From Acidobacteriota bacterium (GTDB lineage Bacteria; Acidobacteriota; Vicinamibacteria; Vicinamibacterales; Vicinamibacteraceae): DNA of 64,000 nt. The DNA lies in contig JADLFL010000032.1 of assembly GCA_020845575.1 (NCBI GenBank), positions 1 through 64,000 on the forward strand, given 5' to 3'. The notes beneath the pieces are model-generated. The model did no database searches and had not been told where the DNA came from. It saw only the letters and a program-made list of their open reading frames with translations. Both the position numbers and the translations under genes were made by a program. Shown here one piece after another: positions 1-64,000 of this stretch; positions within the stretch are counted from its first letter, which is position 1, and each line of letters begins with the position of its first letter.

Positions 1-1
1 C

Positions 2-550
2 GACGTGCTGCGCAAGGGCGTCCCGGGCTGCCGCTTCTCCTTCTACGTGATTTCCGCCGCACCTCGTGAGGTCATCTGCGCGGCACTGGAGGGCGTGGTC
101 CCCGAAGACCACATCTGCGGCACCGAACTCGAGTTCGACGAGGACAGCGGCGAGGTCAAGGCCGTGAAGCACGTCCCCGCCGGTTACGGCAAGGTCGCCG
201 TCCTGGAACAGCTCGAGGCACGCGAGGGCACCCTGCCCGTCCACACGATCTACGTGGGCGACGGCAGTTCCGACGTACACGTGATGCTTCACGTGAACAA
301 CCGTGACGGCTTCACCATCGCTGTGTCGGAGAACAGGCATCTGGCGCGTATCGCGCGGCGCACGCTTCTCAGCGACAGCGCACTGAGCGTGATGGTACCC
401 ATCCTCGGCCACGCGGCCGGCTGGGGCTCCACGCGGATTCGCGAACTCTTCGCCAGCTACGGCCTGACGATGCAGGATTGGGAGCGCGCACGAACCGACA
501 GGGTCACGCTGCGCGAGATACCGGCACTGCTGCGCGCGGAGTCGGCGTGA
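2..550 (+). CDS. HAD-superfamily phosphatase, C-terminal part (cut by window edge)
   Basis: This is the C-terminal part of a HAD-type phosphatase of the phosphoserine-phosphatase-like group; the reading frame is open to the left edge, so the start and the DxDxT nucleophile motif lie outside the window. Visible are a motif II serine region (ISAAPREV), a conserved lysine context (GYGK) and a clear motif IV, GDGSSDVHVM, where the acidic residues bind magnesium. It would hydrolyse a small phosphorylated metabolite; the substrate cannot be told from this fragment. Its stop codon overlaps the GTG of the next gene, so the two are probably co-transcribed. The family call is firm, the substrate unknown. 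Confidence 0.75.
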   Translation, partial: DVLRKGVPGCRFSFYVISAAPREVICAALEGVVPEDHICGTELEFDEDSGEVKAVKHVPAGYGKVAVLEQLEAREGTLPVHTIYVGDGSSDVHVMLHVNNRDGFTIAVSENRHLARIARRTLLSDSALSVMVPILGHAAGWGSTRIRELFASYGLTMQDWERARTDRVTLREIPALLRAESA

Positions 551-774
551 CGCTTGCGGATTCCATCGGCTGGACGGCCACGGCCGTCTTCACCACCTCG
601 TACCTGATGACGGGCCAGGCCCGGCTCCGTCGCCTGCAGATGGCCGGCGCGTCGCTCTGGCTCACGTACGGGCTCGTCACGCAGGCACCACCCGTCATCG
701 GCTCGAACATCCTGGTGCTCAGCGCCGCGTGTTGGGCCGAGTACCGGCAACGTACGGCTGTCACGCGATCGTGA
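547..774 (+). CDS. small YgjV-like inner-membrane protein
   Basis: A 75-residue, mostly hydrophobic protein with two to three membrane segments ([16 protein letters not shown], then [11 protein letters not shown] and [11 protein letters not shown]). The pattern of short helices with small and tryptophan residues resembles the YgjV/PQ-loop-like group of small inner-membrane proteins, whose function is unknown. I place the start at GTG 547 because it overlaps the stop of the HAD gene (GTGA), a spacing used repeatedly here; a longer in-frame start at 478 would lie inside the HAD gene. The 3' end overlaps the convergent tsaE gene by 14 bases. Coding status is likely, family assignment tentative. 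Confidence 0.6.
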
Positions 775-1171
775 TCGCGCGCGTCGTCTCACCATCGATC
801 GCGATCCTGACGTTGATGACGTGAGGTGGAGGAGCCGCAAGGCGTTCGGGCCACTCGATCGCCAGGATGCCTTCTTCGGCCGCCTCGTCGAGGCCGAGAT
901 CCTCCAGCGACGCTCCTGACGTCAGGCGATAGAGATCCACGTGGAAGAGCGGCACGCGGCCGCCGCGGTACTCGTGTACGAGCGTGAACGTCGGACTGCT
1001 GACGTCTTCACCGCTCACACCGAGCGCCTCGGCGAGACCGCGCACGAACGCCGTCTTGCCGGCGCCGAGATCGCCGTGCAGCAACACGATCGCGCCCGGT
1101 ACGAGACGACGCGCCAGGTTGCACGCAATCGCGCGCGTGTCGTCTTCAGACGACGATGCGTGCGTCGTCAT
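761..1171 (-). CDS. tsaE: TsaE, tRNA threonylcarbamoyladenosine biosynthesis ATPase
   Basis: TsaE is the ATPase partner of the TsaB-TsaD complex that makes the universal t6A modification at tRNA position 37, in the cytoplasm. The 136-residue protein has the usual family length. A Walker A motif GDLGAGKT lies at residues 33-40, followed by the family-typical [11 protein letters not shown] stretch and a Walker B-like LFHVDLYRL segment, ending with IEWPERL. The ATG start overlaps the stop of the upstream nnr gene by four bases (ATGA), so the pair is translationally coupled. A nnr-tsaE pairing is common in bacteria and supports both assignments. Confidence 0.93.
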
Positions 1172-2751
1172 GCGTCCTCGTCACCCGCATCATCTGCGTC
1201 CGACGTCAGCGCCACGACGGCATCGCCCAGGTGATCGAGCAGGTCGGTCGCCACCAGCGCGGTCTCGCCCAGGTCGGCTCTGGCGATGTCGCCGGCCTGC
1301 CCGTGCACGTACACCCCCAGACGCGCGGCGCCCTCGGCATCGCGCAACTGCGCCAGCCACGCGGCGACGACGCCCGTGAGCACGTCGCCGGTTCCACCGG
1401 TGGCCATTCCCGGATTGCCCGTCATGTTGATCGCGACACGACCTTCCGGTGCCGCGACGATCGTCCGATGGCCCTTGAGCACGACGTGAATCTGCTGTGC
1501 CTCGGCCAGCGCGCGCGCGGCCGCCACGCGATCGCCCTGCACCAGGTCCACCGTGCTCCCCAGAAGGCGCGCCATCTCCGCGGGATGCGGCGTGACGATG
1601 ACGTCGCGCCCTTCGCGGCCGCGCAGGAGCGAGACGTGCTCGCCCGCGCAGGCGTTGAGCGCGTCGGCGTCGAGCACGAGCGGTGCCCTGGCACCGCCGA
1701 TCACGCCGTGCACGAACGCGCGCACGCCGGCGCCACTCCCGAGGCCCGGCCCCATCGCGATCACGTCAGCCTGCAGGCTCAGCACTCGCGCCACGGCGTC
1801 GGCGGTCACCTGGCCGGCCTCGTCCTCCGGCAGGCCAATCGTCATGTACTCGGGCGCCATCGCGGCGAGGATCGGCTGCACCGATCGCGGCGTGGCGACC
1901 GTCACGAGACCTGCGCCGGAACGCAGCGCCGCCATGGCAGCCAGGTGCGCGGCCCCGGTCTTCCCCATCGAACCGGCAACGATGAGCACACGACCGAACT
2001 GCCCCTTGTGCGCATCCACGTCGCGTGGCTCGATCACCGACCGCACCATCCCCGCGGTGATCACCTCGACCTGTGGTCCGTCGAGGCGGTCGAGAATCAT
2101 GTCCGGGATGCCGATGTCGGCCACGACCAGTTGTCCGCACATGCGCTGCGCCGGCGGCAGCACATGACAGATCTTCGGTGCGGCCAGCGCCACCGTCGCG
2201 GTAGCCAGCACGGCGTCGCCCTGGATCTCGTGCGAATCGGCGTGCAGCCCGCTCGGGACGTCGACCGACACCACCGGGAGCGAGCTGCCGTTCAGATCTC
2301 CCACGATGGTGGGATACATGCCGTCGAGGGGACGGCCGAGTCCCGTACCGACGATCGCGTCGACGACGAGATCGCAGGTCTGGATCTCGGAGAAGTGCAA
2401 CTCCCAGGCCTGCTCGTCGGCGATCTCCACCACGGACACGCCCAGGTGCCCGAGAACTTCCAGGTTGTGCCTGGCGTCACCGCGAACCTCCGAGAGGGGA
2501 CCGATGACGAAGACGGGCACGTCGGCAACGCGTTCGAGCAGCGTGCGCGCGATCACGAAACCGTCGCCGCCGTTGTTGCCGCGCCCAGCGAGAATCGCCA
2601 CGCGGGACGAGGCGAGATCCGGGAACAGGGCTTCGATCGCGGCGGCCACCTGCCGCCCCGCGTTCTCCATCAGCACGAGCGACGGGATGCCCACGTCTTC
2701 GATGGTGATCCGGTCCGCTTCGCGCATCTGCGCCGTCGTCAGCACTCGCAT
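1168..2751 (-). CDS. nnr: bifunctional NAD(P)H-hydrate epimerase / ADP-dependent dehydratase
   Basis: This 527-residue protein repairs hydrated NADH and NADPH: the N-terminal YjeF_N half epimerises the R and S hydrates, and the C-terminal ribokinase-like half dehydrates the S form using ADP. The N-terminal domain (about residues 1-215) shows the ENAGR start region, the [11 protein letters not shown] loop and VDAIVGTGL. The C-terminal domain (about 230-510) shows [38 protein letters not shown] and the nucleotide-binding [15 protein letters not shown]. The length matches the fused form, which is usual in bacteria. The start codon lies only six bases from the ATG of the divergent aminotransferase gene. 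Confidence 0.95.
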
Positions 2752-2757
2752 CGATGC

Positions 2758-3645
2758 ATGGTACCCTCGACGACTGTGTCAGTCGCGGTGAACATCGACG
2801 GAACGTTGTACGGTGCGAAAGATGCGCGCATCTCCGTGTTCGATCACGGGTACCTGTTCGGCGAGGGCGTCTACGAGGTCGTGCGGACCTACGGCACGCG
2901 GATCTTCCTCTATCCGGAACACATGCGCCGGCTGCGCGCGTCCGCCGATCGCATCGCCCTCACCTGCCCCGTCGACGATGAGGTGATGCTCGGGCGGATC
3001 CGGGAGACCCTCGCCGCGGCGGCGCTCGATGGTGATGCCTATGTGCGCATCCTGCTGACGCGCGGCGTCGGAGAGATCGTGTACGACCCCTCGGCATGCC
3101 CGTCGCCGTCGGTGGTGGTGATCGTGAAGCCGCACGCCGACCCGCCGGCTTCGGCGCTCGCGGACGGTGTTCGCCTCGCCCTCGCCGACATCGTCCGTAA
3201 CCACCCGGGCAGCGTCGATCCCGCGATCAAGTCGAACAATCTGCTGAACAACGCGCTCGCGATGCAGCAGGCCTACCGCGAGGGCGCGTTCGAAGCGCTC
3301 ATGAAGAACCACCGCGGCGAGCTCTGCGAGTGCGCACAGTCGAACATCTTCTTCGTGCGCAACGGCGTGCTCCTCACGCCACCGGCGTCGGCGGGGCTGC
3401 TGGTGGGCATCACGCGTGCGTTCGTGCTGGATCTGGCCGCCGGGATCGGCGTCCCCGTCGAGGAGTGCGTGCTGCGCGAGGACGACCTCGCGTCGGTGGA
3501 CGAAGCCTTCATCACCAGCACCACGCGCGAGATCGTGCCTGTCGTGACGATCGGCTCCCACACGATCGGCGGTGGACGCCCGGGCCCTGTCACGCAGTCC
3601 CTGATCGCCGCCTTCACGGCCGCGATCCCGAACCACCTCTCGTAA
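2758..3645 (+). CDS. PLP class-IV aminotransferase (branched-chain or D-amino-acid type)
   Basis: A 295-residue fold-type IV PLP enzyme of the IlvE/Dat/PabC group. Family signatures are an N-terminal DGTLYGAKDARISVFDHG region, FLYPEHMRRLRASADRI, and the PLP lysine in PAIKSNNLLNNALAMQQA. The C-terminal part carries the ECAQSNIFF and ITSTTREIVPV segments that contact cofactor and substrate. D-alanine transaminase, branched-chain transaminase and aminodeoxychorismate lyase cannot be told apart by eye. The start is uncertain: ATG 2758 is given, but GTG 2776 is in frame just before the conserved domain, and ATG 2758 lies six bases from the divergent nnr start with no visible ribosome binding site. 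Confidence 0.85.
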   Translation: MVPSTTVSVAVNIDGTLYGAKDARISVFDHGYLFGEGVYEVVRTYGTRIFLYPEHMRRLRASADRIALTCPVDDEVMLGRIRETLAAAALDGDAYVRILLTRGVGEIVYDPSACPSPSVVVIVKPHADPPASALADGVRLALADIVRNHPGSVDPAIKSNNLLNNALAMQQAYREGAFEALMKNHRGELCECAQSNIFFVRNGVLLTPPASAGLLVGITRAFVLDLAAGIGVPVEECVLREDDLASVDEAFITSTTREIVPVVTIGSHTIGGGRPGPVTQSLIAAFTAAIPNHLS

Positions 3646-3657
3646 TCGGATTGCCGT

Positions 3658-3678
3658 CCGCCGGATAGAATCCGGCGG
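3658..3678. terminator. hairpin between convergent genes
   Basis: A perfect 9-bp inverted repeat, CCGCCGGAT then a 3-base AGA loop then ATCCGGCGG, sits between the convergent ends of the aminotransferase gene and gcvP. There is no obvious T-run, so it is best read as a bidirectional transcription-ending hairpin. Confidence 0.5.
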
Positions 3679-3698
3679 CTGCGCCACGTTTGGCGTGT

Positions 3699-6583
<2,885 letters not shown>

Positions 6584-6587
<4 letters not shown>

Positions 6588-6955
6588 CCGATGTGCTGTT
6601 GGTAGGCGGCGGCGTCGAGAAGCGCGTCGACATCAGCGGCCGATGAGGGGCGTACGCGGATGATCCACGCGGCGTGCGGGTCGCTGTTGACCTGTTCGGG
6701 CGCGCTCGTGAGGGCCTCGTTCACCTCGACGATCTCTCCGGCTACAGGCGAGAACAGCTCGGAAACCGCCTTCACCGATTCGATCGTGCCGAACACCTCG
6801 CCCTGCGTGAGCACGCGGCCCGCCTGTGGCAACTCGACGAACACCACGTCGCCGAGTTGCTGCTGCGCGTAGTCGGTGATGCCGATGTCGGCCGTCTCAC
6901 CGCTGCTGCGAATCCATTCGTGGTCCCTGGTGTACTTCAGGTCGGCTGGGTACAT
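6584..6955 (-). CDS. gcvH: glycine cleavage system H protein
   Basis: The lipoyl carrier of the glycine cleavage system, shuttling the aminomethyl intermediate between GcvP, GcvT and the L-protein. The 123-residue length is normal. The lipoylated lysine is residue 62 in [13 protein letters not shown], and the protein opens with the typical YTRDHEWI. Its start lies six bases after the gcvT stop and its end overlaps gcvP (ATGA), so all three proteins come from one message. No lipoate-attachment or L-protein gene is in the window. Confidence 0.97.
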
Positions 6956-6961
6956 CGCGTG

Positions 6962-8080
6962 TCAGCTCCTCGGCCGCTTGTAGAACGGCATGGGGACGAT
7001 GCGGGCGGCGGCGCGCCGTCCGCGAACCTCGACGTGAATCGGGCGATCGGGCTCGGCCAGCGGTGCAGGCACGTACGCCATGCCGATGGCCTTTTTCAGG
7101 AACGGCGTCTGCGTGCCGCTCGTCACCGTGCCCACCGCCACGTCGTCCACGATCACCGGGTAGCCATGGCGTGCGATGGCGCGGTCCACCATCTCGAACC
7201 CGACGAGCGTGCGTTCGATACCATTCGTCTTCTGCGCCTTGAGTACGTCGGACCCGTTGAACGACTCCTTCTTCCACCCGACTACCCAACCGAGTCCGGC
7301 TTCGAGCACCGTGGTGGTGTCGTCCATGTCGTTGCCGAACAGGCGCATCGACGCTTCGAGACGCAGCGTGTCTCGTGCGCCAAGGCCCGCGGGGATGACA
7401 CCCGCATCGGCACCGGCGCGCAGGATGCTCGTCCACACGTGCGCGGCCTGCGCCGGCGGCACGAATACTTCGAAGCCGTCCTCGCCGGTGTAGCCCGTGC
7501 GGGAGATCGTGCTCCGCACGCCGGCCACTTCACCGGGTTCGAACCAGTAGTACTTCATGTCGGCGAGCGGCACGGCGGTGAGCGACTGCAGGACCTCGGT
7601 GGCCAGCGGTCCCTGCAACGCCAGCAGCGCGTAGCGGCTGCTCGTGTTCACGGCGGGCGCATCTGTGAACTCGCGCACCTGACTCTGGATCCAGGCGAAG
7701 TCCTTCTCGATGTTCGAGGCGTTGACCACGAGCAGGTAGTGGTCCTCGGCCATCCGGTACACGAGCAGGTCGTCCACGAACGTGCCCTGGGGCGTCGTGA
7801 GCGCGGAGTACTGGATCTGGCCAACGGCGAGCCTCGACGCGTCGTTGGACGAAATCTTCTGCACGGCGGCGAGCGCGTCGGCGCCGGCGATCTCGATTTC
7901 GCCCATGTGACTCACGTCGAACAGGCCCGCACGCGTGCGCACGGCCATGTGTTCGTCGGTGATTCCCGAGTACTCGACGGGCATGTCCCATCCGCCGAAG
8001 GGCACCATCCGGGCCTTGTGCGAGAGGTGTGTCGCGTGGAGCGGTGTCTGTTTGAGACTGGTGGCAGGAGTGTCTGACAT
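6962..8080 (-). CDS. gcvT: glycine cleavage system T protein (aminomethyltransferase)
   Basis: GcvT releases ammonia from the H-protein-bound intermediate and makes 5,10-methylene-tetrahydrofolate. The protein opens [20 protein letters not shown] and DMPVEYSG, carries VSHMGEIEI, and has the folate-site [12 protein letters not shown] stretch. I place the start at 8080 ([11 protein letters not shown]) because the conserved sequence follows directly; a longer in-frame start at 8122 would run through a GC-rich hairpin and add unconserved residues. This gives 372 residues, the usual size. It is the first gene of gcvT-gcvH-gcvP. I looked for a glycine riboswitch in the short leader and saw none. 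Confidence 0.95.
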
Positions 8081-8090
8081 GCACGGAAGG

Positions 8091-8110
8091 CGCGCCCCGG
8101 ATGGGGCGCG
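8091..8110. terminator. GC hairpin upstream of gcvT
   Basis: A perfect 8-bp inverted repeat (CGCGCCCC, loop GGAT, GGGGCGCG) lies between the stop of the DUF1080 gene and the gcvT start, both on the minus strand. It could end DUF1080 transcripts or form a structure in the gcvT leader; nothing distinguishes the two. There is no T-run. Confidence 0.4.
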
Positions 8111-8161
8111 GCCGTTCAACAATACAGGCTCAGGGGCGTGAGGCTCAAGGCAGGCGGCCCG

Positions 8162-8971
8162 TCAGCTGTTCGGGATCGCGGCGCCCTTCACCTTGATGTT
8201 CCGGAACGACACGCGGTTGCCGTGATCCTGCAGGAGGATGTGGCCGCTCTTGGCCTTGCCGAACCCGGTGAAATCCTTGTACTTGCTGATCGCCACCAGC
8301 GTGTCGAACTCGGCGCTGGCCCTGTCGAACTCCACGATCTTCGTGCCGTTCAGCCAGTGCTCGACCTTCGTGCCCTTGGACAGGATGCGGGCCGTGTTCC
8401 ACTCGCCGACGGGCTTCACGGGCTTGCTGGCCGATGCGGTGATGAGATCGTAAAGCGACCCGAACGTGCGGTTGCCGCCGCGCCCTTCCTTGGCATCCGG
8501 ATGGACGGCATCGTCCAGGAGCTGGTACTCGAGGCCGATCGCAGACCCGCGCCCCGGCGTGCCGAGCTTCTCGGTGACGAAGTACTTGATGCCGCTGTTG
8601 GCGCCCTTCGTGAGGCGAACGTCGACCTTCAGTTCGAAGTCCCCGTACTCGTCGAGCGTCACGATGTCGCCGCCATGCGCCGCTTCCCCACCGCCAGACT
8701 CGATGACGGAGAGGATGCCGTCCTTGATCTCCCAGCCCCTGGCCGGGAACGTGTCGGCATGCGCGTTGCGCCAGCCCGCCGTCGTCTTGCCATCGAACAG
8801 CAGGCGCCAGCCGTCGCTCTGTTCCTGCGCCGTCAGGGTGTTGTCGGCGTGCACGACCACTCCCATGACGGACGGTGCGGCAGAGGCCGCCAGCAGGGAC
8901 GCGCCCAACGCGAACGAGGCCACCCCCACGACGGGAGCCATGAGGCGGTACGGGTTCGGTGATGACGACAT
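8162..8971 (-). CDS. secreted DUF1080 (3-keto-disaccharide hydrolase-like) protein
   Basis: A 269-residue exported protein. After an N-terminal hydrophobic export segment (MAPVVGVASFALGASLL, ending near ASAAPS), a concanavalin-like DUF1080 domain follows with its characteristic GWRLLFDGKTTAGWRN, YGDFELKVDVR, ANSGIKYFV, EYQLLDD, EHWLNGTKIVEF and GHILLQDHGNRVSFRNIKV. Members of this family act on or bind oxidised disaccharides and other carbohydrates in the periplasm. ATG 8971 is preferred because GAGGAG lies about eight bases upstream. It is divergent from the PadR gene, with a 316-base region between. The carbohydrate substrate is not known. Confidence 0.88.
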   Translation of the reverse strand: MSSSPNPYRLMAPVVGVASFALGASLLAASAAPSVMGVVVHADNTLTAQEQSDGWRLLFDGKTTAGWRNAHADTFPARGWEIKDGILSVIESGGGEAAHGGDIVTLDEYGDFELKVDVRLTKGANSGIKYFVTEKLGTPGRGSAIGLEYQLLDDAVHPDAKEGRGGNRTFGSLYDLITASASKPVKPVGEWNTARILSKGTKVEHWLNGTKIVEFDRASAEFDTLVAISKYKDFTGFGKAKSGHILLQDHGNRVSFRNIKVKGAAIPNS

Positions 8972-9287
8972 GATGACGCTCCTCGGCCGCGAACACGCGG
9001 GCCCTGCAAATAGGTGTATCGCCGCACTGTAGTGCACTCGCCGCCGCGTGTCGAGTCGGCCCCGTGGCGCGTCGCGGACCGCAGACGCGGGTCTTCCCGG
9101 AATCGGTCGACGCACATCGTCATCGACGCGATGGCCGGCGTGGACGCCGACGAGCCGACGATTGCCACACGCCGGGCGGCGTACGTCTCCATGGGTTTCA
9201 TCCCGGTGCGGGCAACGCCTGACCCGGCTGGCGTCACTTGACCCTGCAGGAGGCGGGATCCACACTCCGCGACAGGAGACCACTGCA
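8972..9287. other. divergent intergenic region, DUF1080 / PadR
   Basis: This 316-base region separates two divergent genes and should hold both promoters. An interrupted inverted repeat GCACT-GT-AGTGC at 9024-9035 is a possible operator, but nothing ties it to PadR. A short plus-strand frame ending at 9241 gives a protein-like tail (IVIDAMAGVDADEP, RRAAYVSMGFIPV) after a non-protein-like start; it may be a gene remnant or chance. I see no RNA gene here. Confidence 0.4.
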
Positions 9288-9635
9288 ATGACCAGTGACA
9301 AGGGCGAACGCGTCGAAGTGCTGCAGGGCACGCTCGATCTCATCGTGCTGCGGGCATTGGCCACCATGGGTCCACAGCACGCGTACGGTCTCGCCGCCAG
9401 GCTCGCGCAGGTGGCAGACGATCCGTTCCCGCTGAACCAGGGCACGCTGTACGTGGCCCTGACGCGACTCGACCAGCGGGGCTGGATCACGGGCACCTGG
9501 CAGCGCACCGAGTCCAGTCGCGAGGCGAAGTTCTACAGCATCACGCGCGCGGGCCGGAAGGCCCTCGACCACGAAACGCAGCGCTGGCATCGGCTGGCCG
9601 GATTCGTGGAGAAACTCCTACGGGAGCCGCCGTGA
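9288..9635 (+). CDS. PadR-family transcriptional regulator
   Basis: A 115-residue PadR-type winged-helix regulator without the long C-terminal dimerisation arm of classic PadR. The family signature is plain: LQGTLDLIVLRALATMGPQHAYG in two pieces, then FPLNQGTLYVALTRLDQRGW, and SREAKFYSITRAGRKAL. ATG 9288 is chosen because AGGAG sits seven bases upstream. In many soil bacteria such genes precede a MacB-like ABC permease; here none follows, so the target may be the divergent DUF1080 gene or lie elsewhere. The ligand is unknown. Confidence 0.92.
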   Translation: MTSDKGERVEVLQGTLDLIVLRALATMGPQHAYGLAARLAQVADDPFPLNQGTLYVALTRLDQRGWITGTWQRTESSREAKFYSITRAGRKALDHETQRWHRLAGFVEKLLREPP

Positions 9636-9750
9636 TCGCCGAGAGGGCACCGAGGCTGTCAGTTCCCATCATGGATTGAGGGGTATGGCGTCGGCGTCTG
9701 GCATGGCGTTCCGGTGACAACCCCTGCCAAGGCTTCCCACATGGGCGAGA

Positions 9751-10317
9751 ATGGGCGCAATGACTCCATCCATGGATGCCCTGACTGCCCTTCAGACCCG
9801 CACGGCCAGTCCGAAGTTGACCGACCCGGCGCCGACGGCCGCCGAACTCGAACAGGTGCTCAAGGCGGGCCTGCGCGCGCCCGATCACGCCAAGCTGCGT
9901 CCCTGGCGGTTCCTCGTCGTCTCCGGCGAGGGGCGCGAGCGCCTCGGCCAGTTGCTGGTCGACGCCCGCGCGCCGGAGACCGACGCCGAGCGCGACTCGC
10001 TTCGTGCCACGATGCTGCGGGCACCGCTGATCATCGTCGCAATCGCGAAGATGAAGGAACATCCGAACGTCCCGCGGCTCGAACAGGTGGCGTCGACGGC
10101 GGCGGCCGTGCAGAACATGGCCGTTGCGCTGCATGCGCTCGGCTACGCGTCGGTCTGGCGTACGGGCCCGACAGCCTCCGATCCGCGCGTCAAGGCCGCA
10201 CTTGGGCTCGACGCGCACGACGAGATCGTGAGCTACCTCTACGTCGGCACGCCCGTCGTCCCCGATCGTCCGGCGCCGGAGCATGCGCTGAGCGACTTCG
10301 TGGAGTTCTGGAGCTAG
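9751..10317 (+). CDS. nitroreductase-family (YdjA-like) FMN oxidoreductase
   Basis: A short, 188-residue nitroreductase of the YdjA group, which uses FMN and NAD(P)H; physiological substrates are generally unknown. The conserved FMN region RAPDHAKLRPWRFLVV, the AAVQNMAVALHALGYASVW helix-loop stretch and the C-terminal YLYVGTP are all present. ATGs at 9751, 9760 and 9772 are in frame; related proteins begin near MDALTALQTR, so 9760 or 9772 may be the true start, with only weak ribosome-binding sequence before any of them. It stands alone between the PadR gene and a convergent AAA+ regulator. Confidence 0.85.
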   Translation: MGAMTPSMDALTALQTRTASPKLTDPAPTAAELEQVLKAGLRAPDHAKLRPWRFLVVSGEGRERLGQLLVDARAPETDAERDSLRATMLRAPLIIVAIAKMKEHPNVPRLEQVASTAAAVQNMAVALHALGYASVWRTGPTASDPRVKAALGLDAHDEIVSYLYVGTPVVPDRPAPEHALSDFVEFWS

Positions 10318-10328
10318 CATCTGGATCC

Positions 10329-10378
10329 GCCAGGGGTGGCCCCCTGGCCTCCATCTGCCGAAGGTCCCTGCCTTCGGC
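10329..10378. terminator. two tandem hairpins between convergent genes
   Basis: Two perfect inverted repeats follow one another: GCCAGGGG-TGGC-CCCCTGGC (10329-10348) and GCCGAAGG-TCCCTG-CCTTCGGC (10357-10378). They lie between the nitroreductase gene and the convergent AAA+ regulator and probably stop transcription from both sides. Neither is followed by a T-run. Confidence 0.5.
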
Positions 10379-10459
10379 CGTCCCTCAACACGGTTGCCCG
10401 CTACCGATGGCCGATTGTCCCGCGCGCCATGACGCCGCAGGCGCGAAGGCGAGCCGGGA

Positions 10460-11908
10460 TCATGGTTTCAGCTTCGGCGGTGGGCCGTCGTGGACAAGGC
10501 TTGGATGAAGCGTGGCTGTGACGTTCGTGTACGTGTCTCGGGCGCGGCGGACAGGTGGCCGGACCGCGTCGGGCTCCTCCGGGATCGCCGTACCCGTGAG
10601 CACGGCATCGTTGGTGCGCGCATGCGGCGTCTTGTACGCGAGGTAGGCACATAGCGTGTGGTAGCTGATGTCGAGCACGCGGCACGCTTCACGCTTGTTG
10701 CCACTGGTGCGCGACAGCACGTAGCGCGCGTACCGGCTCGCCCACCCGCGCATCGTCTCGTCGCCCGGATCGGGAGGCAGAAACGTATCCCTGTATCGCC
10801 CCGTGACGGCACCGGGCAGGTCGTCGAGGCGGATGACGTGCGACGCCGACAGCGTCACCGCGCGCTCGATCACGCGTTCGAGTTCGCGCACGTTGCCCGG
10901 CCAGTCGTACACGACGAGCGCTTCCATCGCCTCGACGGACAGACGATACGGCTGTTCCCCCGCACACCGGCGCAGCATCATGTCGGCCAGGAACGGCACA
11001 TCGTCCTTGCGTGCGCGCAGGGGTGGGACGGCAATCTCGATTGCATTGAGGCGATAGAACAGGTCCCAGCGGAAGTCCCCGCTCCGGCAGAGCGCTTCGA
11101 GCGGTCTGTTGGTGGCCACGACGATGCGGACGTCCACGCGCCGGCTGCCATGTCCGCCGACGCGTTCGACCGTCGGATCCTGGATCACGCGCAACAGCTT
11201 GGCCTGCGCCGACGGCGACAGATCCGACACCTCGTCCAGGAACAGCGTGCCGCGATCAGCGAGCTCGAACTTGCCGCGACGGCCACGCACGCCCGTTGCC
11301 GTCCGCTCCTCGATCCCGAACAGCTCCGCTTCGAGCAGCGTCTCGACGATCGCCGCGCAGTTGAGCGTCACGAACGGTCCGCCGCGCCGATCGCTCATCG
11401 CGTGTACACGCCTGGCGACCAGTTCCTTGCCAACCCCGCTTTCACCTTCGATCAGCACGATGAAGTTCTTGCTGGCCGCCCTGACGATGCGCTCGTGCAG
11501 CGTCCGCATGACGAGCGAGGCGCCGAGCAGATCGCCCTGCTCGGCGCTGAGCGCCTGAACGATGCAGTCCACGTCGACCTTACGCTCGACGTCGCGCAGC
11601 AAGGGCTCGAGCGAGCCCAGCAGCGACACCACAGACACGGCCGGGCTCATCATCTCCACCGAACCCACCGCCGTGACACGCAGATCGTCGCTGCCGCCCG
11701 GCACCAGCGCGCGGGTCGCGGTGAGCGCGAGCGGTTCGTCCGCCAGGTGAATGGCCGGAGCCACGAGCCCGCACGCCCTCGCCAGCAGGCGCTCCAGCGC
11801 TTCCCTCGGGGCTGCCTCCCCGCGGAGAACCAGAACGGCCTCACGCAGGAAGGCGTCGGGTGCAAGTCGGCCTCCTGTCTGGGCCGGCTGGATGGTTCGC
11901 TCGGACAT
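10460..11908 (-). CDS. AAA+ enhancer-binding-type regulator with a degenerate GAFTGA loop
   Basis: A 482-residue protein built like a sigma-54 activator. An N-terminal region of about 125 residues matches no receiver or GAF domain that I recognise. Then comes an AAA+ domain with Walker A GESGVGKE (155-162), Walker B TLFLDEV (221-227) and the WPGNVRELERVIERA segment, and a Fis-like helix-turn-helix (GNKREACRVLDISYHTL) followed by a basic proline-rich tail. The sigma-54 contact loop, normally GAFTGA, reads RTATGV at residues 202-207, so activation through sigma-54 is doubtful. ATG 11908 is preferred because AGGAG lies about seven bases upstream. Confidence 0.88.
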   Translation of the reverse strand: MSERTIQPAQTGGRLAPDAFLREAVLVLRGEAAPREALERLLARACGLVAPAIHLADEPLALTATRALVPGGSDDLRVTAVGSVEMMSPAVSVVSLLGSLEPLLRDVERKVDVDCIVQALSAEQGDLLGASLVMRTLHERIVRAASKNFIVLIEGESGVGKELVARRVHAMSDRRGGPFVTLNCAAIVETLLEAELFGIEERTATGVRGRRGKFELADRGTLFLDEVSDLSPSAQAKLLRVIQDPTVERVGGHGSRRVDVRIVVATNRPLEALCRSGDFRWDLFYRLNAIEIAVPPLRARKDDVPFLADMMLRRCAGEQPYRLSVEAMEALVVYDWPGNVRELERVIERAVTLSASHVIRLDDLPGAVTGRYRDTFLPPDPGDETMRGWASRYARYVLSRTSGNKREACRVLDISYHTLCAYLAYKTPHARTNDAVLTGTAIPEEPDAVRPPVRRARDTYTNVTATLHPSLVHDGPPPKLKP

Positions 11909-12071
11909 GGCCACTCCTGGTGACGCGACAGCGCCTCGACACGGACGTGCTGACACTCCGCTGATTCAAGCCGACGGCCAGCGGATGCCGAAACCTTCAT
12001 GGTCTTCGGACACGCGATCCGTCTCGACCGCTTCACGCGAGGCGAAGGCACCCGGCGCGGATGGGAAGTTG

Positions 12072-12386
12072 CTACACATGTCGCCACGCACGCTCCAGCG
12101 CCCACGCCGCCTCGTATTGCGGCCCCTGCCGCGTGAGCCGGCACACCTCACACCGCACCACGTGCGCGGTCGACGTCGAACTGCCGTACTGCCCTGTCGC
12201 GAGCCGCAGCGTCATGAGCCGGCCGGGCCGGACGGGCGCCGTGAGCCGGCAGCGCAACCCGTGCGCGGACACATCGATGACTTCGAGCACGCGCGCACCC
12301 GGCACCTGCGGTGGCTCCGCGGATACGACGTGCGAGCCGTGCACGCGCGCTTCGCGCCGGCGTTCGTTGAGGATGAAGTCGGCCAT
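12072..12386 (-). CDS. PilZ-domain protein (putative c-di-GMP receptor)
   Basis: A 104-residue single-domain protein. The N-terminal NERRREARVHG provides the RxxxR arginines and VIDVSAHGLRCRL fits the (D/N)xSxxG motif of PilZ domains, which together bind cyclic di-GMP. The end, GPQYEAAWALERAWRHV, is typical of short PilZ proteins. ATG 12386 shares one base with the stop of the pseudopilin gene and has GGGAGG upstream. Its place beside a pseudopilin and a ComEA-like gene suggests a role in pilus or DNA-uptake control; that is inference. Confidence 0.8.
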   Translation of the reverse strand: MADFILNERRREARVHGSHVVSAEPPQVPGARVLEVIDVSAHGLRCRLTAPVRPGRLMTLRLATGQYGSSTSTAHVVRCEVCRLTRQGPQYEAAWALERAWRHV

Positions 12387-13000
12387 CAGCACGCCTCCCA
12401 GTCCATCGACACGCTCAGACACAACAGTCTGATCCGCTGCGTACTGCCAAGCACCCTGATCGCGTACACGCGATCGCCCGTGCCCGCGACGTAGATCGAC
12501 GCGGCCGTCGCCGTTCCGCGCGGCGTGACGACGAGGCGCGTCATCGCACCGAGTTGCACCGGCGCGCTCCCCGCCGCGATCGTGCCCGTGCCATCGGCGT
12601 TGGGGATGCTCCGTTCGATAGCCAGACGTGCACGCCCTTCCCGGAACACTCGCGTCCACGGCGTGACCGGCCCATCGGCGCCGCTCGCCACGTCGGCCGA
12701 CGTGATGCCGTTGCCGTTGCCGTCGGCGATCACGCGCCACCGCTCGGGCTCTGACAGATCGAACTCGAGCGCGAGGCTGCGCCGCTGCCGGCGGGCGTCC
12801 TGCGCCAGGCGCCGCAGGTCGGCCGCCACGCCGCGCGCGGCTTCACGACTCGCGCGCGCGTCGCCCAGATCGGCGAGCGTCTGCCAGCTCCCTGCCGCGA
12901 CGAGGCCGACGATCGCGAGCACGATCAGGACCTCGATGAGCGAGGCCCCGCGACGCGGGCACCTCGCTCCCGGCGACTCACTTCGCCGTGGGTTTGGCAT
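12386..13000 (-). CDS. GspH/FimT-type minor pseudopilin
   Basis: A prepilin-like protein of 204 residues. A short basic leader (RCPRRGASLIEVLIVL) contains the prepilin peptidase site after glycine, followed by a hydrophobic helix (LIEVLIVLAIVGLVAAGSW) that inserts into the membrane and packs into a pilus or secretion pseudopilus. The conserved fifth-position glutamate (SLIEV) is present. The C-terminal globular part is GspH/FimT-like (ADLRRLAQDARRQRRSLALEF, LVVTPRGTATAASIYV). Start ATG 13000 overlaps the ComEA-like gene by 23 bases; GTG 13012 is an alternative. Confidence 0.85.
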   Translation of the reverse strand: MPNPRRSESPGARCPRRGASLIEVLIVLAIVGLVAAGSWQTLADLGDARASREAARGVAADLRRLAQDARRQRRSLALEFDLSEPERWRVIADGNGNGITSADVASGADGPVTPWTRVFREGRARLAIERSIPNADGTGTIAAGSAPVQLGAMTRLVVTPRGTATAASIYVAGTGDRVYAIRVLGSTQRIRLLCLSVSMDWEAC

Positions 13001-13307
13001 CGGCCTGCGCACCGATAGTCAGGTACTGCCGCAGCTTCAGGAACGACTTCTCGCCGATGCCCTGGATGACCATCAGGTCCTCGAGCTTCTTGAACGGGCC
13101 GTTCTTCTCGCGGTGCGAGACGATGCGCCGGGCCATGCTGGGGCCGATGCCGGGCAGGGCTTCCAGTTGGACCGCGGTGGCGGTGTTGATGTTGACGGTC
13201 TGCGTCGGCGCGGCGGCGCGCGACTCCTGCGTTGCGGCGTGCGACGACACGGGCACTGCCAGCGGCAGCGTCAGCGCCAGGATCAGGGCGATCAACGAAC
13301 GGGTCAT
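12978..13307 (-). CDS. exported ComEA-like helix-hairpin-helix protein
   Basis: A 109-residue exported protein with a signal peptide (MTRSLIALILALTLPLAVPVSSHA) and one ComEA-type double helix-hairpin-helix unit: VNINTATAVQLEALPGIGP, then MARRIVSHRE, and LMVIQGIGEKSF. In competent bacteria ComEA binds incoming double-stranded DNA in the periplasm. ATG 13307 has GGAGGAG upstream. It heads a three-gene overlapping run with a pseudopilin and a PilZ protein, consistent with a pilus or DNA-uptake link. No comEC or dprA is visible, so competence is only suggested. Confidence 0.82.
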   Translation of the reverse strand: MTRSLIALILALTLPLAVPVSSHAATQESRAAAPTQTVNINTATAVQLEALPGIGPSMARRIVSHREKNGPFKKLEDLMVIQGIGEKSFLKLRQYLTIGAQADAKPTAK

Positions 13308-14032
13308 GACACTCCTCCTCCGCCCGCGCGATCGCGGACGTGACGCGCGCAGCCGGGAATGGCCGCGAGCCGAGATGCGCGGCGCCGACATCAGCCGGGA
13401 GGTTGTTCCGCTCACGTGACGAACAGTCACACGCCGGGCCGCGCACGACGTCAGGAATAGCAAGGCGCGCGCCAGTCTCGGTACCGCTGGCGGTCCGTTC
13501 ACGTAACCTGTTGTCTACGAATAAGATGGCGTGTCGCGATGACGGACCGGCGCGGGCCCGCGCCACGCACGACGCGTGCGCGAAGCGGTAACGCCAGAAG
13601 ACATGCGCAACTGGCGTTGTCGCTCGGCACCGGCATGCCGTATGCCGCGCGGTCTTGTCCGCACTCGACCTGGTGCTCGGCGCCGCCGGTGCCCGGTGTC
13701 GGTGAGCGGGAGGACCTGGTACGGATTCGCTGGACCAGCGATGCCGCGACCGCGACGCCTGTCGGGTTCGCGTGCGTGACGGCCGCCGTGCACGCGGCGT
13801 TTGACGGCATCGTCGCGCAGGGGACCGATTCGTGCCCGTCACAGTGCCGTCCGGCACGGCCAGTTGCCGGTCCCGGACGACGGCCCTCCCCGCGCGGCGG
13901 CAAGGGGGGCGGCACGGCATGCCGAGCATCAGGCCGACGCGCTCCACTGCACGACGAATGGCGTGATGGGTGATCGCGTTCGCCGGCCGGTTCACGAGTC
14001 AACGGCGTTACACTGGACCGTCGCCTCTACCG
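13308..14032. other. gene-poor interval with inverted repeats
   Basis: About 725 bases with no convincing protein gene; the long frames here have the composition of chance GC-rich frames. It holds a 16-base perfect palindrome (GGCGCGGGCCCGCGCC, 13549-13564), an 8-bp inverted repeat AACGCCAG/CTGGCGTT with a 13-base loop (13590-13618), and a local AT-rich spot with a possible -10 TAAGAT near 13521-13526. It may contain the ComEA promoter and possibly a small RNA, but no known RNA family is recognisable. Confidence 0.4.
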
Positions 14033-14281
14033 ATGCTCGTTCCCGCAGCGCACCATGTCGCGAGCGGCGCGTTGAGTCTGGACGACGCACTCCAGCGTTT
14101 CGTGCGCCGATATGGCGTCGCACCGTCCGACCGGTCCCACGTGCTGCGAGCCCTCACCTGCTTGGAAGACTCAGACGCCGATCCTCCGCTGCCCGTCGGC
14201 TCGTCGGCCACGCGGTGGGCGGCGATCACGATCTGCTTCACCGCACAGGTCCCATGCGCCGTGCGCAGCTACGTCGAGTGA
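14033..14281 (+). CDS. hypothetical 82-residue protein
   Basis: A short frame with balanced, protein-like composition (GALSLDDALQRFVRRYGVAP, SHVLRALTCLEDSDADP). I do not recognise a family and see no signal peptide or membrane segment. A possible -10 TACACT lies about 18 bases before the ATG. It ends 12 bases before the permease GTG, so the two could share a transcript. It may equally be non-coding; length and context alone do not decide. Confidence 0.35.
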   Translation: MLVPAAHHVASGALSLDDALQRFVRRYGVAPSDRSHVLRALTCLEDSDADPPLPVGSSATRWAAITICFTAQVPCAVRSYVE

Positions 14282-14293
14282 CGTGGCCCGGGT

Positions 14294-15658
14294 GTGTGTG
14301 ACGTGGCCGTACCGACACTGAAACGTTCGCTCGGGATGTGGGCCATCGTCGGCCTCGGTCTCGGCTACATGGCTCCGGTCACCGTGTTCGACACCTTCGG
14401 CATCGTCTCGAAGGCGACCAATGGCGTCGTGCCCACTGCCTATCTGGTCGGTCTGGTGGTGCTCTTGTTCACTGCACTGAGCTACGGCCAGATGGTACGC
14501 GCGTTTCCGACAGCCGGGTCGGCGTACACCTACACGCGGGAAGCGATCCATCCAGGCCTGGGCTTCCTCGTCGGCTGGGCCTCTCTTCTCGACTATCTGC
14601 TCCTGCCCGTCGTCAACGCCGTGATCGTTCGCCTGTACATGGAGCAACTCTTCCCCGATGTGCCCGGTGCCATCTGGGTGATTGGTGTAGCCACCGTGCT
14701 GGTCGGGCTCAACGTCGTCAGTGTGAGGACCACGTCTCGTGTCAACGGCGTGCTGCTGATCGCCGCGCTCGCAGGGATCGTCGCCTTCGTCGCGCTCGCG
14801 GGGATCCAGATATCCCGGGGCCTCGGCACCGGAACGATCTTCACGCTGTGGCCGCTCTGGCACGATGGGGTCCAGTTCCCGGCGGTGCTTGCGGGGACCA
14901 CGATCGTCGCTTTCTCGTTCATCGGCTTCGACGCGGTGACGATGTACACCGAGGAGGCGAAGGACGAGCGGACCGTGCCGCGCGCCATCGTCCTGACCGT
15001 ACTGTTCGGCGGCATCGTCTTTCTGCTCGGCGCCTGGTTCGCACAGGCCGCTTTCCCGACGCTCGACGCGTTCGCGTTCACCGACGACACGCTGCCCGAA
15101 CTCGGATTGCTCGTCGGCGGTCCGGTGTTCCAGGTGATCTTCGTCGCCGTCGCGTTCGCCGCGGCGGTGGCCTCCGGCCTCTCGTCGCACGCCAGCGTCT
15201 CCCGGCTGCTCTACGTCATGGGCCGGAATGGCGTGCTGACTCCGAAGCGGTTCTTCGGCAGTGTGCATCCGCGCTTGCGCACCCCGGTGTTCTCGACGGT
15301 CATCGCGGGACTGGTGGTGCTCCTGGCCATCGCGCCGACGCTCGATCTCATCTCGTCGACGATCAACTTCGGCGCCCTCATCGCCTTCACCTTCGTCAAC
15401 ATCTCGGTCATCGCGCACTACGCGATCAGGCAGGGCCAGCGACGCACCGTCACCGACATCGTCCGTTTCATCGTGCTGCCGGTGCTTGGTGCGATCGGCA
15501 CGGGCCTGCTCTGGGTGCACCTCAGCATCGACGCCATGGTCGCCGGCACGCTCTGGTCGGCGATCGGCATCGTGATCCTGCTCGGCTTGACGCGAGGATT
15601 CCGCCGGCCGGTCGCCGAACTCGGCATCGATGGCACCGACGCCGTCCAGTCAGGCTGA
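14294..15658 (+). CDS. APC-superfamily amino acid / polyamine permease
   Basis: A 454-residue transporter with about 12 membrane helices. The first helix region (GMWAIVGLGLGYMAPVTVFD) and the FPTAGSAYTYTREAIHPGLG stretch after it are the classic APC signature; FSFIGFDAVTMYTEEAKD marks helix 6. The similarity is closest in feel to putrescine or amino-acid importers of the PuuP/YhdG kind; the substrate cannot be fixed by eye. GTG 14294 and GTG 14303 are both possible starts. No catabolic genes flank it. Confidence 0.9.
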   Translation: MCDVAVPTLKRSLGMWAIVGLGLGYMAPVTVFDTFGIVSKATNGVVPTAYLVGLVVLLFTALSYGQMVRAFPTAGSAYTYTREAIHPGLGFLVGWASLLDYLLLPVVNAVIVRLYMEQLFPDVPGAIWVIGVATVLVGLNVVSVRTTSRVNGVLLIAALAGIVAFVALAGIQISRGLGTGTIFTLWPLWHDGVQFPAVLAGTTIVAFSFIGFDAVTMYTEEAKDERTVPRAIVLTVLFGGIVFLLGAWFAQAAFPTLDAFAFTDDTLPELGLLVGGPVFQVIFVAVAFAAAVASGLSSHASVSRLLYVMGRNGVLTPKRFFGSVHPRLRTPVFSTVIAGLVVLLAIAPTLDLISSTINFGALIAFTFVNISVIAHYAIRQGQRRTVTDIVRFIVLPVLGAIGTGLLWVHLSIDAMVAGTLWSAIGIVILLGLTRGFRRPVAELGIDGTDAVQSG

Positions 15659-15798
15659 ACGACGACGGGACCACCCGGCAGGTCAGCCACTGCCCCATCG
15701 GAATCGACGCGCGTCGTGAAGCCCGTTCGCTCCATCCGATGCGGTGCCCGGTGGCTTGCCGCGCCGTCGCGCTGGCGCGCAGGCGGGCCGGTGGCCCC

Positions 15799-16743
15799 TC
15801 ACGTGCCCGTCTGCGTCGCGCGGTACCACTCCACCGTCTGCCTCAGGCCTTCCTCGAGGCCGACGAGCGGGGTGTAACCGAGCAGATCGCGGGCGCGGGT
15901 GATGTCGGCGAGGGAGTCGCGGACGTCGCCGGCGCGCGACGGGCCGTACACGGGATCGGCGGTCGCGCCGGTGATGCGCTTGAGTGTGTGGAACAGATCG
16001 TTGAGCGAAATGCGTGTATTGGTGGCCACGTTGATGACAGCGCCGCTCACCGCGCTGTCGGCCTGCGAGGCACGCAACGCGCCGTCGACCACGTTGGTCA
16101 CGAATGTGAAGTCGCGCGTCTGTTCGCCGTCGCCGTGAATCGTGGGACTGCGCCCCTCGACGAGATACCTGATGAACAGCGAGATGACGCCCGAATACGC
16201 CGACGAGGGGTCCTGCCGCGGGCCGAACACGTTGAAGTAGCGGATCGTCACCGTGGACAGCCCGTACAACTGCGTGAACATCTGCATGTACTGCTCGCCG
16301 ACGAGCTTCTGCAGCGCGTACGGCGACAGCGGCGCCGTGGGCATGTCTTCCTGCTTGGGCAGCGGGGCGGCGTTGCCATAGGCCGACGAACTGCCCGCGT
16401 ACACCACACGCTTCACGCCGGCGTCGCGCGCGGCCACGAGCAGGCTCAGCGTCGCGTCGATGTTGGCGCGGTTGGATGTCAGCGGGTCTTCCACCGAGCG
16501 CGGCACCGATGGAAGGGCGGCCTGGTGCAGCACGAAGTCGACGCCCCGCACGGCCTCTGCCGCGAACGCGGGATCGGCCAGATCGCCTTCGAGCAACTCC
16601 ACATCGTCGATGTGCGCGAGGTTGGCGCGCTTGCCCGTGATGAGGCTGTCTGCCACGCGTACGCGATCGCCGCGGCGGCGCAGCGCTTCCACCATGTGCG
16701 ACCCGATGAACCCCGCCCCGCCCGTGACCAGATAGAACGCCAT
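15799..16743 (-). CDS. NAD-dependent sugar-nucleotide epimerase (extended SDR)
   Basis: A 314-residue extended short-chain dehydrogenase of the UDP-sugar 4-epimerase/dehydratase group. The N-terminal TGGAGFIGSHMVEAL binds NAD; the catalytic serine lies in VYAGSSSAYG and the YxxxK pair in SPYALQK. The segments ALPSVPRSVEDP and HGDGEQTRDFTFV resemble WbpP/TviC-type UDP-N-acetylhexosamine 4-epimerases, which feed surface polysaccharides. Start 16743 is set by the nucleotide-binding motif directly after MAFYLV; an upstream in-frame start would run into rnpB. Confidence 0.9.
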   Translation of the reverse strand: MAFYLVTGGAGFIGSHMVEALRRRGDRVRVADSLITGKRANLAHIDDVELLEGDLADPAFAAEAVRGVDFVLHQAALPSVPRSVEDPLTSNRANIDATLSLLVAARDAGVKRVVYAGSSSAYGNAAPLPKQEDMPTAPLSPYALQKLVGEQYMQMFTQLYGLSTVTIRYFNVFGPRQDPSSAYSGVISLFIRYLVEGRSPTIHGDGEQTRDFTFVTNVVDGALRASQADSAVSGAVINVATNTRISLNDLFHTLKRITGATADPVYGPSRAGDVRDSLADITRARDLLGYTPLVGLEEGLRQTVEWYRATQTGT

Positions 16744-16804
16744 CCCGCTGCTCGCCTCCGCGGCGCACCAGCGCCGGATCGTGTGTTCTCGATGTATCGG
16801 CAGT

Positions 16805-17198
16805 GCGGCAGTCGTCCGATAAGCCGAATTCTGTCGGCCCGCGCGTCCTCGCGGACGCACGAGCGGGCGATCATTCCTCTGGGACCGGCATCACTGACGG
16901 CCTCGAGCAACCTACCCGGAGGCTTCGGACGGGCCGTCCTCGAACGCCTCCCTATTTGGTCTTGCTCCGTGCGGGGTTTTGCCTGCCACGTCCGTTGCCG
17001 GCCGCGCGGTGCGCTCTTACCGCACCTTTTCACCCTTGCTTGCGAGCCGAAGCTCACGTCAGCTGTGTGTTTTCTGTGCCACTTTCCGTCGGGTCGCCCC
17101 GCCCGGGCGTTACCCGGCGCACTGCCCTGCGGAGTTCGGACTTTCCTCCAGCAGCGGGCTCACGCCCCTCTGCCAGCGATCGCCTGAACGACTGCCGC
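16805..17198 (-). ncRNA. rnpB: RNase P RNA, bacterial class A
   Basis: The catalytic RNA that removes 5' leaders from precursor tRNAs. On the minus strand the 5' end GCGGCAGTCGT (17188-17198) pairs perfectly over 11 bp with ACGACTGCCGC at the 3' end (16805-16815), forming helix P1. The near-universal 5' core GAGGAAAGTCCG is present within 17131-17149, and the 3' signature ACAGAATTCGGCTTAT lies within about 16816-16834. The central GGTGAAAAGGTGCGGTAAGA region and an AGACCAAATAGG-like loop fit class A. About 394 bases, normal for the class. It sits between the epimerase and the response regulator. Confidence 0.95.
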
Positions 17199-17205
17199 AA
17201 GGGGG

Positions 17206-17211
17206 ATCATA
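17206..17211 (-). promoter_or_regulatory. -10 element of rnpB
   Basis: TATGAT on the minus strand, ending about seven bases before the P1 helix of rnpB, so the predicted transcription start coincides with the mature 5' end. The -35 region is weak (TTCGGC-like). Confidence 0.55.
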
Positions 17212-17239
17212 GCAACGCCGAATGATGAATGCCGAACAT

Positions 17240-18745
<1,506 letters not shown>

Positions 18746-18766
18746 GTCGGTGTCTTCAGCGTTGCG

Positions 18767-20911
<2,145 letters not shown>

Positions 20912-21913
20912 TCAGCGATCGCGGGCGAGAACGTAGTCGGCAAGCCCGATGAGCGCGTCGCGCTCCCGGCTCTCGGGGAACGACGCGAGCTGCCGGCTGG
21001 CCTGCTCGGCGTACTCGCCAGCGCGGCGCGTGACCTGCGGGATGATGTCGTACTCGCGCATGAGTCCGAGCAACTGTCGCCACGCCTCCTCGGAGATGTC
21101 GGCGTCGCGCACGACCTGCTCGATGATGGGCCGCGCCTGATCGGGCACACGGTCGCGCAGGAGGATCATCGGGAGCGTGAGCTTGCCCTCGCGCAGGTCG
21201 CTGGCGATCGGCTTGCCGAGCGCGGCCTGATCCGCCGTGTAGTCCAGCAGATCGTCGACGAGTTGGAAGGCGATCCCGAGATTGAACCCGTAGTCCCAGA
21301 GCGCCTGTTCCTGAGCCGGCGTGATCGTCCCGACCATGCCGCCGATGCGCGCCGACCCGGCAAACAGGTACGCGGTCTTGCGGCGGATGATGTCGAAGTG
21401 CTCGTCCTCGGTGATCTCCGTGTCGCCGTTCTTGGTGAGCTGGTACAGCTCACCCTCGATCATCTTCAGCGTGATGTCGCAGAGCACGCGCAGGACGTCG
21501 ATCCTGTCGTAGTGCAGCGCCATCCCGAGCGACTTGATGTACAGGTAGTCGCCGAGCAGGACGGTGACGTCGTTGCCCCACCGCGCGTGCACGGCCAGGC
21601 GGCCGCGGCGCAGTTCGGAGTCGTCGATGATGTCGTCGTGGACGAGCGTGGCGGTGTGGATGAACTCGATGACCGACGCGTAGAGCACGGCCATGTCGCT
21701 CTTGTCGTGCCCGCCGGCCAGCCGGCTGGCCATGAGCATCACCGCCGGACGCACGCGTTTGCCGCCCGTGTTCTGCAGGTATTTGCCGATCTCCGGGATC
21801 AACTCGACGCGCGAGTCGATATGGCGGAGGAAGGCCTGATTGACACGTTCAAGATCGTCCCTGACGGGCTCGAACAACTGCGCGAGATCGGAGGGAGACG
21901 AAGAAGGCTGCAC
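20912..21913 (-). CDS. ispB: long-chain trans-polyprenyl diphosphate synthase
   Basis: An all-trans polyprenyl diphosphate synthase that makes the side chain of respiratory quinones from farnesyl diphosphate and isopentenyl diphosphate. GGKRVRPAVMLMASRLA is the substrate-binding block, the first aspartate-rich motif is LVHDDIIDD (about 91-98) and the second is FQLVDDLLDY. A DD-x2-D motif without two extra residues fits the long-chain (octaprenyl-type) group; chain length itself is a guess. Start GTG 21913 gives 333 residues. A strong promoter-like pair lies just upstream, so it can be expressed apart from tatD. Confidence 0.9.
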   Translation of the reverse strand: MQPSSSPSDLAQLFEPVRDDLERVNQAFLRHIDSRVELIPEIGKYLQNTGGKRVRPAVMLMASRLAGGHDKSDMAVLYASVIEFIHTATLVHDDIIDDSELRRGRLAVHARWGNDVTVLLGDYLYIKSLGMALHYDRIDVLRVLCDITLKMIEGELYQLTKNGDTEITEDEHFDIIRRKTAYLFAGSARIGGMVGTITPAQEQALWDYGFNLGIAFQLVDDLLDYTADQAALGKPIASDLREGKLTLPMILLRDRVPDQARPIIEQVVRDADISEEAWRQLLGLMREYDIIPQVTRRAGEYAEQASRQLASFPESRERDALIGLADYVLARDR

Positions 21914-21929
21914 GTGCGTAACCTGCGGA

Positions 21930-21958
21930 ATCTCAACACATTGGGGTGGCGCTGTCAA
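21930..21958 (-). promoter_or_regulatory. sigma-70-type promoter before ispB
   Basis: On the minus strand a perfect -35 TTGACA (21953-21958) is followed after 17 bases by TGAGAT (21930-21935). The start of transcription would fall about 10 bases before the ispB GTG. This suggests an internal promoter within the radC-metG-tatD-ispB-ligA run. Confidence 0.55.
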
Positions 21959-21963
21959 CGCGC

Positions 21964-22749
21964 CTAGCGGCTGGGGTCGATGGCGCCGAAGAGCGCCGCG
22001 GCGTTGGCCACCGCCTGCCCGCGCGCCTCGTCCGGCGTGAGGCCGCGAACGTTGGCCACGGTGTCCAGGACGGCCATGACGCGCGCCGGCTCGTTGCGCC
22101 CGCCACGCTTGGGCGCCGGGGCGAGAAAGGGGCTGTCGGTCTCGACGAGCCACCTGTCGGCCGGCACCCATCTGGCCACGTCCCGGATGGCCTCTGCCCC
22201 GGGGAAGGTGGCGATCCCCGAGAACGAGAGGTGGAAGCCCCGCGAGACGGCCGCTTCGGCCAGCGCCTGGTTGCCCGTGAAGCAATGGAACACGCCGCGC
22301 ACGCGCCCCTCGCCATGGGCGTCGAGCACGGCGAGCGTGTCGGCATCCGCCTCGCGGGTGTGGATCACGATCGGCAGGTCGCGCGCGACGGCGAGCGCCA
22401 CCTGACGTCCGAACACCGCACGCTGCCTGTCGCGTGGCGCGAAGTCGTAGTGATAGTCGAGGCCGATCTCGCCCAGCGCGACAGCGCCCGTCCGGTCGAG
22501 CGCGGCCCCCACGACGCGATAGACGTCCGCCTCGTCCACCTGCCCAGCGTGATGCGGGTGCACGCCGACAGCAAACCGCACGCCCGGCCACGCGGCACGC
22601 ACGGCGTCGACGCGGGCAAGTTCCACCGGCGTGACCGCGTCGAGGATACACACGGCGTCAGCGACACCCGCGTCCCTGGCGCGCGCGGCGACGTCGGCGA
22701 GGTCGTCGACGAAGTCGTCCCCGGCAATATGACAGTGTGTGTCGATCAT
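21964..22749 (-). CDS. TatD-family metal-dependent hydrolase
   Basis: A 261-residue TatD/YcfH-type hydrolase, a metal-dependent TIM-barrel enzyme with DNase activity in studied members. Metal ligands are visible in IDTHCHI, in ALGEIGLDYHYD (Glu), and as histidines in IVIHTRE and GVFHCFTG; the final aspartate is in LVETDSPFLAP. Full family length. It follows metG by three bases, the common metG-tatD arrangement, and precedes ispB. Confidence 0.93.
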   Translation of the reverse strand: MIDTHCHIAGDDFVDDLADVAARARDAGVADAVCILDAVTPVELARVDAVRAAWPGVRFAVGVHPHHAGQVDEADVYRVVGAALDRTGAVALGEIGLDYHYDFAPRDRQRAVFGRQVALAVARDLPIVIHTREADADTLAVLDAHGEGRVRGVFHCFTGNQALAEAAVSRGFHLSFSGIATFPGAEAIRDVARWVPADRWLVETDSPFLAPAPKRGGRNEPARVMAVLDTVANVRGLTPDEARGQAVANAAALFGAIDPSR

Positions 22750-22752
22750 CGG

Positions 22753-24744
22753 CTACCGGATGCGCGTGCCGGGCTGCGGCGGGGTTTCGAACGCGATGAG
22801 CTGCGCCCGGCCGTCGGTCTCGGCGGCCAGCACCATCCCGTGCGACACGAGGCCCATCATCGGGCGCGGCGCGAGATTGGCCACAAACGCGATGGTGCGG
22901 CCGACCATGGCGTCCGGCGCGTACGACTCGGCGATGCCGGCAAGGATCGTGCGCTCCGATTCGGGCCCATCCTGCACCGTGAGCTTCAGCAACTTCCTGG
23001 ACTTCGGCACGGCTTCGGCCGCCAGCACCTTGCCGACCTTCAACTCCACCTTCACGAAGTCGTCGATGGTGATGAGGCCCGCGTCGGCACTCGCCGGCGC
23101 CGGGGCGACGGGTGATGCCACGGCTGGCGCTGCGGCCGGAGCGGCGGCTGGCGGAGCATCGGGGACTGGCTGTTCGGACACGACTGAGACTCCTGCATTC
23201 GGAAGTGTGACCACGGCTGGTGTCGCCGCTTCGGCGGGTACGGCGCGCGGCCACAACGCCTCGCCCGCGGTAGTCGTGACGGGCGCGTGACGCCACGCCG
23301 CCTCGACGTCGAGCCGCCTGTCGGCCAGCGGCGTGCGATCGCCAAGACGCGCCAGGATCGCCTGCGACGAGGCTGGCATCACGGGTCCGAGGAGCACGGC
23401 CGACAGCCGCAGGCTCTCGGCGGCGGTGTACAGCACCTCGTCGAGCGCCGCGGCGTTGGCCGGATCCCTGGCCAGCGTCCACGGGGCACGCTCGGCGAGG
23501 TACTCGTTGGTCGCGTCGAGCAGGCGGTAGACGGCCACCGCGCCCTGATGGAGCGCGTACGTGTCCATCGCGTCGCGATACGTCCGCACCGTGGCCGCGG
23601 CCAGATCCTGGAGCGGCGACAGCGACGCCACCGGCGCGAGGGTCCCCTGCCTGTAGCGCACGCCCATCGCCGTGACGCGATTGAGCAGGTTGCCCAGGTT
23701 GTTGGCCAGGTCGGTGTTGTAGCGCTCCTCGAATCGCTCGACGCTGAAGTCGCCGTCGGCGCCGTACGCGATCTCCTTGGTGAGATAGAGGCGCAGCGCG
23801 TCGGCGCCGAACCGGCTCGCGGCATCGAGCGGATCGACGGCCGTGCCGAGCGACTTGCTCATCTTCTCGCCGCGCAGGTGGACCCACCCGTGCCCGAACA
23901 CCTGCCTGGGAACCGACAGCCCCGCGCTCATCAGCATGGCGGGCCAGATGACGGCGTGGAAGCGCGTGATGTCCTTGCCCACCACGTGCAGGTCGGCGGG
24001 CCACCACGTGTCGAACAGCGTGGGATCGGTACCCAGGCCCACGGCCGACGCGTAGTTGATGAGCGCGTCGAACCACACGTACACCACGCTCGACGGATCG
24101 ATGGGCAGCGGAATCCCCCACGACTGCCCCGCGCGGCTGATCGAGATGTCTTCGAGACCCGCTTCGAGCAGGCGCAGGATCTCGTTGCGCCGCACGTCGG
24201 GCTGCAGGAACTCCGGGTGCGCGGCAAAGTGCGCGAGCAGGCGCTCGCGATAGGCCGACAGCCTGAAGAAGTGATTGCGCTCCTTGATCCAGTCGGGACG
24301 CGTGCGGTGCACGGGACAGAGCCCGTCCACCAGATCCTTCTCCTGCTTGAACGCCTCGCAGCCGACGCAGTACCACCCCTCGTAGTCGGCCTGATAGAGG
24401 TCGCCCGCATCGGCGATCCGCCGCACCATCGTCTCGACGGCCGCCTTGTGGCGCGGCTGCGTGGTGCGGATGAAGTCGTCGAACGAGAGATCCAGCGCGC
24501 CCCAGACGTCGCGGAACTGCTGTTCCATGTCGTCGCAATAGGTCAGCGGATCCTTCCCGAGTTCACGGGCACGCCGGAACACGTTCTGCGAGTGCTCGTC
24601 GTTGCCCATCACGAAGTGCACGTCGGCGCCGCGCAGGCGCTGATACCTGGCGATGACGTCGGCCGTGATCTTCTCGTACGCCGTCCCGAGGTGCGGACGG
24701 CTGTTGACGTAGTCGATGGCTGTCGTGATGTAAAAGCGCGGCAT
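22753..24744 (-). CDS. metG: methionyl-tRNA synthetase with C-terminal tRNA-binding domain
   Basis: Charges methionine to initiator and elongator tRNA. The class I HIGH motif reads PHLG at about residues 17-20 and KMSKS lies at 294-298. A short zinc knuckle region has CVGCE and CPVH. After the anticodon-binding helical domain a low-complexity Ala/Pro linker (about 520-560) joins an EMAP/Trbp-type tRNA-binding domain (DDFVKVELKVGKVL) that dimerises the enzyme. Start 24744 (MPRFYITTAIDY) matches the family; the longer frame to 24780 is not conserved. It follows radC by ten bases. Confidence 0.96.
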   Translation of the reverse strand: MPRFYITTAIDYVNSRPHLGTAYEKITADVIARYQRLRGADVHFVMGNDEHSQNVFRRARELGKDPLTYCDDMEQQFRDVWGALDLSFDDFIRTTQPRHKAAVETMVRRIADAGDLYQADYEGWYCVGCEAFKQEKDLVDGLCPVHRTRPDWIKERNHFFRLSAYRERLLAHFAAHPEFLQPDVRRNEILRLLEAGLEDISISRAGQSWGIPLPIDPSSVVYVWFDALINYASAVGLGTDPTLFDTWWPADLHVVGKDITRFHAVIWPAMLMSAGLSVPRQVFGHGWVHLRGEKMSKSLGTAVDPLDAASRFGADALRLYLTKEIAYGADGDFSVERFEERYNTDLANNLGNLLNRVTAMGVRYRQGTLAPVASLSPLQDLAAATVRTYRDAMDTYALHQGAVAVYRLLDATNEYLAERAPWTLARDPANAAALDEVLYTAAESLRLSAVLLGPVMPASSQAILARLGDRTPLADRRLDVEAAWRHAPVTTTAGEALWPRAVPAEAATPAVVTLPNAGVSVVSEQPVPDAPPAAAPAAAPAVASPVAPAPASADAGLITIDDFVKVELKVGKVLAAEAVPKSRKLLKLTVQDGPESERTILAGIAESYAPDAMVGRTIAFVANLAPRPMMGLVSHGMVLAAETDGRAQLIAFETPPQPGTRIR

Positions 24745-24754
24745 GATGTCGAGT

Positions 24755-25429
24755 TCAGGGGACCAGTCTGCCCATCTCACGAAGACTGCAATAGGACGCG
24801 TCGGCCAGTATGAGGTGATCCACCACGGTGATCCCCATCACCTCGCCGGCCGCCAGCATCCGCTGCGTCAGCAGCACATCCTCCGGACTCGGCTGCGGAT
24901 CGCCCGAGGGATGGTTGTGGAACAACACGAGGGCCGCCGCACCGGCCAGCGCCGCCTCACGGAAAACGTCGCGGGGGTGCATGGGCGCCGTGTCTGCCGT
25001 GCCACGCGTCAGCACGCGCGCGTGCAGCACGCGATGCCGGCTGTCGAGCAGCAGGACTCCGGCCTGCTCGACGTCCACCGCCCCGTATCGCGGCAACAGG
25101 TACCGCGCGGCGTCGATGGGCGCGGCCACCTGCAGACGCACCGGCCCGGCCCGCATCACGGCACGCCGCCCCAGTTCCACCGCGGCGACGATCCGCCCGG
25201 CGCGCACGGGCCCGATGCCGGAGACGCGCGCAATCGCGGCGGGCGACCCTCGCCCCACGCCACGCAGGCCTCCCAGTTCGCCGAGCAGACGGTTGGCCAG
25301 ATCGAGCGCACTGACTCCGCGCGTTCCGTGTCCGAGCACCACGGCCAGCAACTCGTTGTCGCCGAGTGCCCCCCTGCCCCGCTCGGCGAGCTTCTCCCGC
25401 GGCCGATCGTCGGGTGAGAGGCCCTTCAT
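24755..25429 (-). CDS. radC: RadC-family JAB/MPN domain protein
   Basis: A 224-residue RadC homologue. The N-terminal helix-hairpin-helix part (about 1-95, ISG-like IARVSGIGPVRAGRIVAA) is followed by the JAMM metal-site domain with HNHPSGDPQPSPED at 171-184, giving H171, H173 and D184 as metal ligands. The cellular role of RadC proteins is unclear; the old link to DNA repair is not supported. It heads a minus-strand run into metG. The protein begins KGLSPDDRPREKLAERG, typical of the family. Confidence 0.93.
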   Translation of the reverse strand: MKGLSPDDRPREKLAERGRGALGDNELLAVVLGHGTRGVSALDLANRLLGELGGLRGVGRGSPAAIARVSGIGPVRAGRIVAAVELGRRAVMRAGPVRLQVAAPIDAARYLLPRYGAVDVEQAGVLLLDSRHRVLHARVLTRGTADTAPMHPRDVFREAALAGAAALVLFHNHPSGDPQPSPEDVLLTQRMLAAGEVMGITVVDHLILADASYCSLREMGRLVP

Positions 25430-25497
25430 GACACGGACCCACCCGGCGCCGCACCCGGAGGCACCGCCAAGCCACTCATCGTACTACGCCCACTCGG

Positions 25498-25503
25498 TAT
25501 ACT
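25498..25503 (+). promoter_or_regulatory. -10 element giving a probable leaderless start
   Basis: TATACT ends seven bases before the ATG of the lipoprotein gene at 25511. Transcription would start at or beside the ATG, and there is no Shine-Dalgarno sequence. No good -35 is visible. Confidence 0.5.
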
Positions 25504-25510
25504 CCTGCGC

Positions 25511-26137
25511 ATGTCCGATCGTCCGGGCACGGTTCGTCCCGTGCTGCGTGCCGTGTGCGCGCCCCTCGTTGCCCTCACGCTTGCCGCCTGCGCCGCGCCA
25601 CCACAGAAGGAGATGGATCAGGCAGAAGGCGCCATCGCCACCGCCCGCGCCGCCGGCGCCGCGCAGTACGCGGCCACCGAGTTCGCCGCCGCCGAGGCGG
25701 CGCTCGCGCGCTCGCACGACGCCGTCGAGCAGCGCGACTACCGGCAGGCCCTCAACCAGGCCCTCGACGCCCGCGAACGCGCCCAGACGGCCGCTCGCGA
25801 AGCCGCCGACAAGAAGGCGCTGGCGCGCGGGCAGGCCGAGCGCGCCATCACGTCGCTGGAGCTCGCGCTCGCGCAGGCTCAGCAGCGCCTCGGCGCCGCC
25901 ATCGCCACGCCGCAGACCGGCCGCCGGCCGGTGGCGCACAACGCGGCGTTCCAGGCGCTGCAGCAGGCCGTCAGCGCGGCGACCGATCGCCTGCAAGAAG
26001 CGCGCTCACACGTCGAGGCGCAGCGATTCGACGAGGCGCTGACGGTCGCAACCCCGGTGGCCGACCAGATTCAGGCCGCAATGCGCGCGTTCGAGGCCGC
26101 GGAGTCGTCGCCGCCCACGCCGCGGCGCGGTCGCTAG
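25511..26137 (+). CDS. DUF4398-like envelope lipoprotein
   Basis: A 208-residue lipoprotein. The signal sequence ends in a lipobox, LTLAACAAPP, so the protein is anchored by a lipidated cysteine. The rest is alanine-rich and helical, with repeating YAATEFAAAEAALARSHDAV and QRDYRQALNQALDARERAQT motifs, typical of the DUF4398/TPR-like helical lipoproteins found beside OmpA-type proteins. No OmpA partner is adjacent here. Its role may be envelope scaffolding; function is unknown. Confidence 0.8.
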   Translation: MSDRPGTVRPVLRAVCAPLVALTLAACAAPPQKEMDQAEGAIATARAAGAAQYAATEFAAAEAALARSHDAVEQRDYRQALNQALDARERAQTAAREAADKKALARGQAERAITSLELALAQAQQRLGAAIATPQTGRRPVAHNAAFQALQQAVSAATDRLQEARSHVEAQRFDEALTVATPVADQIQAAMRAFEAAESSPPTPRRGR

Positions 26138-26257
26138 GCGCGACGACGGTGGCAGGAATGTGAAAGTGGCGCGTACTGGCGCGCGGCAAGAACTGCCATT
26201 CGACTCGCCCGGTGGCCCGCCTTCGACGAGGGACTGGGCTCGATCATGACCAGCCGC

Positions 26258-27052
26258 TCATGACGTGAGCCAGGTTCCTTCGCAGAGGACTTCGGCCCAG
26301 CCGGTGAGGTAGACGGAGTCGTCTCGCCAGTCCACGTGCTGGCGTCCGCCTGGCGCAACGACCTCGACCTGTCGCGCGGCGCCGCCGAACGCGGCGGCCG
26401 CGACAGCGGCGGCGCACGATCCCGTACCCGACGAGTGCGTCGGTCCGACGCCACGCTCGTAGATCAGGATCTCCACCTCGTCGGGCGACACGACGTGGGC
26501 GAGCTCGAAATTGACGGCGTCCGGGAACGCGGCATGCTGCTGTAAGGCCGCGCCCACACGCAGCATCGTCCTCGAATCGAGCACGTCCACCAGCCACACG
26601 GCCTGTGGATTCCCCATCCAGAGGGTCACCAGGGGCAGCACGTCGCCATCGACGGTGATCTGCTGCTGACGCAGGTCCTCGGGACGTCCCATCGCCGCAC
26701 GGAACACCGGTCGGCCCCGCTCGTCGTGCGACGTCAGGTCGAGGATCTTGTCGCCAGCGTCCGTGTGGATCACGAACGTCGTGCCCACCGGCGATCCCTG
26801 TTCGGCCGCGAGCAGCGCCGCGAGTCCGCGCACGCCGTTGCCCGACACTTCCGCGATCGATCCATCGGCGTTGTGCAGCCGCATGCGCGCGCCACCGGCG
26901 ACCGGCTCGAAAAGCATCAGGCCATCGGCTCCGATACCCGTCGTGCGCGCGCACATGTGACGCGCGAGCGCTGCGGGATCGTCATGGCGGACGTCCGCGA
27001 ATCGCGCGTAGAGGAAATCATTACCGTAAGCGTGGGCTTTCCAGAAGTGCAT
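26258..27052 (-). CDS. dapF: diaminopimelate epimerase homologue with both catalytic cysteines replaced by serine
   Basis: The fold and most motifs are those of DapF, which converts LL- to meso-diaminopimelate for lysine and peptidoglycan: GNDFLY, TGIGADGL, LHNADGS, NGVRG, WMGNPQAV, VNFELAHV and GVGPTH. The 264-residue length is normal. However, the two catalytic cysteines are replaced: CGNG reads SGNG (Ser70) and ACGTG reads SSGTG (Ser208), both confirmed in the nucleotide sequence. It may be a slower epimerase, act on another amino acid, or be inactive. It follows dtd by 32 bases in the same operon. Confidence 0.82.
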   Translation of the reverse strand: MHFWKAHAYGNDFLYARFADVRHDDPAALARHMCARTTGIGADGLMLFEPVAGGARMRLHNADGSIAEVSGNGVRGLAALLAAEQGSPVGTTFVIHTDAGDKILDLTSHDERGRPVFRAAMGRPEDLRQQQITVDGDVLPLVTLWMGNPQAVWLVDVLDSRTMLRVGAALQQHAAFPDAVNFELAHVVSPDEVEILIYERGVGPTHSSGTGSCAAAVAAAAFGGAARQVEVVAPGGRQHVDWRDDSVYLTGWAEVLCEGTWLTS

Positions 27053-27084
27053 GCGGTCCTCGATCTCGATGGACTGGAGAGGGG

Positions 27085-27534
27085 TCAGAAGTCACGACGG
27101 CTGTCGAGCAGCAATGTCACGGGGCCATCGTTGACGAGCGCCACCTGCATGTCGGCCTGGAACACGCCTGTCTCGACGCGGAGCCCCCTCGCGCGCCAGG
27201 CCTGGACGGCGCACTCGTACCAGGCCTTCGCTTCGTCCGGCCGCGCGGCGGCGATCCACGACGGACGACGGCCGTTGCGACAGTCGCCCGCCAGCGTGAA
27301 CTGCGACACGACGAGCAGCGCGCCGCCCGTCCCGGTGATGTCCACGTTCATCCGGCCCTCGGCGTCTGGAAACACGCGGAGGTTGGCCACCTTGTCGACG
27401 ATGTACGTGAGGTCGGCGTCGGTGTCGCCCACCGTCACGCCGAGCAGGACGAGGAAGCCGACGTCGATCCGCCCGACCACGACCTCGTCGACCGTGACCG
27501 CCGCCGATCGCACGCGCTGGACAACGGCTCTCAT
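27085..27534 (-). CDS. dtd: D-aminoacyl-tRNA deacylase
   Basis: Removes D-amino acids and mischarged glycine from tRNA, protecting translation. The 149-residue length and start MRAVVQRVRSAAVTVD are typical. The cross-subunit motif is seen as LLVVSQFTLAGDCRNGRRPS, and the C-terminal motif as VNDGPVTLLLDS, which matches the usual NxGPVT pattern. The ATG overlaps the ttcA stop by four bases. Confidence 0.95.
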   Translation of the reverse strand: MRAVVQRVRSAAVTVDEVVVGRIDVGFLVLLGVTVGDTDADLTYIVDKVANLRVFPDAEGRMNVDITGTGGALLVVSQFTLAGDCRNGRRPSWIAAARPDEAKAWYECAVQAWRARGLRVETGVFQADMQVALVNDGPVTLLLDSRRDF

Positions 27535-28403
27535 GCCGTCGTCGTCTGGGTGGCAGTGCGACGCACGACGTGAAGCGGGTGCACGCCGCTCGCGACGGAC
27601 GGAGCGTCTTCTTCGGCTTCCACACGCCCCGTGCGCGCCATCGTCTCCAGCGGATTCAGGCGCGTGTCGAGCAGGTGACGGGGATGCACGTTCTGGATGG
27701 CCTTCAGCATCGACGACTTGATGCCGGGGTGCTCGCGTTCGAGCTCGCCGATCAGGCGCTTGAGGCGCTGGCGCTGGAGGCTCAGGTCGCCGCACGCCGG
27801 GCAGCAGCAGCCGACGATGGGGAGTTCGCACGCCATCGCGTAATCGAGCGCTTCCTGTTCGGACACGTATACCAGCGGACGGACCACCACGTGCCGCCCA
27901 TCGTCCGAGACCAGGCGCGCGGGCATGGCCTTGAGCGCACCGCCGAAGAACAGGTTGAGCAGGAGCGTCTCGATGAAGTCGTCGAGATGGTGGCCGAGCG
28001 CGATCTTCGTTGCGCCCTCCTCTTCAGCGATCCGGTACAGGACACCGCGGCGCAGGCGCGCACAGAGCGAACACGGCGTCGCATTGGCGTCGAGGATGTC
28101 GTCCATCACCTCGCCGATCTCGGTGTGCTCGACCCGGATCTCCCACCCGCGGTCCTCGCACGCGCGTCGAATCACGTCGTGCTTGAAGTCCTTGTAGCCG
28201 GAGTCGACGTTGACGGCGATCACGCTGAACGGGAACGGCGCGCGCTGCCGGATCACGTCGAGCACCTGCAACAGCGCCCAGCTGTCCTTGCCGCCGGACA
28301 GGCCGACCATCACGCGATCGTTCCGGGCGAGCAGCCCGTGCTCGATCGAGGCCCTGGCGACCTTCTTCGCGATGCGTGCTTCGAGTGGCGTGGCGTACGA
28401 CAT
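27531..28403 (-). CDS. ttcA: TtcA-like tRNA thiolation ATPase
   Basis: A 290-residue PP-loop enzyme of the TtcA/TtuA class, which thiolates tRNA (2-thiocytidine 32 in TtcA). The ATP pyrophosphatase loop is GLSGGKDSWALL. Cysteines that bind an iron-sulfur cluster are in CSLCARLRRG and in the C-terminal CCCPACGDLS, and GHHLDDFIETLLLNLFFGG is the family's internal signature. The protein has an extended C-terminus after LKAIQNVHPRHLLD. It sits inside an operon with glycosyltransferases upstream and dtd downstream. Confidence 0.9.
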   Translation of the reverse strand: MSYATPLEARIAKKVARASIEHGLLARNDRVMVGLSGGKDSWALLQVLDVIRQRAPFPFSVIAVNVDSGYKDFKHDVIRRACEDRGWEIRVEHTEIGEVMDDILDANATPCSLCARLRRGVLYRIAEEEGATKIALGHHLDDFIETLLLNLFFGGALKAMPARLVSDDGRHVVVRPLVYVSEQEALDYAMACELPIVGCCCPACGDLSLQRQRLKRLIGELEREHPGIKSSMLKAIQNVHPRHLLDTRLNPLETMARTGRVEAEEDAPSVASGVHPLHVVRRTATQTTTA

Positions 28404-28409
28404 GGCTGG

Positions 28410-30392
28410 CTACGGCTTCGGCGGCGGCTGGTACCGATCGTCACGGTACAACGGCGCGATGCGGATGCGCGCGCCGAGAAAGCGACTGTCGCGCACGCCC
28501 TCCGCGAACAATGGCACGAACCCTTCGCTCGCGGCGATCGAGATCGCGTACACGCGGTTCAACGGCTGCCCCGGAACGGCCTTGTACGGGAAGCCGCCGG
28601 GCATCGGCACGCGGACGGTCTCGCTGTTGTTCGCGCCTGGCGTCACGTGCACGCGCGCGGCACCCGTGTCGATCGTGACGACGGCCGGCGCGGCGCCTGT
28701 CGCCACTTCGATGTCGAGCGCCGTCAGCGCCAGCGACGTGAACGCGCCGTCGGCGTGTGGACGCGCAGGCGCCCGGAGGATCAGATCGGCACGCGACTCG
28801 CCTCGCACCCAGAACCACTCACCTTCGCGGCCGTACGCGTTGTCGTCGAGGAAGTAGGCCCACACCGCCGGATCGCCCGCGAGCGTTTGCTTGGCCCGCG
28901 ACGGCGTCACGTTGATCGGCATGTCGTTCACGAGCGAGAGCTCGATGGGCAGCCAGCGGAAAAGGCCGTACTTGGCGTGTGTCTCGGGTCTGAACGACGA
29001 GTAGAACGGATTGGCGATGAGCTGCGCCGTGAAGAGACCGCCCACAGCGGCTGCCACCACGGCCGTGCGGACGGTGATCGCGGCGGGCACGAGGAACGCG
29101 AAGAGCGCGTAGTAGCCGAGGAAGTACCTGTTGCCGATGGGGCCGCCGCCGCCCGAATACGTGAACGGCATGTAGATCAGGATCGCCACGGACGCGACGG
29201 CGAGCGTGCCGACGAGCAGCCACTGGAACGGTTCGCGGCGCTGTCGTCCTGCAACGAGGAACAGCACGAGCGTCAGGACGCCCGGGAAGAAATACGGCAC
29301 GAGTCCCGTGTGCCGCCCCAGGAAGAAGTACACGATGTTGTGTCGCAACACCGTGGTCAGTGCGTCCGTATTGAAGATGACCTCTGTCAGCAGGCCATCT
29401 GTCGCGCGCTTCTCACCCGTCGTGTCGAACGTCAGGTCAGGCGACTGGAACGGGAACCGGCCGTAGAACGTCGAGCGATCGGGACCGCCGCCCTGATAGT
29501 TCATGTCGCCGCTGCTGATGCCGTTGGCGAGGAACAACCCGCCCGTGGCAACGAGGAACGCGACGCAGATCCCCGCGACGCGCCACCACTGCCGGCGCCA
29601 CAACGCGAGCAGCAGCAGCGGTGCGGCCGCAAAGACGTTCAGGGGCTTGGAGAACGTCGCGACGCCGAGCAGTACGCAGGCGACGATGTCCGACCACGGG
29701 CTCCGCACGAACGCGCCCCAGCGATCGAGCCACGTGCCTGTCTGCGCCGCCGCTGGCGCCACCTCCTTGTACGCCCACAGGAAGAGCCCGAGCAGCACGA
29801 ACGACAGGTTGAACAACTCCGGCGTGAGCCAGACGAAGTACACGGGCGCGGCCGACGCGAACAGGAACACGACGGCGTATCCCAGCGCCGCGGACGCCGT
29901 GGCGCGTGCGCGCACGAACGCGTACACGGCACCGAAGCACGCCGTGAGGAGGAGCGCGTGCAGCACGAGGAAGCCGTTGGTGCCGACGAGCATGATGAAC
30001 GGCGCCGCGGCGAGCGGATAGATGAACGACTTGCCGTAGTAGAGCCTGTCGGCGCGCGGGTCTGTGCCCTTCACCCACTTGACGAACGGCGGGCGTCCCT
30101 GGAACTCGATGGTGACGCTGCGCCCGCGCTTGAGGAAGATGCCTTCGGGCCCGCTCGGGAACTCGCGCCACACGCGCACGAGGTCCTTGCGCTGGAACTG
30201 CATGTCCCGGTCGGCGGCGATGCTGTGGCCCAGGCTGTAGTAGGTCGACTCGTCGCTCTGGAAGCCGAACGCGACGACGGGGAATCGCACAGACAGCGCA
30301 AACCCGAGCAGGAGCACGCCGAGCACGATCGTGGCGACGGCTCCCGGCTCGTTCCACACGCGCCCGAGCCGCGCCGCCCCGGGCACGTTCAC
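28410..30392 (-). CDS. multi-spanning membrane protein, GT-C glycosyltransferase-like
   Basis: A 660-residue inner-membrane protein with about ten to eleven hydrophobic segments in its first two thirds, from VATIVLGVLLLGFALSV onward. The first loop (FGFQSDESTYYSLGHSIAAD) has the acidic pair and aromatic context of GT-C enzymes that use polyprenyl-phosphate sugars. The last ~170 residues are soluble and beta-rich, probably periplasmic. It overlaps the GT4 gene by four bases, which supports a glycan role. The exact sugar and acceptor are unknown. Confidence 0.7.
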   Translation of the reverse strand: MNVPGAARLGRVWNEPGAVATIVLGVLLLGFALSVRFPVVAFGFQSDESTYYSLGHSIAADRDMQFQRKDLVRVWREFPSGPEGIFLKRGRSVTIEFQGRPPFVKWVKGTDPRADRLYYGKSFIYPLAAAPFIMLVGTNGFLVLHALLLTACFGAVYAFVRARATASAALGYAVVFLFASAAPVYFVWLTPELFNLSFVLLGLFLWAYKEVAPAAAQTGTWLDRWGAFVRSPWSDIVACVLLGVATFSKPLNVFAAAPLLLLALWRRQWWRVAGICVAFLVATGGLFLANGISSGDMNYQGGGPDRSTFYGRFPFQSPDLTFDTTGEKRATDGLLTEVIFNTDALTTVLRHNIVYFFLGRHTGLVPYFFPGVLTLVLFLVAGRQRREPFQWLLVGTLAVASVAILIYMPFTYSGGGGPIGNRYFLGYYALFAFLVPAAITVRTAVVAAAVGGLFTAQLIANPFYSSFRPETHAKYGLFRWLPIELSLVNDMPINVTPSRAKQTLAGDPAVWAYFLDDNAYGREGEWFWVRGESRADLILRAPARPHADGAFTSLALTALDIEVATGAAPAVVTIDTGAARVHVTPGANNSETVRVPMPGGFPYKAVPGQPLNRVYAISIAASEGFVPLFAEGVRDSRFLGARIRIAPLYRDDRYQPPPKP

Positions 30393-31588
30393 GCCTTCAC
30401 CCCATCATCCAGGAACGACAGATCCTCGTGCAGGAGACCCTGTCGCTTCGTGGGCTTCGACACGCGCGCCATCAGGTCATAGAGGCGCTCCATCTTCCGC
30501 ACGTACGCGTCGATGTCGTAGCGACGGCTCGTGCGCTGCGCCTCGGCGCCGAGCGCGGCACGGCGTACGGGATCGCGTTCGAGCGCCACCACCGCGTCGG
30601 CGATGTCGCGCGCGCGCTCCTTCGGCACGACCACCGCGTCGACGCCGTCGCGCAGGATCTCGCACAACCCGTCGGCATCCGTCGACACGATCGGCTTGCC
30701 CATCGCGAGCGCTTCGAACGAGGTCAACGGCGTGCCTTCCCACAGCGAGGGAAAGACCACGAGATCGAACGCCGAGAGCACGCGCGCCACGTCGCGCTGG
30801 AAGCCGAGGAAGTGCACGCGATCGGCCACGCCGAGCGCCCGCGCCTGCGCCTCGAGCTCACCGTGCAGTTCGCCCTCGCCGGCAAGGTAAATCTGCGCCG
30901 ATGGAATCTGCTCGACGATCGGACCGACGGCGTCGATGAGGTACTTGTTGCCCTTCGCGGGCATCAGGCGCGTCACGGTACCGACGGCGAACGTCCCCGG
31001 CGTGATCCCGAGTGCCTCACGCGCGGCGGCGATCTCCTGCGCGCCGCGCGGACGCCCGAACTCCTCGAGCGGCGCGCCGAGATACACCACGCGCGTCTTC
31101 TCCGCCGGCATCTTCCGTGCGCGAATCGTGAACTCCGCCGTCGACTTCGACACGGCGATCGCGAGGTCGGTGTAGGGCGCGAGCAGCGAATCGGCAACCT
31201 GCTGGAACCAGGGTGTCGTCGTGTGGTTGGCGTGCTCGTGCAGCAACGCCGCCGTGCCGCGCATTGCTGCCGCGAGACGTCCGAAGGTCGTCGCGCCGTA
31301 GCCGTGCAGGTGCAGGACCTGCGTCCCCTTGCGGTCCATCACCTTGAGGAGCGCGGTGAGCGTGGCGGGATCGAACTTGCCCTTGTGCAGGTACGTGACG
31401 TCGACGCCGAACTGCTCCAGCGTGTCTTCGGAGGTGTCCTTCTGCCTGAGGCTCACGAGCGACACGTCGAAGCGTGCGGGATCGAAACGCGGCAGCGTCC
31501 ACGCGAACAGGCGCTTGACGCCGTGCATGCGCGACCCGGCCCATCCCAGGTGATCGCAGACGTGCAGGACGGAAATCTTCTGGCTCAC
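30389..31588 (-). CDS. GT4-family glycosyltransferase
   Basis: A 399-residue GT-B glycosyltransferase. The N-terminal half opens ISVLHVCDHLGWAGSRMHGV; the C-terminal half shows GTVTRLMPAKGNKYLIDAV, the AGEGELHGELEAQA region, and the nucleotide-sugar site FPSLWEGTPLTSFEALAMGK. It probably transfers a hexose to a lipid-linked glycan at the inner face of the membrane. Start GTG 31588 overlaps the stop of the SDR gene (GTGA). Donor and acceptor cannot be assigned. Confidence 0.9.
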   Translation of the reverse strand: MSQKISVLHVCDHLGWAGSRMHGVKRLFAWTLPRFDPARFDVSLVSLRQKDTSEDTLEQFGVDVTYLHKGKFDPATLTALLKVMDRKGTQVLHLHGYGATTFGRLAAAMRGTAALLHEHANHTTTPWFQQVADSLLAPYTDLAIAVSKSTAEFTIRARKMPAEKTRVVYLGAPLEEFGRPRGAQEIAAAREALGITPGTFAVGTVTRLMPAKGNKYLIDAVGPIVEQIPSAQIYLAGEGELHGELEAQARALGVADRVHFLGFQRDVARVLSAFDLVVFPSLWEGTPLTSFEALAMGKPIVSTDADGLCEILRDGVDAVVVPKERARDIADAVVALERDPVRRAALGAEAQRTSRRYDIDAYVRKMERLYDLMARVSKPTKRQGLLHEDLSFLDDGVKA

Positions 31589-32577
31589 AGCAATCCCTGC
31601 GCGCGATACCACGCGATGGTGCGCCTGATGCCCTCGGGCAACCCGACGACGGGGTTGAAACCCAGCTCGGTGCGCGCACGCGTGATGTCGAAGGCGCGGC
31701 TCTTCGTGTAGAAGTCCACGCGCCGACGATACAGCGGTGGCTGGATGCGCAACGGCACGCAGACGGCTTCGCAGGCGGCACCCGCGAGCCAGAACGGCCA
31801 CACGGGCAGGTGCACCGGCAGCGGCGTGACCTTCAGTTCCGTTGCGATGAGATCGACGAGTTCGTTGAGCGTGGTGTAGCGCGGCCCACCGAGGATGTAG
31901 GTACGTCCGGCCGCGGCAGGTACCTCGCCGCACAGCCGGAACCCCTCGCACAGATCGTCGATGAACGTGAGGTGATAGAACACCTCGCCCGATCCCAGCA
32001 CCGGGAAGCGGCGCCGCGAGATGCCCCGGAACATCTTGAGGAAGCGCATGTCGCCCGGACCGTAGATGCCGATCGGTCTCGCGATGACGACCTCGATGCC
32101 GCCCTTCACGCCTTCCGCGCGCGCGAGGCGTTCGCCTTCGAGCTTGGTGTCCTGGTACACGTCGCCGGGATTGAACGGTGCGTCCTCGTTGGCGGGCGGA
32201 TTGGCGACGTGTCCATGGACGCCGCCGGTGCTGCAGTGCACCACACGTGTGGCACCGCCCGCTCGCGCGCCGTCGATCACGTGCTGCACGCCCTGCACGT
32301 TGATGGCTCTGTACGCGCTGTCTGGCTGTCCGGCTTCGCGATACGTCGCGGCGATGTGATAGACGATGTCGGTGCCCGCGCATGCGGCGGCGACAGCCCT
32401 CGCATCAGTCAGATCGCCAGTGACGATCTCGACACCCGCGTCGCGCAACGCCGCGACGTCTGGCCGCGCCAGGCTCTTCTGCCGCACCAGACCACGCACC
32501 TGCACACCCCTGTGACGGAGGTGACGTGCGAGGTGGCCACCGGTGAAGCCGGTGGCGCCCGTGACGAGCACCGTCAC
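31585..32577 (-). CDS. NAD-dependent epimerase/dehydratase (extended SDR)
   Basis: A 330-residue extended SDR. TGATGFTGGHLARHL binds NAD, STGGVHG holds the catalytic serine region and VYQDTKLEGE the YxxxK pair. The C-terminal region is like dihydroflavonol-reductase or hopanoid-associated sugar epimerase (HpnA) type enzymes rather than a classic GalE. It lies between two GT4 genes, with four-base overlaps at both ends, so it most likely prepares or modifies a sugar for the same glycan. Confidence 0.87.
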   Translation of the reverse strand: MTVLVTGATGFTGGHLARHLRHRGVQVRGLVRQKSLARPDVAALRDAGVEIVTGDLTDARAVAAACAGTDIVYHIAATYREAGQPDSAYRAINVQGVQHVIDGARAGGATRVVHCSTGGVHGHVANPPANEDAPFNPGDVYQDTKLEGERLARAEGVKGGIEVVIARPIGIYGPGDMRFLKMFRGISRRRFPVLGSGEVFYHLTFIDDLCEGFRLCGEVPAAAGRTYILGGPRYTTLNELVDLIATELKVTPLPVHLPVWPFWLAGAACEAVCVPLRIQPPLYRRRVDFYTKSRAFDITRARTELGFNPVVGLPEGIRRTIAWYRAQGLL

Positions 32578-33827
32578 CGTCCGTCCTGCCCTCCCGAGGC
32601 GGCGGCACCTGCCACGGGCAACACGCGGTGACGCATCGACGCCATCAACATCTCGTAGGCGCGTCGCGTACGCGTGAGATACGACTGCCGGCTGTACTGA
32701 TCGTCGGCGAGCCGACGGGCGCCATCGACCACACGCCCGGCGAGCGCGGGCTCGACAATCGCCCGCGCGAGGCCATCGGCCAGTGCGTCAGGCGTGGGCT
32801 CGACGAGCACGGCGGAATCAGGCGAGAGCACCTGGGTGTGCGTCCGCAGGTTCGTGGCGACGATCGGGCGGGCCGATCGGAGGTACGAATAGATCTTCAG
32901 GGGCGTGTTCGTCCCCGAGATCCGCGGAGACACGAGCACGTCGCACGCGTCGACCAGGTGCGGTACCTCCACGGGCGGCCGCTGTCCCGTGAACACGAGT
33001 GGCGCGCCGCGTTCGCGCGCACGCGCGGTCATCCCGGCCACCTGTTCGGGCGCGCCGCCTGCGACAAGGACGGCCACGTCGGGCACGCGTGCCTTCAACG
33101 CGACGCTGGCGTCGAGCAGCAGATCGAGTCCCTGGTACTGCTCGAAGGTGCCCGTGTAGAGCACGACGGGCTGATCCGGCGTGAGCCCCCACGCGGCGCG
33201 CACCGCCGCGCGGCCGGGGCCCGGCGTCGGATCGACGTCGCCGCCCATCACGTTCTCGATGAGGACCGCGCGGTCGCCCACGCCCATCTCGTGCACGGCG
33301 TCCTGCAGTTCCTGGCAGATCGTGATCACGACCTGCGACCCACGCACCATGTAGTCCTCGGCGCGCTGGAAGCCCCAGCGCAGCACGCGCGACCGCGAGT
33401 ACTTGAAGTTGCCGAGTTGCTGCGGGAGGCTCGAGTGCATGTCGTACAGGTGCGGAATCCCGAGGCGTCTGCCGAGCCACACGCCCACCACGCCCATCTC
33501 TTCATGGGAGTGGATAGCGTCGTAACGGGTGCGGCCGAGGAAGGCAACCCGCAGGATCGTGAGGACCAGACACGCGTCGAGCACGAGCTTGGTGACCGAC
33601 GGGCCGATCGGCACGGTCGTCACCAACGGTGGGCGCCAGCTCCTGAAAATCCGGAGGCGTGGGAGTTCCACGTCCCTGCCGATCGGATAGGTCACCAGAT
33701 CGACGGCATGGCCGTCCTCGACGAGGGCCTTGATGCGGTGATACTCGCTGAATGGCGTACCGCGGGGCTCGAAGAACGGCTCCGGCGCGAGCATCAGGAT
33801 CCTGAGCGGCGTGGCTGGGGAGGTCAC
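32574..33827 (-). CDS. GT4-family glycosyltransferase, first gene of the glycan operon
   Basis: A 417-residue GT4 enzyme. It opens RILMLAPEPFFEPRGTPFSE, a pattern common in this family, and has VVLYTGTFEQYQGLDLLLDA and SPRISGTNTPLKIYSYL, the latter replacing the usual EGxP nucleotide-sugar loop. Start GTG 33827 is preferred over an in-frame ATG at 33986, because the extra 53 residues are not protein-like and a -10 element (TATACT) falls inside them. It begins the operon that runs through to dapF. Confidence 0.87.
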   Translation of the reverse strand: MTSPATPLRILMLAPEPFFEPRGTPFSEYHRIKALVEDGHAVDLVTYPIGRDVELPRLRIFRSWRPPLVTTVPIGPSVTKLVLDACLVLTILRVAFLGRTRYDAIHSHEEMGVVGVWLGRRLGIPHLYDMHSSLPQQLGNFKYSRSRVLRWGFQRAEDYMVRGSQVVITICQELQDAVHEMGVGDRAVLIENVMGGDVDPTPGPGRAAVRAAWGLTPDQPVVLYTGTFEQYQGLDLLLDASVALKARVPDVAVLVAGGAPEQVAGMTARARERGAPLVFTGQRPPVEVPHLVDACDVLVSPRISGTNTPLKIYSYLRSARPIVATNLRTHTQVLSPDSAVLVEPTPDALADGLARAIVEPALAGRVVDGARRLADDQYSRQSYLTRTRRAYEMLMASMRHRVLPVAGAAASGGQDGR

Positions 33828-33894
33828 GATACGGGGATTGGGCTGGCGGGTGATGCCCTCACTCGGAACGGGCAGCCGCGCCGCAAAGCTCTCA

Positions 33895-33900
33895 AGTATA
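33895..33900 (-). promoter_or_regulatory. -10 element of the glycan operon
   Basis: TATACT on the minus strand would start transcription near 33888, giving a leader of about 60 bases before GTG 33827. The -35 region is weak. It supports the shorter start for the GT4 gene. Confidence 0.35.
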
Positions 33901-34024
33901 GCCCACGGCACCACCGCCACGAGGGCACGGGCCGGAGTGCGCAGGCGAGTTTGCCCGCTCCTGAGTCGCATGGTACCGTCACACACCGTCCGACCGCCGT
34001 GGGCGCGGCCGGCGCCACCTCACC

Positions 34025-35023
34025 ATGTCTCCCCTGTCCGGTCGCGTCAAACGCGCGTCCTCGTTCGCCCTCAAGCTCAGCATCAGTGTTGGGCTCCTGG
34101 CCATGCTGTTTCGTCAGACGGACATGAGCGCCGTGCTGGCCCGGCTCCGCCAGGTGGAGCCGGCGTGGGTCGGGCTGGCGCTGCTGGTGCACACCGCCCT
34201 GCTCATCGTGAGTGGATGGCGATGGCGGCGGCTGCTGGTCACCCAGGACGTCCACGCCTCGACGTGGCAGCTCACCGTATCCTGCCTGGTCGCCAACTTC
34301 TTCAACAACTTCCTGCCGAGCAACATCGGCGGCGACGTCGTGCGCGTGGCGGACACGGCGGGCCTGACCGGATCGCGCACGGTGGCCACGGCTGTCGTCC
34401 TGCTCGATCGTGCGCTCGGCTTCATCGCGCTCGTCGCCGTCGCTGCCTGCGGCTCACTGCTGCTCCGGCACGCGCTGCCAGGGACCGGCTACCTCTGGGT
34501 GCTGTTGGTCCTCGGGGCCGTCGGTGCGGCGGTCGTGGTATCGCGTCCGGCACTGGTGCCGCGACTGCTCCGCCCCTTGACCCGCGTACGGGAAGAGTGG
34601 GTCACCGAACGCCTCGGACGCATCGAGGACATGCTCGGACGCGTCGGGAGCGACAGGGGCCGGCTGCTCCAGGCGTTTGCCGGCGCGGTGGTCGTCCAGG
34701 TGCTGGTCGTCCTGTTCTACGTCTGCGTGGCGCGGGGCCTGCACGTCGATCTGCCGCTCCGCGACGCGCTCGTCATCGTGCCCGTGAGCCTGGTCATCCA
34801 GCTCGCGCCCGTCTCGATCAACGGATTCGGCGTGCGCGAAGCCGTCTTCTCCTACCTGTTCAAGCGGCTCGGCCACCCCGTGGACGCCGGCCTCGCGCTA
34901 TCGATCGCCGGGGCCGCCCTCCTCATCCTCACCTCGCTCCCCGGCGGCCTCGTGTTCCTGCTGCGCAAGGAGGGCCTGATGGTCGCGGCCCGGTCGTCCG
35001 ATATGAGCAAGAGGGAGGTGTAG
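34025..35023 (+). CDS. UPF0104 / lysylphosphatidylglycerol synthase-like membrane protein
   Basis: A 332-residue inner-membrane protein with about eight helices of the lysylphosphatidylglycerol synthetase transmembrane family (UPF0104). The hallmark NNFLPSNIGGDVVRV and the second re-entrant motif APVSINGFGVREAVF are both present. In MprF this domain flips charged lipids; stand-alone members are thought to transport or transfer lipid-linked molecules. It is divergent from the glycan operon and a second, distant copy lies at 39733. The lipid is unknown. Confidence 0.87.
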   Translation: MSPLSGRVKRASSFALKLSISVGLLAMLFRQTDMSAVLARLRQVEPAWVGLALLVHTALLIVSGWRWRRLLVTQDVHASTWQLTVSCLVANFFNNFLPSNIGGDVVRVADTAGLTGSRTVATAVVLLDRALGFIALVAVAACGSLLLRHALPGTGYLWVLLVLGAVGAAVVVSRPALVPRLLRPLTRVREEWVTERLGRIEDMLGRVGSDRGRLLQAFAGAVVVQVLVVLFYVCVARGLHVDLPLRDALVIVPVSLVIQLAPVSINGFGVREAVFSYLFKRLGHPVDAGLALSIAGAALLILTSLPGGLVFLLRKEGLMVAARSSDMSKREV

Positions 35024-35073
35024 GCCGCGTCGTTCCGGCGGTCGTCCTCCGGCTTTCGCAGTGAGGACGTTCC

Positions 35074-36348
35074 ATGCACACCATCCGGTACCAGACGCTC
35101 GCGACGCTGGCCTTCTGTACCCTGACCGTCGCGGGCTGTGAATCGAACAAGAGCCGCAATCCCCTGAGCCCCACCGTCGCGGGGCCCATTGCCGGCGTCA
35201 CCATCACGGCGCCCAAGACGCTCGAACCCGTCAACGGGCAGGCGATCACCTCGGGCAACCCCGTGATCCTGCTCATCGAGAACGCCGCGACCACCGGTGA
35301 ACGTCCGATCTGGCTCCAGGTCGAGATCGCCACCGACACGGCGTTCCAGAACAAGGTCCACACCGGCGACAAGGTCTCGCCCGGATCCGGCGGACGCACG
35401 ACGTATCAGGTCCCCATCGCGCTGCCGGCCGGCGGCGCCCGCTACTACTGGCGCGCCCGGGCTCTCGATGGCGCCAATACCGGCGAATACTCTGCCGCGT
35501 CCAGTTTCGTCATCCAGGACCCCGTCGTGATCGGCATCCCGTCGCCCGCGGGTCCGACGGGCGGCACGGTGGTGACGTCCAACGCCCCGGATCTCACGGT
35601 GGCCAATGGCGTGGCGACAGGTCCGCTCGGCGGCCCTGTGGTCTATCGTTTCGAGGTCGCCACCGACGCCAACTTCGCCAACATGGTCGGTGTCCTCGCC
35701 GTGCAGCGCAGCGGCGGGTCCACCACGACGGTCCAGCCGACGGGCCTGCAGTACAACACCACCTACTACTGGCGTGTGAACGCCACCGATGGCGTCCTGA
35801 CGTCGCCGTACTCCCCGACGGCGAGCTTCAAGACGCCCGCGTCGCCGGCGCCGACACCGTCGCCCAATCCCACCAATCCCACGACGCCGACGACACCGAC
35901 GACGCCCACGACGCCGACCAATCCCGCGCCGGCGCCACCGAGCGGCGGCGCGCGCACGCCCAACCCCGGTCCGGGCCAGCGACTGCCGCTGCCCGACATG
36001 TCGTGGGTGGTCGAAGACGTGGCGCGGCAGTACCCGCAGGCTCTGCGCAACTCCTGCCAGGATCACGGGGGCTCCTGGGAGTTCATGGATCGCGTGGTCG
36101 ACAGGCTGCGCCAGTACGACACCCGCTGGGGCTACAACGGCAAGCGCGGCAACGCCAGCGACCCGTCGCACGACGTGATCGACTACAACTGGGGATCCGA
36201 TCGCGACGAGGGGACGACCAACGTCTACATCATCGACATCATCGGGGGGCACTGCGGATCGACGCCGTCGCCGGCCTGGATCGATCAGACGGGTGTCACC
36301 GCCAGTTCCGGCACCATCGGCCGCTGGACGGGCCGCGGGCGTTTCTGA
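35074..36348 (+). CDS. lipoprotein with FN3-like repeats and a conserved C-terminal domain (copy A)
   Basis: A 424-residue lipoprotein: signal sequence with lipobox LTVAGC, then two fibronectin-like beta domains recognisable from YYWRARALDGANTGEYSAAS and TYYWRVNATDGVLTS, a Pro/Thr linker (about 270-290) and a C-terminal domain (294-424). That last domain is shared without gaps with the lipoprotein at 37345: about 82 of 131 residues are identical, including NSCQDHGGSWEFMD, RWGYNGKRGN, VYIIDI, HCG, AWIDQTG and GRWTGRGRF. I do not know its function. A GAGG sequence precedes the ATG. Confidence 0.85.
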   Translation: MHTIRYQTLATLAFCTLTVAGCESNKSRNPLSPTVAGPIAGVTITAPKTLEPVNGQAITSGNPVILLIENAATTGERPIWLQVEIATDTAFQNKVHTGDKVSPGSGGRTTYQVPIALPAGGARYYWRARALDGANTGEYSAASSFVIQDPVVIGIPSPAGPTGGTVVTSNAPDLTVANGVATGPLGGPVVYRFEVATDANFANMVGVLAVQRSGGSTTTVQPTGLQYNTTYYWRVNATDGVLTSPYSPTASFKTPASPAPTPSPNPTNPTTPTTPTTPTTPTNPAPAPPSGGARTPNPGPGQRLPLPDMSWVVEDVARQYPQALRNSCQDHGGSWEFMDRVVDRLRQYDTRWGYNGKRGNASDPSHDVIDYNWGSDRDEGTTNVYIIDIIGGHCGSTPSPAWIDQTGVTASSGTIGRWTGRGRF

Positions 36349-36390
36349 GTCCCTCATCCCTGCAACCGGGGCGGCGCCCGTCCGCCTCGG

Positions 36391-36419
36391 TTGACTTCCT
36401 TCTCGCCCTATCCAACAAT
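36391..36419 (+). promoter_or_regulatory. possible promoter upstream of the beta-barrel gene
   Basis: TTGACT (36391-36396), a 17-base spacer and AACAAT (36414-36419), with the start codon about 128 bases on. A moderate match only. Confidence 0.35.
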
Positions 36420-36547
36420 CGTTCGTCCGAATTCCCGGCGGACACGCAATCCCGGTGCGGTCGCCGTGCGCCCGCACCACACGTCAACCACGTCCACGAC
36501 GACAACGATCCGACGGGGCTCGGAGCGGCTGTTCGACCGTTTCCTCT

Positions 36548-37318
36548 ATGAATTCACGTACTTTGTTGGTCCTGGGGCTGCTGCTCACGCCGGCGCTTGC
36601 CGCGGCACAGTCCACTCCCTACGAACAGCGCGGCTTCGTGCAGATCGGTGCCGGAGCCCAGAGCGGCTCGCACGACGTCGTCAGCACGTCGACGTTCACC
36701 ATCTACGACGAGCAGGGCACGGTGGCCGGCGCGCAGACGTACGGCGGCGGCACCATCCTGAACATCGGCGCGGGCGCGCGGGTGTGGAAGAACCTGGTGC
36801 TGGCGCTGAACTACACGCGCAACTCGGACACCATGGATACGGCGGTGGTGGCGCGCGTGCCGCATCCGTTGTTCCTCAACCGGCTGCGTGAAGCGCCGAT
36901 GCCCGTGAGCGGCCTGAAGCACGAAGAGCAGGCCTATCACGTGAGCCTGAACTGGATGATCCCCATCGGGAAGGACCTCACGCTCGGCGTGGGCGCCGGG
37001 CCGTCGTTCGTGGGCGTGTCTCACGAGTTCGCCAGTTCCGCGCGGGTGCAGGAGACGGGCACCGCGCCCGACTTCGCGACCGTGATCGTGCAGGACGTGA
37101 CGTTCACGCGCGGTGAGAAGACGGGCAAGACGATCAACGTCGGTGCGGACCTCACCTACAACCTGCCGTTCGAGCTCGGTCAGGCGGGCCGCCTGGGCGC
37201 GACCCTCGGCTTCAGGTATGCCGGCGGCACCGTGAACCTGCCCACGGGCTCGTCGGGTGACGTGGACGTCAAGTACGGCGGCACCCAGTTCTGGGGCGGC
37301 CTCCGCGTCTCCTTCTGA
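36548..37318 (+). CDS. outer-membrane beta-barrel protein
   Basis: A 256-residue exported protein: signal peptide MNSRTLLVLGLLLTPALAAA, then alternating polar/hydrophobic strands with many glycines and aromatics (FVQIGAGAQSGSHD, GAGARVWKNLVLALNYTR, FGWGLRVSF-like ending GGLRVSF). The C-terminal phenylalanine is the usual outer-membrane insertion signal. It lies between the two related lipoproteins, which suggests a common envelope complex. No specific porin family is recognised. Start ATG 36548 is fixed by the signal peptide. Confidence 0.82.
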   Translation: MNSRTLLVLGLLLTPALAAAQSTPYEQRGFVQIGAGAQSGSHDVVSTSTFTIYDEQGTVAGAQTYGGGTILNIGAGARVWKNLVLALNYTRNSDTMDTAVVARVPHPLFLNRLREAPMPVSGLKHEEQAYHVSLNWMIPIGKDLTLGVGAGPSFVGVSHEFASSARVQETGTAPDFATVIVQDVTFTRGEKTGKTINVGADLTYNLPFELGQAGRLGATLGFRYAGGTVNLPTGSSGDVDVKYGGTQFWGGLRVSF

Positions 37319-37344
37319 TCGCGTTGCCACGAGGATCCACGACC

Positions 37345-38226
37345 ATGAAGCATCTCTTCTCCACCGGTCTCGTCTCGCTGCTCGCGCTCAGCGCCGCCTG
37401 CAGCAACAGCTCCAACCCCATGTCGCCATCGGCGACGGGCATCGGCTCCGTATCGGCCGTGCCCGAGGGCACGCCGACGCTCAAAGCCAACACGCCGAGC
37501 ACGCCTGAGCCCGCCTCGGGTGCCACCACCGAACTCGGCCCCAGCAACACCATCCCCGTGACGCTGTCGGTGACGACCGCCACCGCGACGCACGCCAACA
37601 CCGTGACGCTCGGTCACCGCTTCCAGTTGTTCGAGGGCACCACGCTGATCGCGGAACCGCTGGTCCCGGCCGGCAGTGGCCGCACGAGCTGGCAGGTGAC
37701 GGCGCAGCTCAAGTACGACGCGACGTACACGTGGCGCGCGCGCGCGGAACTGGCCGACGCCTATGGGGCGTGGTCACCGACGTGGACGTTCAAGACACCC
37801 GCGGCGCCTGTCTCGGGTGCGTTCCGCACGCCCGATCCGGCGCCCGGGACGCGCCTGCCGCTCCCCAACCGCATAGGTGTGGTCGACGCGGCGTTCAGGG
37901 CACGCCCCGACCTGGTCAGGCGTTCCTGCCAGGAGCACGGCGGCACGTGGGAGTTCATGGACTACCTGGTCGACGAGCTCCGCAAGGAGGACAACCGCTG
38001 GGGCTACAACGGCAAGCGCGGCAACGTGAACGACCCGTCGATGGACGTGGTCGACTACCACTGGGGCGCGGGTCCGAGCGACAACAGCACGCAGGTCTAC
38101 ATCATCGACATCATGTTCCAGCACTGCGGCAACTCGCCGTCGGCGGCATGGATCGATCAGACGGGCATCACGGCCGAGCAGCGCAGCATCGGTCGCTGGA
38201 CCGGCCGCGGCCGCTTCACCAACTAG
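37345..38226 (+). CDS. lipoprotein with the conserved C-terminal domain (copy B)
   Basis: A 293-residue lipoprotein with lipobox LSAACS near residue 19, one FN3-like domain (TYTWRARAELADAYGAW), and the C-terminal domain at 161-293 aligned without gaps to copy A. Conserved points are the two cysteines (SCQ and HCG), the HGGTWEFMD and NGKRGN blocks and the GRWTGRGRF end. The cysteines may form a disulfide in the periplasm. It lies 26 bases after the barrel gene. Function unknown; likely a partner or receptor at the outer membrane. Confidence 0.85.
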   Translation: MKHLFSTGLVSLLALSAACSNSSNPMSPSATGIGSVSAVPEGTPTLKANTPSTPEPASGATTELGPSNTIPVTLSVTTATATHANTVTLGHRFQLFEGTTLIAEPLVPAGSGRTSWQVTAQLKYDATYTWRARAELADAYGAWSPTWTFKTPAAPVSGAFRTPDPAPGTRLPLPNRIGVVDAAFRARPDLVRRSCQEHGGTWEFMDYLVDELRKEDNRWGYNGKRGNVNDPSMDVVDYHWGAGPSDNSTQVYIIDIMFQHCGNSPSAAWIDQTGITAEQRSIGRWTGRGRFTN

Positions 38227-38247
38227 CCTCGGCATTTCGCAGGATGG

Positions 38248-38284
38248 AGCGTCGGCCCTTTTCGGGAAGGAAAGGGCCGACGCT
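38248..38284. terminator. long perfect hairpin between convergent genes
   Basis: A perfect 14-bp inverted repeat, AGCGTCGGCCCTTT (38248-38261), loop of nine, and AAAGGGCCGACGCT (38271-38284). It sits 22 bases after the copy B stop and immediately before the convergent hypothetical gene end, so it can stop both transcripts. Confidence 0.7.
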
Positions 38285-38289
38285 TGCTG

Positions 38290-38805
38290 TCATCGACGAG
38301 GCCCCCGGGGACGAACTGGCTCCGGACGCTCGACGATGACGATCGAGCGCGTGCTGAACGTCAGCCGCCTGTCGTGACGCCAGTCGCGCAACACGTGCCT
38401 GAACCTCGCCAGGCGCGCGCGATGCGTCGGATCGAGGGATTCGCCTTCCAGGCGGTCGATGAGGGCCAGTTCGAGCGTCGCGATGGTGGTGTCTGGGGCG
38501 AAGGCCAGGAACGCCCGGCCTTGTCCGAGTGACACCAGTTTCACGTCAGGCAGGTCGTCGAACGCATCTTCGCGAACGACGATCAGCGACTGACCGTGGC
38601 CGATGGGGAGCAAGTCCACGTCAGGCGGCTCCCCGCTGCCGCCCGCCTCAGCCTCGTCTCTGCCCCGCAGCCTGTCCACGAGCTTCACGATCGCCCACCC
38701 GACGTCCGGATCGGTCTGTTGCAGGAATTCCACGGCGTCCTGCGGCAACGTCAACGCCACCAGCGTCGACGGCCTGCCGAACTTGGGCGGTCGTCCTCGG
38801 GCCAT
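38290..38805 (-). CDS. hypothetical protein, N-terminal DNA-binding-like segment
   Basis: A 171-residue protein I do not recognise with certainty. It begins MARGRPPKFGRPSTLVALTL, an AT-hook-like RGRP motif followed by a ribbon-helix-helix-like stretch, and continues PDVGWAIVKLVDRL and a beta-rich C-terminal part (LVSLGQGRAFLAFAP). It may be a small transcription factor, but that is a guess. ATG 38859 is an alternative start adding 18 residues. It is convergent with the copy B lipoprotein and divergent from the methyltransferase at 38979. Confidence 0.55.
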   Translation of the reverse strand: MARGRPPKFGRPSTLVALTLPQDAVEFLQQTDPDVGWAIVKLVDRLRGRDEAEAGGSGEPPDVDLLPIGHGQSLIVVREDAFDDLPDVKLVSLGQGRAFLAFAPDTTIATLELALIDRLEGESLDPTHRARLARFRHVLRDWRHDRRLTFSTRSIVIVERPEPVRPRGPRR

Positions 38806-38920
38806 CGGCCAATTGGACGCGAGGCATTTGCTCAGATCAATGATGATTTTTCGAAGCAATTCATCCGGTGCCGCGAGGACCGGCCCGGAGCGTCGGCTTC
38901 ACCCGTGAGCCGGATGTAGA

Positions 38921-38947
38921 TAGGGCCGGCCCTCCGGGCCCGGCCGT
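38921..38947. repeat. GC palindrome, possible REP-like element
   Basis: An imperfect GC palindrome centred on CCTCCGGG follows TAGGG. Its sequence closely matches the hairpin at 43931-43953 (TAGGGTCGGCCTCCGGG), so both may be copies of a dispersed element. Confidence 0.35.
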
Positions 38948-38964
38948 CGCGGCACCGCTTGCCG

Positions 38965-38970
38965 TATGAT
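38965..38970 (+). promoter_or_regulatory. -10 element, probable leaderless start
   Basis: TATGAT ends eight bases before the GTG of the methyltransferase gene. No Shine-Dalgarno sequence lies between them and no clear -35 is visible. Confidence 0.45.
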
Positions 38971-38978
38971 CTCCCCCC

Positions 38979-39707
38979 GTGGCCGAGGACACGTTCTACA
39001 AGTCGTTTTCAGAGAAACAGCTCACCGGCTTCGGCGCCGCACGCCGCAGCCGGATCGAGCGCACGCGCCTCGGCCTGCTCCAGCAGTCCATCCAGCCGCC
39101 GGGCCGCTTCGTCGAAGTCGGACCCGGACGCGGCACGCTGGCCGAACTGGCCGTCGCGGCGGGCTGGGACTACACGGCCATCGAGCCCAGCGACATCCTG
39201 ATCGATGTGCTGACGCAGAAGGGCCTGAAGGTGATCAAGGCCTTCACGCCGCCGATCCCGGGCGACGGCGACTCGCTCGACGTGCTGTATGCCGACCAGG
39301 TGATGGAGCACATGCCGGGTATCGATGCGGCGCGCGCCTTCACGTCCGATGCCCTACGCCTCCTTCGTCCCGGCGGCGTCTTCTTCGTCGTCGTGCCGGA
39401 TTATCTGAAGGAACGGACGTTCTTCTGGGACGTCGACTACACGCACAACTTCGTGACCACCGAGCGGCGGATGCGGCAGCTGTTCAACGATGGCGGTTTT
39501 CACGTGGAGCGCGTGGTGCGCAGCATCGGCGTGGCAACGGGGCTGCGGCGTGACGCGCTGGCCGCGGCCGCCGTCCTCGCCAATCTCCCGGGCCTGAACA
39601 CGTTCTCGCGATGGACGGGCACCGAAGACACTCTCTTCAAGGTGCGCAAGAACCTGTTCGAGACGCTGACCTTCGTCGCGCGCAAGCCCACGACCGGCCG
39701 GAACTGA
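38979..39707 (+). CDS. class I SAM-dependent methyltransferase
   Basis: A 242-residue Rossmann-fold methyltransferase. The SAM site is FVEVGPGRGTLAELAV, followed by the acidic ribose-binding AIEPSDI and by DVLYADQVMEHMPG and LRLLRPGGVFFVVVPDY. Such enzymes near glycan genes often methylate sugars or lipid carriers; the substrate is unknown. GTG 38979 fits the -10 element at 38965. It lies 25 bases before the UPF0104 protein gene, which suggests a shared transcript. Confidence 0.87.
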   Translation: MAEDTFYKSFSEKQLTGFGAARRSRIERTRLGLLQQSIQPPGRFVEVGPGRGTLAELAVAAGWDYTAIEPSDILIDVLTQKGLKVIKAFTPPIPGDGDSLDVLYADQVMEHMPGIDAARAFTSDALRLLRPGGVFFVVVPDYLKERTFFWDVDYTHNFVTTERRMRQLFNDGGFHVERVVRSIGVATGLRRDALAAAAVLANLPGLNTFSRWTGTEDTLFKVRKNLFETLTFVARKPTTGRN

Positions 39708-39732
39708 TGCACCGTACTTTCCCGTCGCGCGC

Positions 39733-40683
39733 ATGCGACCACTGCCGCATCTGATCGGCTGGCTCCGCTCGCTCTGGGTGCGGGCCGCCCTGACGGTGGC
39801 GATCCTGGTCTATCTGGTGCGCCAGGTGGACGCCGGCGATGCGATGCGGGCCATCCTGCACGCCGATCCGCTGGCGCTCGCCGTGGTCGGCGGGCTCGTG
39901 CTGCTCGATCGTGCCGTCATGATCTGGCGCTGGGTCCTGCTCCTGCGCGCCAGCGGCACGTCGATCGACACGGCGACGGCGTCACGCATCTTCCTCGTCA
40001 GTTCGTTCGTGGGGAGTTTCCTGCCCGCGGGTGTCGGTGGCGACGCCGCGCGTGCCTACGCGCTCGGACAACGGACGTCGCAGCGCGGTGCGGCGGTGGC
40101 ATCTGTCGCCGTCGACCGCATCCTCGGCGTGGTGGCCATCGCGCTGATGGGTGCGATCGGCGTGGCGTTCTACATGAGCCGGCACGCCGACCCGCAGATT
40201 CGTGTGGCCGCCATCACCAGCGCCATCGCGGTGCTGGTGGGGTCGGTGGCGGCCGTGTGGGCCGACCGCTGGCTGCGCTGGCTGCCGCGCACCTGGCACG
40301 ACTGGACACCTGTCCGCCTGCCCTTGCGTATCGCCGACGCGATGGCGGCATACCGCAGGACGCCACGCGCGCTGGTTCAGGTGTTCGCGCTGTCTGTGCT
40401 GGTGCAACTGCTCCGGATTCTCCAGGCGTACGGGCTCGGCCTCGGTCTCGGGCTGACGGTTCCGTTCGCGTACTACCTGGTGTTCATGCCCATCGGCCTG
40501 CTGATGCTGCTCCTGCCCATCTCGATCAGCGGGTTCGGCCTGCCGCAGGGCGTGATCATGTGGCTCCTCCAACCCGTGGGCGTCCCCCGCGAGTTGTCGC
40601 TGGCTCTGGCAACACTGATCGTGCTGTCGGGCCTGTTCGGCAACCTGCCCGGTGCCTGGCTGTACCTGAAACGGGCGACCTAG
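39733..40683 (+). CDS. UPF0104 / lysylphosphatidylglycerol synthase-like membrane protein (second copy)
   Basis: A 316-residue membrane protein of the same family as the one at 34025. The hallmark reads GSFLPAGVGGDAARAYALGQ and the second motif LPISISGFGLPQGVIMW. About eight membrane helices. The two copies are clearly diverged, so they probably handle different lipids. Its neighbours, a methyltransferase upstream and a radical SAM protein downstream, suggest export or transfer of a modified lipid-linked product; this is inference. Confidence 0.85.
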   Translation: MRPLPHLIGWLRSLWVRAALTVAILVYLVRQVDAGDAMRAILHADPLALAVVGGLVLLDRAVMIWRWVLLLRASGTSIDTATASRIFLVSSFVGSFLPAGVGGDAARAYALGQRTSQRGAAVASVAVDRILGVVAIALMGAIGVAFYMSRHADPQIRVAAITSAIAVLVGSVAAVWADRWLRWLPRTWHDWTPVRLPLRIADAMAAYRRTPRALVQVFALSVLVQLLRILQAYGLGLGLGLTVPFAYYLVFMPIGLLMLLLPISISGFGLPQGVIMWLLQPVGVPRELSLALATLIVLSGLFGNLPGAWLYLKRAT

Positions 40684-40716
40684 GGCCACGGTTGGGCCCC
40701 TATGGCACGGCCCGCT

Positions 40717-40746
40717 TTGACTGGCCACCACAAGATGCTGTAGAGT
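40717..40746 (+). promoter_or_regulatory. sigma-70-type promoter before the radical SAM gene
   Basis: TTGACT (40717-40722), 18-base spacer, TAGAGT (40741-40746). The start codon is only nine bases beyond the -10 and there is no Shine-Dalgarno sequence, so the transcript is likely leaderless or nearly so. Confidence 0.6.
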
Positions 40747-40755
40747 CAAGCACTT

Positions 40756-41904
40756 ATGGCGCAAGTATACGCGGCCAAGTACCTCGCCAAAGCGGCGCTC
40801 TCTGCTCCCCGGGATTTCGTCAACAGCTACATCGGGCGCGTCAAGCCGCTCCACCCGACGGTCCTGATCTTCCATGTCACCTTCGTGTGCGACGCCCGCT
40901 GCAACATGTGCAGCAACTGGACGCGTGGCAACCGCAAGGAGGACATGACCCTCGAGCAGATCGAGCAGGTCTTCGACTCCCCGCTCTGGAAACACATCGA
41001 GAACGCCAGCATCTCGGGCGGCGAGCCCACCACCCGCAACGATCTGGTCGAGATCGTCCGGGTGCTCATCGACAAGCTGCCGCGCCTGCGCAAGCTGACG
41101 CTGAACACGACGGGCCTCACGCCGCACCGCGGCATCCCGATGCTCACGAAGATCGTGCAGATGTGCCACGAGCGCGGCGTGATCTTCAGCACCCGTGTGT
41201 CGGTCGACGGCGTCGGCGACATGCACAACGAGGTGCGTCGCGTGAAGCGCGGCTTCGACAAGGCCGAGCAGACGATCGCCGCCATGAAGGAGTTGCAGAA
41301 GACCTACCCCTTCAACTTCGGCATCTCCACGACCATCTTCTCGATGAACCTGGACGACGCCGAGAACATCCTGGCGTGGGCGCGCCGCGAGAAGCTGGAC
41401 ATCGTGTTCAACATGGTCCGCTTCACCGAAGCGATGCTCGGCAACGCCGATCTCGCCAAGGACATCAAGCCGGTGAGCGAAGAGGAACAGCGCATGCGCC
41501 AGTTCTTCCTCGACCGCGTGCGCCATGACCCGCTGCTCGACGGGCAGAACTACATCTACATGCACTACGCGGACATGATCGCCAACGGCTATCACCGCAC
41601 CGCGCCGTGCCCGTTCCAGACGCAGGGCATCATGCTGAACCCCGATGGCGGCATGTTCTTCTGCGAGAACAGCAACGTCGTCGGCAACGCCGTGACCGAG
41701 GATCCGGAGGCCATCTACTTCAAGCAGGCCTCGCAGGAGCACCGGAACTACATTCGCGACGAGAAGTGCCCGGCCTGCCTCAGTCCCTGCCAGATGAACG
41801 TGGCGGCGATCAAGCAGGTGGTGCCGTACGCGAAGTTCCTGGTACGCGCCAGCGCCGAGAAGCGCCGCGCCGCGCGGCGTCCGATCGCCGCCGCGGCGTT
41901 GTGA
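40756..41904 (+). CDS. radical SAM protein with cysteine-rich C-terminal region
   Basis: A 382-residue radical SAM enzyme. CDARCNMC (C45, C49, C52) binds the catalytic 4Fe-4S cluster, ASISGGEPTTRNDL is the GGE motif that holds SAM, and a cysteine-rich C-terminal block (CPFQ, CENSN, CPACLSPCQ) suggests a SPASM-type extra cluster. Such enzymes modify peptides, lipids or cofactors; hopanoid HpnH-like and peptide-modifying types cannot be separated by eye. It sits between a lipid flippase-like protein and a secreted hydrolase. No precursor peptide gene is evident nearby. Confidence 0.85.
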   Translation: MAQVYAAKYLAKAALSAPRDFVNSYIGRVKPLHPTVLIFHVTFVCDARCNMCSNWTRGNRKEDMTLEQIEQVFDSPLWKHIENASISGGEPTTRNDLVEIVRVLIDKLPRLRKLTLNTTGLTPHRGIPMLTKIVQMCHERGVIFSTRVSVDGVGDMHNEVRRVKRGFDKAEQTIAAMKELQKTYPFNFGISTTIFSMNLDDAENILAWARREKLDIVFNMVRFTEAMLGNADLAKDIKPVSEEEQRMRQFFLDRVRHDPLLDGQNYIYMHYADMIANGYHRTAPCPFQTQGIMLNPDGGMFFCENSNVVGNAVTEDPEAIYFKQASQEHRNYIRDEKCPACLSPCQMNVAAIKQVVPYAKFLVRASAEKRRAARRPIAAAAL

Positions 41905-41905
41905 G

Positions 41906-43933
41906 GTGAAACCGGCAACGGGCAATCGGCAACCGGCAACCGGTCGCCTTGCAGATCGGACCGCACGCCCGCACCGAATAGAGCCGTCGTTCTTTTTCCT
42001 CATTGTCGTGACGTGCGTCGCGGCGGTGTGCCTGCCGCTGGCCGCGCAGGCGCCTCAATCGGTCACTCCCGAACGTGCGGCGTTCGATGCGTGGCTGGCC
42101 GCGCAGGCGACCGACGCCCTTGCCGCCCGCCGCGCCGTTGTCGCGTCGCTCACGTCGGCGGACGCCGTGATGACGCGGCGTCAGGACGTGCGCACGCAGA
42201 TGGGCGAGGTGATCGGGCTGCTGCCCACTCTCGACACGCCGGTGCCGTCGACCGTGACGCGGACGACGCGGCGCGATGGCTATCGCATCGAGCACCTGAT
42301 CTTCGAGAGCCTGCCCGGGCTGAAGGTGACCGCGGCCGTCTATGTACCCGACGGCCCCGGCCCATTCCCGGCGGTGCTCGGTACGGCGGGCCATGCCGAC
42401 GAAGGCAAGGCTTCGGCGACGTATCAGCACGTGTGGGTCTCGCTCGCGCGCCGCGGATTCGTGGTGCTGGCCTACGACCCGCCGGGCCAGGGCGAGCGCT
42501 TCGAGTACCTCGATCCCGTCACCGGCCGATCGCGCGTGGGCGCGGGCACGCGTGAGCACATGATGACGGGTCTGCAGGTGCTGCTCACCGGACGCACGAT
42601 CGCGGCCTACATGGTGCAGGACGGCCGCCGCGCACTCGACTACCTGCGCGCACGCCCCGATGTCGACGCCACGCGCATCGCTGTCGCGGGCAACTCCGGC
42701 GGTGGTACGCAGGCCGCGCTGCTCGGCGCGAGCGAACCGCGACTGGCGGCGGTCGTGGCCTCGTGCTACATCACGTCGTGGTCCGACATGTGGCTCACGC
42801 CAGGGCCGCAGGACTCCGAACAGATCCTCCCGGGCTTCCTCACGCGCGGGCTCGATTTCGCGGACTTCGCCGTCGCCGCGGCGCCGCGCGGCTTCCTCGT
42901 GAGCAGCGCCATCCAGGACTACTTCCCGATTGCGGGCTCCCGCGGGGCGTCGACGGAACTGCGCGCGATCTACGACGCGCTCGGCGCACCCGATCGCCTC
43001 GCGCGTGTCGAGAACGACGCGCCGCACGGCTGGTCGCAGCCCCTGCGTGAGGGTGCGTATCGTGCGCTCGGCGCGTGGCTCGGGCGTCCGGGGCAGCCTG
43101 ACACCGAGGCACCCGTCACGCCGGAACCGGTCGAGGCACTGCGATCCACGCCAACGGGCCAGCTCGTCTCGTCCGTGGGCTCGCGAACCGTGCGCGAGGT
43201 GAACGCGGACGAGGCGCGCGCGCTCGCGGCGTCACGATCGCCCGTGTCGATGGCCGGTCTTCGTGCGCTGGTCGGCGATCTCTCGCAGCAGCGCGGAATC
43301 GTCGTGTCGCGACAGCGGCGCGCCGAAGGCGTGCATGTCGAGGATCTCGCGGTCGAGGTCGAACCCGGCGTGCACGTGCGCGCGAGCCTGACACGGCCTG
43401 CCACGGGTGGCACGCGCGCGGTGGTGTACGTGCACGAAGAGGGCGCCACGAGTCAGGACGCTGCCATCGCGCGCCTCGCGGCCGACGGCAACGTCGTACT
43501 GGCCGTCGATGTGCGCGGCACCGGAGCCCTGTCGCCCGGCACGGGGGACAGCGGGTACGCGGGTGCGTATCAGTTCGCCGCACGAGCCTGGCTGCTCGGC
43601 ACGAGTGTCGTCGCATGGCAGGCGCGAGATCTCCGTGCCGCGGCAGACGTGCTGAGGCGGGAAGCGCCTGAGGCACGGACGATCGAACTGCACGCCAGTG
43701 GACAGACGGTCCCTGCCGCATTGTTTGCGGCGCAGTTCGATCGCTTCGATGCGGTGACGCTCGAAGACGGCCTCACGAGCTACCTGGATCTGGCCACCGC
43801 CGACACGCACGATGGCGCGACGCTGACGGTGATCCCAGGCGTCCTGCGCGTCACCGACCTGCCCGAACTGGCCGCCCGTCTCGCCCCAACATCCGTCCGC
43901 ATCGTTGGTCCACGCAGCCCCGCGGGACGGTAG
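41906..43933 (+). CDS. exported alpha/beta hydrolase with two hydrolase-like domains
   Basis: A 675-residue secreted protein. An N-terminal hydrophobic segment (FFFLIVVTCVAAVCLPLAAQA) directs export. The first alpha/beta hydrolase domain (about 90-400) resembles acetyl-xylan esterases and dienelactone hydrolases; the nucleophile is Ser264 in AVAGNSGGGTQAALLG and a likely catalytic histidine lies in DAPHGWSQPLREG. A second, weaker hydrolase-like domain follows (about 450-670, VVYVHEEGATSQ, VLAVDVRGTGAL) without a clear nucleophile. The GTG start 41906 runs straight into a 7-bp repeat, so the real start is uncertain. Confidence 0.8.
   Translation: MKPATGNRQPATGRLADRTARPHRIEPSFFFLIVVTCVAAVCLPLAAQAPQSVTPERAAFDAWLAAQATDALAARRAVVASLTSADAVMTRRQDVRTQMGEVIGLLPTLDTPVPSTVTRTTRRDGYRIEHLIFESLPGLKVTAAVYVPDGPGPFPAVLGTAGHADEGKASATYQHVWVSLARRGFVVLAYDPPGQGERFEYLDPVTGRSRVGAGTREHMMTGLQVLLTGRTIAAYMVQDGRRALDYLRARPDVDATRIAVAGNSGGGTQAALLGASEPRLAAVVASCYITSWSDMWLTPGPQDSEQILPGFLTRGLDFADFAVAAAPRGFLVSSAIQDYFPIAGSRGASTELRAIYDALGAPDRLARVENDAPHGWSQPLREGAYRALGAWLGRPGQPDTEAPVTPEPVEALRSTPTGQLVSSVGSRTVREVNADEARALAASRSPVSMAGLRALVGDLSQQRGIVVSRQRRAEGVHVEDLAVEVEPGVHVRASLTRPATGGTRAVVYVHEEGATSQDAAIARLAADGNVVLAVDVRGTGALSPGTGDSGYAGAYQFAARAWLLGTSVVAWQARDLRAAADVLRREAPEARTIELHASGQTVPAALFAAQFDRFDAVTLEDGLTSYLDLATADTHDGATLTVIPGVLRVTDLPELAARLAPTSVRIVGPRSPAGR
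41911..41945. repeat. heptanucleotide tandem repeat
   Basis: Four to five tandem 7-base units (ACCGGCA, ACGGGCA, ATCGGCA, ACCGGCA, ACCGGTC) at the very start of the hydrolase gene. The same unit occurs inside the membrane-protein gene at 52517-52544. Because 7 is not a multiple of 3, gain or loss of a unit would shift the reading frame. Confidence 0.75.
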
Positions 43934-43934
43934 G

Positions 43935-43952
43935 GTCGGCCTCCGGGCCGAC
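43935..43952. terminator. hairpin between convergent genes
   Basis: Perfect 7-bp inverted repeat GTCGGCC, loop TCCG, GGCCGAC, immediately after the hydrolase stop and before the convergent TolB-like gene end. It is likely a two-way terminator and shares sequence with the palindrome at 38921. Confidence 0.5.
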
Positions 43953-43963
43953 GATTCACCTGT

Positions 43964-45034
43964 TCAAGAGGCGGGCTTCCAGTCGGCGAGGCGGTCGTTG
44001 CCAGGACCGGTGGTGAGGGTGACGCGTCGGTTGGGGTCGGAGGTCGACACGAGGGCGAGGTCCCAGTCTTCGCCGGCGTGGTGTTCGGGACTCGTCGCGA
44101 TGACCAGCCACTGACCATCGGGCGAGACGCGCGGGTAGTAGCTCCACTGCGTGGCGTGCGCGTGCGCGGTGCCAACGGCACCCGATGCCAGATCACGGCG
44201 CTGGATGGACGAGGGTTCGCTGTCCAGCTGCACGTTGAACAGCGTGCGCCCGTCCGGCGACCACGACGGCCAGCACGCGCCGCCGCTCGACGGCAGCGGG
44301 CGGCTCTCCCCGCTCGCCAGATCCAGCACATGGACCTGATAGGACCAGAACTGGCCGATGCGCAGCGTCTGCCCGCCGAACGCCACCTGACGCCCATCCG
44401 GAGACACGGCAGGCATGAGCGCACGACCGACGAAGTTGTGCGTGAGCCGCTCGGTCCGACCATCGGCCAGCCACACGCGATACAGGTCGCCGCGCGACTC
44501 CCTGTCGGACGAGAAGATCAGCGACTGCCCATCGGGCATCCAGCTCGGGTCCACGTCGTTGCCCGGGTCACGCGTCACGCGCCTGATGTCCGAACCGTCG
44601 GCGCGCATCACGTACACGTCGAAGTCTGGCGTGCCTGACTCGGCATCCGGCCCGTAGTGTGCCCGGTTCGACGCAAACGCGATGACGCGCCCGTCTGGTG
44701 ACCACCGCGGCGATTCGTCGCGCCAGTCCCGTCCCCTCGTCAATGCGGTGACGCGACCGTTCGCGAGATCGAGCGTGTAGATCTTCGGCCTGCCGGAGAC
44801 GTCCGACTGGAAGGCCAGCGTCCCCGTGGTCACGGCGCGATACGGTTGCGCCAGGGCTGGCAACGGCTCGGCGGGTGCCGCCGTGGCGCCCGACGCCGCG
44901 GCCGCCGGACCCGCGTCGGGCGGCTCGTGTTCGACGGCGGCCGCGGCGACAGGCATCTCCGCCCCCCGCGGCTCACCGCAGCCGGCGATCGCCACAACCA
45001 CCGCCGCGAGCGCGACGGCACCCGCACGCGACAC
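43964..45034 (-). CDS. TolB-like WD40 (PD40) lipoprotein
   Basis: A 356-residue exported lipoprotein. The signal sequence ends in lipobox VAIAGC. After an Ala/Pro-rich linker come repeated PD40/WD40-like beta-propeller blades, each with the SPDGR signature (PRWSPDGRVIAFASNRA, PSWMPDGQSLIFSSDRE, PAVSPDGRQVAFGG, PSWSPDGRTLFNVQ, PRVSPDGQWLVIATS). Such propellers bind proteins or peptidoglycan-associated partners in the periplasm. GTG 45034 shares one base with the stop of the methyltransferase gene, so the two are coupled. Confidence 0.88.
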   Translation of the reverse strand: MSRAGAVALAAVVVAIAGCGEPRGAEMPVAAAAVEHEPPDAGPAAAASGATAAPAEPLPALAQPYRAVTTGTLAFQSDVSGRPKIYTLDLANGRVTALTRGRDWRDESPRWSPDGRVIAFASNRAHYGPDAESGTPDFDVYVMRADGSDIRRVTRDPGNDVDPSWMPDGQSLIFSSDRESRGDLYRVWLADGRTERLTHNFVGRALMPAVSPDGRQVAFGGQTLRIGQFWSYQVHVLDLASGESRPLPSSGGACWPSWSPDGRTLFNVQLDSEPSSIQRRDLASGAVGTAHAHATQWSYYPRVSPDGQWLVIATSPEHHAGEDWDLALVSTSDPNRRVTLTTGPGNDRLADWKPAS

Positions 45035-45825
45035 TATGGCCGGCAGAAGGCCATCAGGTGCCAGCCGAACCTGGCCACCCACGATCGCGGCAGTGCGTTG
45101 AACGTCCCGACGAAGATCGAATTGTAAGCCGTCGCTTTCCATCCCTTGTGCAGCCTCGAGGCCACGGGGAATCGTTCCGGCACGATCTCCACGTGACTGA
45201 AGGGCGCCAGCAGCGCCGTGAACTCGGGGATGGAGTACAGCGTCAGCACCGGCGCATCGCCGTGCTCGAGGCCCACCTTCATGACCGTGGACATGGCGTT
45301 CAGCCACGACACGCGGTTGTAGACCATGAAGATCGCCAGCCCGTCCGGCCGCAGCACCCGTCGCGCCTCGGCCACGATCGCCGGCGCATCGGCGGCGTAC
45401 TGCAACACCCCATGGCAGTAGACGACGTCGAAGGCGTCCTGGTCGAACGGCAGGGCTGCGCCGTCGGCCACGCGCAGATCCTCGGCCTGCAGGCCGTGCA
45501 GTTCGAAGTTCCGCCGCGCGAGATCGATCGACGTCTGGGCGAGGTCGACGCCCGTGACCCGCGCGCCGCCACGAGCGAACCGCACGAGATCGGTCCCGAT
45601 CCCGCAGCCGATCTCGAGCACGCGCTTGCCCGCGAACCCGGCGAAGTCGACGAGCGTCGGCAGGTAATGCAGCTTGTCGAACCGGTAGTCGTCGAGGTCG
45701 TCGAAGAACTCGCGCGTGCCCACCGCGTGGGTGGTCATCTCGAGATCATGGATGCGCGTATTCCAGTAGGCGGCAACGTCGGCGCTGGTGACGGGTCCCT
45801 GCGGCCGTGCCGCGGTCGAGTGCAT
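45034..45825 (-). CDS. class I SAM-dependent methyltransferase
   Basis: A 263-residue methyltransferase of the UbiE/Coq5-like class I group. The SAM-binding motif is VLEIGCGIGTDLVRFARGGA, then VTGVDLAQTSIDLA, and FDVVYCHGVLQYA and ARRVLRPDGLAIFMV follow. Start ATG 45825 is preferred to 45915, since the preceding residues lie on the divergent promoter region. A -10-like TACGAT lies six bases upstream on the minus strand, so it may be leaderless. The substrate is unknown; it overlaps the downstream TolB-like lipoprotein gene. Confidence 0.87.
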   Translation of the reverse strand: MHSTAARPQGPVTSADVAAYWNTRIHDLEMTTHAVGTREFFDDLDDYRFDKLHYLPTLVDFAGFAGKRVLEIGCGIGTDLVRFARGGARVTGVDLAQTSIDLARRNFELHGLQAEDLRVADGAALPFDQDAFDVVYCHGVLQYAADAPAIVAEARRVLRPDGLAIFMVYNRVSWLNAMSTVMKVGLEHGDAPVLTLYSIPEFTALLAPFSHVEIVPERFPVASRLHKGWKATAYNSIFVGTFNALPRSWVARFGWHLMAFCRP

Positions 45826-45835
45826 CCCGCTATCG

Positions 45836-45841
45836 TAGAAT
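45836..45841 (+). promoter_or_regulatory. -10 element of the glycerol-3-phosphate dehydrogenase-like gene
   Basis: TAGAAT ends nine bases before GTG 45851. It overlaps minus-strand -10-like hexamers TACGAT (45832-45837) and TATTCT (45837-45842) of the divergent methyltransferase gene, so the two promoters may exclude each other. Confidence 0.4.
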
Positions 45842-45850
45842 ACCTGCTGC

Positions 45851-47539
45851 GTGCGACGCGACCCGAGTCGACTCACGACCTCCGAGTTCGACCTCCTCAT
45901 CGTGGGTGCCGGCATCTACGGTGCAACGGTTGCCTGGGACGCCACACAACGTGGCCTCAAGGTCGCCCTCATCGACAAGGGCGATTTCGGCAGCGGCACG
46001 TCCTTCAACAACGCCAAGACGGTACACGGTGGCGTGCGCTCCCTGCAGCGCGGCCACGTCGGCGAGATGCGCGAATACCTGCGCGAACGCCGCGCGCTCT
46101 CGCACATCCTGCCGCACCTGGTCCACCCGCTGCCGTTCCTGCTGCCCACGCGGTCGTCGCCGTCGCGCCACAAGCTGGCGCTGGGCACGTATTTCAAGAT
46201 CAACGACCTGCTCGCCGCCGATCGGAACGCGCTTGCCGATGCCAGCAAGCACCTCCCCGCCAGCCGCATCGTCTCGCGTGAGGAGTGCCTGCGACTGGCG
46301 CCGTGGATCGATCCGGACGGCGTCACCGGCGCGATTGAATGGCACGACGCCCAGCTCTCGAACAGCTCGCGTGCCGAGCTCGCGTTCATCAGCACGGCGG
46401 CTCGCCACGGGCTCGAAGCCGCCAACTACGTGCAGGCCGTGACGCTGCTGCGCCACGACGACGGACGCGTGGTGGGCGTGATGGCGCAGTCGTCGCAGCC
46501 CGACTCACCGCACTTCCCCATCCGTGCGCGCATCGTGCTGCTTGCGACAGGCGGGTGGACGGCGGAACTGCTGCGGTCGCTTGGCGCGTCGCCCAGCGGA
46601 CGGCGCGTGCCGCAGTGGTCGGTGGCGATGAATCTCGTGCTCGAGGGCAAGGGCGGCACGCACGCCGTCGGCGGAACCGCGCGTGGACGCCTCTTCTTCC
46701 TTGCGCCGTGGCGCGGCGCCACGATCGCCGGTACGAGCCACGACCCATGGACGGGCTCGGCCGATCATCTGGCGCCGCGGCGCGACGATGTGCACCAGCT
46801 CCTCGATGATGTCAACGCCGCGTTCCCGCGCGCGAACGTGCGCCCTTCTGACGTCCGCCTCGTCCACCGCGGCCTGCTGCCGGCCACGGAAGCAACGACC
46901 GCGCGCGTGGTGCTCCTGCGTGAGAGCCCGCTGAACGACCACGCGGAGGACGGCTGCCGCAATCTGTTCTCGCTCGTGGGCGTGCGCTACACGACGGCAC
47001 GACACTCGGCCGAGCGCGCCGTGGATGCGGTCTGCCGCGCACTCGACATGGCGCGGCCGTGCCTCACGTCGACCACGCGCCTGGACGGCGGCGACATCCA
47101 CGACTTCCACGCGTTCGTCGGGGCCGCGCAACGCGAAGCCACGGCCGGGGTGCCGGCGGCGCTCATCGAACGCCTGATCTGCAACTACGGCACCGCGTGG
47201 CGCGACGTGATTGCCGTGGGCGATGGCGACCCACGCCTGCTGCGGCCATTGGGACACCGCGACGACGGCGCGGAAGACACGGCATCCGGGATGCGGCAGT
47301 GTCCGGTGACGGGTGCCGAGGTGCTCTACGCCGTGCGCGAAGAGATGGCGCTGACGCTGACCGACGCACTGCTGCGGCGAACCGAGGCCGGCAGTCGCGG
47401 TCCCGCCGGCGACGCGGCCGTGAAAGACGCTGCAGCGCTCATGGCGGGGGAGCTGGGATGGAGCGACGACCGGCGGCGCGACGAGATACAGGCACTGGCG
47501 CGCACTTACGACACCGCGGTCGCCACGCGCGGCAACTGA
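45851..47539 (+). CDS. glpD: FAD-dependent glycerol-3-phosphate dehydrogenase homologue
   Basis: A 562-residue flavoprotein of the GlpD/DAO family. The FAD site is LLIVGAGIYGATVAWD, and DKGDFGSGTSFNNAKTVHGG resembles the GlpD region GDFASGTSSRSTKLIHGG; RYLxQ-type residues are partly changed. GlpD oxidises glycerol-3-phosphate to dihydroxyacetone phosphate and passes electrons to quinone at the inner membrane. The loop changes and its surroundings of methyltransferase and surface-glycan genes leave room for a different substrate. The 3' end overlaps asnB by 34 bases. Confidence 0.75.
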   Translation: MRRDPSRLTTSEFDLLIVGAGIYGATVAWDATQRGLKVALIDKGDFGSGTSFNNAKTVHGGVRSLQRGHVGEMREYLRERRALSHILPHLVHPLPFLLPTRSSPSRHKLALGTYFKINDLLAADRNALADASKHLPASRIVSREECLRLAPWIDPDGVTGAIEWHDAQLSNSSRAELAFISTAARHGLEAANYVQAVTLLRHDDGRVVGVMAQSSQPDSPHFPIRARIVLLATGGWTAELLRSLGASPSGRRVPQWSVAMNLVLEGKGGTHAVGGTARGRLFFLAPWRGATIAGTSHDPWTGSADHLAPRRDDVHQLLDDVNAAFPRANVRPSDVRLVHRGLLPATEATTARVVLLRESPLNDHAEDGCRNLFSLVGVRYTTARHSAERAVDAVCRALDMARPCLTSTTRLDGGDIHDFHAFVGAAQREATAGVPAALIERLICNYGTAWRDVIAVGDGDPRLLRPLGHRDDGAEDTASGMRQCPVTGAEVLYAVREEMALTLTDALLRRTEAGSRGPAGDAAVKDAAALMAGELGWSDDRRRDEIQALARTYDTAVATRGN

Positions 47540-49437
47540 ACGGGCGCGTCGAGCGCGTCCGCCCATCGCTCGAACACCATCAGCGAGAACAACTGGTGTG
47601 CGTGGTTGGCACGGCCGGCCACGTGCTCCTGCATCAGCCGATCGACTTCACGCGGCTCGAAGAGTCCCCGCCGGCGCAGGCGCTCCGGCGACAGCAGGTC
47701 GCGCATCAGCGGCTGCAGATCGCGTCGCAGCCAGTTCTTCATCGGGATGCTGAAGCCCTCCTTGCGGCGTAACAGGATGCCGTCCGGCAGCACGCCACGC
47801 AACGCCTCCTTCAGCACGATCTTCCGTTCGTGACCGCGGACCTTCAGGTGGCCGGGCATCGAGAACGCGAGCGTCATCACGTCGGCGTCGAGGAACGGCG
47901 CACGCGTTTCGAGCGAGGTCGCCATGCTCATGCGATCCACCTTCACCAGGATGTCGTCGGCCAGGTACGTGCGCAGGTCAGCGTACAACTCGCGATTCAC
48001 CACATCGCCTGCCTGATACGCACCGAGGGCGTCACGCACTTCGCGATGGACGTCGCCGCCGAGTGACGCTTCGCGCATGGCCGGGGTGTACAGGCGCGCG
48101 CGCGACGCCTGGTTCATGAACGTCGACCAGCGGAAGTGCCCGAGGTCGGCCGGGTGATGCGCCACACCGTCGAGGAAGCGCTTCACCTTGTTGAGCGCGC
48201 CCTTCTTCTGCTCGGACGGCGGAACGACGCTCGCCGCCCGATCGGCCAGCCGCCACGCCACGTCGGGAGCCACGCGCGACAGCCGCGAGGCGAGCGCCTG
48301 CGCCGCATACGCGTCATACCCGCCGAACAACTCGTCGCCGCCATCGCCGGCCAGCACGCCCTTCACATGCTGGCGCGCGAGCCGCGACACCATGTAGGTG
48401 GGAAACAGCGACACGTCGGCGAACGGTTCGTCGAGGTGCGCCACGAGCGGATCGAAGAGCGTGGCGACGTCCGCCGTGACGAGATCCTCGACGTGCGTGA
48501 GCCCGAAGCGCTCGGCCACCGCGCGGGCATACGGCAGTTCGTTGTAGGTCTCGTCACGGAACCCCATGCTGAAGCTCGTGACCGTCACGCCGCGGCGCAC
48601 CGCCGCGTCTGCCATGAACGCCGCGATCGCGCTGGAGTCGATGCCGCCCGACAGGAACACGCCAAGCGGGACGTCGGACATCATCTGCCTGTCGACGGCC
48701 GTCGCCAGCGCCTCGCGCACGGCCTGCGCGGCGTCTGGCAACGCCCATTCGCGCACCGGCGTGTCGGCGGCGTCCCAGTAGCGCGTCACCTCGACAGCCC
48801 CGTCGCGATACACGAGGTGATGCGCGGCCGGCAGCTTGCGGATCTGCGTGAACAGCGTGCGCGGCGCCATGACGTACTCGTACGTCATGAACTGATCGAG
48901 CGCGCCGAGATCGAACTCGCGCGAGATCTCGGGGCGCACGAGCAGCGCCTTGACCTCCGACGCGAGGAACAGGCCCTGAGGCGTGTGCGCGTAGAAGAGC
49001 GGCTTCTCCCCCGCACGATCGCGCGCCGCGACGAGCGCGCCGGTCCGTTCGTCGTGCAGCGCGACGGCGAACATGCCGCGCAGCCTGGCGAACGCGTCGC
49101 CCCCCCACTCCTCGTACGCGTGGACGACGGCCTCGATGTCCGAGCCGGATCGGAAGACGTGACCGAGGGCGCTCAGTTCGGCGCGCAGGTCCGGGTAGTT
49201 GTAGATCTCGCCGTTGCCGACGACATGGATGTCGCCCCGCTCGTTGCTGAACGGCTGCTGCCCGCCCTGGATGTCCATGAAGGACAGGCGCCGCATGGCC
49301 AGCGCCGCGCCCGGCCGCGCGATCAGTCCCTCGTCTTCCGGCCCGCGATGCACGAGCCTCCGCACCATCTGATGGACGGCGTCGGCAGAGACTGGCGCTC
49401 GCGGGTCACGATCGGCGATGGCGGCGATTCCGCACAT
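47506..49437 (-). CDS. asnB: glutamine-dependent asparagine synthetase-like amidotransferase
   Basis: A 643-residue class II amidotransferase. The glutaminase domain starts MCGIAAIADRD with Cys2 as nucleophile, then RRLVHRGPEDEG and VGNGEIYNY. The synthetase domain has the PP-loop GVFLSGGIDSSAIAA and DLLDxxD-like LAGDGGDELFGGYDAY. AsnB-like enzymes in glycan clusters often amidate a sugar or acid rather than aspartate. Start 49437 is fixed by the N-terminal cysteine. It precedes no other gene closely; the acyltransferase gene lies seven bases upstream on the same strand. Confidence 0.92.
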   Translation of the reverse strand: MCGIAAIADRDPRAPVSADAVHQMVRRLVHRGPEDEGLIARPGAALAMRRLSFMDIQGGQQPFSNERGDIHVVGNGEIYNYPDLRAELSALGHVFRSGSDIEAVVHAYEEWGGDAFARLRGMFAVALHDERTGALVAARDRAGEKPLFYAHTPQGLFLASEVKALLVRPEISREFDLGALDQFMTYEYVMAPRTLFTQIRKLPAAHHLVYRDGAVEVTRYWDAADTPVREWALPDAAQAVREALATAVDRQMMSDVPLGVFLSGGIDSSAIAAFMADAAVRRGVTVTSFSMGFRDETYNELPYARAVAERFGLTHVEDLVTADVATLFDPLVAHLDEPFADVSLFPTYMVSRLARQHVKGVLAGDGGDELFGGYDAYAAQALASRLSRVAPDVAWRLADRAASVVPPSEQKKGALNKVKRFLDGVAHHPADLGHFRWSTFMNQASRARLYTPAMREASLGGDVHREVRDALGAYQAGDVVNRELYADLRTYLADDILVKVDRMSMATSLETRAPFLDADVMTLAFSMPGHLKVRGHERKIVLKEALRGVLPDGILLRRKEGFSIPMKNWLRRDLQPLMRDLLSPERLRRRGLFEPREVDRLMQEHVAGRANHAHQLFSLMVFERWADALDAPVQLPRVATAVS

Positions 49438-49444
49438 GGGCAGT

Positions 49445-50209
49445 TCAGCTCTGCGGGCTTCGGCGATCCCGGACGACTTTGGCCGGCGTGCCGACGGCAA
49501 TGGCGTAGTCGGGGATCGCGCCGACGACCACGGCTCCGGCACCGATGATGGCGTCGCGACCAACCGTGGATCCGTCTGTCACGACGACGTGCGCGCCGAG
49601 CCAGACGTGATCGCCGATGTCGATGCCAGCGGCGGTGCGCCCCTGATCGAGCACGGGCACCTCGACGTTGTCGTAGAGATGATCGCCGCCCACGAGATAC
49701 GTGTACGCGGCAATCAGCACCTTCCTGCCGACACGCACCCGCGAGGCCGAGAAGATCTCGGTGTTGAAGCCGATGTTGGCCTCGTCCTCCACGACGATGT
49801 CGCCGTTCTTGCAGCTCAGGATCGCGTGGCGACCGAGGAACACGCCGCTCCCCAGCGTGATGCCCGTGTTGTCGGTCCCCTTCGCGTCGAGACAGCACCC
49901 ATCGTCGATCACGACGTTGTCGGCGATGTGGATCTTGTGAGGATGCCGGAGCACGACGCCTGTGCCGAACACGACACCGCGCCCACACGATCCGAGGAGC
50001 AGGGGGTACAGCTTCGAGCGAAGGAAGAGTCCCAGCGCGCCGGGCACGCCCCAGCACAGGAGCGTGATGCACTCATACGCGAGCAGCGCTCCCAGTCCCG
50101 GTCGCCCGATCACCAGATCGGCGTAGCGCTGCGCCTTCGACTTCTTCTCGTCGAACAGTTCGCGCTGGATCACCGTGATCCGCGTGTCGTGATCGCGCGG
50201 CGTCTTCAC
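49445..50209 (-). CDS. left-handed beta-helix (hexapeptide) acyltransferase
   Basis: A 254-residue O-acetyl or acyl transferase. A membrane-like N-terminal part (CITLLCWGVPGALGLFL) is followed by a long hexapeptide repeat region (VVFGTGVVLRHPHKIHIADN, VVIDDGCCLDAK, GITLGSGVFLGRHAILSCKN, VVVTDGSTVGRDAIIGAG) forming the coil. It likely acylates sugars of the surface glycan. Start GTG 50209 overlaps the GT2 gene stop (GTGA). Acyl donor and site are unknown. Confidence 0.85.
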   Translation of the reverse strand: MKTPRDHDTRITVIQRELFDEKKSKAQRYADLVIGRPGLGALLAYECITLLCWGVPGALGLFLRSKLYPLLLGSCGRGVVFGTGVVLRHPHKIHIADNVVIDDGCCLDAKGTDNTGITLGSGVFLGRHAILSCKNGDIVVEDEANIGFNTEIFSASRVRVGRKVLIAAYTYLVGGDHLYDNVEVPVLDQGRTAAGIDIGDHVWLGAHVVVTDGSTVGRDAIIGAGAVVVGAIPDYAIAVGTPAKVVRDRRSPQS

Positions 50210-51225
50210 CCGCGCGACACCTCCCGCGGACCCGCACCGATCTGGACGGGCACGTGCAATGACTCGGGATGTTCGGCCGATGCCTCGACGATGTCGCGGA
50301 TCGCGTAGGTGGGTTTGTCCTGCGATTCGTGATACGTGCGCGCCTGCAGTTCGGCGAGTAGCCCCATCGTCAGCAACTGAAGTCCGGACGACACGAGCAG
50401 GATGCCGAAGAGCAGCAGTGGACGATCGGCGATGCCCTGATGCAGGAAGAGGCGCACGAACGCCAGGTACACCATGATGAGCGCACCGAGGCTGCCGAGA
50501 ATCACGCCGATCAGGCCGAAGATCTGCAGCGGCCGCGTGGCGTAGTTGAGCAGGAACTTCACCGTCAGCAGGTCGAGGATCACGCGGATCGTGCGCGAGA
50601 GGCCGTACTTGGACGTGCCCGCCCGCCGCGCGCGATGGTTCACGACCACCTCCGACACCTTCACGCCGAACTCGCTCGCGATCGCGGGGATGAACCTGTG
50701 CATCTCGCCGTAGAGCCGCAGCGGCTTGACGACCTCGCTCCGGAACGCCTTCAGCGAACAACCGTAGTCGTGCAGGTCGACGCCCGTCGCGCGCGAGATG
50801 AGCTTGTTGGCGATCACCGACGGGATGCGCCGCGTGACGAGCGTGTCCTTCCGGTCCTTGCGCCAGCCGCAGACGATGTCGAAGCCTTCCTCGAGCCTGG
50901 CCACGAGCATCGGGATGTCCTTCGGGTCGTTCTGCAGATCGCCGTCGGAGGTGATGATCACGCTGCCGCGCGCATATGCGAAGCCGGCCGAGAAGGCGGG
51001 GGTCTGTCCGAAGTTCCTGCGGAAGCGGATGACGCGGAATCGCGGGTCGCGCGCGGGCAGGCGCGCGAGGGCCTCCGCGCTGCCGTCGGTGCTGCCGTCA
51101 TCGATGAGCAGCACCTCGTAGGCGCGGCCCCAGCCGTCGAGCGCCGCCGTGATCTCGTCGAACAGGGCCTCGATGTTCGGCGCCTCGTTGTAGATCGGGA
51201 TGACGAGCGAGATCTCGGGAGGCAT
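50206..51225 (-). CDS. GT2 polyprenyl-phosphate glycosyltransferase (DPM1/ArnC-like)
   Basis: A 339-residue GT2 enzyme of the dolichyl-phosphate mannose synthase/ArnC kind, which charges undecaprenyl phosphate with a sugar for later use on the periplasmic side. LVIPIYNEAPNI, LIDDGSTDGSAE, FGQTPAFSAGFAYARG and TSDGDLQNDPKDIP (metal-binding DxD) are typical. Two C-terminal membrane helices (QIFGLIGVILGSLGALI and LLLFGILLVSSGLQLL) anchor it. Start 51225 fits MPPEISLVIP. The GT-C protein at 51886 is a plausible user of its product. Confidence 0.93.
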   Translation of the reverse strand: MPPEISLVIPIYNEAPNIEALFDEITAALDGWGRAYEVLLIDDGSTDGSAEALARLPARDPRFRVIRFRRNFGQTPAFSAGFAYARGSVIITSDGDLQNDPKDIPMLVARLEEGFDIVCGWRKDRKDTLVTRRIPSVIANKLISRATGVDLHDYGCSLKAFRSEVVKPLRLYGEMHRFIPAIASEFGVKVSEVVVNHRARRAGTSKYGLSRTIRVILDLLTVKFLLNYATRPLQIFGLIGVILGSLGALIMVYLAFVRLFLHQGIADRPLLLFGILLVSSGLQLLTMGLLAELQARTYHESQDKPTYAIRDIVEASAEHPESLHVPVQIGAGPREVSRG

Positions 51226-51239
51226 CAGGAAGCGCAGGA

Positions 51240-51845
51240 TTATACTGCACCGGCCGGCTGCGTCCGACGCTGGCGGAGCACCGCGTAGACGAGGGCGCCG
51301 ACCACGAGCAGTGCGGCAAGCCCCAGCGATACGGGGCGCAGGTTCTCGTCGAGGAACGTCATCGCCTGCTGCCCGTACCAGCGGGCCAGCAACGCCTCGC
51401 CCGTGTAGCGGAAGCCGCGTCCCAGCGCGATCGCCGCGGCGAACTGCCAGAGCGGGATCTGCACGACGCCGGCCAGCAGCACGAACACCTTGAACGGCGC
51501 CGGCGGCGGCAGGATCGACGGCACCAGCACCGCGAGCAATCCCCAGCGCTGGAACGTGGCACGTGCGCGGGCCATCCGCGCCTCGCTCACCATCTTGCGC
51601 AGGAGACGCTCGCCGCCCTTGCGCGCCAACAGGTACATCGCCACGCAGCCCACGACCGATCCGGCGGTTGCCATCAACGCGTGGACCAGCCACATCGACG
51701 GCTCGCGGCTCACCATCCACACGAGCAGGAGGTCTGGCACCTGCGGCAGGGACAAGAGCGACGAATCGAGGAGCGCGACAAGGAACAACCCCGGCGCCCC
51801 GAGGGCCACGGCGAACGACTGAACGGCAGCGACGACTTTTGACAT
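51240..51845 (-). CDS. VTT/DedA-like inner-membrane protein
   Basis: A 201-residue membrane protein with about five hydrophobic segments. Sequence blocks GAPGLFLVALLDSSLLSLPQ, LVHALMATAGSVVGCVAMYL and PSILPPPAPFKVFVLLAGVV resemble YqaA/DedA (VTT) proteins, several of which recycle undecaprenyl phosphate or other lipids. That would fit beside a GT2 using undecaprenyl phosphate. Start 51845 is preferred since the extra N-terminal residues to 51917 are not protein-like. It is divergent from the GT-C gene. Confidence 0.82.
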   Translation of the reverse strand: MSKVVAAVQSFAVALGAPGLFLVALLDSSLLSLPQVPDLLLVWMVSREPSMWLVHALMATAGSVVGCVAMYLLARKGGERLLRKMVSEARMARARATFQRWGLLAVLVPSILPPPAPFKVFVLLAGVVQIPLWQFAAAIALGRGFRYTGEALLARWYGQQAMTFLDENLRPVSLGLAALLVVGALVYAVLRQRRTQPAGAV

Positions 51846-51885
51846 GCAGCAGACCCACCCCTGGCACTCCGGTGGGCGAGGTACT

Positions 51886-53652
51886 ATGGCGGGATGGTCG
51901 GTCCCCGACCAACCCACTGATTATTCCACAACGCGTCCCGTGCCCGAATCGACACCTCCGTCGCGCCTGACACTGCCGCCCCCGCCGCGCATCCCCGGAC
52001 AGGCCATCTTCCTGGTGGCGGCCGCGGCGGCCCTGCTGCTGGGTGCCGTCGCCACCAACTACTACGCGGCACACGACCTGACGCTCAGTCACTACGACGC
52101 GAAGGCCCACCTGGTCGTCGCACGGCGCATCTTCGACAGCCTCACGCCTGGCTGGCGCCAGATCGGCGCCGTCTGGCTGCCCCTGCCGCACGTCCTCAAC
52201 GCGCTGCCCGTGCAGGTCGACGCGTGGTACCGCACCGGATCGTCGGGCGTCGTGATCTCGATGCTGTCCTTCGCGGCGGCCGCCGGATCGCTCGCCTGGC
52301 TCATCGCGAGTCTCACGGGATCGCGCGCCGCCGCCGTTGCGGCCGTCGCGGCGTTCATCTATCAGCCGGACCTGCTCTACCTCCAGGCCACGCCGATGAC
52401 CGAGCCGCTCCTGCTCGGACTGACGGTGAGCGGCATCGCACTCCTCTATCACTGGACCATGTCGACGCTCCACCGGGCACCGGGCACCGCGCAGCGGGCA
52501 CCGGGCGGTGAGCTGTCGGCAACCGGCAACCGGCAACCGGCAACAGGGCATGGCACGCCGGGCACCGGGCACCGGGCATCGGACATCGGCGACAGTGTCG
52601 GGACAACGCCGTCAGCGTGGCGACCGGGGCTGGTCCTCGCCTTGGCGTGTCTCACGCGCTATGAGGCGTGGCCCATGACGACCGCCGCGGGTCTCGTGGC
52701 GCTCCTCACGCTGTGGCGGGGCGGACTCGGCTTCTGGACGGCATGCACCGCGGCGCTGCGCGTCGGCGTGTGGCCGCTGGGCGCGCTGGTGCTCTTCCTG
52801 ATTCTGAGCAAGGCCACTGTTGGTGCGTGGCTCGTGACGGGCGGATTCTACGAAGCCACCAACCCCGCGCATGGGCTCCCCGCTCAGGCGCTGGTACAGG
52901 TCGGCTGGGGGCTCGGTCGTGTCGGAGGCTGGCCGCTGGCGTGGGCCGGCGCAGCAGGCGCGGCTGTCGTGCTGCTCCAGGGATTGGTGCGAAAGGAATA
53001 TCAGGCGCGCTGGTTCGCGCTGGCGCTGGCCGGGTGTGCGGCGTTGCCGTACCACGCGTTCGTGAGTGGTCACCCGTTCCGCATCCGCTACATGATCGTG
53101 CTCATCACGGCGGCGGCGGCATGTGTCGGGCTCCTGATCGGCACGCTGCCGAAGGCGTATCGCACGGCCGCCGCGGCACTGGTGCTCGCCGTGCTCGCGT
53201 TCGACAGGCAGCCGCTGGGCCTGCGATCACCGATGGTCGAAGAGGCACAGTGGGATCGCGCCAATCAGCGCGAACGCCGCGAAGTGACCGCCTGCCTGAT
53301 GGAGGCCTGGCGCGGCGAGCCCATCCTCATCAGCATGGGCTCGCTCGCCCACGACATGCAGGAAACCTCGACGAGCGGGCTGGCCATCAAGCACTACATC
53401 CACGAGGGAATTGGCGAGATCTGGTACGAGGCCCTGAAGAGCCCCCGCCGCCACGCCGCCTTCGTCCTCATCGAGGAGAAGGCGGAGGGCGGAGATGAGC
53501 TGTATCGCATGGCTCAGGAGGACCCGGCGTTCCTCGCCGGTTTCACGCGCACATGCGACGGCGGCGGTGTGGTGCTATTTCAACTTGAAGCCAACCGTGA
53601 ACAGCACCGTGTGGCCTCCGAGGTCGAGCTTGTCGCCGTAGAAGCCGAGTGA
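51886..53652 (+). CDS. GT-C glycosyltransferase-like membrane protein with an intragenic repeat
   Basis: A 588-residue membrane protein with about eleven helices and an early periplasmic loop LTLSHYDAKAHLVVARRIFD that carries the acidic residue of GT-C enzymes. It could transfer a sugar from undecaprenyl phosphate made by the GT2 next door. Residues 196-236, after the fifth or sixth helix, are encoded by 7-bp repeats (TLHRAPGTAQRAPGG, ATGNRQPATGHGTPGTG) and are not like membrane protein. The last ~26 codons overlap the convergent barrel gene. ATG 51886 is preferred to 51844, which lies inside the divergent gene. Confidence 0.75.
   Translation: MAGWSVPDQPTDYSTTRPVPESTPPSRLTLPPPPRIPGQAIFLVAAAAALLLGAVATNYYAAHDLTLSHYDAKAHLVVARRIFDSLTPGWRQIGAVWLPLPHVLNALPVQVDAWYRTGSSGVVISMLSFAAAAGSLAWLIASLTGSRAAAVAAVAAFIYQPDLLYLQATPMTEPLLLGLTVSGIALLYHWTMSTLHRAPGTAQRAPGGELSATGNRQPATGHGTPGTGHRASDIGDSVGTTPSAWRPGLVLALACLTRYEAWPMTTAAGLVALLTLWRGGLGFWTACTAALRVGVWPLGALVLFLILSKATVGAWLVTGGFYEATNPAHGLPAQALVQVGWGLGRVGGWPLAWAGAAGAAVVLLQGLVRKEYQARWFALALAGCAALPYHAFVSGHPFRIRYMIVLITAAAACVGLLIGTLPKAYRTAAAALVLAVLAFDRQPLGLRSPMVEEAQWDRANQRERREVTACLMEAWRGEPILISMGSLAHDMQETSTSGLAIKHYIHEGIGEIWYEALKSPRRHAAFVLIEEKAEGGDELYRMAQEDPAFLAGFTRTCDGGGVVLFQLEANREQHRVASEVELVAVEAE
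52471..52593. repeat. heptanucleotide repeats inside a membrane-protein gene
   Basis: Three 7-base arrays: CACCGGG-type units (52471-52505, five), CGGCAAC (52517-52544, four exact copies) and CGGGCAC-type (52559-52593, five, last two diverged). One-unit slippage would shift the frame of the surrounding gene. Confidence 0.8.
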
Positions 53653-54273
53653 CGAATCGAGGCCGGCCTTGGCCGTGGCGTAGCGCCACTCCCCACCCAT
53701 CAGGACGCTCGTCCCGAGGGGCATCCTGAAACCTGCCAGGAACACTGGCCCCATCTCCATGCCGCTGTCGGTAAAGCTGTCGCGGAAGATCTCGCCGTTG
53801 TCGAAGTCGAGGAACTCCCCCACTTCCGTGTACTGCCACCTGTTGAGCTGTACTCCACCACCGACATAGGGCTGGAAGCTTCCGTCGCGCGAGAGCGGGA
53901 ACAGCTTCGCCGTGAACGACAGCGGGATGTTGCGCAACTTCATGTCGGAGTCGATCTCCGTCCCGTCATCGTCCACGTAGCGGTCGTAGATCGTGGGGAC
54001 GGTACGCGCGTAGAAGTTCAGGCCGGCACCGACCTCGACGAAGGACCCCAGGCTGACGGCCACGTCGCCACCGACCGTCCCGCCATTGAAGTCCGCCAGG
54101 TCGAAGACCAGGAAGCTCAGGTTCTGCCGCAGCACATCGTCGCGATCGCGAGCCTCCTCGCCCTTGACCACGAACCCGCCCAAATTGAGGCCGACGACCA
54201 CGTCCTGGGCCATCGCCGTCCCGGCGCTTGCGAGTACCATCAGCAGCCCGCCGGTCATCACGCGTCGAATCAT
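53575..54273 (-). CDS. outer-membrane beta-barrel protein (Opacity/OmpW-like)
   Basis: A 232-residue exported barrel: signal peptide MIRRVMTGGLLMVLASAGTAMA, then strands with alternating pattern (VVVGLNLGGFVVKG, EVGAGLNFYARTV, SFTAKLFPLSRDGSFQPYVG, GGGVQLNRWQYTEVG, SVLMGGEWRYATAKAG, GGHTVLFTVGFKLK). FQPYVGGGVQLN is typical of small OmpW/outer-membrane beta-barrel domain proteins. GGAAGG lies upstream of the ATG. Its 3' end overlaps the GT-C gene by 78 bases on the other strand. No partner is evident. Confidence 0.85.
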   Translation of the reverse strand: MIRRVMTGGLLMVLASAGTAMAQDVVVGLNLGGFVVKGEEARDRDDVLRQNLSFLVFDLADFNGGTVGGDVAVSLGSFVEVGAGLNFYARTVPTIYDRYVDDDGTEIDSDMKLRNIPLSFTAKLFPLSRDGSFQPYVGGGVQLNRWQYTEVGEFLDFDNGEIFRDSFTDSGMEMGPVFLAGFRMPLGTSVLMGGEWRYATAKAGLDSSLGFYGDKLDLGGHTVLFTVGFKLK

Positions 54274-54400
54274 GACAAGTACCTTCCCCGATGCCAGATG
54301 GCGAACCCGGAGGCCACGCCCCATGCGTGCGACCGCTGGCATGCGTCCTGTGACGAGAGAAAAGCAAGGAATGTGCCGCGCCGCGTGTCCTCGCGACGGG

Positions 54401-55237
54401 TCAGGCCGGCAGCGTGTACCCGCGCGCGCCGTAGAAGCCGGAGAGCAGCTCGAGCATTTCGTCGTGGATGCGTCCGTTGGTGGCCAGCACAGGCGCCATG
54501 CGTGACTGGAACCGCGCACCACGCCAATCGGTGACGCGGCCGCCCGCCTCCTCGACGATGAGAGCGCCGGCGCAGGAATCCCAGGGCTTCAGGGACGACT
54601 CGTAGAAGCCGTCGAAGCGGCCGGCCGCTACATAGCAGAGATCCAGCGCCGCCGATCCCAGGCGACGCACCGCCCGGCTCCGTCCGAGGAAGTGTCCGAA
54701 GAGCGCCACGAGCGCCTCTCCCGTCTCGGGCCGCTGCACGTCGTACGGGAAACCTGTGACAAGCAGGCTGTCGATCACCGTGTCGGCAGCTGTCACGGTG
54801 ATGCGCTCGCCGTTCAGGCGCGCGCCCTGCCCCCGCTCCGCCGTGAACAGCTCGCGGCGCGTCGGGTCGTACACGGCGGCCACGATCGTCTCCCCATCGA
54901 GCTCGAGACCGAGCGACGCGCAGAAGATCGGCAGTCCGTGGGCGAAGTTGGTGGTGCCATCGATGGGATCGAATACCCAACAGTAGCCGGGAGCGGTCCG
55001 GCGCAGCAGGTCGTCCTGCTGGAGCTCCTCACCGAGAACGACGTGATCGGGGAAGCGCTCAGCGACAAGGGCGCGGAACATGCGTTCCACGGCCACGTCG
55101 ACCTCTGTCACCAGGTCGATGGCGCCCTTCTTGTCGATGCGCATCGGCCCGCCGAAGTGGGCCATCTGGATGGCGCCGGCCTTCTGCACGGCGTCGACAG
55201 CGGTGGCGAGCAGGAGCGGGTCCGGAACGCTCGTCAT
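54401..55237 (-). CDS. suhB: inositol-1-monophosphatase family protein
   Basis: A 278-residue magnesium-dependent phosphatase of the SuhB/IMPase family. GEELQQD, WVFDPIDGTTNFAHGL and the C-terminal KPWDSCAGALIVEEAGG are the three metal and substrate motifs. In bacteria SuhB proteins hydrolyse inositol or related phosphates and can act in rRNA transcription. The ATG overlaps the stop of the RsbW-like gene by four bases, so the two are coupled. Confidence 0.93.
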   Translation of the reverse strand: MTSVPDPLLLATAVDAVQKAGAIQMAHFGGPMRIDKKGAIDLVTEVDVAVERMFRALVAERFPDHVVLGEELQQDDLLRRTAPGYCWVFDPIDGTTNFAHGLPIFCASLGLELDGETIVAAVYDPTRRELFTAERGQGARLNGERITVTAADTVIDSLLVTGFPYDVQRPETGEALVALFGHFLGRSRAVRRLGSAALDLCYVAAGRFDGFYESSLKPWDSCAGALIVEEAGGRVTDWRGARFQSRMAPVLATNGRIHDEMLELLSGFYGARGYTLPA

Positions 55238-55704
55238 GCGTCCTGCACCGCGAGGCGCTTGCGCATGCGGACGGCCATGCCGCCTTCAGGCCGGCGCGTG
55301 AGGTCCACTTCGTCCATGAAATTGCGCATGAAGAAGATGCCGCGCCCGCTCGACTTGAGCAGATTCTCAGGGGCGAGCGGATCGGCCACGTCCTCCGGTT
55401 CGAACCCGCCACCCTCGTCTGCCACGGTGATCTCGAGGATTTCCGGCGCGGCCGCCGGGAGCAGCGAGAAATCGACGTGCACGTGTTTGGCCGAATCGAA
55501 CTTGTTCCCGTGGCGAATGGCGTTCACCACCGATTCGCGCACCGACACGCCAACCCAGTGGCAGGCATCCTCGTTCAACCGCGCCGACGCGCACAACTCG
55601 TCGCAGACCACTTGCACGTAGTCGAGCACGTCGATGTGGCTTGGCAGGACCAGGGAGAGTGTGGACCGATCGGAGGCCATGTCGTCGGAGTTGGCGAGGA
55701 TCAT
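55234..55704 (-). CDS. RsbW-like ATP-binding (anti-sigma / phosphotransfer) protein
   Basis: A 156-residue GHKL ATPase of the serine-kinase anti-sigma type. The N box VRESVVNAIRHGN, the G1 box VADEGGGFEPED and the GRGIFFMRNFMDEVDL G2 region are all present. Such proteins bind sigma factors or phosphorylate anti-anti-sigma STAS proteins. No sigma factor or STAS gene is adjacent; instead suhB overlaps it, an odd pairing. ATG 55704 has a weak GGAG upstream; 55680 is an alternative. It is divergent from aroA. Confidence 0.85.
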   Translation of the reverse strand: MILANSDDMASDRSTLSLVLPSHIDVLDYVQVVCDELCASARLNEDACHWVGVSVRESVVNAIRHGNKFDSAKHVHVDFSLLPAAAPEILEITVADEGGGFEPEDVADPLAPENLLKSSGRGIFFMRNFMDEVDLTRRPEGGMAVRMRKRLAVQDA

Positions 55705-55732
55705 ACACGCTCCGCCGCGCGTGGCGGTTTGC

Positions 55733-55738
55733 TACAGT
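55733..55738 (+). promoter_or_regulatory. -10 element of aroA, probable leaderless start
   Basis: TACAGT ends nine bases before the aroA ATG. No Shine-Dalgarno sequence is visible. The -35 region is not clear. Confidence 0.4.
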
Positions 55739-55747
55739 GAAGCCCGC

Positions 55748-57070
55748 ATGTCCGCCGAGTTCACCAAGTCCGTCACCGTCCGGCCCGCCACCGCCCTCGA
55801 AGGCGTCGTGCGCGTCCCGGGAGACAAGTCGATCTCCCATCGATACGCGATGCTGGCCGCGCTGGCCGACGGCGTGTCGCGCATCACCCACTACGCGCCG
55901 GGCAACGACTGCCGCAGCACGCTCGCGTGTCTCGAGCAGCTCGGCACGGTGGTCTCGCGACACGACGCGTTCGACAGGGAGACCGGCGCGAAGGTGCCGA
56001 CGATCCAGATCGTCGGCCGCGGGTTGCGCGGGCTCCAGACAGCGTCGGAGGATCTCGACTGCGGTAACTCGGGCTCCACGTTGCGCATGCTCGCCGGCAT
56101 CCTCGCGGCGCACCCGTTCACGAGCGTGCTCACCGGCGATGCCTCGCTGCGGCGACGTCCGATGATGCGCGTGGTGACTCCGCTGCAGGAAATGGGCGCC
56201 ACGGTCACCGCCTTCAACGGACGGCCGCCACTCACTGTCGTCGGCGGCAACCTGCATCCGATCACGTATCGCCCCGAGACGCCGAGCGCGCAGGTCAAGA
56301 CCGCCGTACTGCTGGCAGGACTGCAGACGCCCGGCCTCACGACGTTCGAGGAACCCGCCGGCACGCGCGATCACACGGAGCGCGCGCTCCAGGCGTTCGG
56401 CGCGACGGTGGACGTACAAGGCCTCGTCATTCGTCTCCAGGGCGAGCAACGCCTCACGGCGCGATCGCTGGCCGTCCCAGGCGATCCCTCGTCGGCCGCA
56501 TTCTGGGCGTGCGCCGCCGCGGCCCTGCCCGGCTCGTTCATCGAGCTCAGGGACGTCGGCCTCAATCCGAGCCGCACGGCCATCTTCGACGTCCTCCGCC
56601 GGATGGGCGCCGACATCGAGTTGCAGGCCGATCGCGAGGATGCCGAGGAGCCCGTCGGCCGCGTGCGCGTGCGCCACCACGGCCTCCGTCCCATCGAGCT
56701 GACACCAGCCGAAGTCCCCGGGCTCATCGACGAACTCCCCGTGCTCGCCGCGCTCTCGACGCACGGCGGCGACCTCAGGGTGACGGGTGCCGGCGAGCTC
56801 AGGGCCAAGGAGAGCGACCGCATCACGGCGCTCGTCGACGGCCTGCGCGCCCTCGGCGCCGATGCCGATGAACTGCCTGACGGCTTCCACGTCCGCGGAT
56901 CGCGACGACTGCTGGGTGGCGAAGTGAACGCCGCCGACGACCATCGCCTCGCCATGGCGTTTGCCGTCGCGGGCCTCGGCGCGCTGGAGCCGACCATCAT
57001 CCGCGGTGCCGACGCCGTCGACGTGTCGTACCCCGGCTTCTTCGACGTCCTCACCGCCCTGAGGAAATGA
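55748..57070 (+). CDS. aroA: 3-phosphoshikimate 1-carboxyvinyltransferase (EPSP synthase)
   Basis: Sixth step of the shikimate pathway: joins phosphoenolpyruvate to shikimate-3-phosphate. The 440-residue protein opens VPGDKSISHRYAMLAALADG, and has LDCGNSGSTLRMLAGIL, the SAQVKTAVLLAGLQ stretch, GDPSSAAFWACAAA and the C-terminal LRAKESDRITAL and DHRLAMAFAVAGL motifs. Start ATG 55748 is set by the conserved beginning. It overlaps aroK by four bases, a common pairing. Confidence 0.96.
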   Translation: MSAEFTKSVTVRPATALEGVVRVPGDKSISHRYAMLAALADGVSRITHYAPGNDCRSTLACLEQLGTVVSRHDAFDRETGAKVPTIQIVGRGLRGLQTASEDLDCGNSGSTLRMLAGILAAHPFTSVLTGDASLRRRPMMRVVTPLQEMGATVTAFNGRPPLTVVGGNLHPITYRPETPSAQVKTAVLLAGLQTPGLTTFEEPAGTRDHTERALQAFGATVDVQGLVIRLQGEQRLTARSLAVPGDPSSAAFWACAAAALPGSFIELRDVGLNPSRTAIFDVLRRMGADIELQADREDAEEPVGRVRVRHHGLRPIELTPAEVPGLIDELPVLAALSTHGGDLRVTGAGELRAKESDRITALVDGLRALGADADELPDGFHVRGSRRLLGGEVNAADDHRLAMAFAVAGLGALEPTIIRGADAVDVSYPGFFDVLTALRK

Positions 57071-57573
57071 ACGCCCCGCGCGCCGACAAGCTGTATCTCG
57101 TCGGGTTCATGGGCTCCGGCAAGACCACCGTCGCGCGAGTGCTCGGGCGACGGCTGGGATGGCGGGTAATCGACCTGGACGATGCGATCGAACGCCGGGA
57201 AGGGCGGACGGTCTCCGATGTGTTCGCGCAGAAGGGCGAAGCGTACTTCCGCAAGGTGGAGCGCGACGTGCTCCTCACCTACCTTCCCCTTCGCAACGTC
57301 ATCGTCGCCACCGGCGGCGGGACGTTCGTGCAGGCCGCCAATCGGACCGACATCCTGGCCGACGGCACCGCCATCTGGCTGGACGCCCCGCTCAGTCGCA
57401 TCATCGACCGCGTGCCGTCAGACGGGCGCCGTCCGCTCGCGGCAGACAGGGAGGCGTTCGCGGCCCTCTTCGAGCATCGCCGCGCCGCGTACCGCCTGGC
57501 ACATATCCGCGTGGACGGATCGGGACGGATCGACGCGCTCGTCGAGGACGTCATGCACCAGCTCGGGTTGTAG
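57067..57573 (+). CDS. aroK: shikimate kinase
   Basis: Phosphorylates shikimate before aroA acts. The 168-residue P-loop kinase has Walker A GFMGSGKTTVARVLG, DLDDAIERREGRTVSDVF and the FRKVERD motif, ATGGGTFVQ as the shikimate-binding GGG motif, and an RRP-type lid region (GRRPLAADREAF). ATGA overlap with aroA makes translational coupling likely. Full length for the family. Confidence 0.95.
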   Translation: MNAPRADKLYLVGFMGSGKTTVARVLGRRLGWRVIDLDDAIERREGRTVSDVFAQKGEAYFRKVERDVLLTYLPLRNVIVATGGGTFVQAANRTDILADGTAIWLDAPLSRIIDRVPSDGRRPLAADREAFAALFEHRRAAYRLAHIRVDGSGRIDALVEDVMHQLGL

Positions 57574-57613
57574 CGTTCAGATCGCCGGCGTCCTGCGTTA
57601 ATAGAGCCACAGC

Positions 57614-58357
57614 GTGCGCTATCTCGTCATCAGCGACATCCACGGCAACCTCCCGGCCCTGACAGCCGTTCTCCACGACTGCCCGCCCGAGACGTACGAC
57701 CGCGTACTCGTCCTCGGCGACCTCGTGGGCTACGGGGCCGAACCCGGCCCGGTGATCGACCGCATCCGCGCGCTTGCGCCTCACGTGGTGGTGCGCGGCA
57801 ATCACGACAAGGCCGTGTGCGGGGTGATGGACCTGCTCGCCTTCAATTCGCACGCGCGCGACGCGGCCGAGTGGACGACGCGCGCCCTGTCGTCGGCGCA
57901 CCTGGCGTATCTGCGGGAACTGCCGGCGGGTCCGCTGCTCGTGGACGATGCGCTGGAGGTGTGGCACGGGTCGCCCGCCGACGAGGACGCCTACCTGGTG
58001 TGGATCGACGACATCAGGGATGCCGCCGCGCTCGGTCGCCGGCCGCTGTGCCTCTTCGGCCACACGCACGTGCAGGGCGCGTATGGTTCGGGCGAAGGAC
58101 GTCCCGTCGTGGAGAGCGGTCCGACATGGACGCGCACCACATTGTCGATCTCGCTGGACGACCGTTGGCTGGTGAACCCGGGATCGGTGGGACAGCCTCG
58201 CGACGGCGACCCTCGCGCGGCGTACGGCATCGTCGATCTCGGCACGCGGACCGTGACGCTCTGTCGTGTCGAGTACGACGTGGCCGCCGAGCAGGCGGCC
58301 ATCCGCGCGGCAGGTTTGCCGGAGTTGCTCGCCTCACGCCTCTCCGAAGGTCGCTAG
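57614..58357 (+). CDS. YfcE-type metallophosphoesterase
   Basis: A 247-residue calcineurin-like phosphoesterase. Metal ligands are in ISDIHGNLPAL, VLGDLVGYG, VRGNHDKAV and FGHTHVQGAY, the standard five-motif order. Related proteins hydrolyse phosphodiesters, protein phosphates or diadenosine tetraphosphate. GTG 57614 lies nine bases after TAATAG, a -10-like hexamer, without a Shine-Dalgarno sequence. It lies after aroK and is convergent with the ccm operon. Confidence 0.88.
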   Translation: MRYLVISDIHGNLPALTAVLHDCPPETYDRVLVLGDLVGYGAEPGPVIDRIRALAPHVVVRGNHDKAVCGVMDLLAFNSHARDAAEWTTRALSSAHLAYLRELPAGPLLVDDALEVWHGSPADEDAYLVWIDDIRDAAALGRRPLCLFGHTHVQGAYGSGEGRPVVESGPTWTRTTLSISLDDRWLVNPGSVGQPRDGDPRAAYGIVDLGTRTVTLCRVEYDVAAEQAAIRAAGLPELLASRLSEGR

Positions 58358-58363
58358 CCCGCG

Positions 58364-58507
58364 CTACTCACGCGCGCGGCGACGCTCCTCGGCGCGCTTC
58401 TGCTGCGACCGCATGGCGTCCATCGCCGCACGCGACCCGAGAATCCACCCGATCACGATGCCCAGCAGCAGCACCGCCGGGATGAAGACGAAGTGCCCGG
58501 CCGTCAT
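58364..58507 (-). CDS. 47-residue single-pass membrane peptide at the end of the ccm operon
   Basis: A short frame I translated by hand. It reads MTAGHFVFIPAVLLLGIVIG, then WILGSRAAMDAMRSQQKRAE, then ERRRARE and a stop (TAG). One N-terminal membrane helix is followed by a basic, charged cytoplasmic helix. It begins seven bases after the stop of the CcmD-like gene on the same strand and has very protein-like composition. CcmD-type and similar heme-export accessory peptides have this shape, but I cannot name a family. Confidence 0.65.
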   Translation of the reverse strand: MTAGHFVFIPAVLLLGIVIGWILGSRAAMDAMRSQQKRAEERRRARE

Positions 58508-58514
58508 GGGCGTC

Positions 58515-58826
58515 CTACCGGCCGCCTGACGTCAGTCTGCGCGCCTCACGCAGGTCGGCCTCGACCCGATCGAGCCGGCGCCGCAACGACAGCACGTACA
58601 GCAGCAACGCCACCCACACGATGATGTACGCCGCCACGAGGAAGGGTGCGGCGGGCAGCTTCTCGCTGTCCGGCAGTTCGGAGATGGGCAGGTATTCATC
58701 CTGCGCCGCGGTTGTCGTGGGAGGCGGAGCCGACTGGGCGAAGGCCGTCGCCGCGAAGGACGCCGTCCCTCCAGCCAGCAACAGGGCGAGCACGACGACA
58801 CGAAGGAAACCGGTGAGCAACGGCAT
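58515..58826 (-). CDS. CcmD-like heme-export accessory protein
   Basis: A 103-residue protein with a signal-like N-terminal segment (RVVVLALLLAGGTASFA) and, at about 63-90, the single helix and basic coiled coil of CcmD proteins: FLVAAYIIVWVALLLYVLSL followed by RRRLDRVEADLREARRL. CcmD helps release holo-CcmE from the CcmABC complex. It is longer than the usual CcmD, which lacks the N-terminal part. It lies two bases after ccmC, which supports the call. Confidence 0.75.
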   Translation of the reverse strand: MPLLTGFLRVVVLALLLAGGTASFAATAFAQSAPPPTTTAAQDEYLPISELPDSEKLPAAPFLVAAYIIVWVALLLYVLSLRRRLDRVEADLREARRLTSGGR

Positions 58827-58828
58827 GA

Positions 58829-59488
58829 CTAGTTTTCCGCCTCGGCCAGGAGGCCATCAAGCGCGTCCTGCTGTTCCGCGAGCCGTACGCGCGTACCGAG
58901 CAGGCCGACGAACAACAACAGGAACGCCACGATGCACCAATAGAACGGTGTCCGCATCTCCGGCCCGAGCGTCGGCACGACACTCGTCTTCGGGTGCATG
59001 GTGCGCCACACGTTGACCGACCAGTAGACGAACGGCACGTTCGCCATCCCGAAGATTGCCACGCCTGCCGCGAGCCGTTCCGTGCCCGGACCACCGAAGC
59101 GCCGCAGCAGCAGGTACGCCACGTACAGGAGCCACAGAACGAGCGTCGACGTGAGGCGCGGATCCCACTGCCACCACACGCCCCACGCCTTGCGGGCCCA
59201 CAGCGGTCCGGTGAGCAACACAATCGCGCCGAGCACGACCACCAATTCGGCGGCGGCTTCGGCACACCTGTCGCTCGAGGGACGTCCGCGCCGCAGGTAC
59301 GACACGCTCGCGAACCCGCACACGAACGTGGCGAGGAACATCACGATGCCGACGGGCGCGTGATAGTAGAAGATCTTCTGCACGAGCCCCATCGTCGATT
59401 CGTACGGCGCCTGCGCGATCAGGTACGGGGCGATGGCGAACATCACCAGGGCCAGCCCCAACGCCGCCGGCGCACTACGCGTCAACAT
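58829..59488 (-). CDS. ccmC: cytochrome c maturation heme exporter CcmC
   Basis: A 219-residue inner-membrane protein with six helices that loads heme onto CcmE. The tryptophan-rich WWD-type motif is seen as KAWGVWWQWDPRLTSTLVLW, flanked by the conserved histidines (YYHAPVGIVMF and MHPKTSV). Length and motif are normal for CcmC. It overlaps the CcmA-CcmB fusion gene by 14 bases and is followed by the CcmD-like gene. Confidence 0.93.
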   Translation of the reverse strand: MLTRSAPAALGLALVMFAIAPYLIAQAPYESTMGLVQKIFYYHAPVGIVMFLATFVCGFASVSYLRRGRPSSDRCAEAAAELVVVLGAIVLLTGPLWARKAWGVWWQWDPRLTSTLVLWLLYVAYLLLRRFGGPGTERLAAGVAIFGMANVPFVYWSVNVWRTMHPKTSVVPTLGPEMRTPFYWCIVAFLLLFVGLLGTRVRLAEQQDALDGLLAEAEN

Positions 59489-61004
59489 CTCGAGCCTCCT
59501 TCGCCACGCGTGGCGCGCCTTCGGTCATCAAGGCGCCGAACGTCCACAGCGCAAGCGTGGCAAACACAGCGTCAAAGCATACCAAGAGGGGCAGCCAGAG
59601 GCTGACCACGCCCGGCACATACGGATCGGCCAACGCCGCCGACGTCCCGCGCACGCCACCGATGATCACGGGGACGCTCATCGGATACAGCAGCAACGGC
59701 AGCAGGACGTCGCGCGTACGCATGCGCGCGAGCATCGCCGCGAAGAGCGTGCCCACGGCCGCGTATCCTGCGGTCCCGAGCACCAGCAGTGCGGCCACGG
59801 TGAAGGGCTGCCGCTCCAGCGGCATCTGGAAGAAGAGCGCCACGAGCGGCAGCAGCGCGGCCTCGACGGCGAACATCAACGCCATGAGGGCGCCCCACTT
59901 CCCGAGGTAGATCGAGGCACGCGGCGCGGCTGACGCGAGCGTGGCGACAAGCGTACCGGCCGCGCGTTCGCGCTCGAAGGTGCGCGCCATGGCGAGCGTG
60001 CCAGCGAGCGCAATGGTCACCCACAGCACGGTGGGACCCGCATCAGGCACGGGTGTGCCGTCGTGAACGAGGCCGAACGAGAAGACGAGCACGCACGCCA
60101 GCGCGAAACACGCCGTCGTGAGCAGGCCCTCGCGCGACCGCCACTCGATCCGGAGATCCTTCGCGAAGAGAATCCAGGCCACACGAAGGATGTCGGAGAG
60201 CGACGTCTCGCTCGATGACGGCAACGTGGCGGCGATCCGTGACGACGCCAACTGGCGCGTGATGCTCGACGGGCGACGCGCAGGTGTGGTGTCGTCCGGC
60301 TCGAGCGACGCCCTGTACGCCTCCGCGAGCGAACCGGCGCGCCGCAGCGGCTGCAGTACTCCCTGTCTGATGATCCACGCGCGATCGACGAGCCCCTCGA
60401 CGAGCAGCAGATCGTGCGTCGCCAGGACCACGAGCGTCCCCCTATCGCGCACAGCGCCCAGACGTGCCACCATCCGATGCGCGCTCTCGTCGTCGAGGCC
60501 GGTGAAGGGCTCATCGAGCAGCAGGATGCGTGGCGAGGTGAGGAGCACGCGCTCGAACGCGAGCCGCTGGCGCATGCCGCGCGAGAAGCGTTCGACGAAA
60601 TCGTCGGCCCTGTCGGCGAGCCTCGCGTGATGGAGCGCGTGCGTCACGGCCGACGGCACGTCCTCGATGCCCGCCAGCCGTGCGAAGAATTCGAGGTTCT
60701 CGCGCGCCGTCAGGTCGCCATAGAGCTGCGGCTCATGTCCGAGCACACCGAAGAGGCGACGCGGAGAATCGAGGCCCGCCGCGTCGGGATAGATGACCTC
60801 GCCACGCGATGGCTCGGCGAGCGTGGACAGGACGCCGAGGAGCGTGGTCTTGCCGGATCCGTTCGGCCCGAGGAGAGCGAACACCTCACCTGCGTACGCC
60901 TCGAACGAGACGTCGCGCAGCACGCGGCGCCGACCGAACTGCCGGGCCACGCCGCGGCAGACGAGGAGCGGCGCCCGGCGATCGTCGTCGGGCGTGGCCG
61001 TCAT
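59475..61004 (-). CDS. CcmA-CcmB fusion, heme exporter ATPase and permease in one chain
   Basis: A 509-residue protein joining two usually separate subunits. The first ~230 residues are a CcmA-type ABC ATPase: Walker A LLGPNGSGKTT (about 45-54), a signature loop FSRGMRQRLAFERVLL in place of LSGGQ, Walker B ILLLDEPFTGLDD and the ATHDL switch. After a polar linker (TTPARRPSSITRQL) come six hydrophobic CcmB-type helices with SGLFSLEREAGT-like MARTFERERAAGTLVATL and FGALMTEG end. There is no stop or internal restart between them. Start ATG 61004 overlaps the upstream gene by four bases. Confidence 0.88.
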   Translation of the reverse strand: MTATPDDDRRAPLLVCRGVARQFGRRRVLRDVSFEAYAGEVFALLGPNGSGKTTLLGVLSTLAEPSRGEVIYPDAAGLDSPRRLFGVLGHEPQLYGDLTARENLEFFARLAGIEDVPSAVTHALHHARLADRADDFVERFSRGMRQRLAFERVLLTSPRILLLDEPFTGLDDESAHRMVARLGAVRDRGTLVVLATHDLLLVEGLVDRAWIIRQGVLQPLRRAGSLAEAYRASLEPDDTTPARRPSSITRQLASSRIAATLPSSSETSLSDILRVAWILFAKDLRIEWRSREGLLTTACFALACVLVFSFGLVHDGTPVPDAGPTVLWVTIALAGTLAMARTFERERAAGTLVATLASAAPRASIYLGKWGALMALMFAVEAALLPLVALFFQMPLERQPFTVAALLVLGTAGYAAVGTLFAAMLARMRTRDVLLPLLLYPMSVPVIIGGVRGTSAALADPYVPGVVSLWLPLLVCFDAVFATLALWTFGALMTEGAPRVAKEARDVDA

Positions 61005-62239
61005 GACACCTGACGTTCGGCCTGTGACCCGCTGCCACGCGCGCGTTCGGCGTCGAGCAACGCGTATACGCCTTCGAGATCGCGCAACACCGCCTCGCGC
61101 TCGTCGCGCAGTTCCGCGGTGGCGGGCTCGCCATCCTGCTCGAGCCGGCGCAGTCGGGCCAGCAGCGACGTCCGCTGACTCTCCAGCGCCTTGATGCGCG
61201 ACGTCGGATCGACCGGTACCCGGAAGGCCATCCAGCCCCCCGCCAATGCGACGAGCGCGGCGATCCCGAGTGCCATGTAGCGCGGCCACGTCCGATGATG
61301 CGGCAGGCCGTCGAGGACGAAGCGCAGCGTCTGCCCCGCACCCATGCCCGGACCGGTACCGGTGTAGTACGTCCGTCCTTCGGCCTGCGCCTCGCGCGAT
61401 TGCGGCAGCGTCGGTTCGACGAGCCGCGTGTCGCCGAGACGGCGCACGATCACGTTGGTCGCCATGGAGAGGACGGGAAGCGTAAGGGATATCTCACGCC
61501 TGGCGCCCGTGGCCGGGAGGCGATACGCCACCTGCACCATCGTCCGTCCCGGAGGAAACGGGCCGGCGACCACGAGCTGCCGCTCGAAGACGCGCGCCTG
61601 CGACGAGGAGCCTTCGAGCAGCGTGACCTGCTCGGCGTCTGACGGCATCGCGATCCGGAGCGGTTCGGGGATCGAGACGGGCCCCTCCGCGGCATTGGCG
61701 AACTCGAAGATGTGGAAGACCTCGAGCTTCTCGTCGGCGAAGTCGAAGATGGTGCGCCACTGCGTGCCGAGCACCACGCTGCCGGGCGTCGCCGGTTCGG
61801 TCGGCGCCGCAGGCACCGCTGGAGCCGCGTTGCCGTCTGCCGGTACTGCGCCGTCCGACAAGCCCGCGGCGAGGATCACGCGGACGCCGCCTGTCGACGG
61901 CACCTGGAACGGCTGCGACCGCACCGTCTCGCCTTCGACCGTCACCGTGGCGATGAGCGTCTTGCCGGCACCGAGCGACGCGAAAATCGCGCGCCCGGAT
62001 TCGTCTGTCGGCGCCTCGTCCTGCGCGCCGTCGCCCGCGACGCGCACCGTCGCGCCAACGACATTGTTGCCGAGCGACTGGCGCACCACGCGCACGGAGA
62101 CGGCGCCGTCCGGAAGGTCGCCGCTCGGCAGCGCCATCCCGTTCATCTGCCGGAGGTCAGGCATCTGCGCGGCGACAGACGATACAGACGTCAGACACGC
62201 CATCACCGTCGCCAATACGAACCACAACGCGCGCGTCAC
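61001..62239 (-). CDS. exported protein in the ccm operon, prealbumin-like domain plus anchor and coiled coil
   Basis: A 412-residue protein I cannot assign to a known Ccm family. It has a signal peptide (VTRALWFVLATVMACLTSVS, cleavage near VAAQ), a beta-rich prealbumin-like domain (VSVRVVRQSLGNNVVGATV, TDESGRAIFASLGAG), a second beta region, one C-terminal membrane helix (MALGIAALVALAGGWMAF) and a cytoplasmic coiled coil (LARLRRLEQDGEPATAELRD). It overlaps both neighbours by four bases, so it is made with the Ccm proteins. It may be a periplasmic holder or scaffold; that is inference. Confidence 0.7.
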   Translation of the reverse strand: MTRALWFVLATVMACLTSVSSVAAQMPDLRQMNGMALPSGDLPDGAVSVRVVRQSLGNNVVGATVRVAGDGAQDEAPTDESGRAIFASLGAGKTLIATVTVEGETVRSQPFQVPSTGGVRVILAAGLSDGAVPADGNAAPAVPAAPTEPATPGSVVLGTQWRTIFDFADEKLEVFHIFEFANAAEGPVSIPEPLRIAMPSDAEQVTLLEGSSSQARVFERQLVVAGPFPPGRTMVQVAYRLPATGARREISLTLPVLSMATNVIVRRLGDTRLVEPTLPQSREAQAEGRTYYTGTGPGMGAGQTLRFVLDGLPHHRTWPRYMALGIAALVALAGGWMAFRVPVDPTSRIKALESQRTSLLARLRRLEQDGEPATAELRDEREAVLRDLEGVYALLDAERARGSGSQAERQVS

Positions 62240-62784
62240 AGCGTCGCTCCACACGTCTTGCAGAAGCGCGCGTCGGCATCGTTGAGCGTCTGGCATTGCC
62301 CGCACTGTCGCGCACTCACCGTCTTCGTGTTCCGCGGCGTCGCGAGGCGCGCGAGATCCTTGTTGATGCGCTCACGGAGCCCCGCCTCGCCGAGTTCGAT
62401 GCGCTGCATCAGTCCGACGGCACGCTGTCGCAACCGCCCGACCATCTCGTCGTAGTCCGCGTCGGCCACCTTCCCCATCGCCTTGTCGAACTCGAGTTCC
62501 TTGATGCTCCGCAGCACCAGCGCCTTCTCGCGTTCGAGCGCGCGCACCTGCCGGGCGGATCGTCGCGTATCGCCCACCACCTGCTCCGGCGCGACGAGCG
62601 GCAGCAGCGTGCGATACAGCACCGCTGCCGCGACAGCCGCGAGCACGATGCCGGCGCTCAGCAGAATCAGATGCTCGGGCCGGGTGAACCGCGGTTCACG
62701 CCACACCGCCGCCGTGGCGCCAAGCAGACCGAGGACGATGAAGAAGTGCCAGATGCGAGGACCGCGCGTATCAATCGAGGTCAC
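62236..62784 (-). CDS. membrane protein with C-terminal zinc ribbon and CcmI-like motif
   Basis: A 182-residue protein with two membrane helices (IWHFFIVLGLLGATAAVW and LILLSAGIVLAAVAAAVLY), then a helical region containing SIKELEFDKAMGKVADADYD, which resembles the ELEYDxxxGKLSxxDY motif of CcmI, and a C-terminal zinc ribbon (CGQCQTLNDADARFCKTCG). Start GTG 62784 overlaps the end of the CcmF-CcmH gene by 14 bases. A CcmI-like role in holding apocytochrome c is possible. Confidence 0.75.
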   Translation of the reverse strand: MTSIDTRGPRIWHFFIVLGLLGATAAVWREPRFTRPEHLILLSAGIVLAAVAAAVLYRTLLPLVAPEQVVGDTRRSARQVRALEREKALVLRSIKELEFDKAMGKVADADYDEMVGRLRQRAVGLMQRIELGEAGLRERINKDLARLATPRNTKTVSARQCGQCQTLNDADARFCKTCGATL

Positions 62785-64000
62785 GCAGTTCCTCGTCGAG
62801 CTGCGCCTGATACGGATCGGCGCCCGCGGAGGACGCCGACGCACCGTCGGTCGTCGACTGTCGCGACCACCGCACAGCCACGGCGCCAGCCACTGCGGCA
62901 CCAAAGAGGCCGAGGCCCACGGGCACGGCCCACGCCAGCCTGTTGAAGGGCGTGTCAGGCGGCTGCGTGAGGATGTCCGTGCCGTGCTCCTGTACGAAGG
63001 TCGCGAGGATCGCCTCGCGATCGTGGCCGGCCTCGACGAGTTCCTTCAGGCGCTTCAACTGCGAGGCCTTGCCCTGGCACTGGAACATGCCGCACGTCCC
63101 GGCTGGCAGGCGGCAACCGCACGTGCACAGGATCTCGTCACCGAGTTCCCGCTCGAGCGGCAGGCGCTCGATGATCGTACCGGTGTTCACGCTCGACACC
63201 GTCTCCTGCGGCTCGTCGTGCCCGTGTGCGGCGTGCGCGCGAGCGGGGAACGGCAGCGTGAGCAACGCGGCAAGCACCAGCAGCGACGTGGTCGTTGCGC
63301 CGGCGCCGGCGCCCGATGGCGCACGCGCCGCCGCCACCGCAAGCGCGCGTTCCGGCAGCAGCGCGATCAACGTGCCGATCGCGAGGATGCCGAAGCCGGC
63401 CCAGATCCAGTTCACGAGTGGATTGACAACGACGTGGAACGTCGCGCTCTGCTGCTCGACGTCAAAACCGGCGAGCACGATGTAGAGGTCGTCGGCGAAC
63501 GTGCGCCTGATGGCCACTTCCGTCGTGGGTTCGTCTGGACGCTTGGTGTAGAACCACTTGGCTGGCGTGAGCGTGCCGAGCTCCGTCGTGCCGTCGAAGG
63601 CGGTCATCTTCGCCGTCACCATCTGCTTCTGCGCGTCCTGCGTGATGGCGATGCCGTCATGGCGCACCGTGTACGGGCCCACCGTCACCGACTGGCCTGG
63701 CTTGAGCAGCAACTGCTCTTCCTGCTGGAAGCCGTCGCCGGCGAATCCGAGCGCCATGAGCACGATGCCCAGGTGCACGATGTAGCCGCCGTAACGGCGC
63801 TGGTTCCGCGCGACCAGACCGATCGCCGATGTGACCAGATCGGATCCCGAGTACTGCTGACGCACACGTGCGCCGCGCACGAACTCCTGGAGAAGCGTGA
63901 CGGTCACGAACGCGGAAAGCGCAAAGCAGATACCCGACGACCACACGCGCACGCCAAGGGCCACGACGGCCGCGCCGGTGACGAGCGCCGCGACCACGGG
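62771..64000 (-). CDS. CcmF-CcmH fusion, heme lyase and thiol reductase (5' part outside window)
   Basis: The visible ~409 residues combine the end of CcmF with a CcmH domain; the start is beyond the right edge. The CcmF part has membrane helices, GGYIVHLGIVLMALGFAG with a heme-ligand histidine, and the periplasmic beta domain ending NPLVNWIWAGFGILAIGTLI. After PFPARAHAAHGHDEP, a new domain begins with a CcmH core ELGDEILCTCGCRLPAGTCG, HDREAILATFVQEHG and one helix (LAWAVPVGLGLFGAAVAG). CcmF attaches heme to apocytochrome c, and CcmH reduces its CxxCH thiols. Confidence 0.87.
   Translation of the reverse strand, partial: PVVAALVTGAAVVALGVRVWSSGICFALSAFVTVTLLQEFVRGARVRQQYSGSDLVTSAIGLVARNQRRYGGYIVHLGIVLMALGFAGDGFQQEEQLLLKPGQSVTVGPYTVRHDGIAITQDAQKQMVTAKMTAFDGTTELGTLTPAKWFYTKRPDEPTTEVAIRRTFADDLYIVLAGFDVEQQSATFHVVVNPLVNWIWAGFGILAIGTLIALLPERALAVAAARAPSGAGAGATTTSLLVLAALLTLPFPARAHAAHGHDEPQETVSSVNTGTIIERLPLERELGDEILCTCGCRLPAGTCGMFQCQGKASQLKRLKELVEAGHDREAILATFVQEHGTDILTQPPDTPFNRLAWAVPVGLGLFGAAVAGAVAVRWSRQSTTDGASASSAGADPYQAQLDEELRDLD

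Follow-up and report, generated by a model that had tools for sequence, protein, structure and literature searches.

Two lipoprotein genes that end in the same domain, with an outer-membrane barrel gene between them, raise the question of what the shared domain does, and of whether the domain, the trio or a larger neighborhood is the unit that has been conserved. We examined one such arrangement in the window, the whole 64,000-nucleotide stretch of Vicinamibacterales DNA analyzed here. The reading we prefer, to which we give a probability of about 0.5, is that the two lipoproteins, lipA and lipB, are stalks anchored in the outer membrane that display an exchangeable C-terminal recognition tip.

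Both genes are open reading frames, and both proteins are bacterial lipoproteins, judging from signal peptides that end in a lipobox cysteine. lipA (positions 35074..36348, plus strand, 424 aa) carries the pattern LTVAGC, with the lipobox cysteine at residue 22, followed by a stalk of two FN3-like repeats (35137..35841, plus strand), a Pro/Thr-rich linker and a C-terminal domain of 131 residues, which we call T1 (copy A, 35953..36345, plus strand, with its SCQ and HCG cysteines). lipB (37345..38226, plus strand, 293 aa) has the lipobox LSAAC and a shorter FN3/Ig-like stalk ahead of its own T1 domain (copy B, 37825..38217, plus strand), after which two residues remain. A first-pass annotation of this DNA had counted about 82 of 131 identical, gap-free positions between the C-terminal domains of lipA and lipB, and had found the FN3-like parts upstream far less alike. 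Both observations held: exactly 82 of 131 residues are identical without gaps, where 2000 shuffles gave at most 20, as are 279 of 393 bases in the DNA (tblastn E 1.8e-56), and the stalks are only loosely alike by BLAST. In Pfam, the lipA stalk matches the FN3-like PhoD_N family weakly but significantly (PF16655, E 2e-9); likeness to this and to other Ig-like modules is confined to the stalk, the T1 domain being without a match. A third and more distant copy of T1 lies elsewhere in the window's genome, on contig C41. Convergent to lipB, on the minus strand at 38290-38859, the window also encodes a 189-residue protein with no family match, and some genomes encode relatives of it close to the locus (L035, L036, L094, L115).

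T1 is new to the libraries searched. The first-pass annotation had called the domain undescribed and had proposed a profile search of the 131 residues and structure prediction of the domain alone, and both analyses agreed with that description. Neither the domain nor its family had a match above cut-off in Pfam, NCBIfam or PHROGs (the best sub-threshold profile scores, each from 1 of 20 members, were E 0.02 for Pfam and E 0.004 for a PHROG family without known function), and PDB sequences gave no match even at E 10. The predicted structure is confident (pLDDT 92, pTM 0.88), with three helices, then four strands, then a last helix, and a Foldseek search with this model found no match among PDB folds (best E 1.3, highest probability 0.07). 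The literature searched held no description of the T1 domain or of the locus.

The middle gene (36548..37318, plus strand, ATG at 36548, 256 aa) encodes a protein with a signal peptide that had been taken for an outer-membrane barrel from its sequence, and structure prediction bears this out: eight long strands close a barrel in the model (pLDDT 83), which matches OmpA/OprG/OmpW-type structures (E 6e-5, probability 1.00). The predicted fold is that of the 8-stranded OmpA/OprG/OmpW/NspA-type barrels, but the TM scores by query length are 0.38-0.49 and there is no Pfam match above cut-off; as far as sampled, the sequence family is found in these bacteria alone. We considered an exporter of lipoproteins of the Type XI secretion or Slam (DUF560) type. 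Slam-type exporters consist of a DUF560 barrel with a periplasmic N-terminal domain, and this candidate was rejected for a 256-residue protein with eight strands, no N-terminal domain and no Pfam match. Between lipA and the barrel gene lie a terminator-like hairpin of 12 pairs followed by a T-run (36363..36393, plus strand) and a promoter-like site (36391..36419, plus strand), both consensus matches only. The three genes therefore need not form one transcript, and lipA may be transcribed apart from the barrel gene and lipB, which are separated by a gap of 26 bases.

Comparison across the order indicates what has been conserved: the unit is the locus, with glycosyltransferases, an epimerase and flippase-like genes around lipA, the barrel and lipB, and not the domain. 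In the window, the conserved neighbors on the minus strand are a divergent GT4 glycosyltransferase (30389-31582), an HpnA-like sugar epimerase (31585-32577) and another GT4 glycosyltransferase (32574-33986). On the plus strand, a flippase-like LPG_synthase_TM membrane protein (34025..35023) stands directly upstream of lipA, and a methyltransferase (38979-39707), a second flippase-like protein (39733-40683) and a radical SAM protein (40756-41904) are encoded beyond lipB. The order glycosyltransferase-epimerase-glycosyltransferase / flippase-lipA-barrel-lipB-methyltransferase-flippase-radical SAM recurs across families, with the barrel gene mostly inverted; the earlier observation that the three central genes run in one direction applies to the window's own genus and fails elsewhere. 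Among 162 genomes of the order, the barrel family is present in 124, the lipA stalk, a conserved scaffold, in 87 and T1 in 49, so neither the stalk nor the barrel depends on T1.

These counts bear on the first-pass proposal of a surface complex made up of all three proteins. The barrel gene lies between two T1 genes in 15 genomes from several families (on the other strand outside the window's own genus), which speaks for the proposal. T1 is nevertheless rarer than the barrel, and in 9 of 18 loci fetched around barrels without a nearby T1, lipA and lipB stalks still flank the barrel, with other tips. The trio is also only partly linked: a barrel gene lies within 10 kb of a T1 gene in 32 of the 49 domain-bearing genomes, and in the remaining 17 none was found within 10 kb among the matches listed, some of these cases probably being due to short contigs. 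In any such complex, the stalks and the barrel would be the constant partners and T1 the exchangeable part. A physical complex of barrel and lipoproteins is plausible from this linkage. Spelled out, the first-pass view is of a constant outer-membrane complex in which the barrel holds or exports both lipoproteins and T1 is the exposed head; it is compatible with recognition tips on stalks, and the flanking of a predicted barrel by paired T1 genes or paired stalks would suit it. We nonetheless consider it a tentative possibility, since the barrel is much commoner than lipA and in some cases remote from every lipA and lipB gene, it varies in strand and distance, and linkage is not contact.

What changes at this locus is the tip. 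We fetched lipA from most of the genomes that carry it and sorted the tips; the 79 lipA stalks bear at least eight tip types, namely T1, a diverged form of it (T1b), T2, T3, T4, T5, T6, T7 and one singleton. On a tree of these stalks the tip changes at least 25 times (shuffled mean 48), a figure that is approximate because some branches of this quick tree are weak. On the tree, tips of one type group strongly together, which argues that tips are exchanged more slowly than in classic antigenic or phage-driven variation. Relatives whose lipA stalks are up to 78-80% identical bear unrelated tips at the same locus, and the change occurs even within one genus: the stalks of G290, with T1, and G363, with T2, share 78% identity at the protein level and 79% at the DNA level, the similarity stops at the linker, and the tips cannot be aligned. 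On lipB the tip is T1, T2 or a longer module that we call lectin-like from its look only, and the pairings of lipA and lipB tips include T1/T1, T2/T2, T1/T2, and T3 or T4 with the lectin-like module. Pfam gave no match, and PHROGs no convincing one, for any tip tested. One genome (G172; L115, about 3450-5860) has tandem lipA genes with alike stalks and different tips, one T1 and the other of a type absent elsewhere, a possible intermediate of tip exchange. Two of these modules are widespread and without a Pfam match: T5, a C-terminal module of about 150-170 aa (L139, L144, L147, L148, L150, L153-L155 and others), and the lectin-like module of lipB, of ~200 residues (L090, L093-L095, L102, L107, L108).

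Exchange of the tip as a unit is as expected if the target it recognizes varies with habitat, partner or phage. In our preferred reading, the lipid anchor would hold the lipA and lipB stalks in the outer membrane, and the stalks, presumably facing outward, would present the tip at the cell surface. Over evolution, as the stalk tree shows, the tip is swapped as a unit at the linker while the stalk, the barrel and the sugar- and lipid-modifying neighbors stay. The tip would bind a target, either the cell's own or foreign, with a glycan or another surface polymer as the likeliest ligand. Exchange of the tip would change specificity, and the barrel may act as partner or exit for these stalks.

Polymorphic toxins, too, join a constant N-terminal part to an exchangeable C-terminal domain, here of about 110-170 residues, and a constant lipoprotein carrier could in principle bear toxic domains used against neighbors. 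The layout found here fits this, but immunity-type genes are absent downstream of the tips, where the barrel, methyltransferase and flippase genes stay the same irrespective of tip type; in addition, the same tip type is often on both genes, and no toxin family was matched, making a toxin very improbable. A role in defense was likewise set aside, lipA, the barrel and lipB being without a PADLOC match.

The shared domain might instead reflect nothing beyond gene duplication in the window's lineage, leaving an ordinary pair of lipoproteins without special function. Within the genus, the domain tree sets lipA-type domains apart from lipB-type domains as distinct clades (SH-aLRT 96 and 100), so the pair is an older duplication kept in place. 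The pairing at the locus recurs in other families, however, the lipA and lipB tips of G343 and G418 are each other's nearest relatives, and both genes can share a different tip type, as with T2/T2 in G348, G113 and G196. Because the automatic lipA and lipB labels on this tree are noisy, we used it only for the within-genus clades and for G343 and G418. We consider simple duplication improbable as the full account.

The main rival to recognition tips on stalks is an enzyme, on account of the residue conservation within T1. D74 and D95, which lie on neighboring predicted strands, are invariant in all 53 copies compared, including copy A of the window; R53 is kept in 51, R58 in 52 and H100 in 48, and W59, N62, K64 and Y78 are also nearly constant. 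Of the 53 copies, 51 have both C35 and C101 and one diverged copy lacks both, which fits a disulfide between them. T1 could thus be a small secreted hydrolase or transferase with D74 and D95 in its active site together with R53, R58, K64 and H100, trimming or modifying a surface glycan made by the neighboring genes. This conservation fits catalysis as well as binding, the glycosyltransferases, epimerase and flippase-like genes adjoin, and a surface-degrading tip would fit the occurrence of T1 on a protein from a phage structural region (described below). Against these points, no known enzyme family or fold matches T1, H100 is lost in five copies, and the unrelated replacement tips at the same locus suit recognition at least as well; we regard catalysis as rather unlikely, and recognition as the better account. 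In a subset of T1 domains, on lipA and lipB tips such as L111, L129, L165, L037 and L038, NGKRGN is replaced by NC(K/R)RG.C; the two extra cysteines appear together in the copies read, which suggests a second disulfide.

Some of the tips appear to be related to one another. In 28 profile-profile comparisons, T1b belongs with T1 (probability 97.5) and T7 with T4 (95.7), kinship of T1 and T3 is probable (80.7, P 1.3e-5, one of the 28 comparisons), and the weaker scores for T3-T4 (38) and T1b-T4 (36) are hints of kinship; T2 and T5 had no match to other tips. The comparison was aimed at a single superfamily of tips, which T1, T1b, T3, T4 and T7 may form, with T2 and T6 as doubtful members. A spaced motif (K/R, G/N, then S.D.[IV], then D[IVLM]) occurs in 21/22 T1, 7/8 T2, 7/12 T3 and 10/11 T4 sequences, compared with 1/20 T5 and 0/291 stalk pieces; the pattern was written after the sequences had been read, and we treat it as a lead only.

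T1 also occurs once on phage-like DNA and resembles two phage protein models. On a phage-like IMG/VR contig (L042, IMGVR_UViG_3300043313_002018), T1 forms the C-terminus of a 231-aa protein (5695-6381) that sits among virion structural genes (phrog_399, phrog_30), near head and tail genes; this occurrence in a phage structural region comes from one contig. The gene directly follows that for a 1345-residue protein, and its neighbors are mostly without a PHROG match. Searches of 50,697 phage records and of plasmid collections with T1 gave no match. In these collections the L042 and L051 versions yielded chance-level matches only, and scanning viral sequences for relatives of the L051 version, of T3 or of T4 gave none. 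Among predicted viral structures in BFVD, A0A6J5QSJ9 matches the T1 fold clearly (E 1.5e-8, probability 1.00, TM 0.70, 118 columns, 25% identity) and A0A6J5MLQ7 weakly (E 0.06, probability 0.98). Both are uncultured Caudovirales phage proteins with no function assigned and, unlike lipA and lipB, are not known as lipoproteins; the likeness of fold is between models. It is conceivable, though we think it unlikely, that the locus encodes a new recognition apparatus of Acidobacteria, a constant lipoprotein-barrel scaffold within a glycan/lipid locus whose tips come from a stock of new folds that phage structural proteins also use. If so, host surface display and phage attachment would share one set of exchangeable modules.

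That a constant carrier can bear an exchangeable end-domain is already known in principle; tip exchange at this locus is absent from the literature searched. In Myxococcus TraA/TraB, a variable surface recognition head works with an outer-membrane barrel protein, and the variation in TraA lies within one domain, whereas here whole unrelated modules are exchanged; the likeness appears to be one of layout. TasL of Vibrio fischeri, a predicted outer-membrane lipoprotein with FN3-like repeats that promotes cell-cell contact, also resembles lipA and lipB in layout, but its gene is over 10 kb long and tied to a type VI secretion island, and no T1-type tip has been described for it (PMC9040878). T1 represents a domain family not described before, confidently modeled but without a solved relative. 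More important than T1 itself is the natural series, one surface lipoprotein scaffold bearing many different, mostly unannotated tips, with which one can ask what a large, mostly uncultured lineage recognizes on surfaces, and if phages that infect it make use of these modules too.

The window's genome has three copies of T1, all 7 genomes of its family are positive with one to six copies each, and the 49 positive genomes of the order fall in 21 of 86 genera, counts that missed copies or short contigs may affect. In a sample of the phylum, 10 of 11 T1-positive genomes belong to the same order. A GTDB match titled Acidimicrobiia (L009) is no evidence for spread to Actinobacteria, a possibility we rejected, because its protein is the same as one on a contig of a same-order genome (L052). 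T1 is the C-terminal part in all 54 copies examined, with a median of 1.5 residues after it, and the stalks ahead of it in complete bacterial proteins are of FN3, Ig, TIG or WYFAEG-repeat types; it also ends other secreted proteins of Ig/TIG type. The copy on contig C41 (64419-64787, G000; L003, L039) is a diverged T1 that follows WYFAEG-type repeats and a TIG-like segment in a large secreted protein. Relatives of this protein were seen elsewhere (L024, L025, L028-L030, L032, L033), and groups of two or three such genes lie close together in related genomes.
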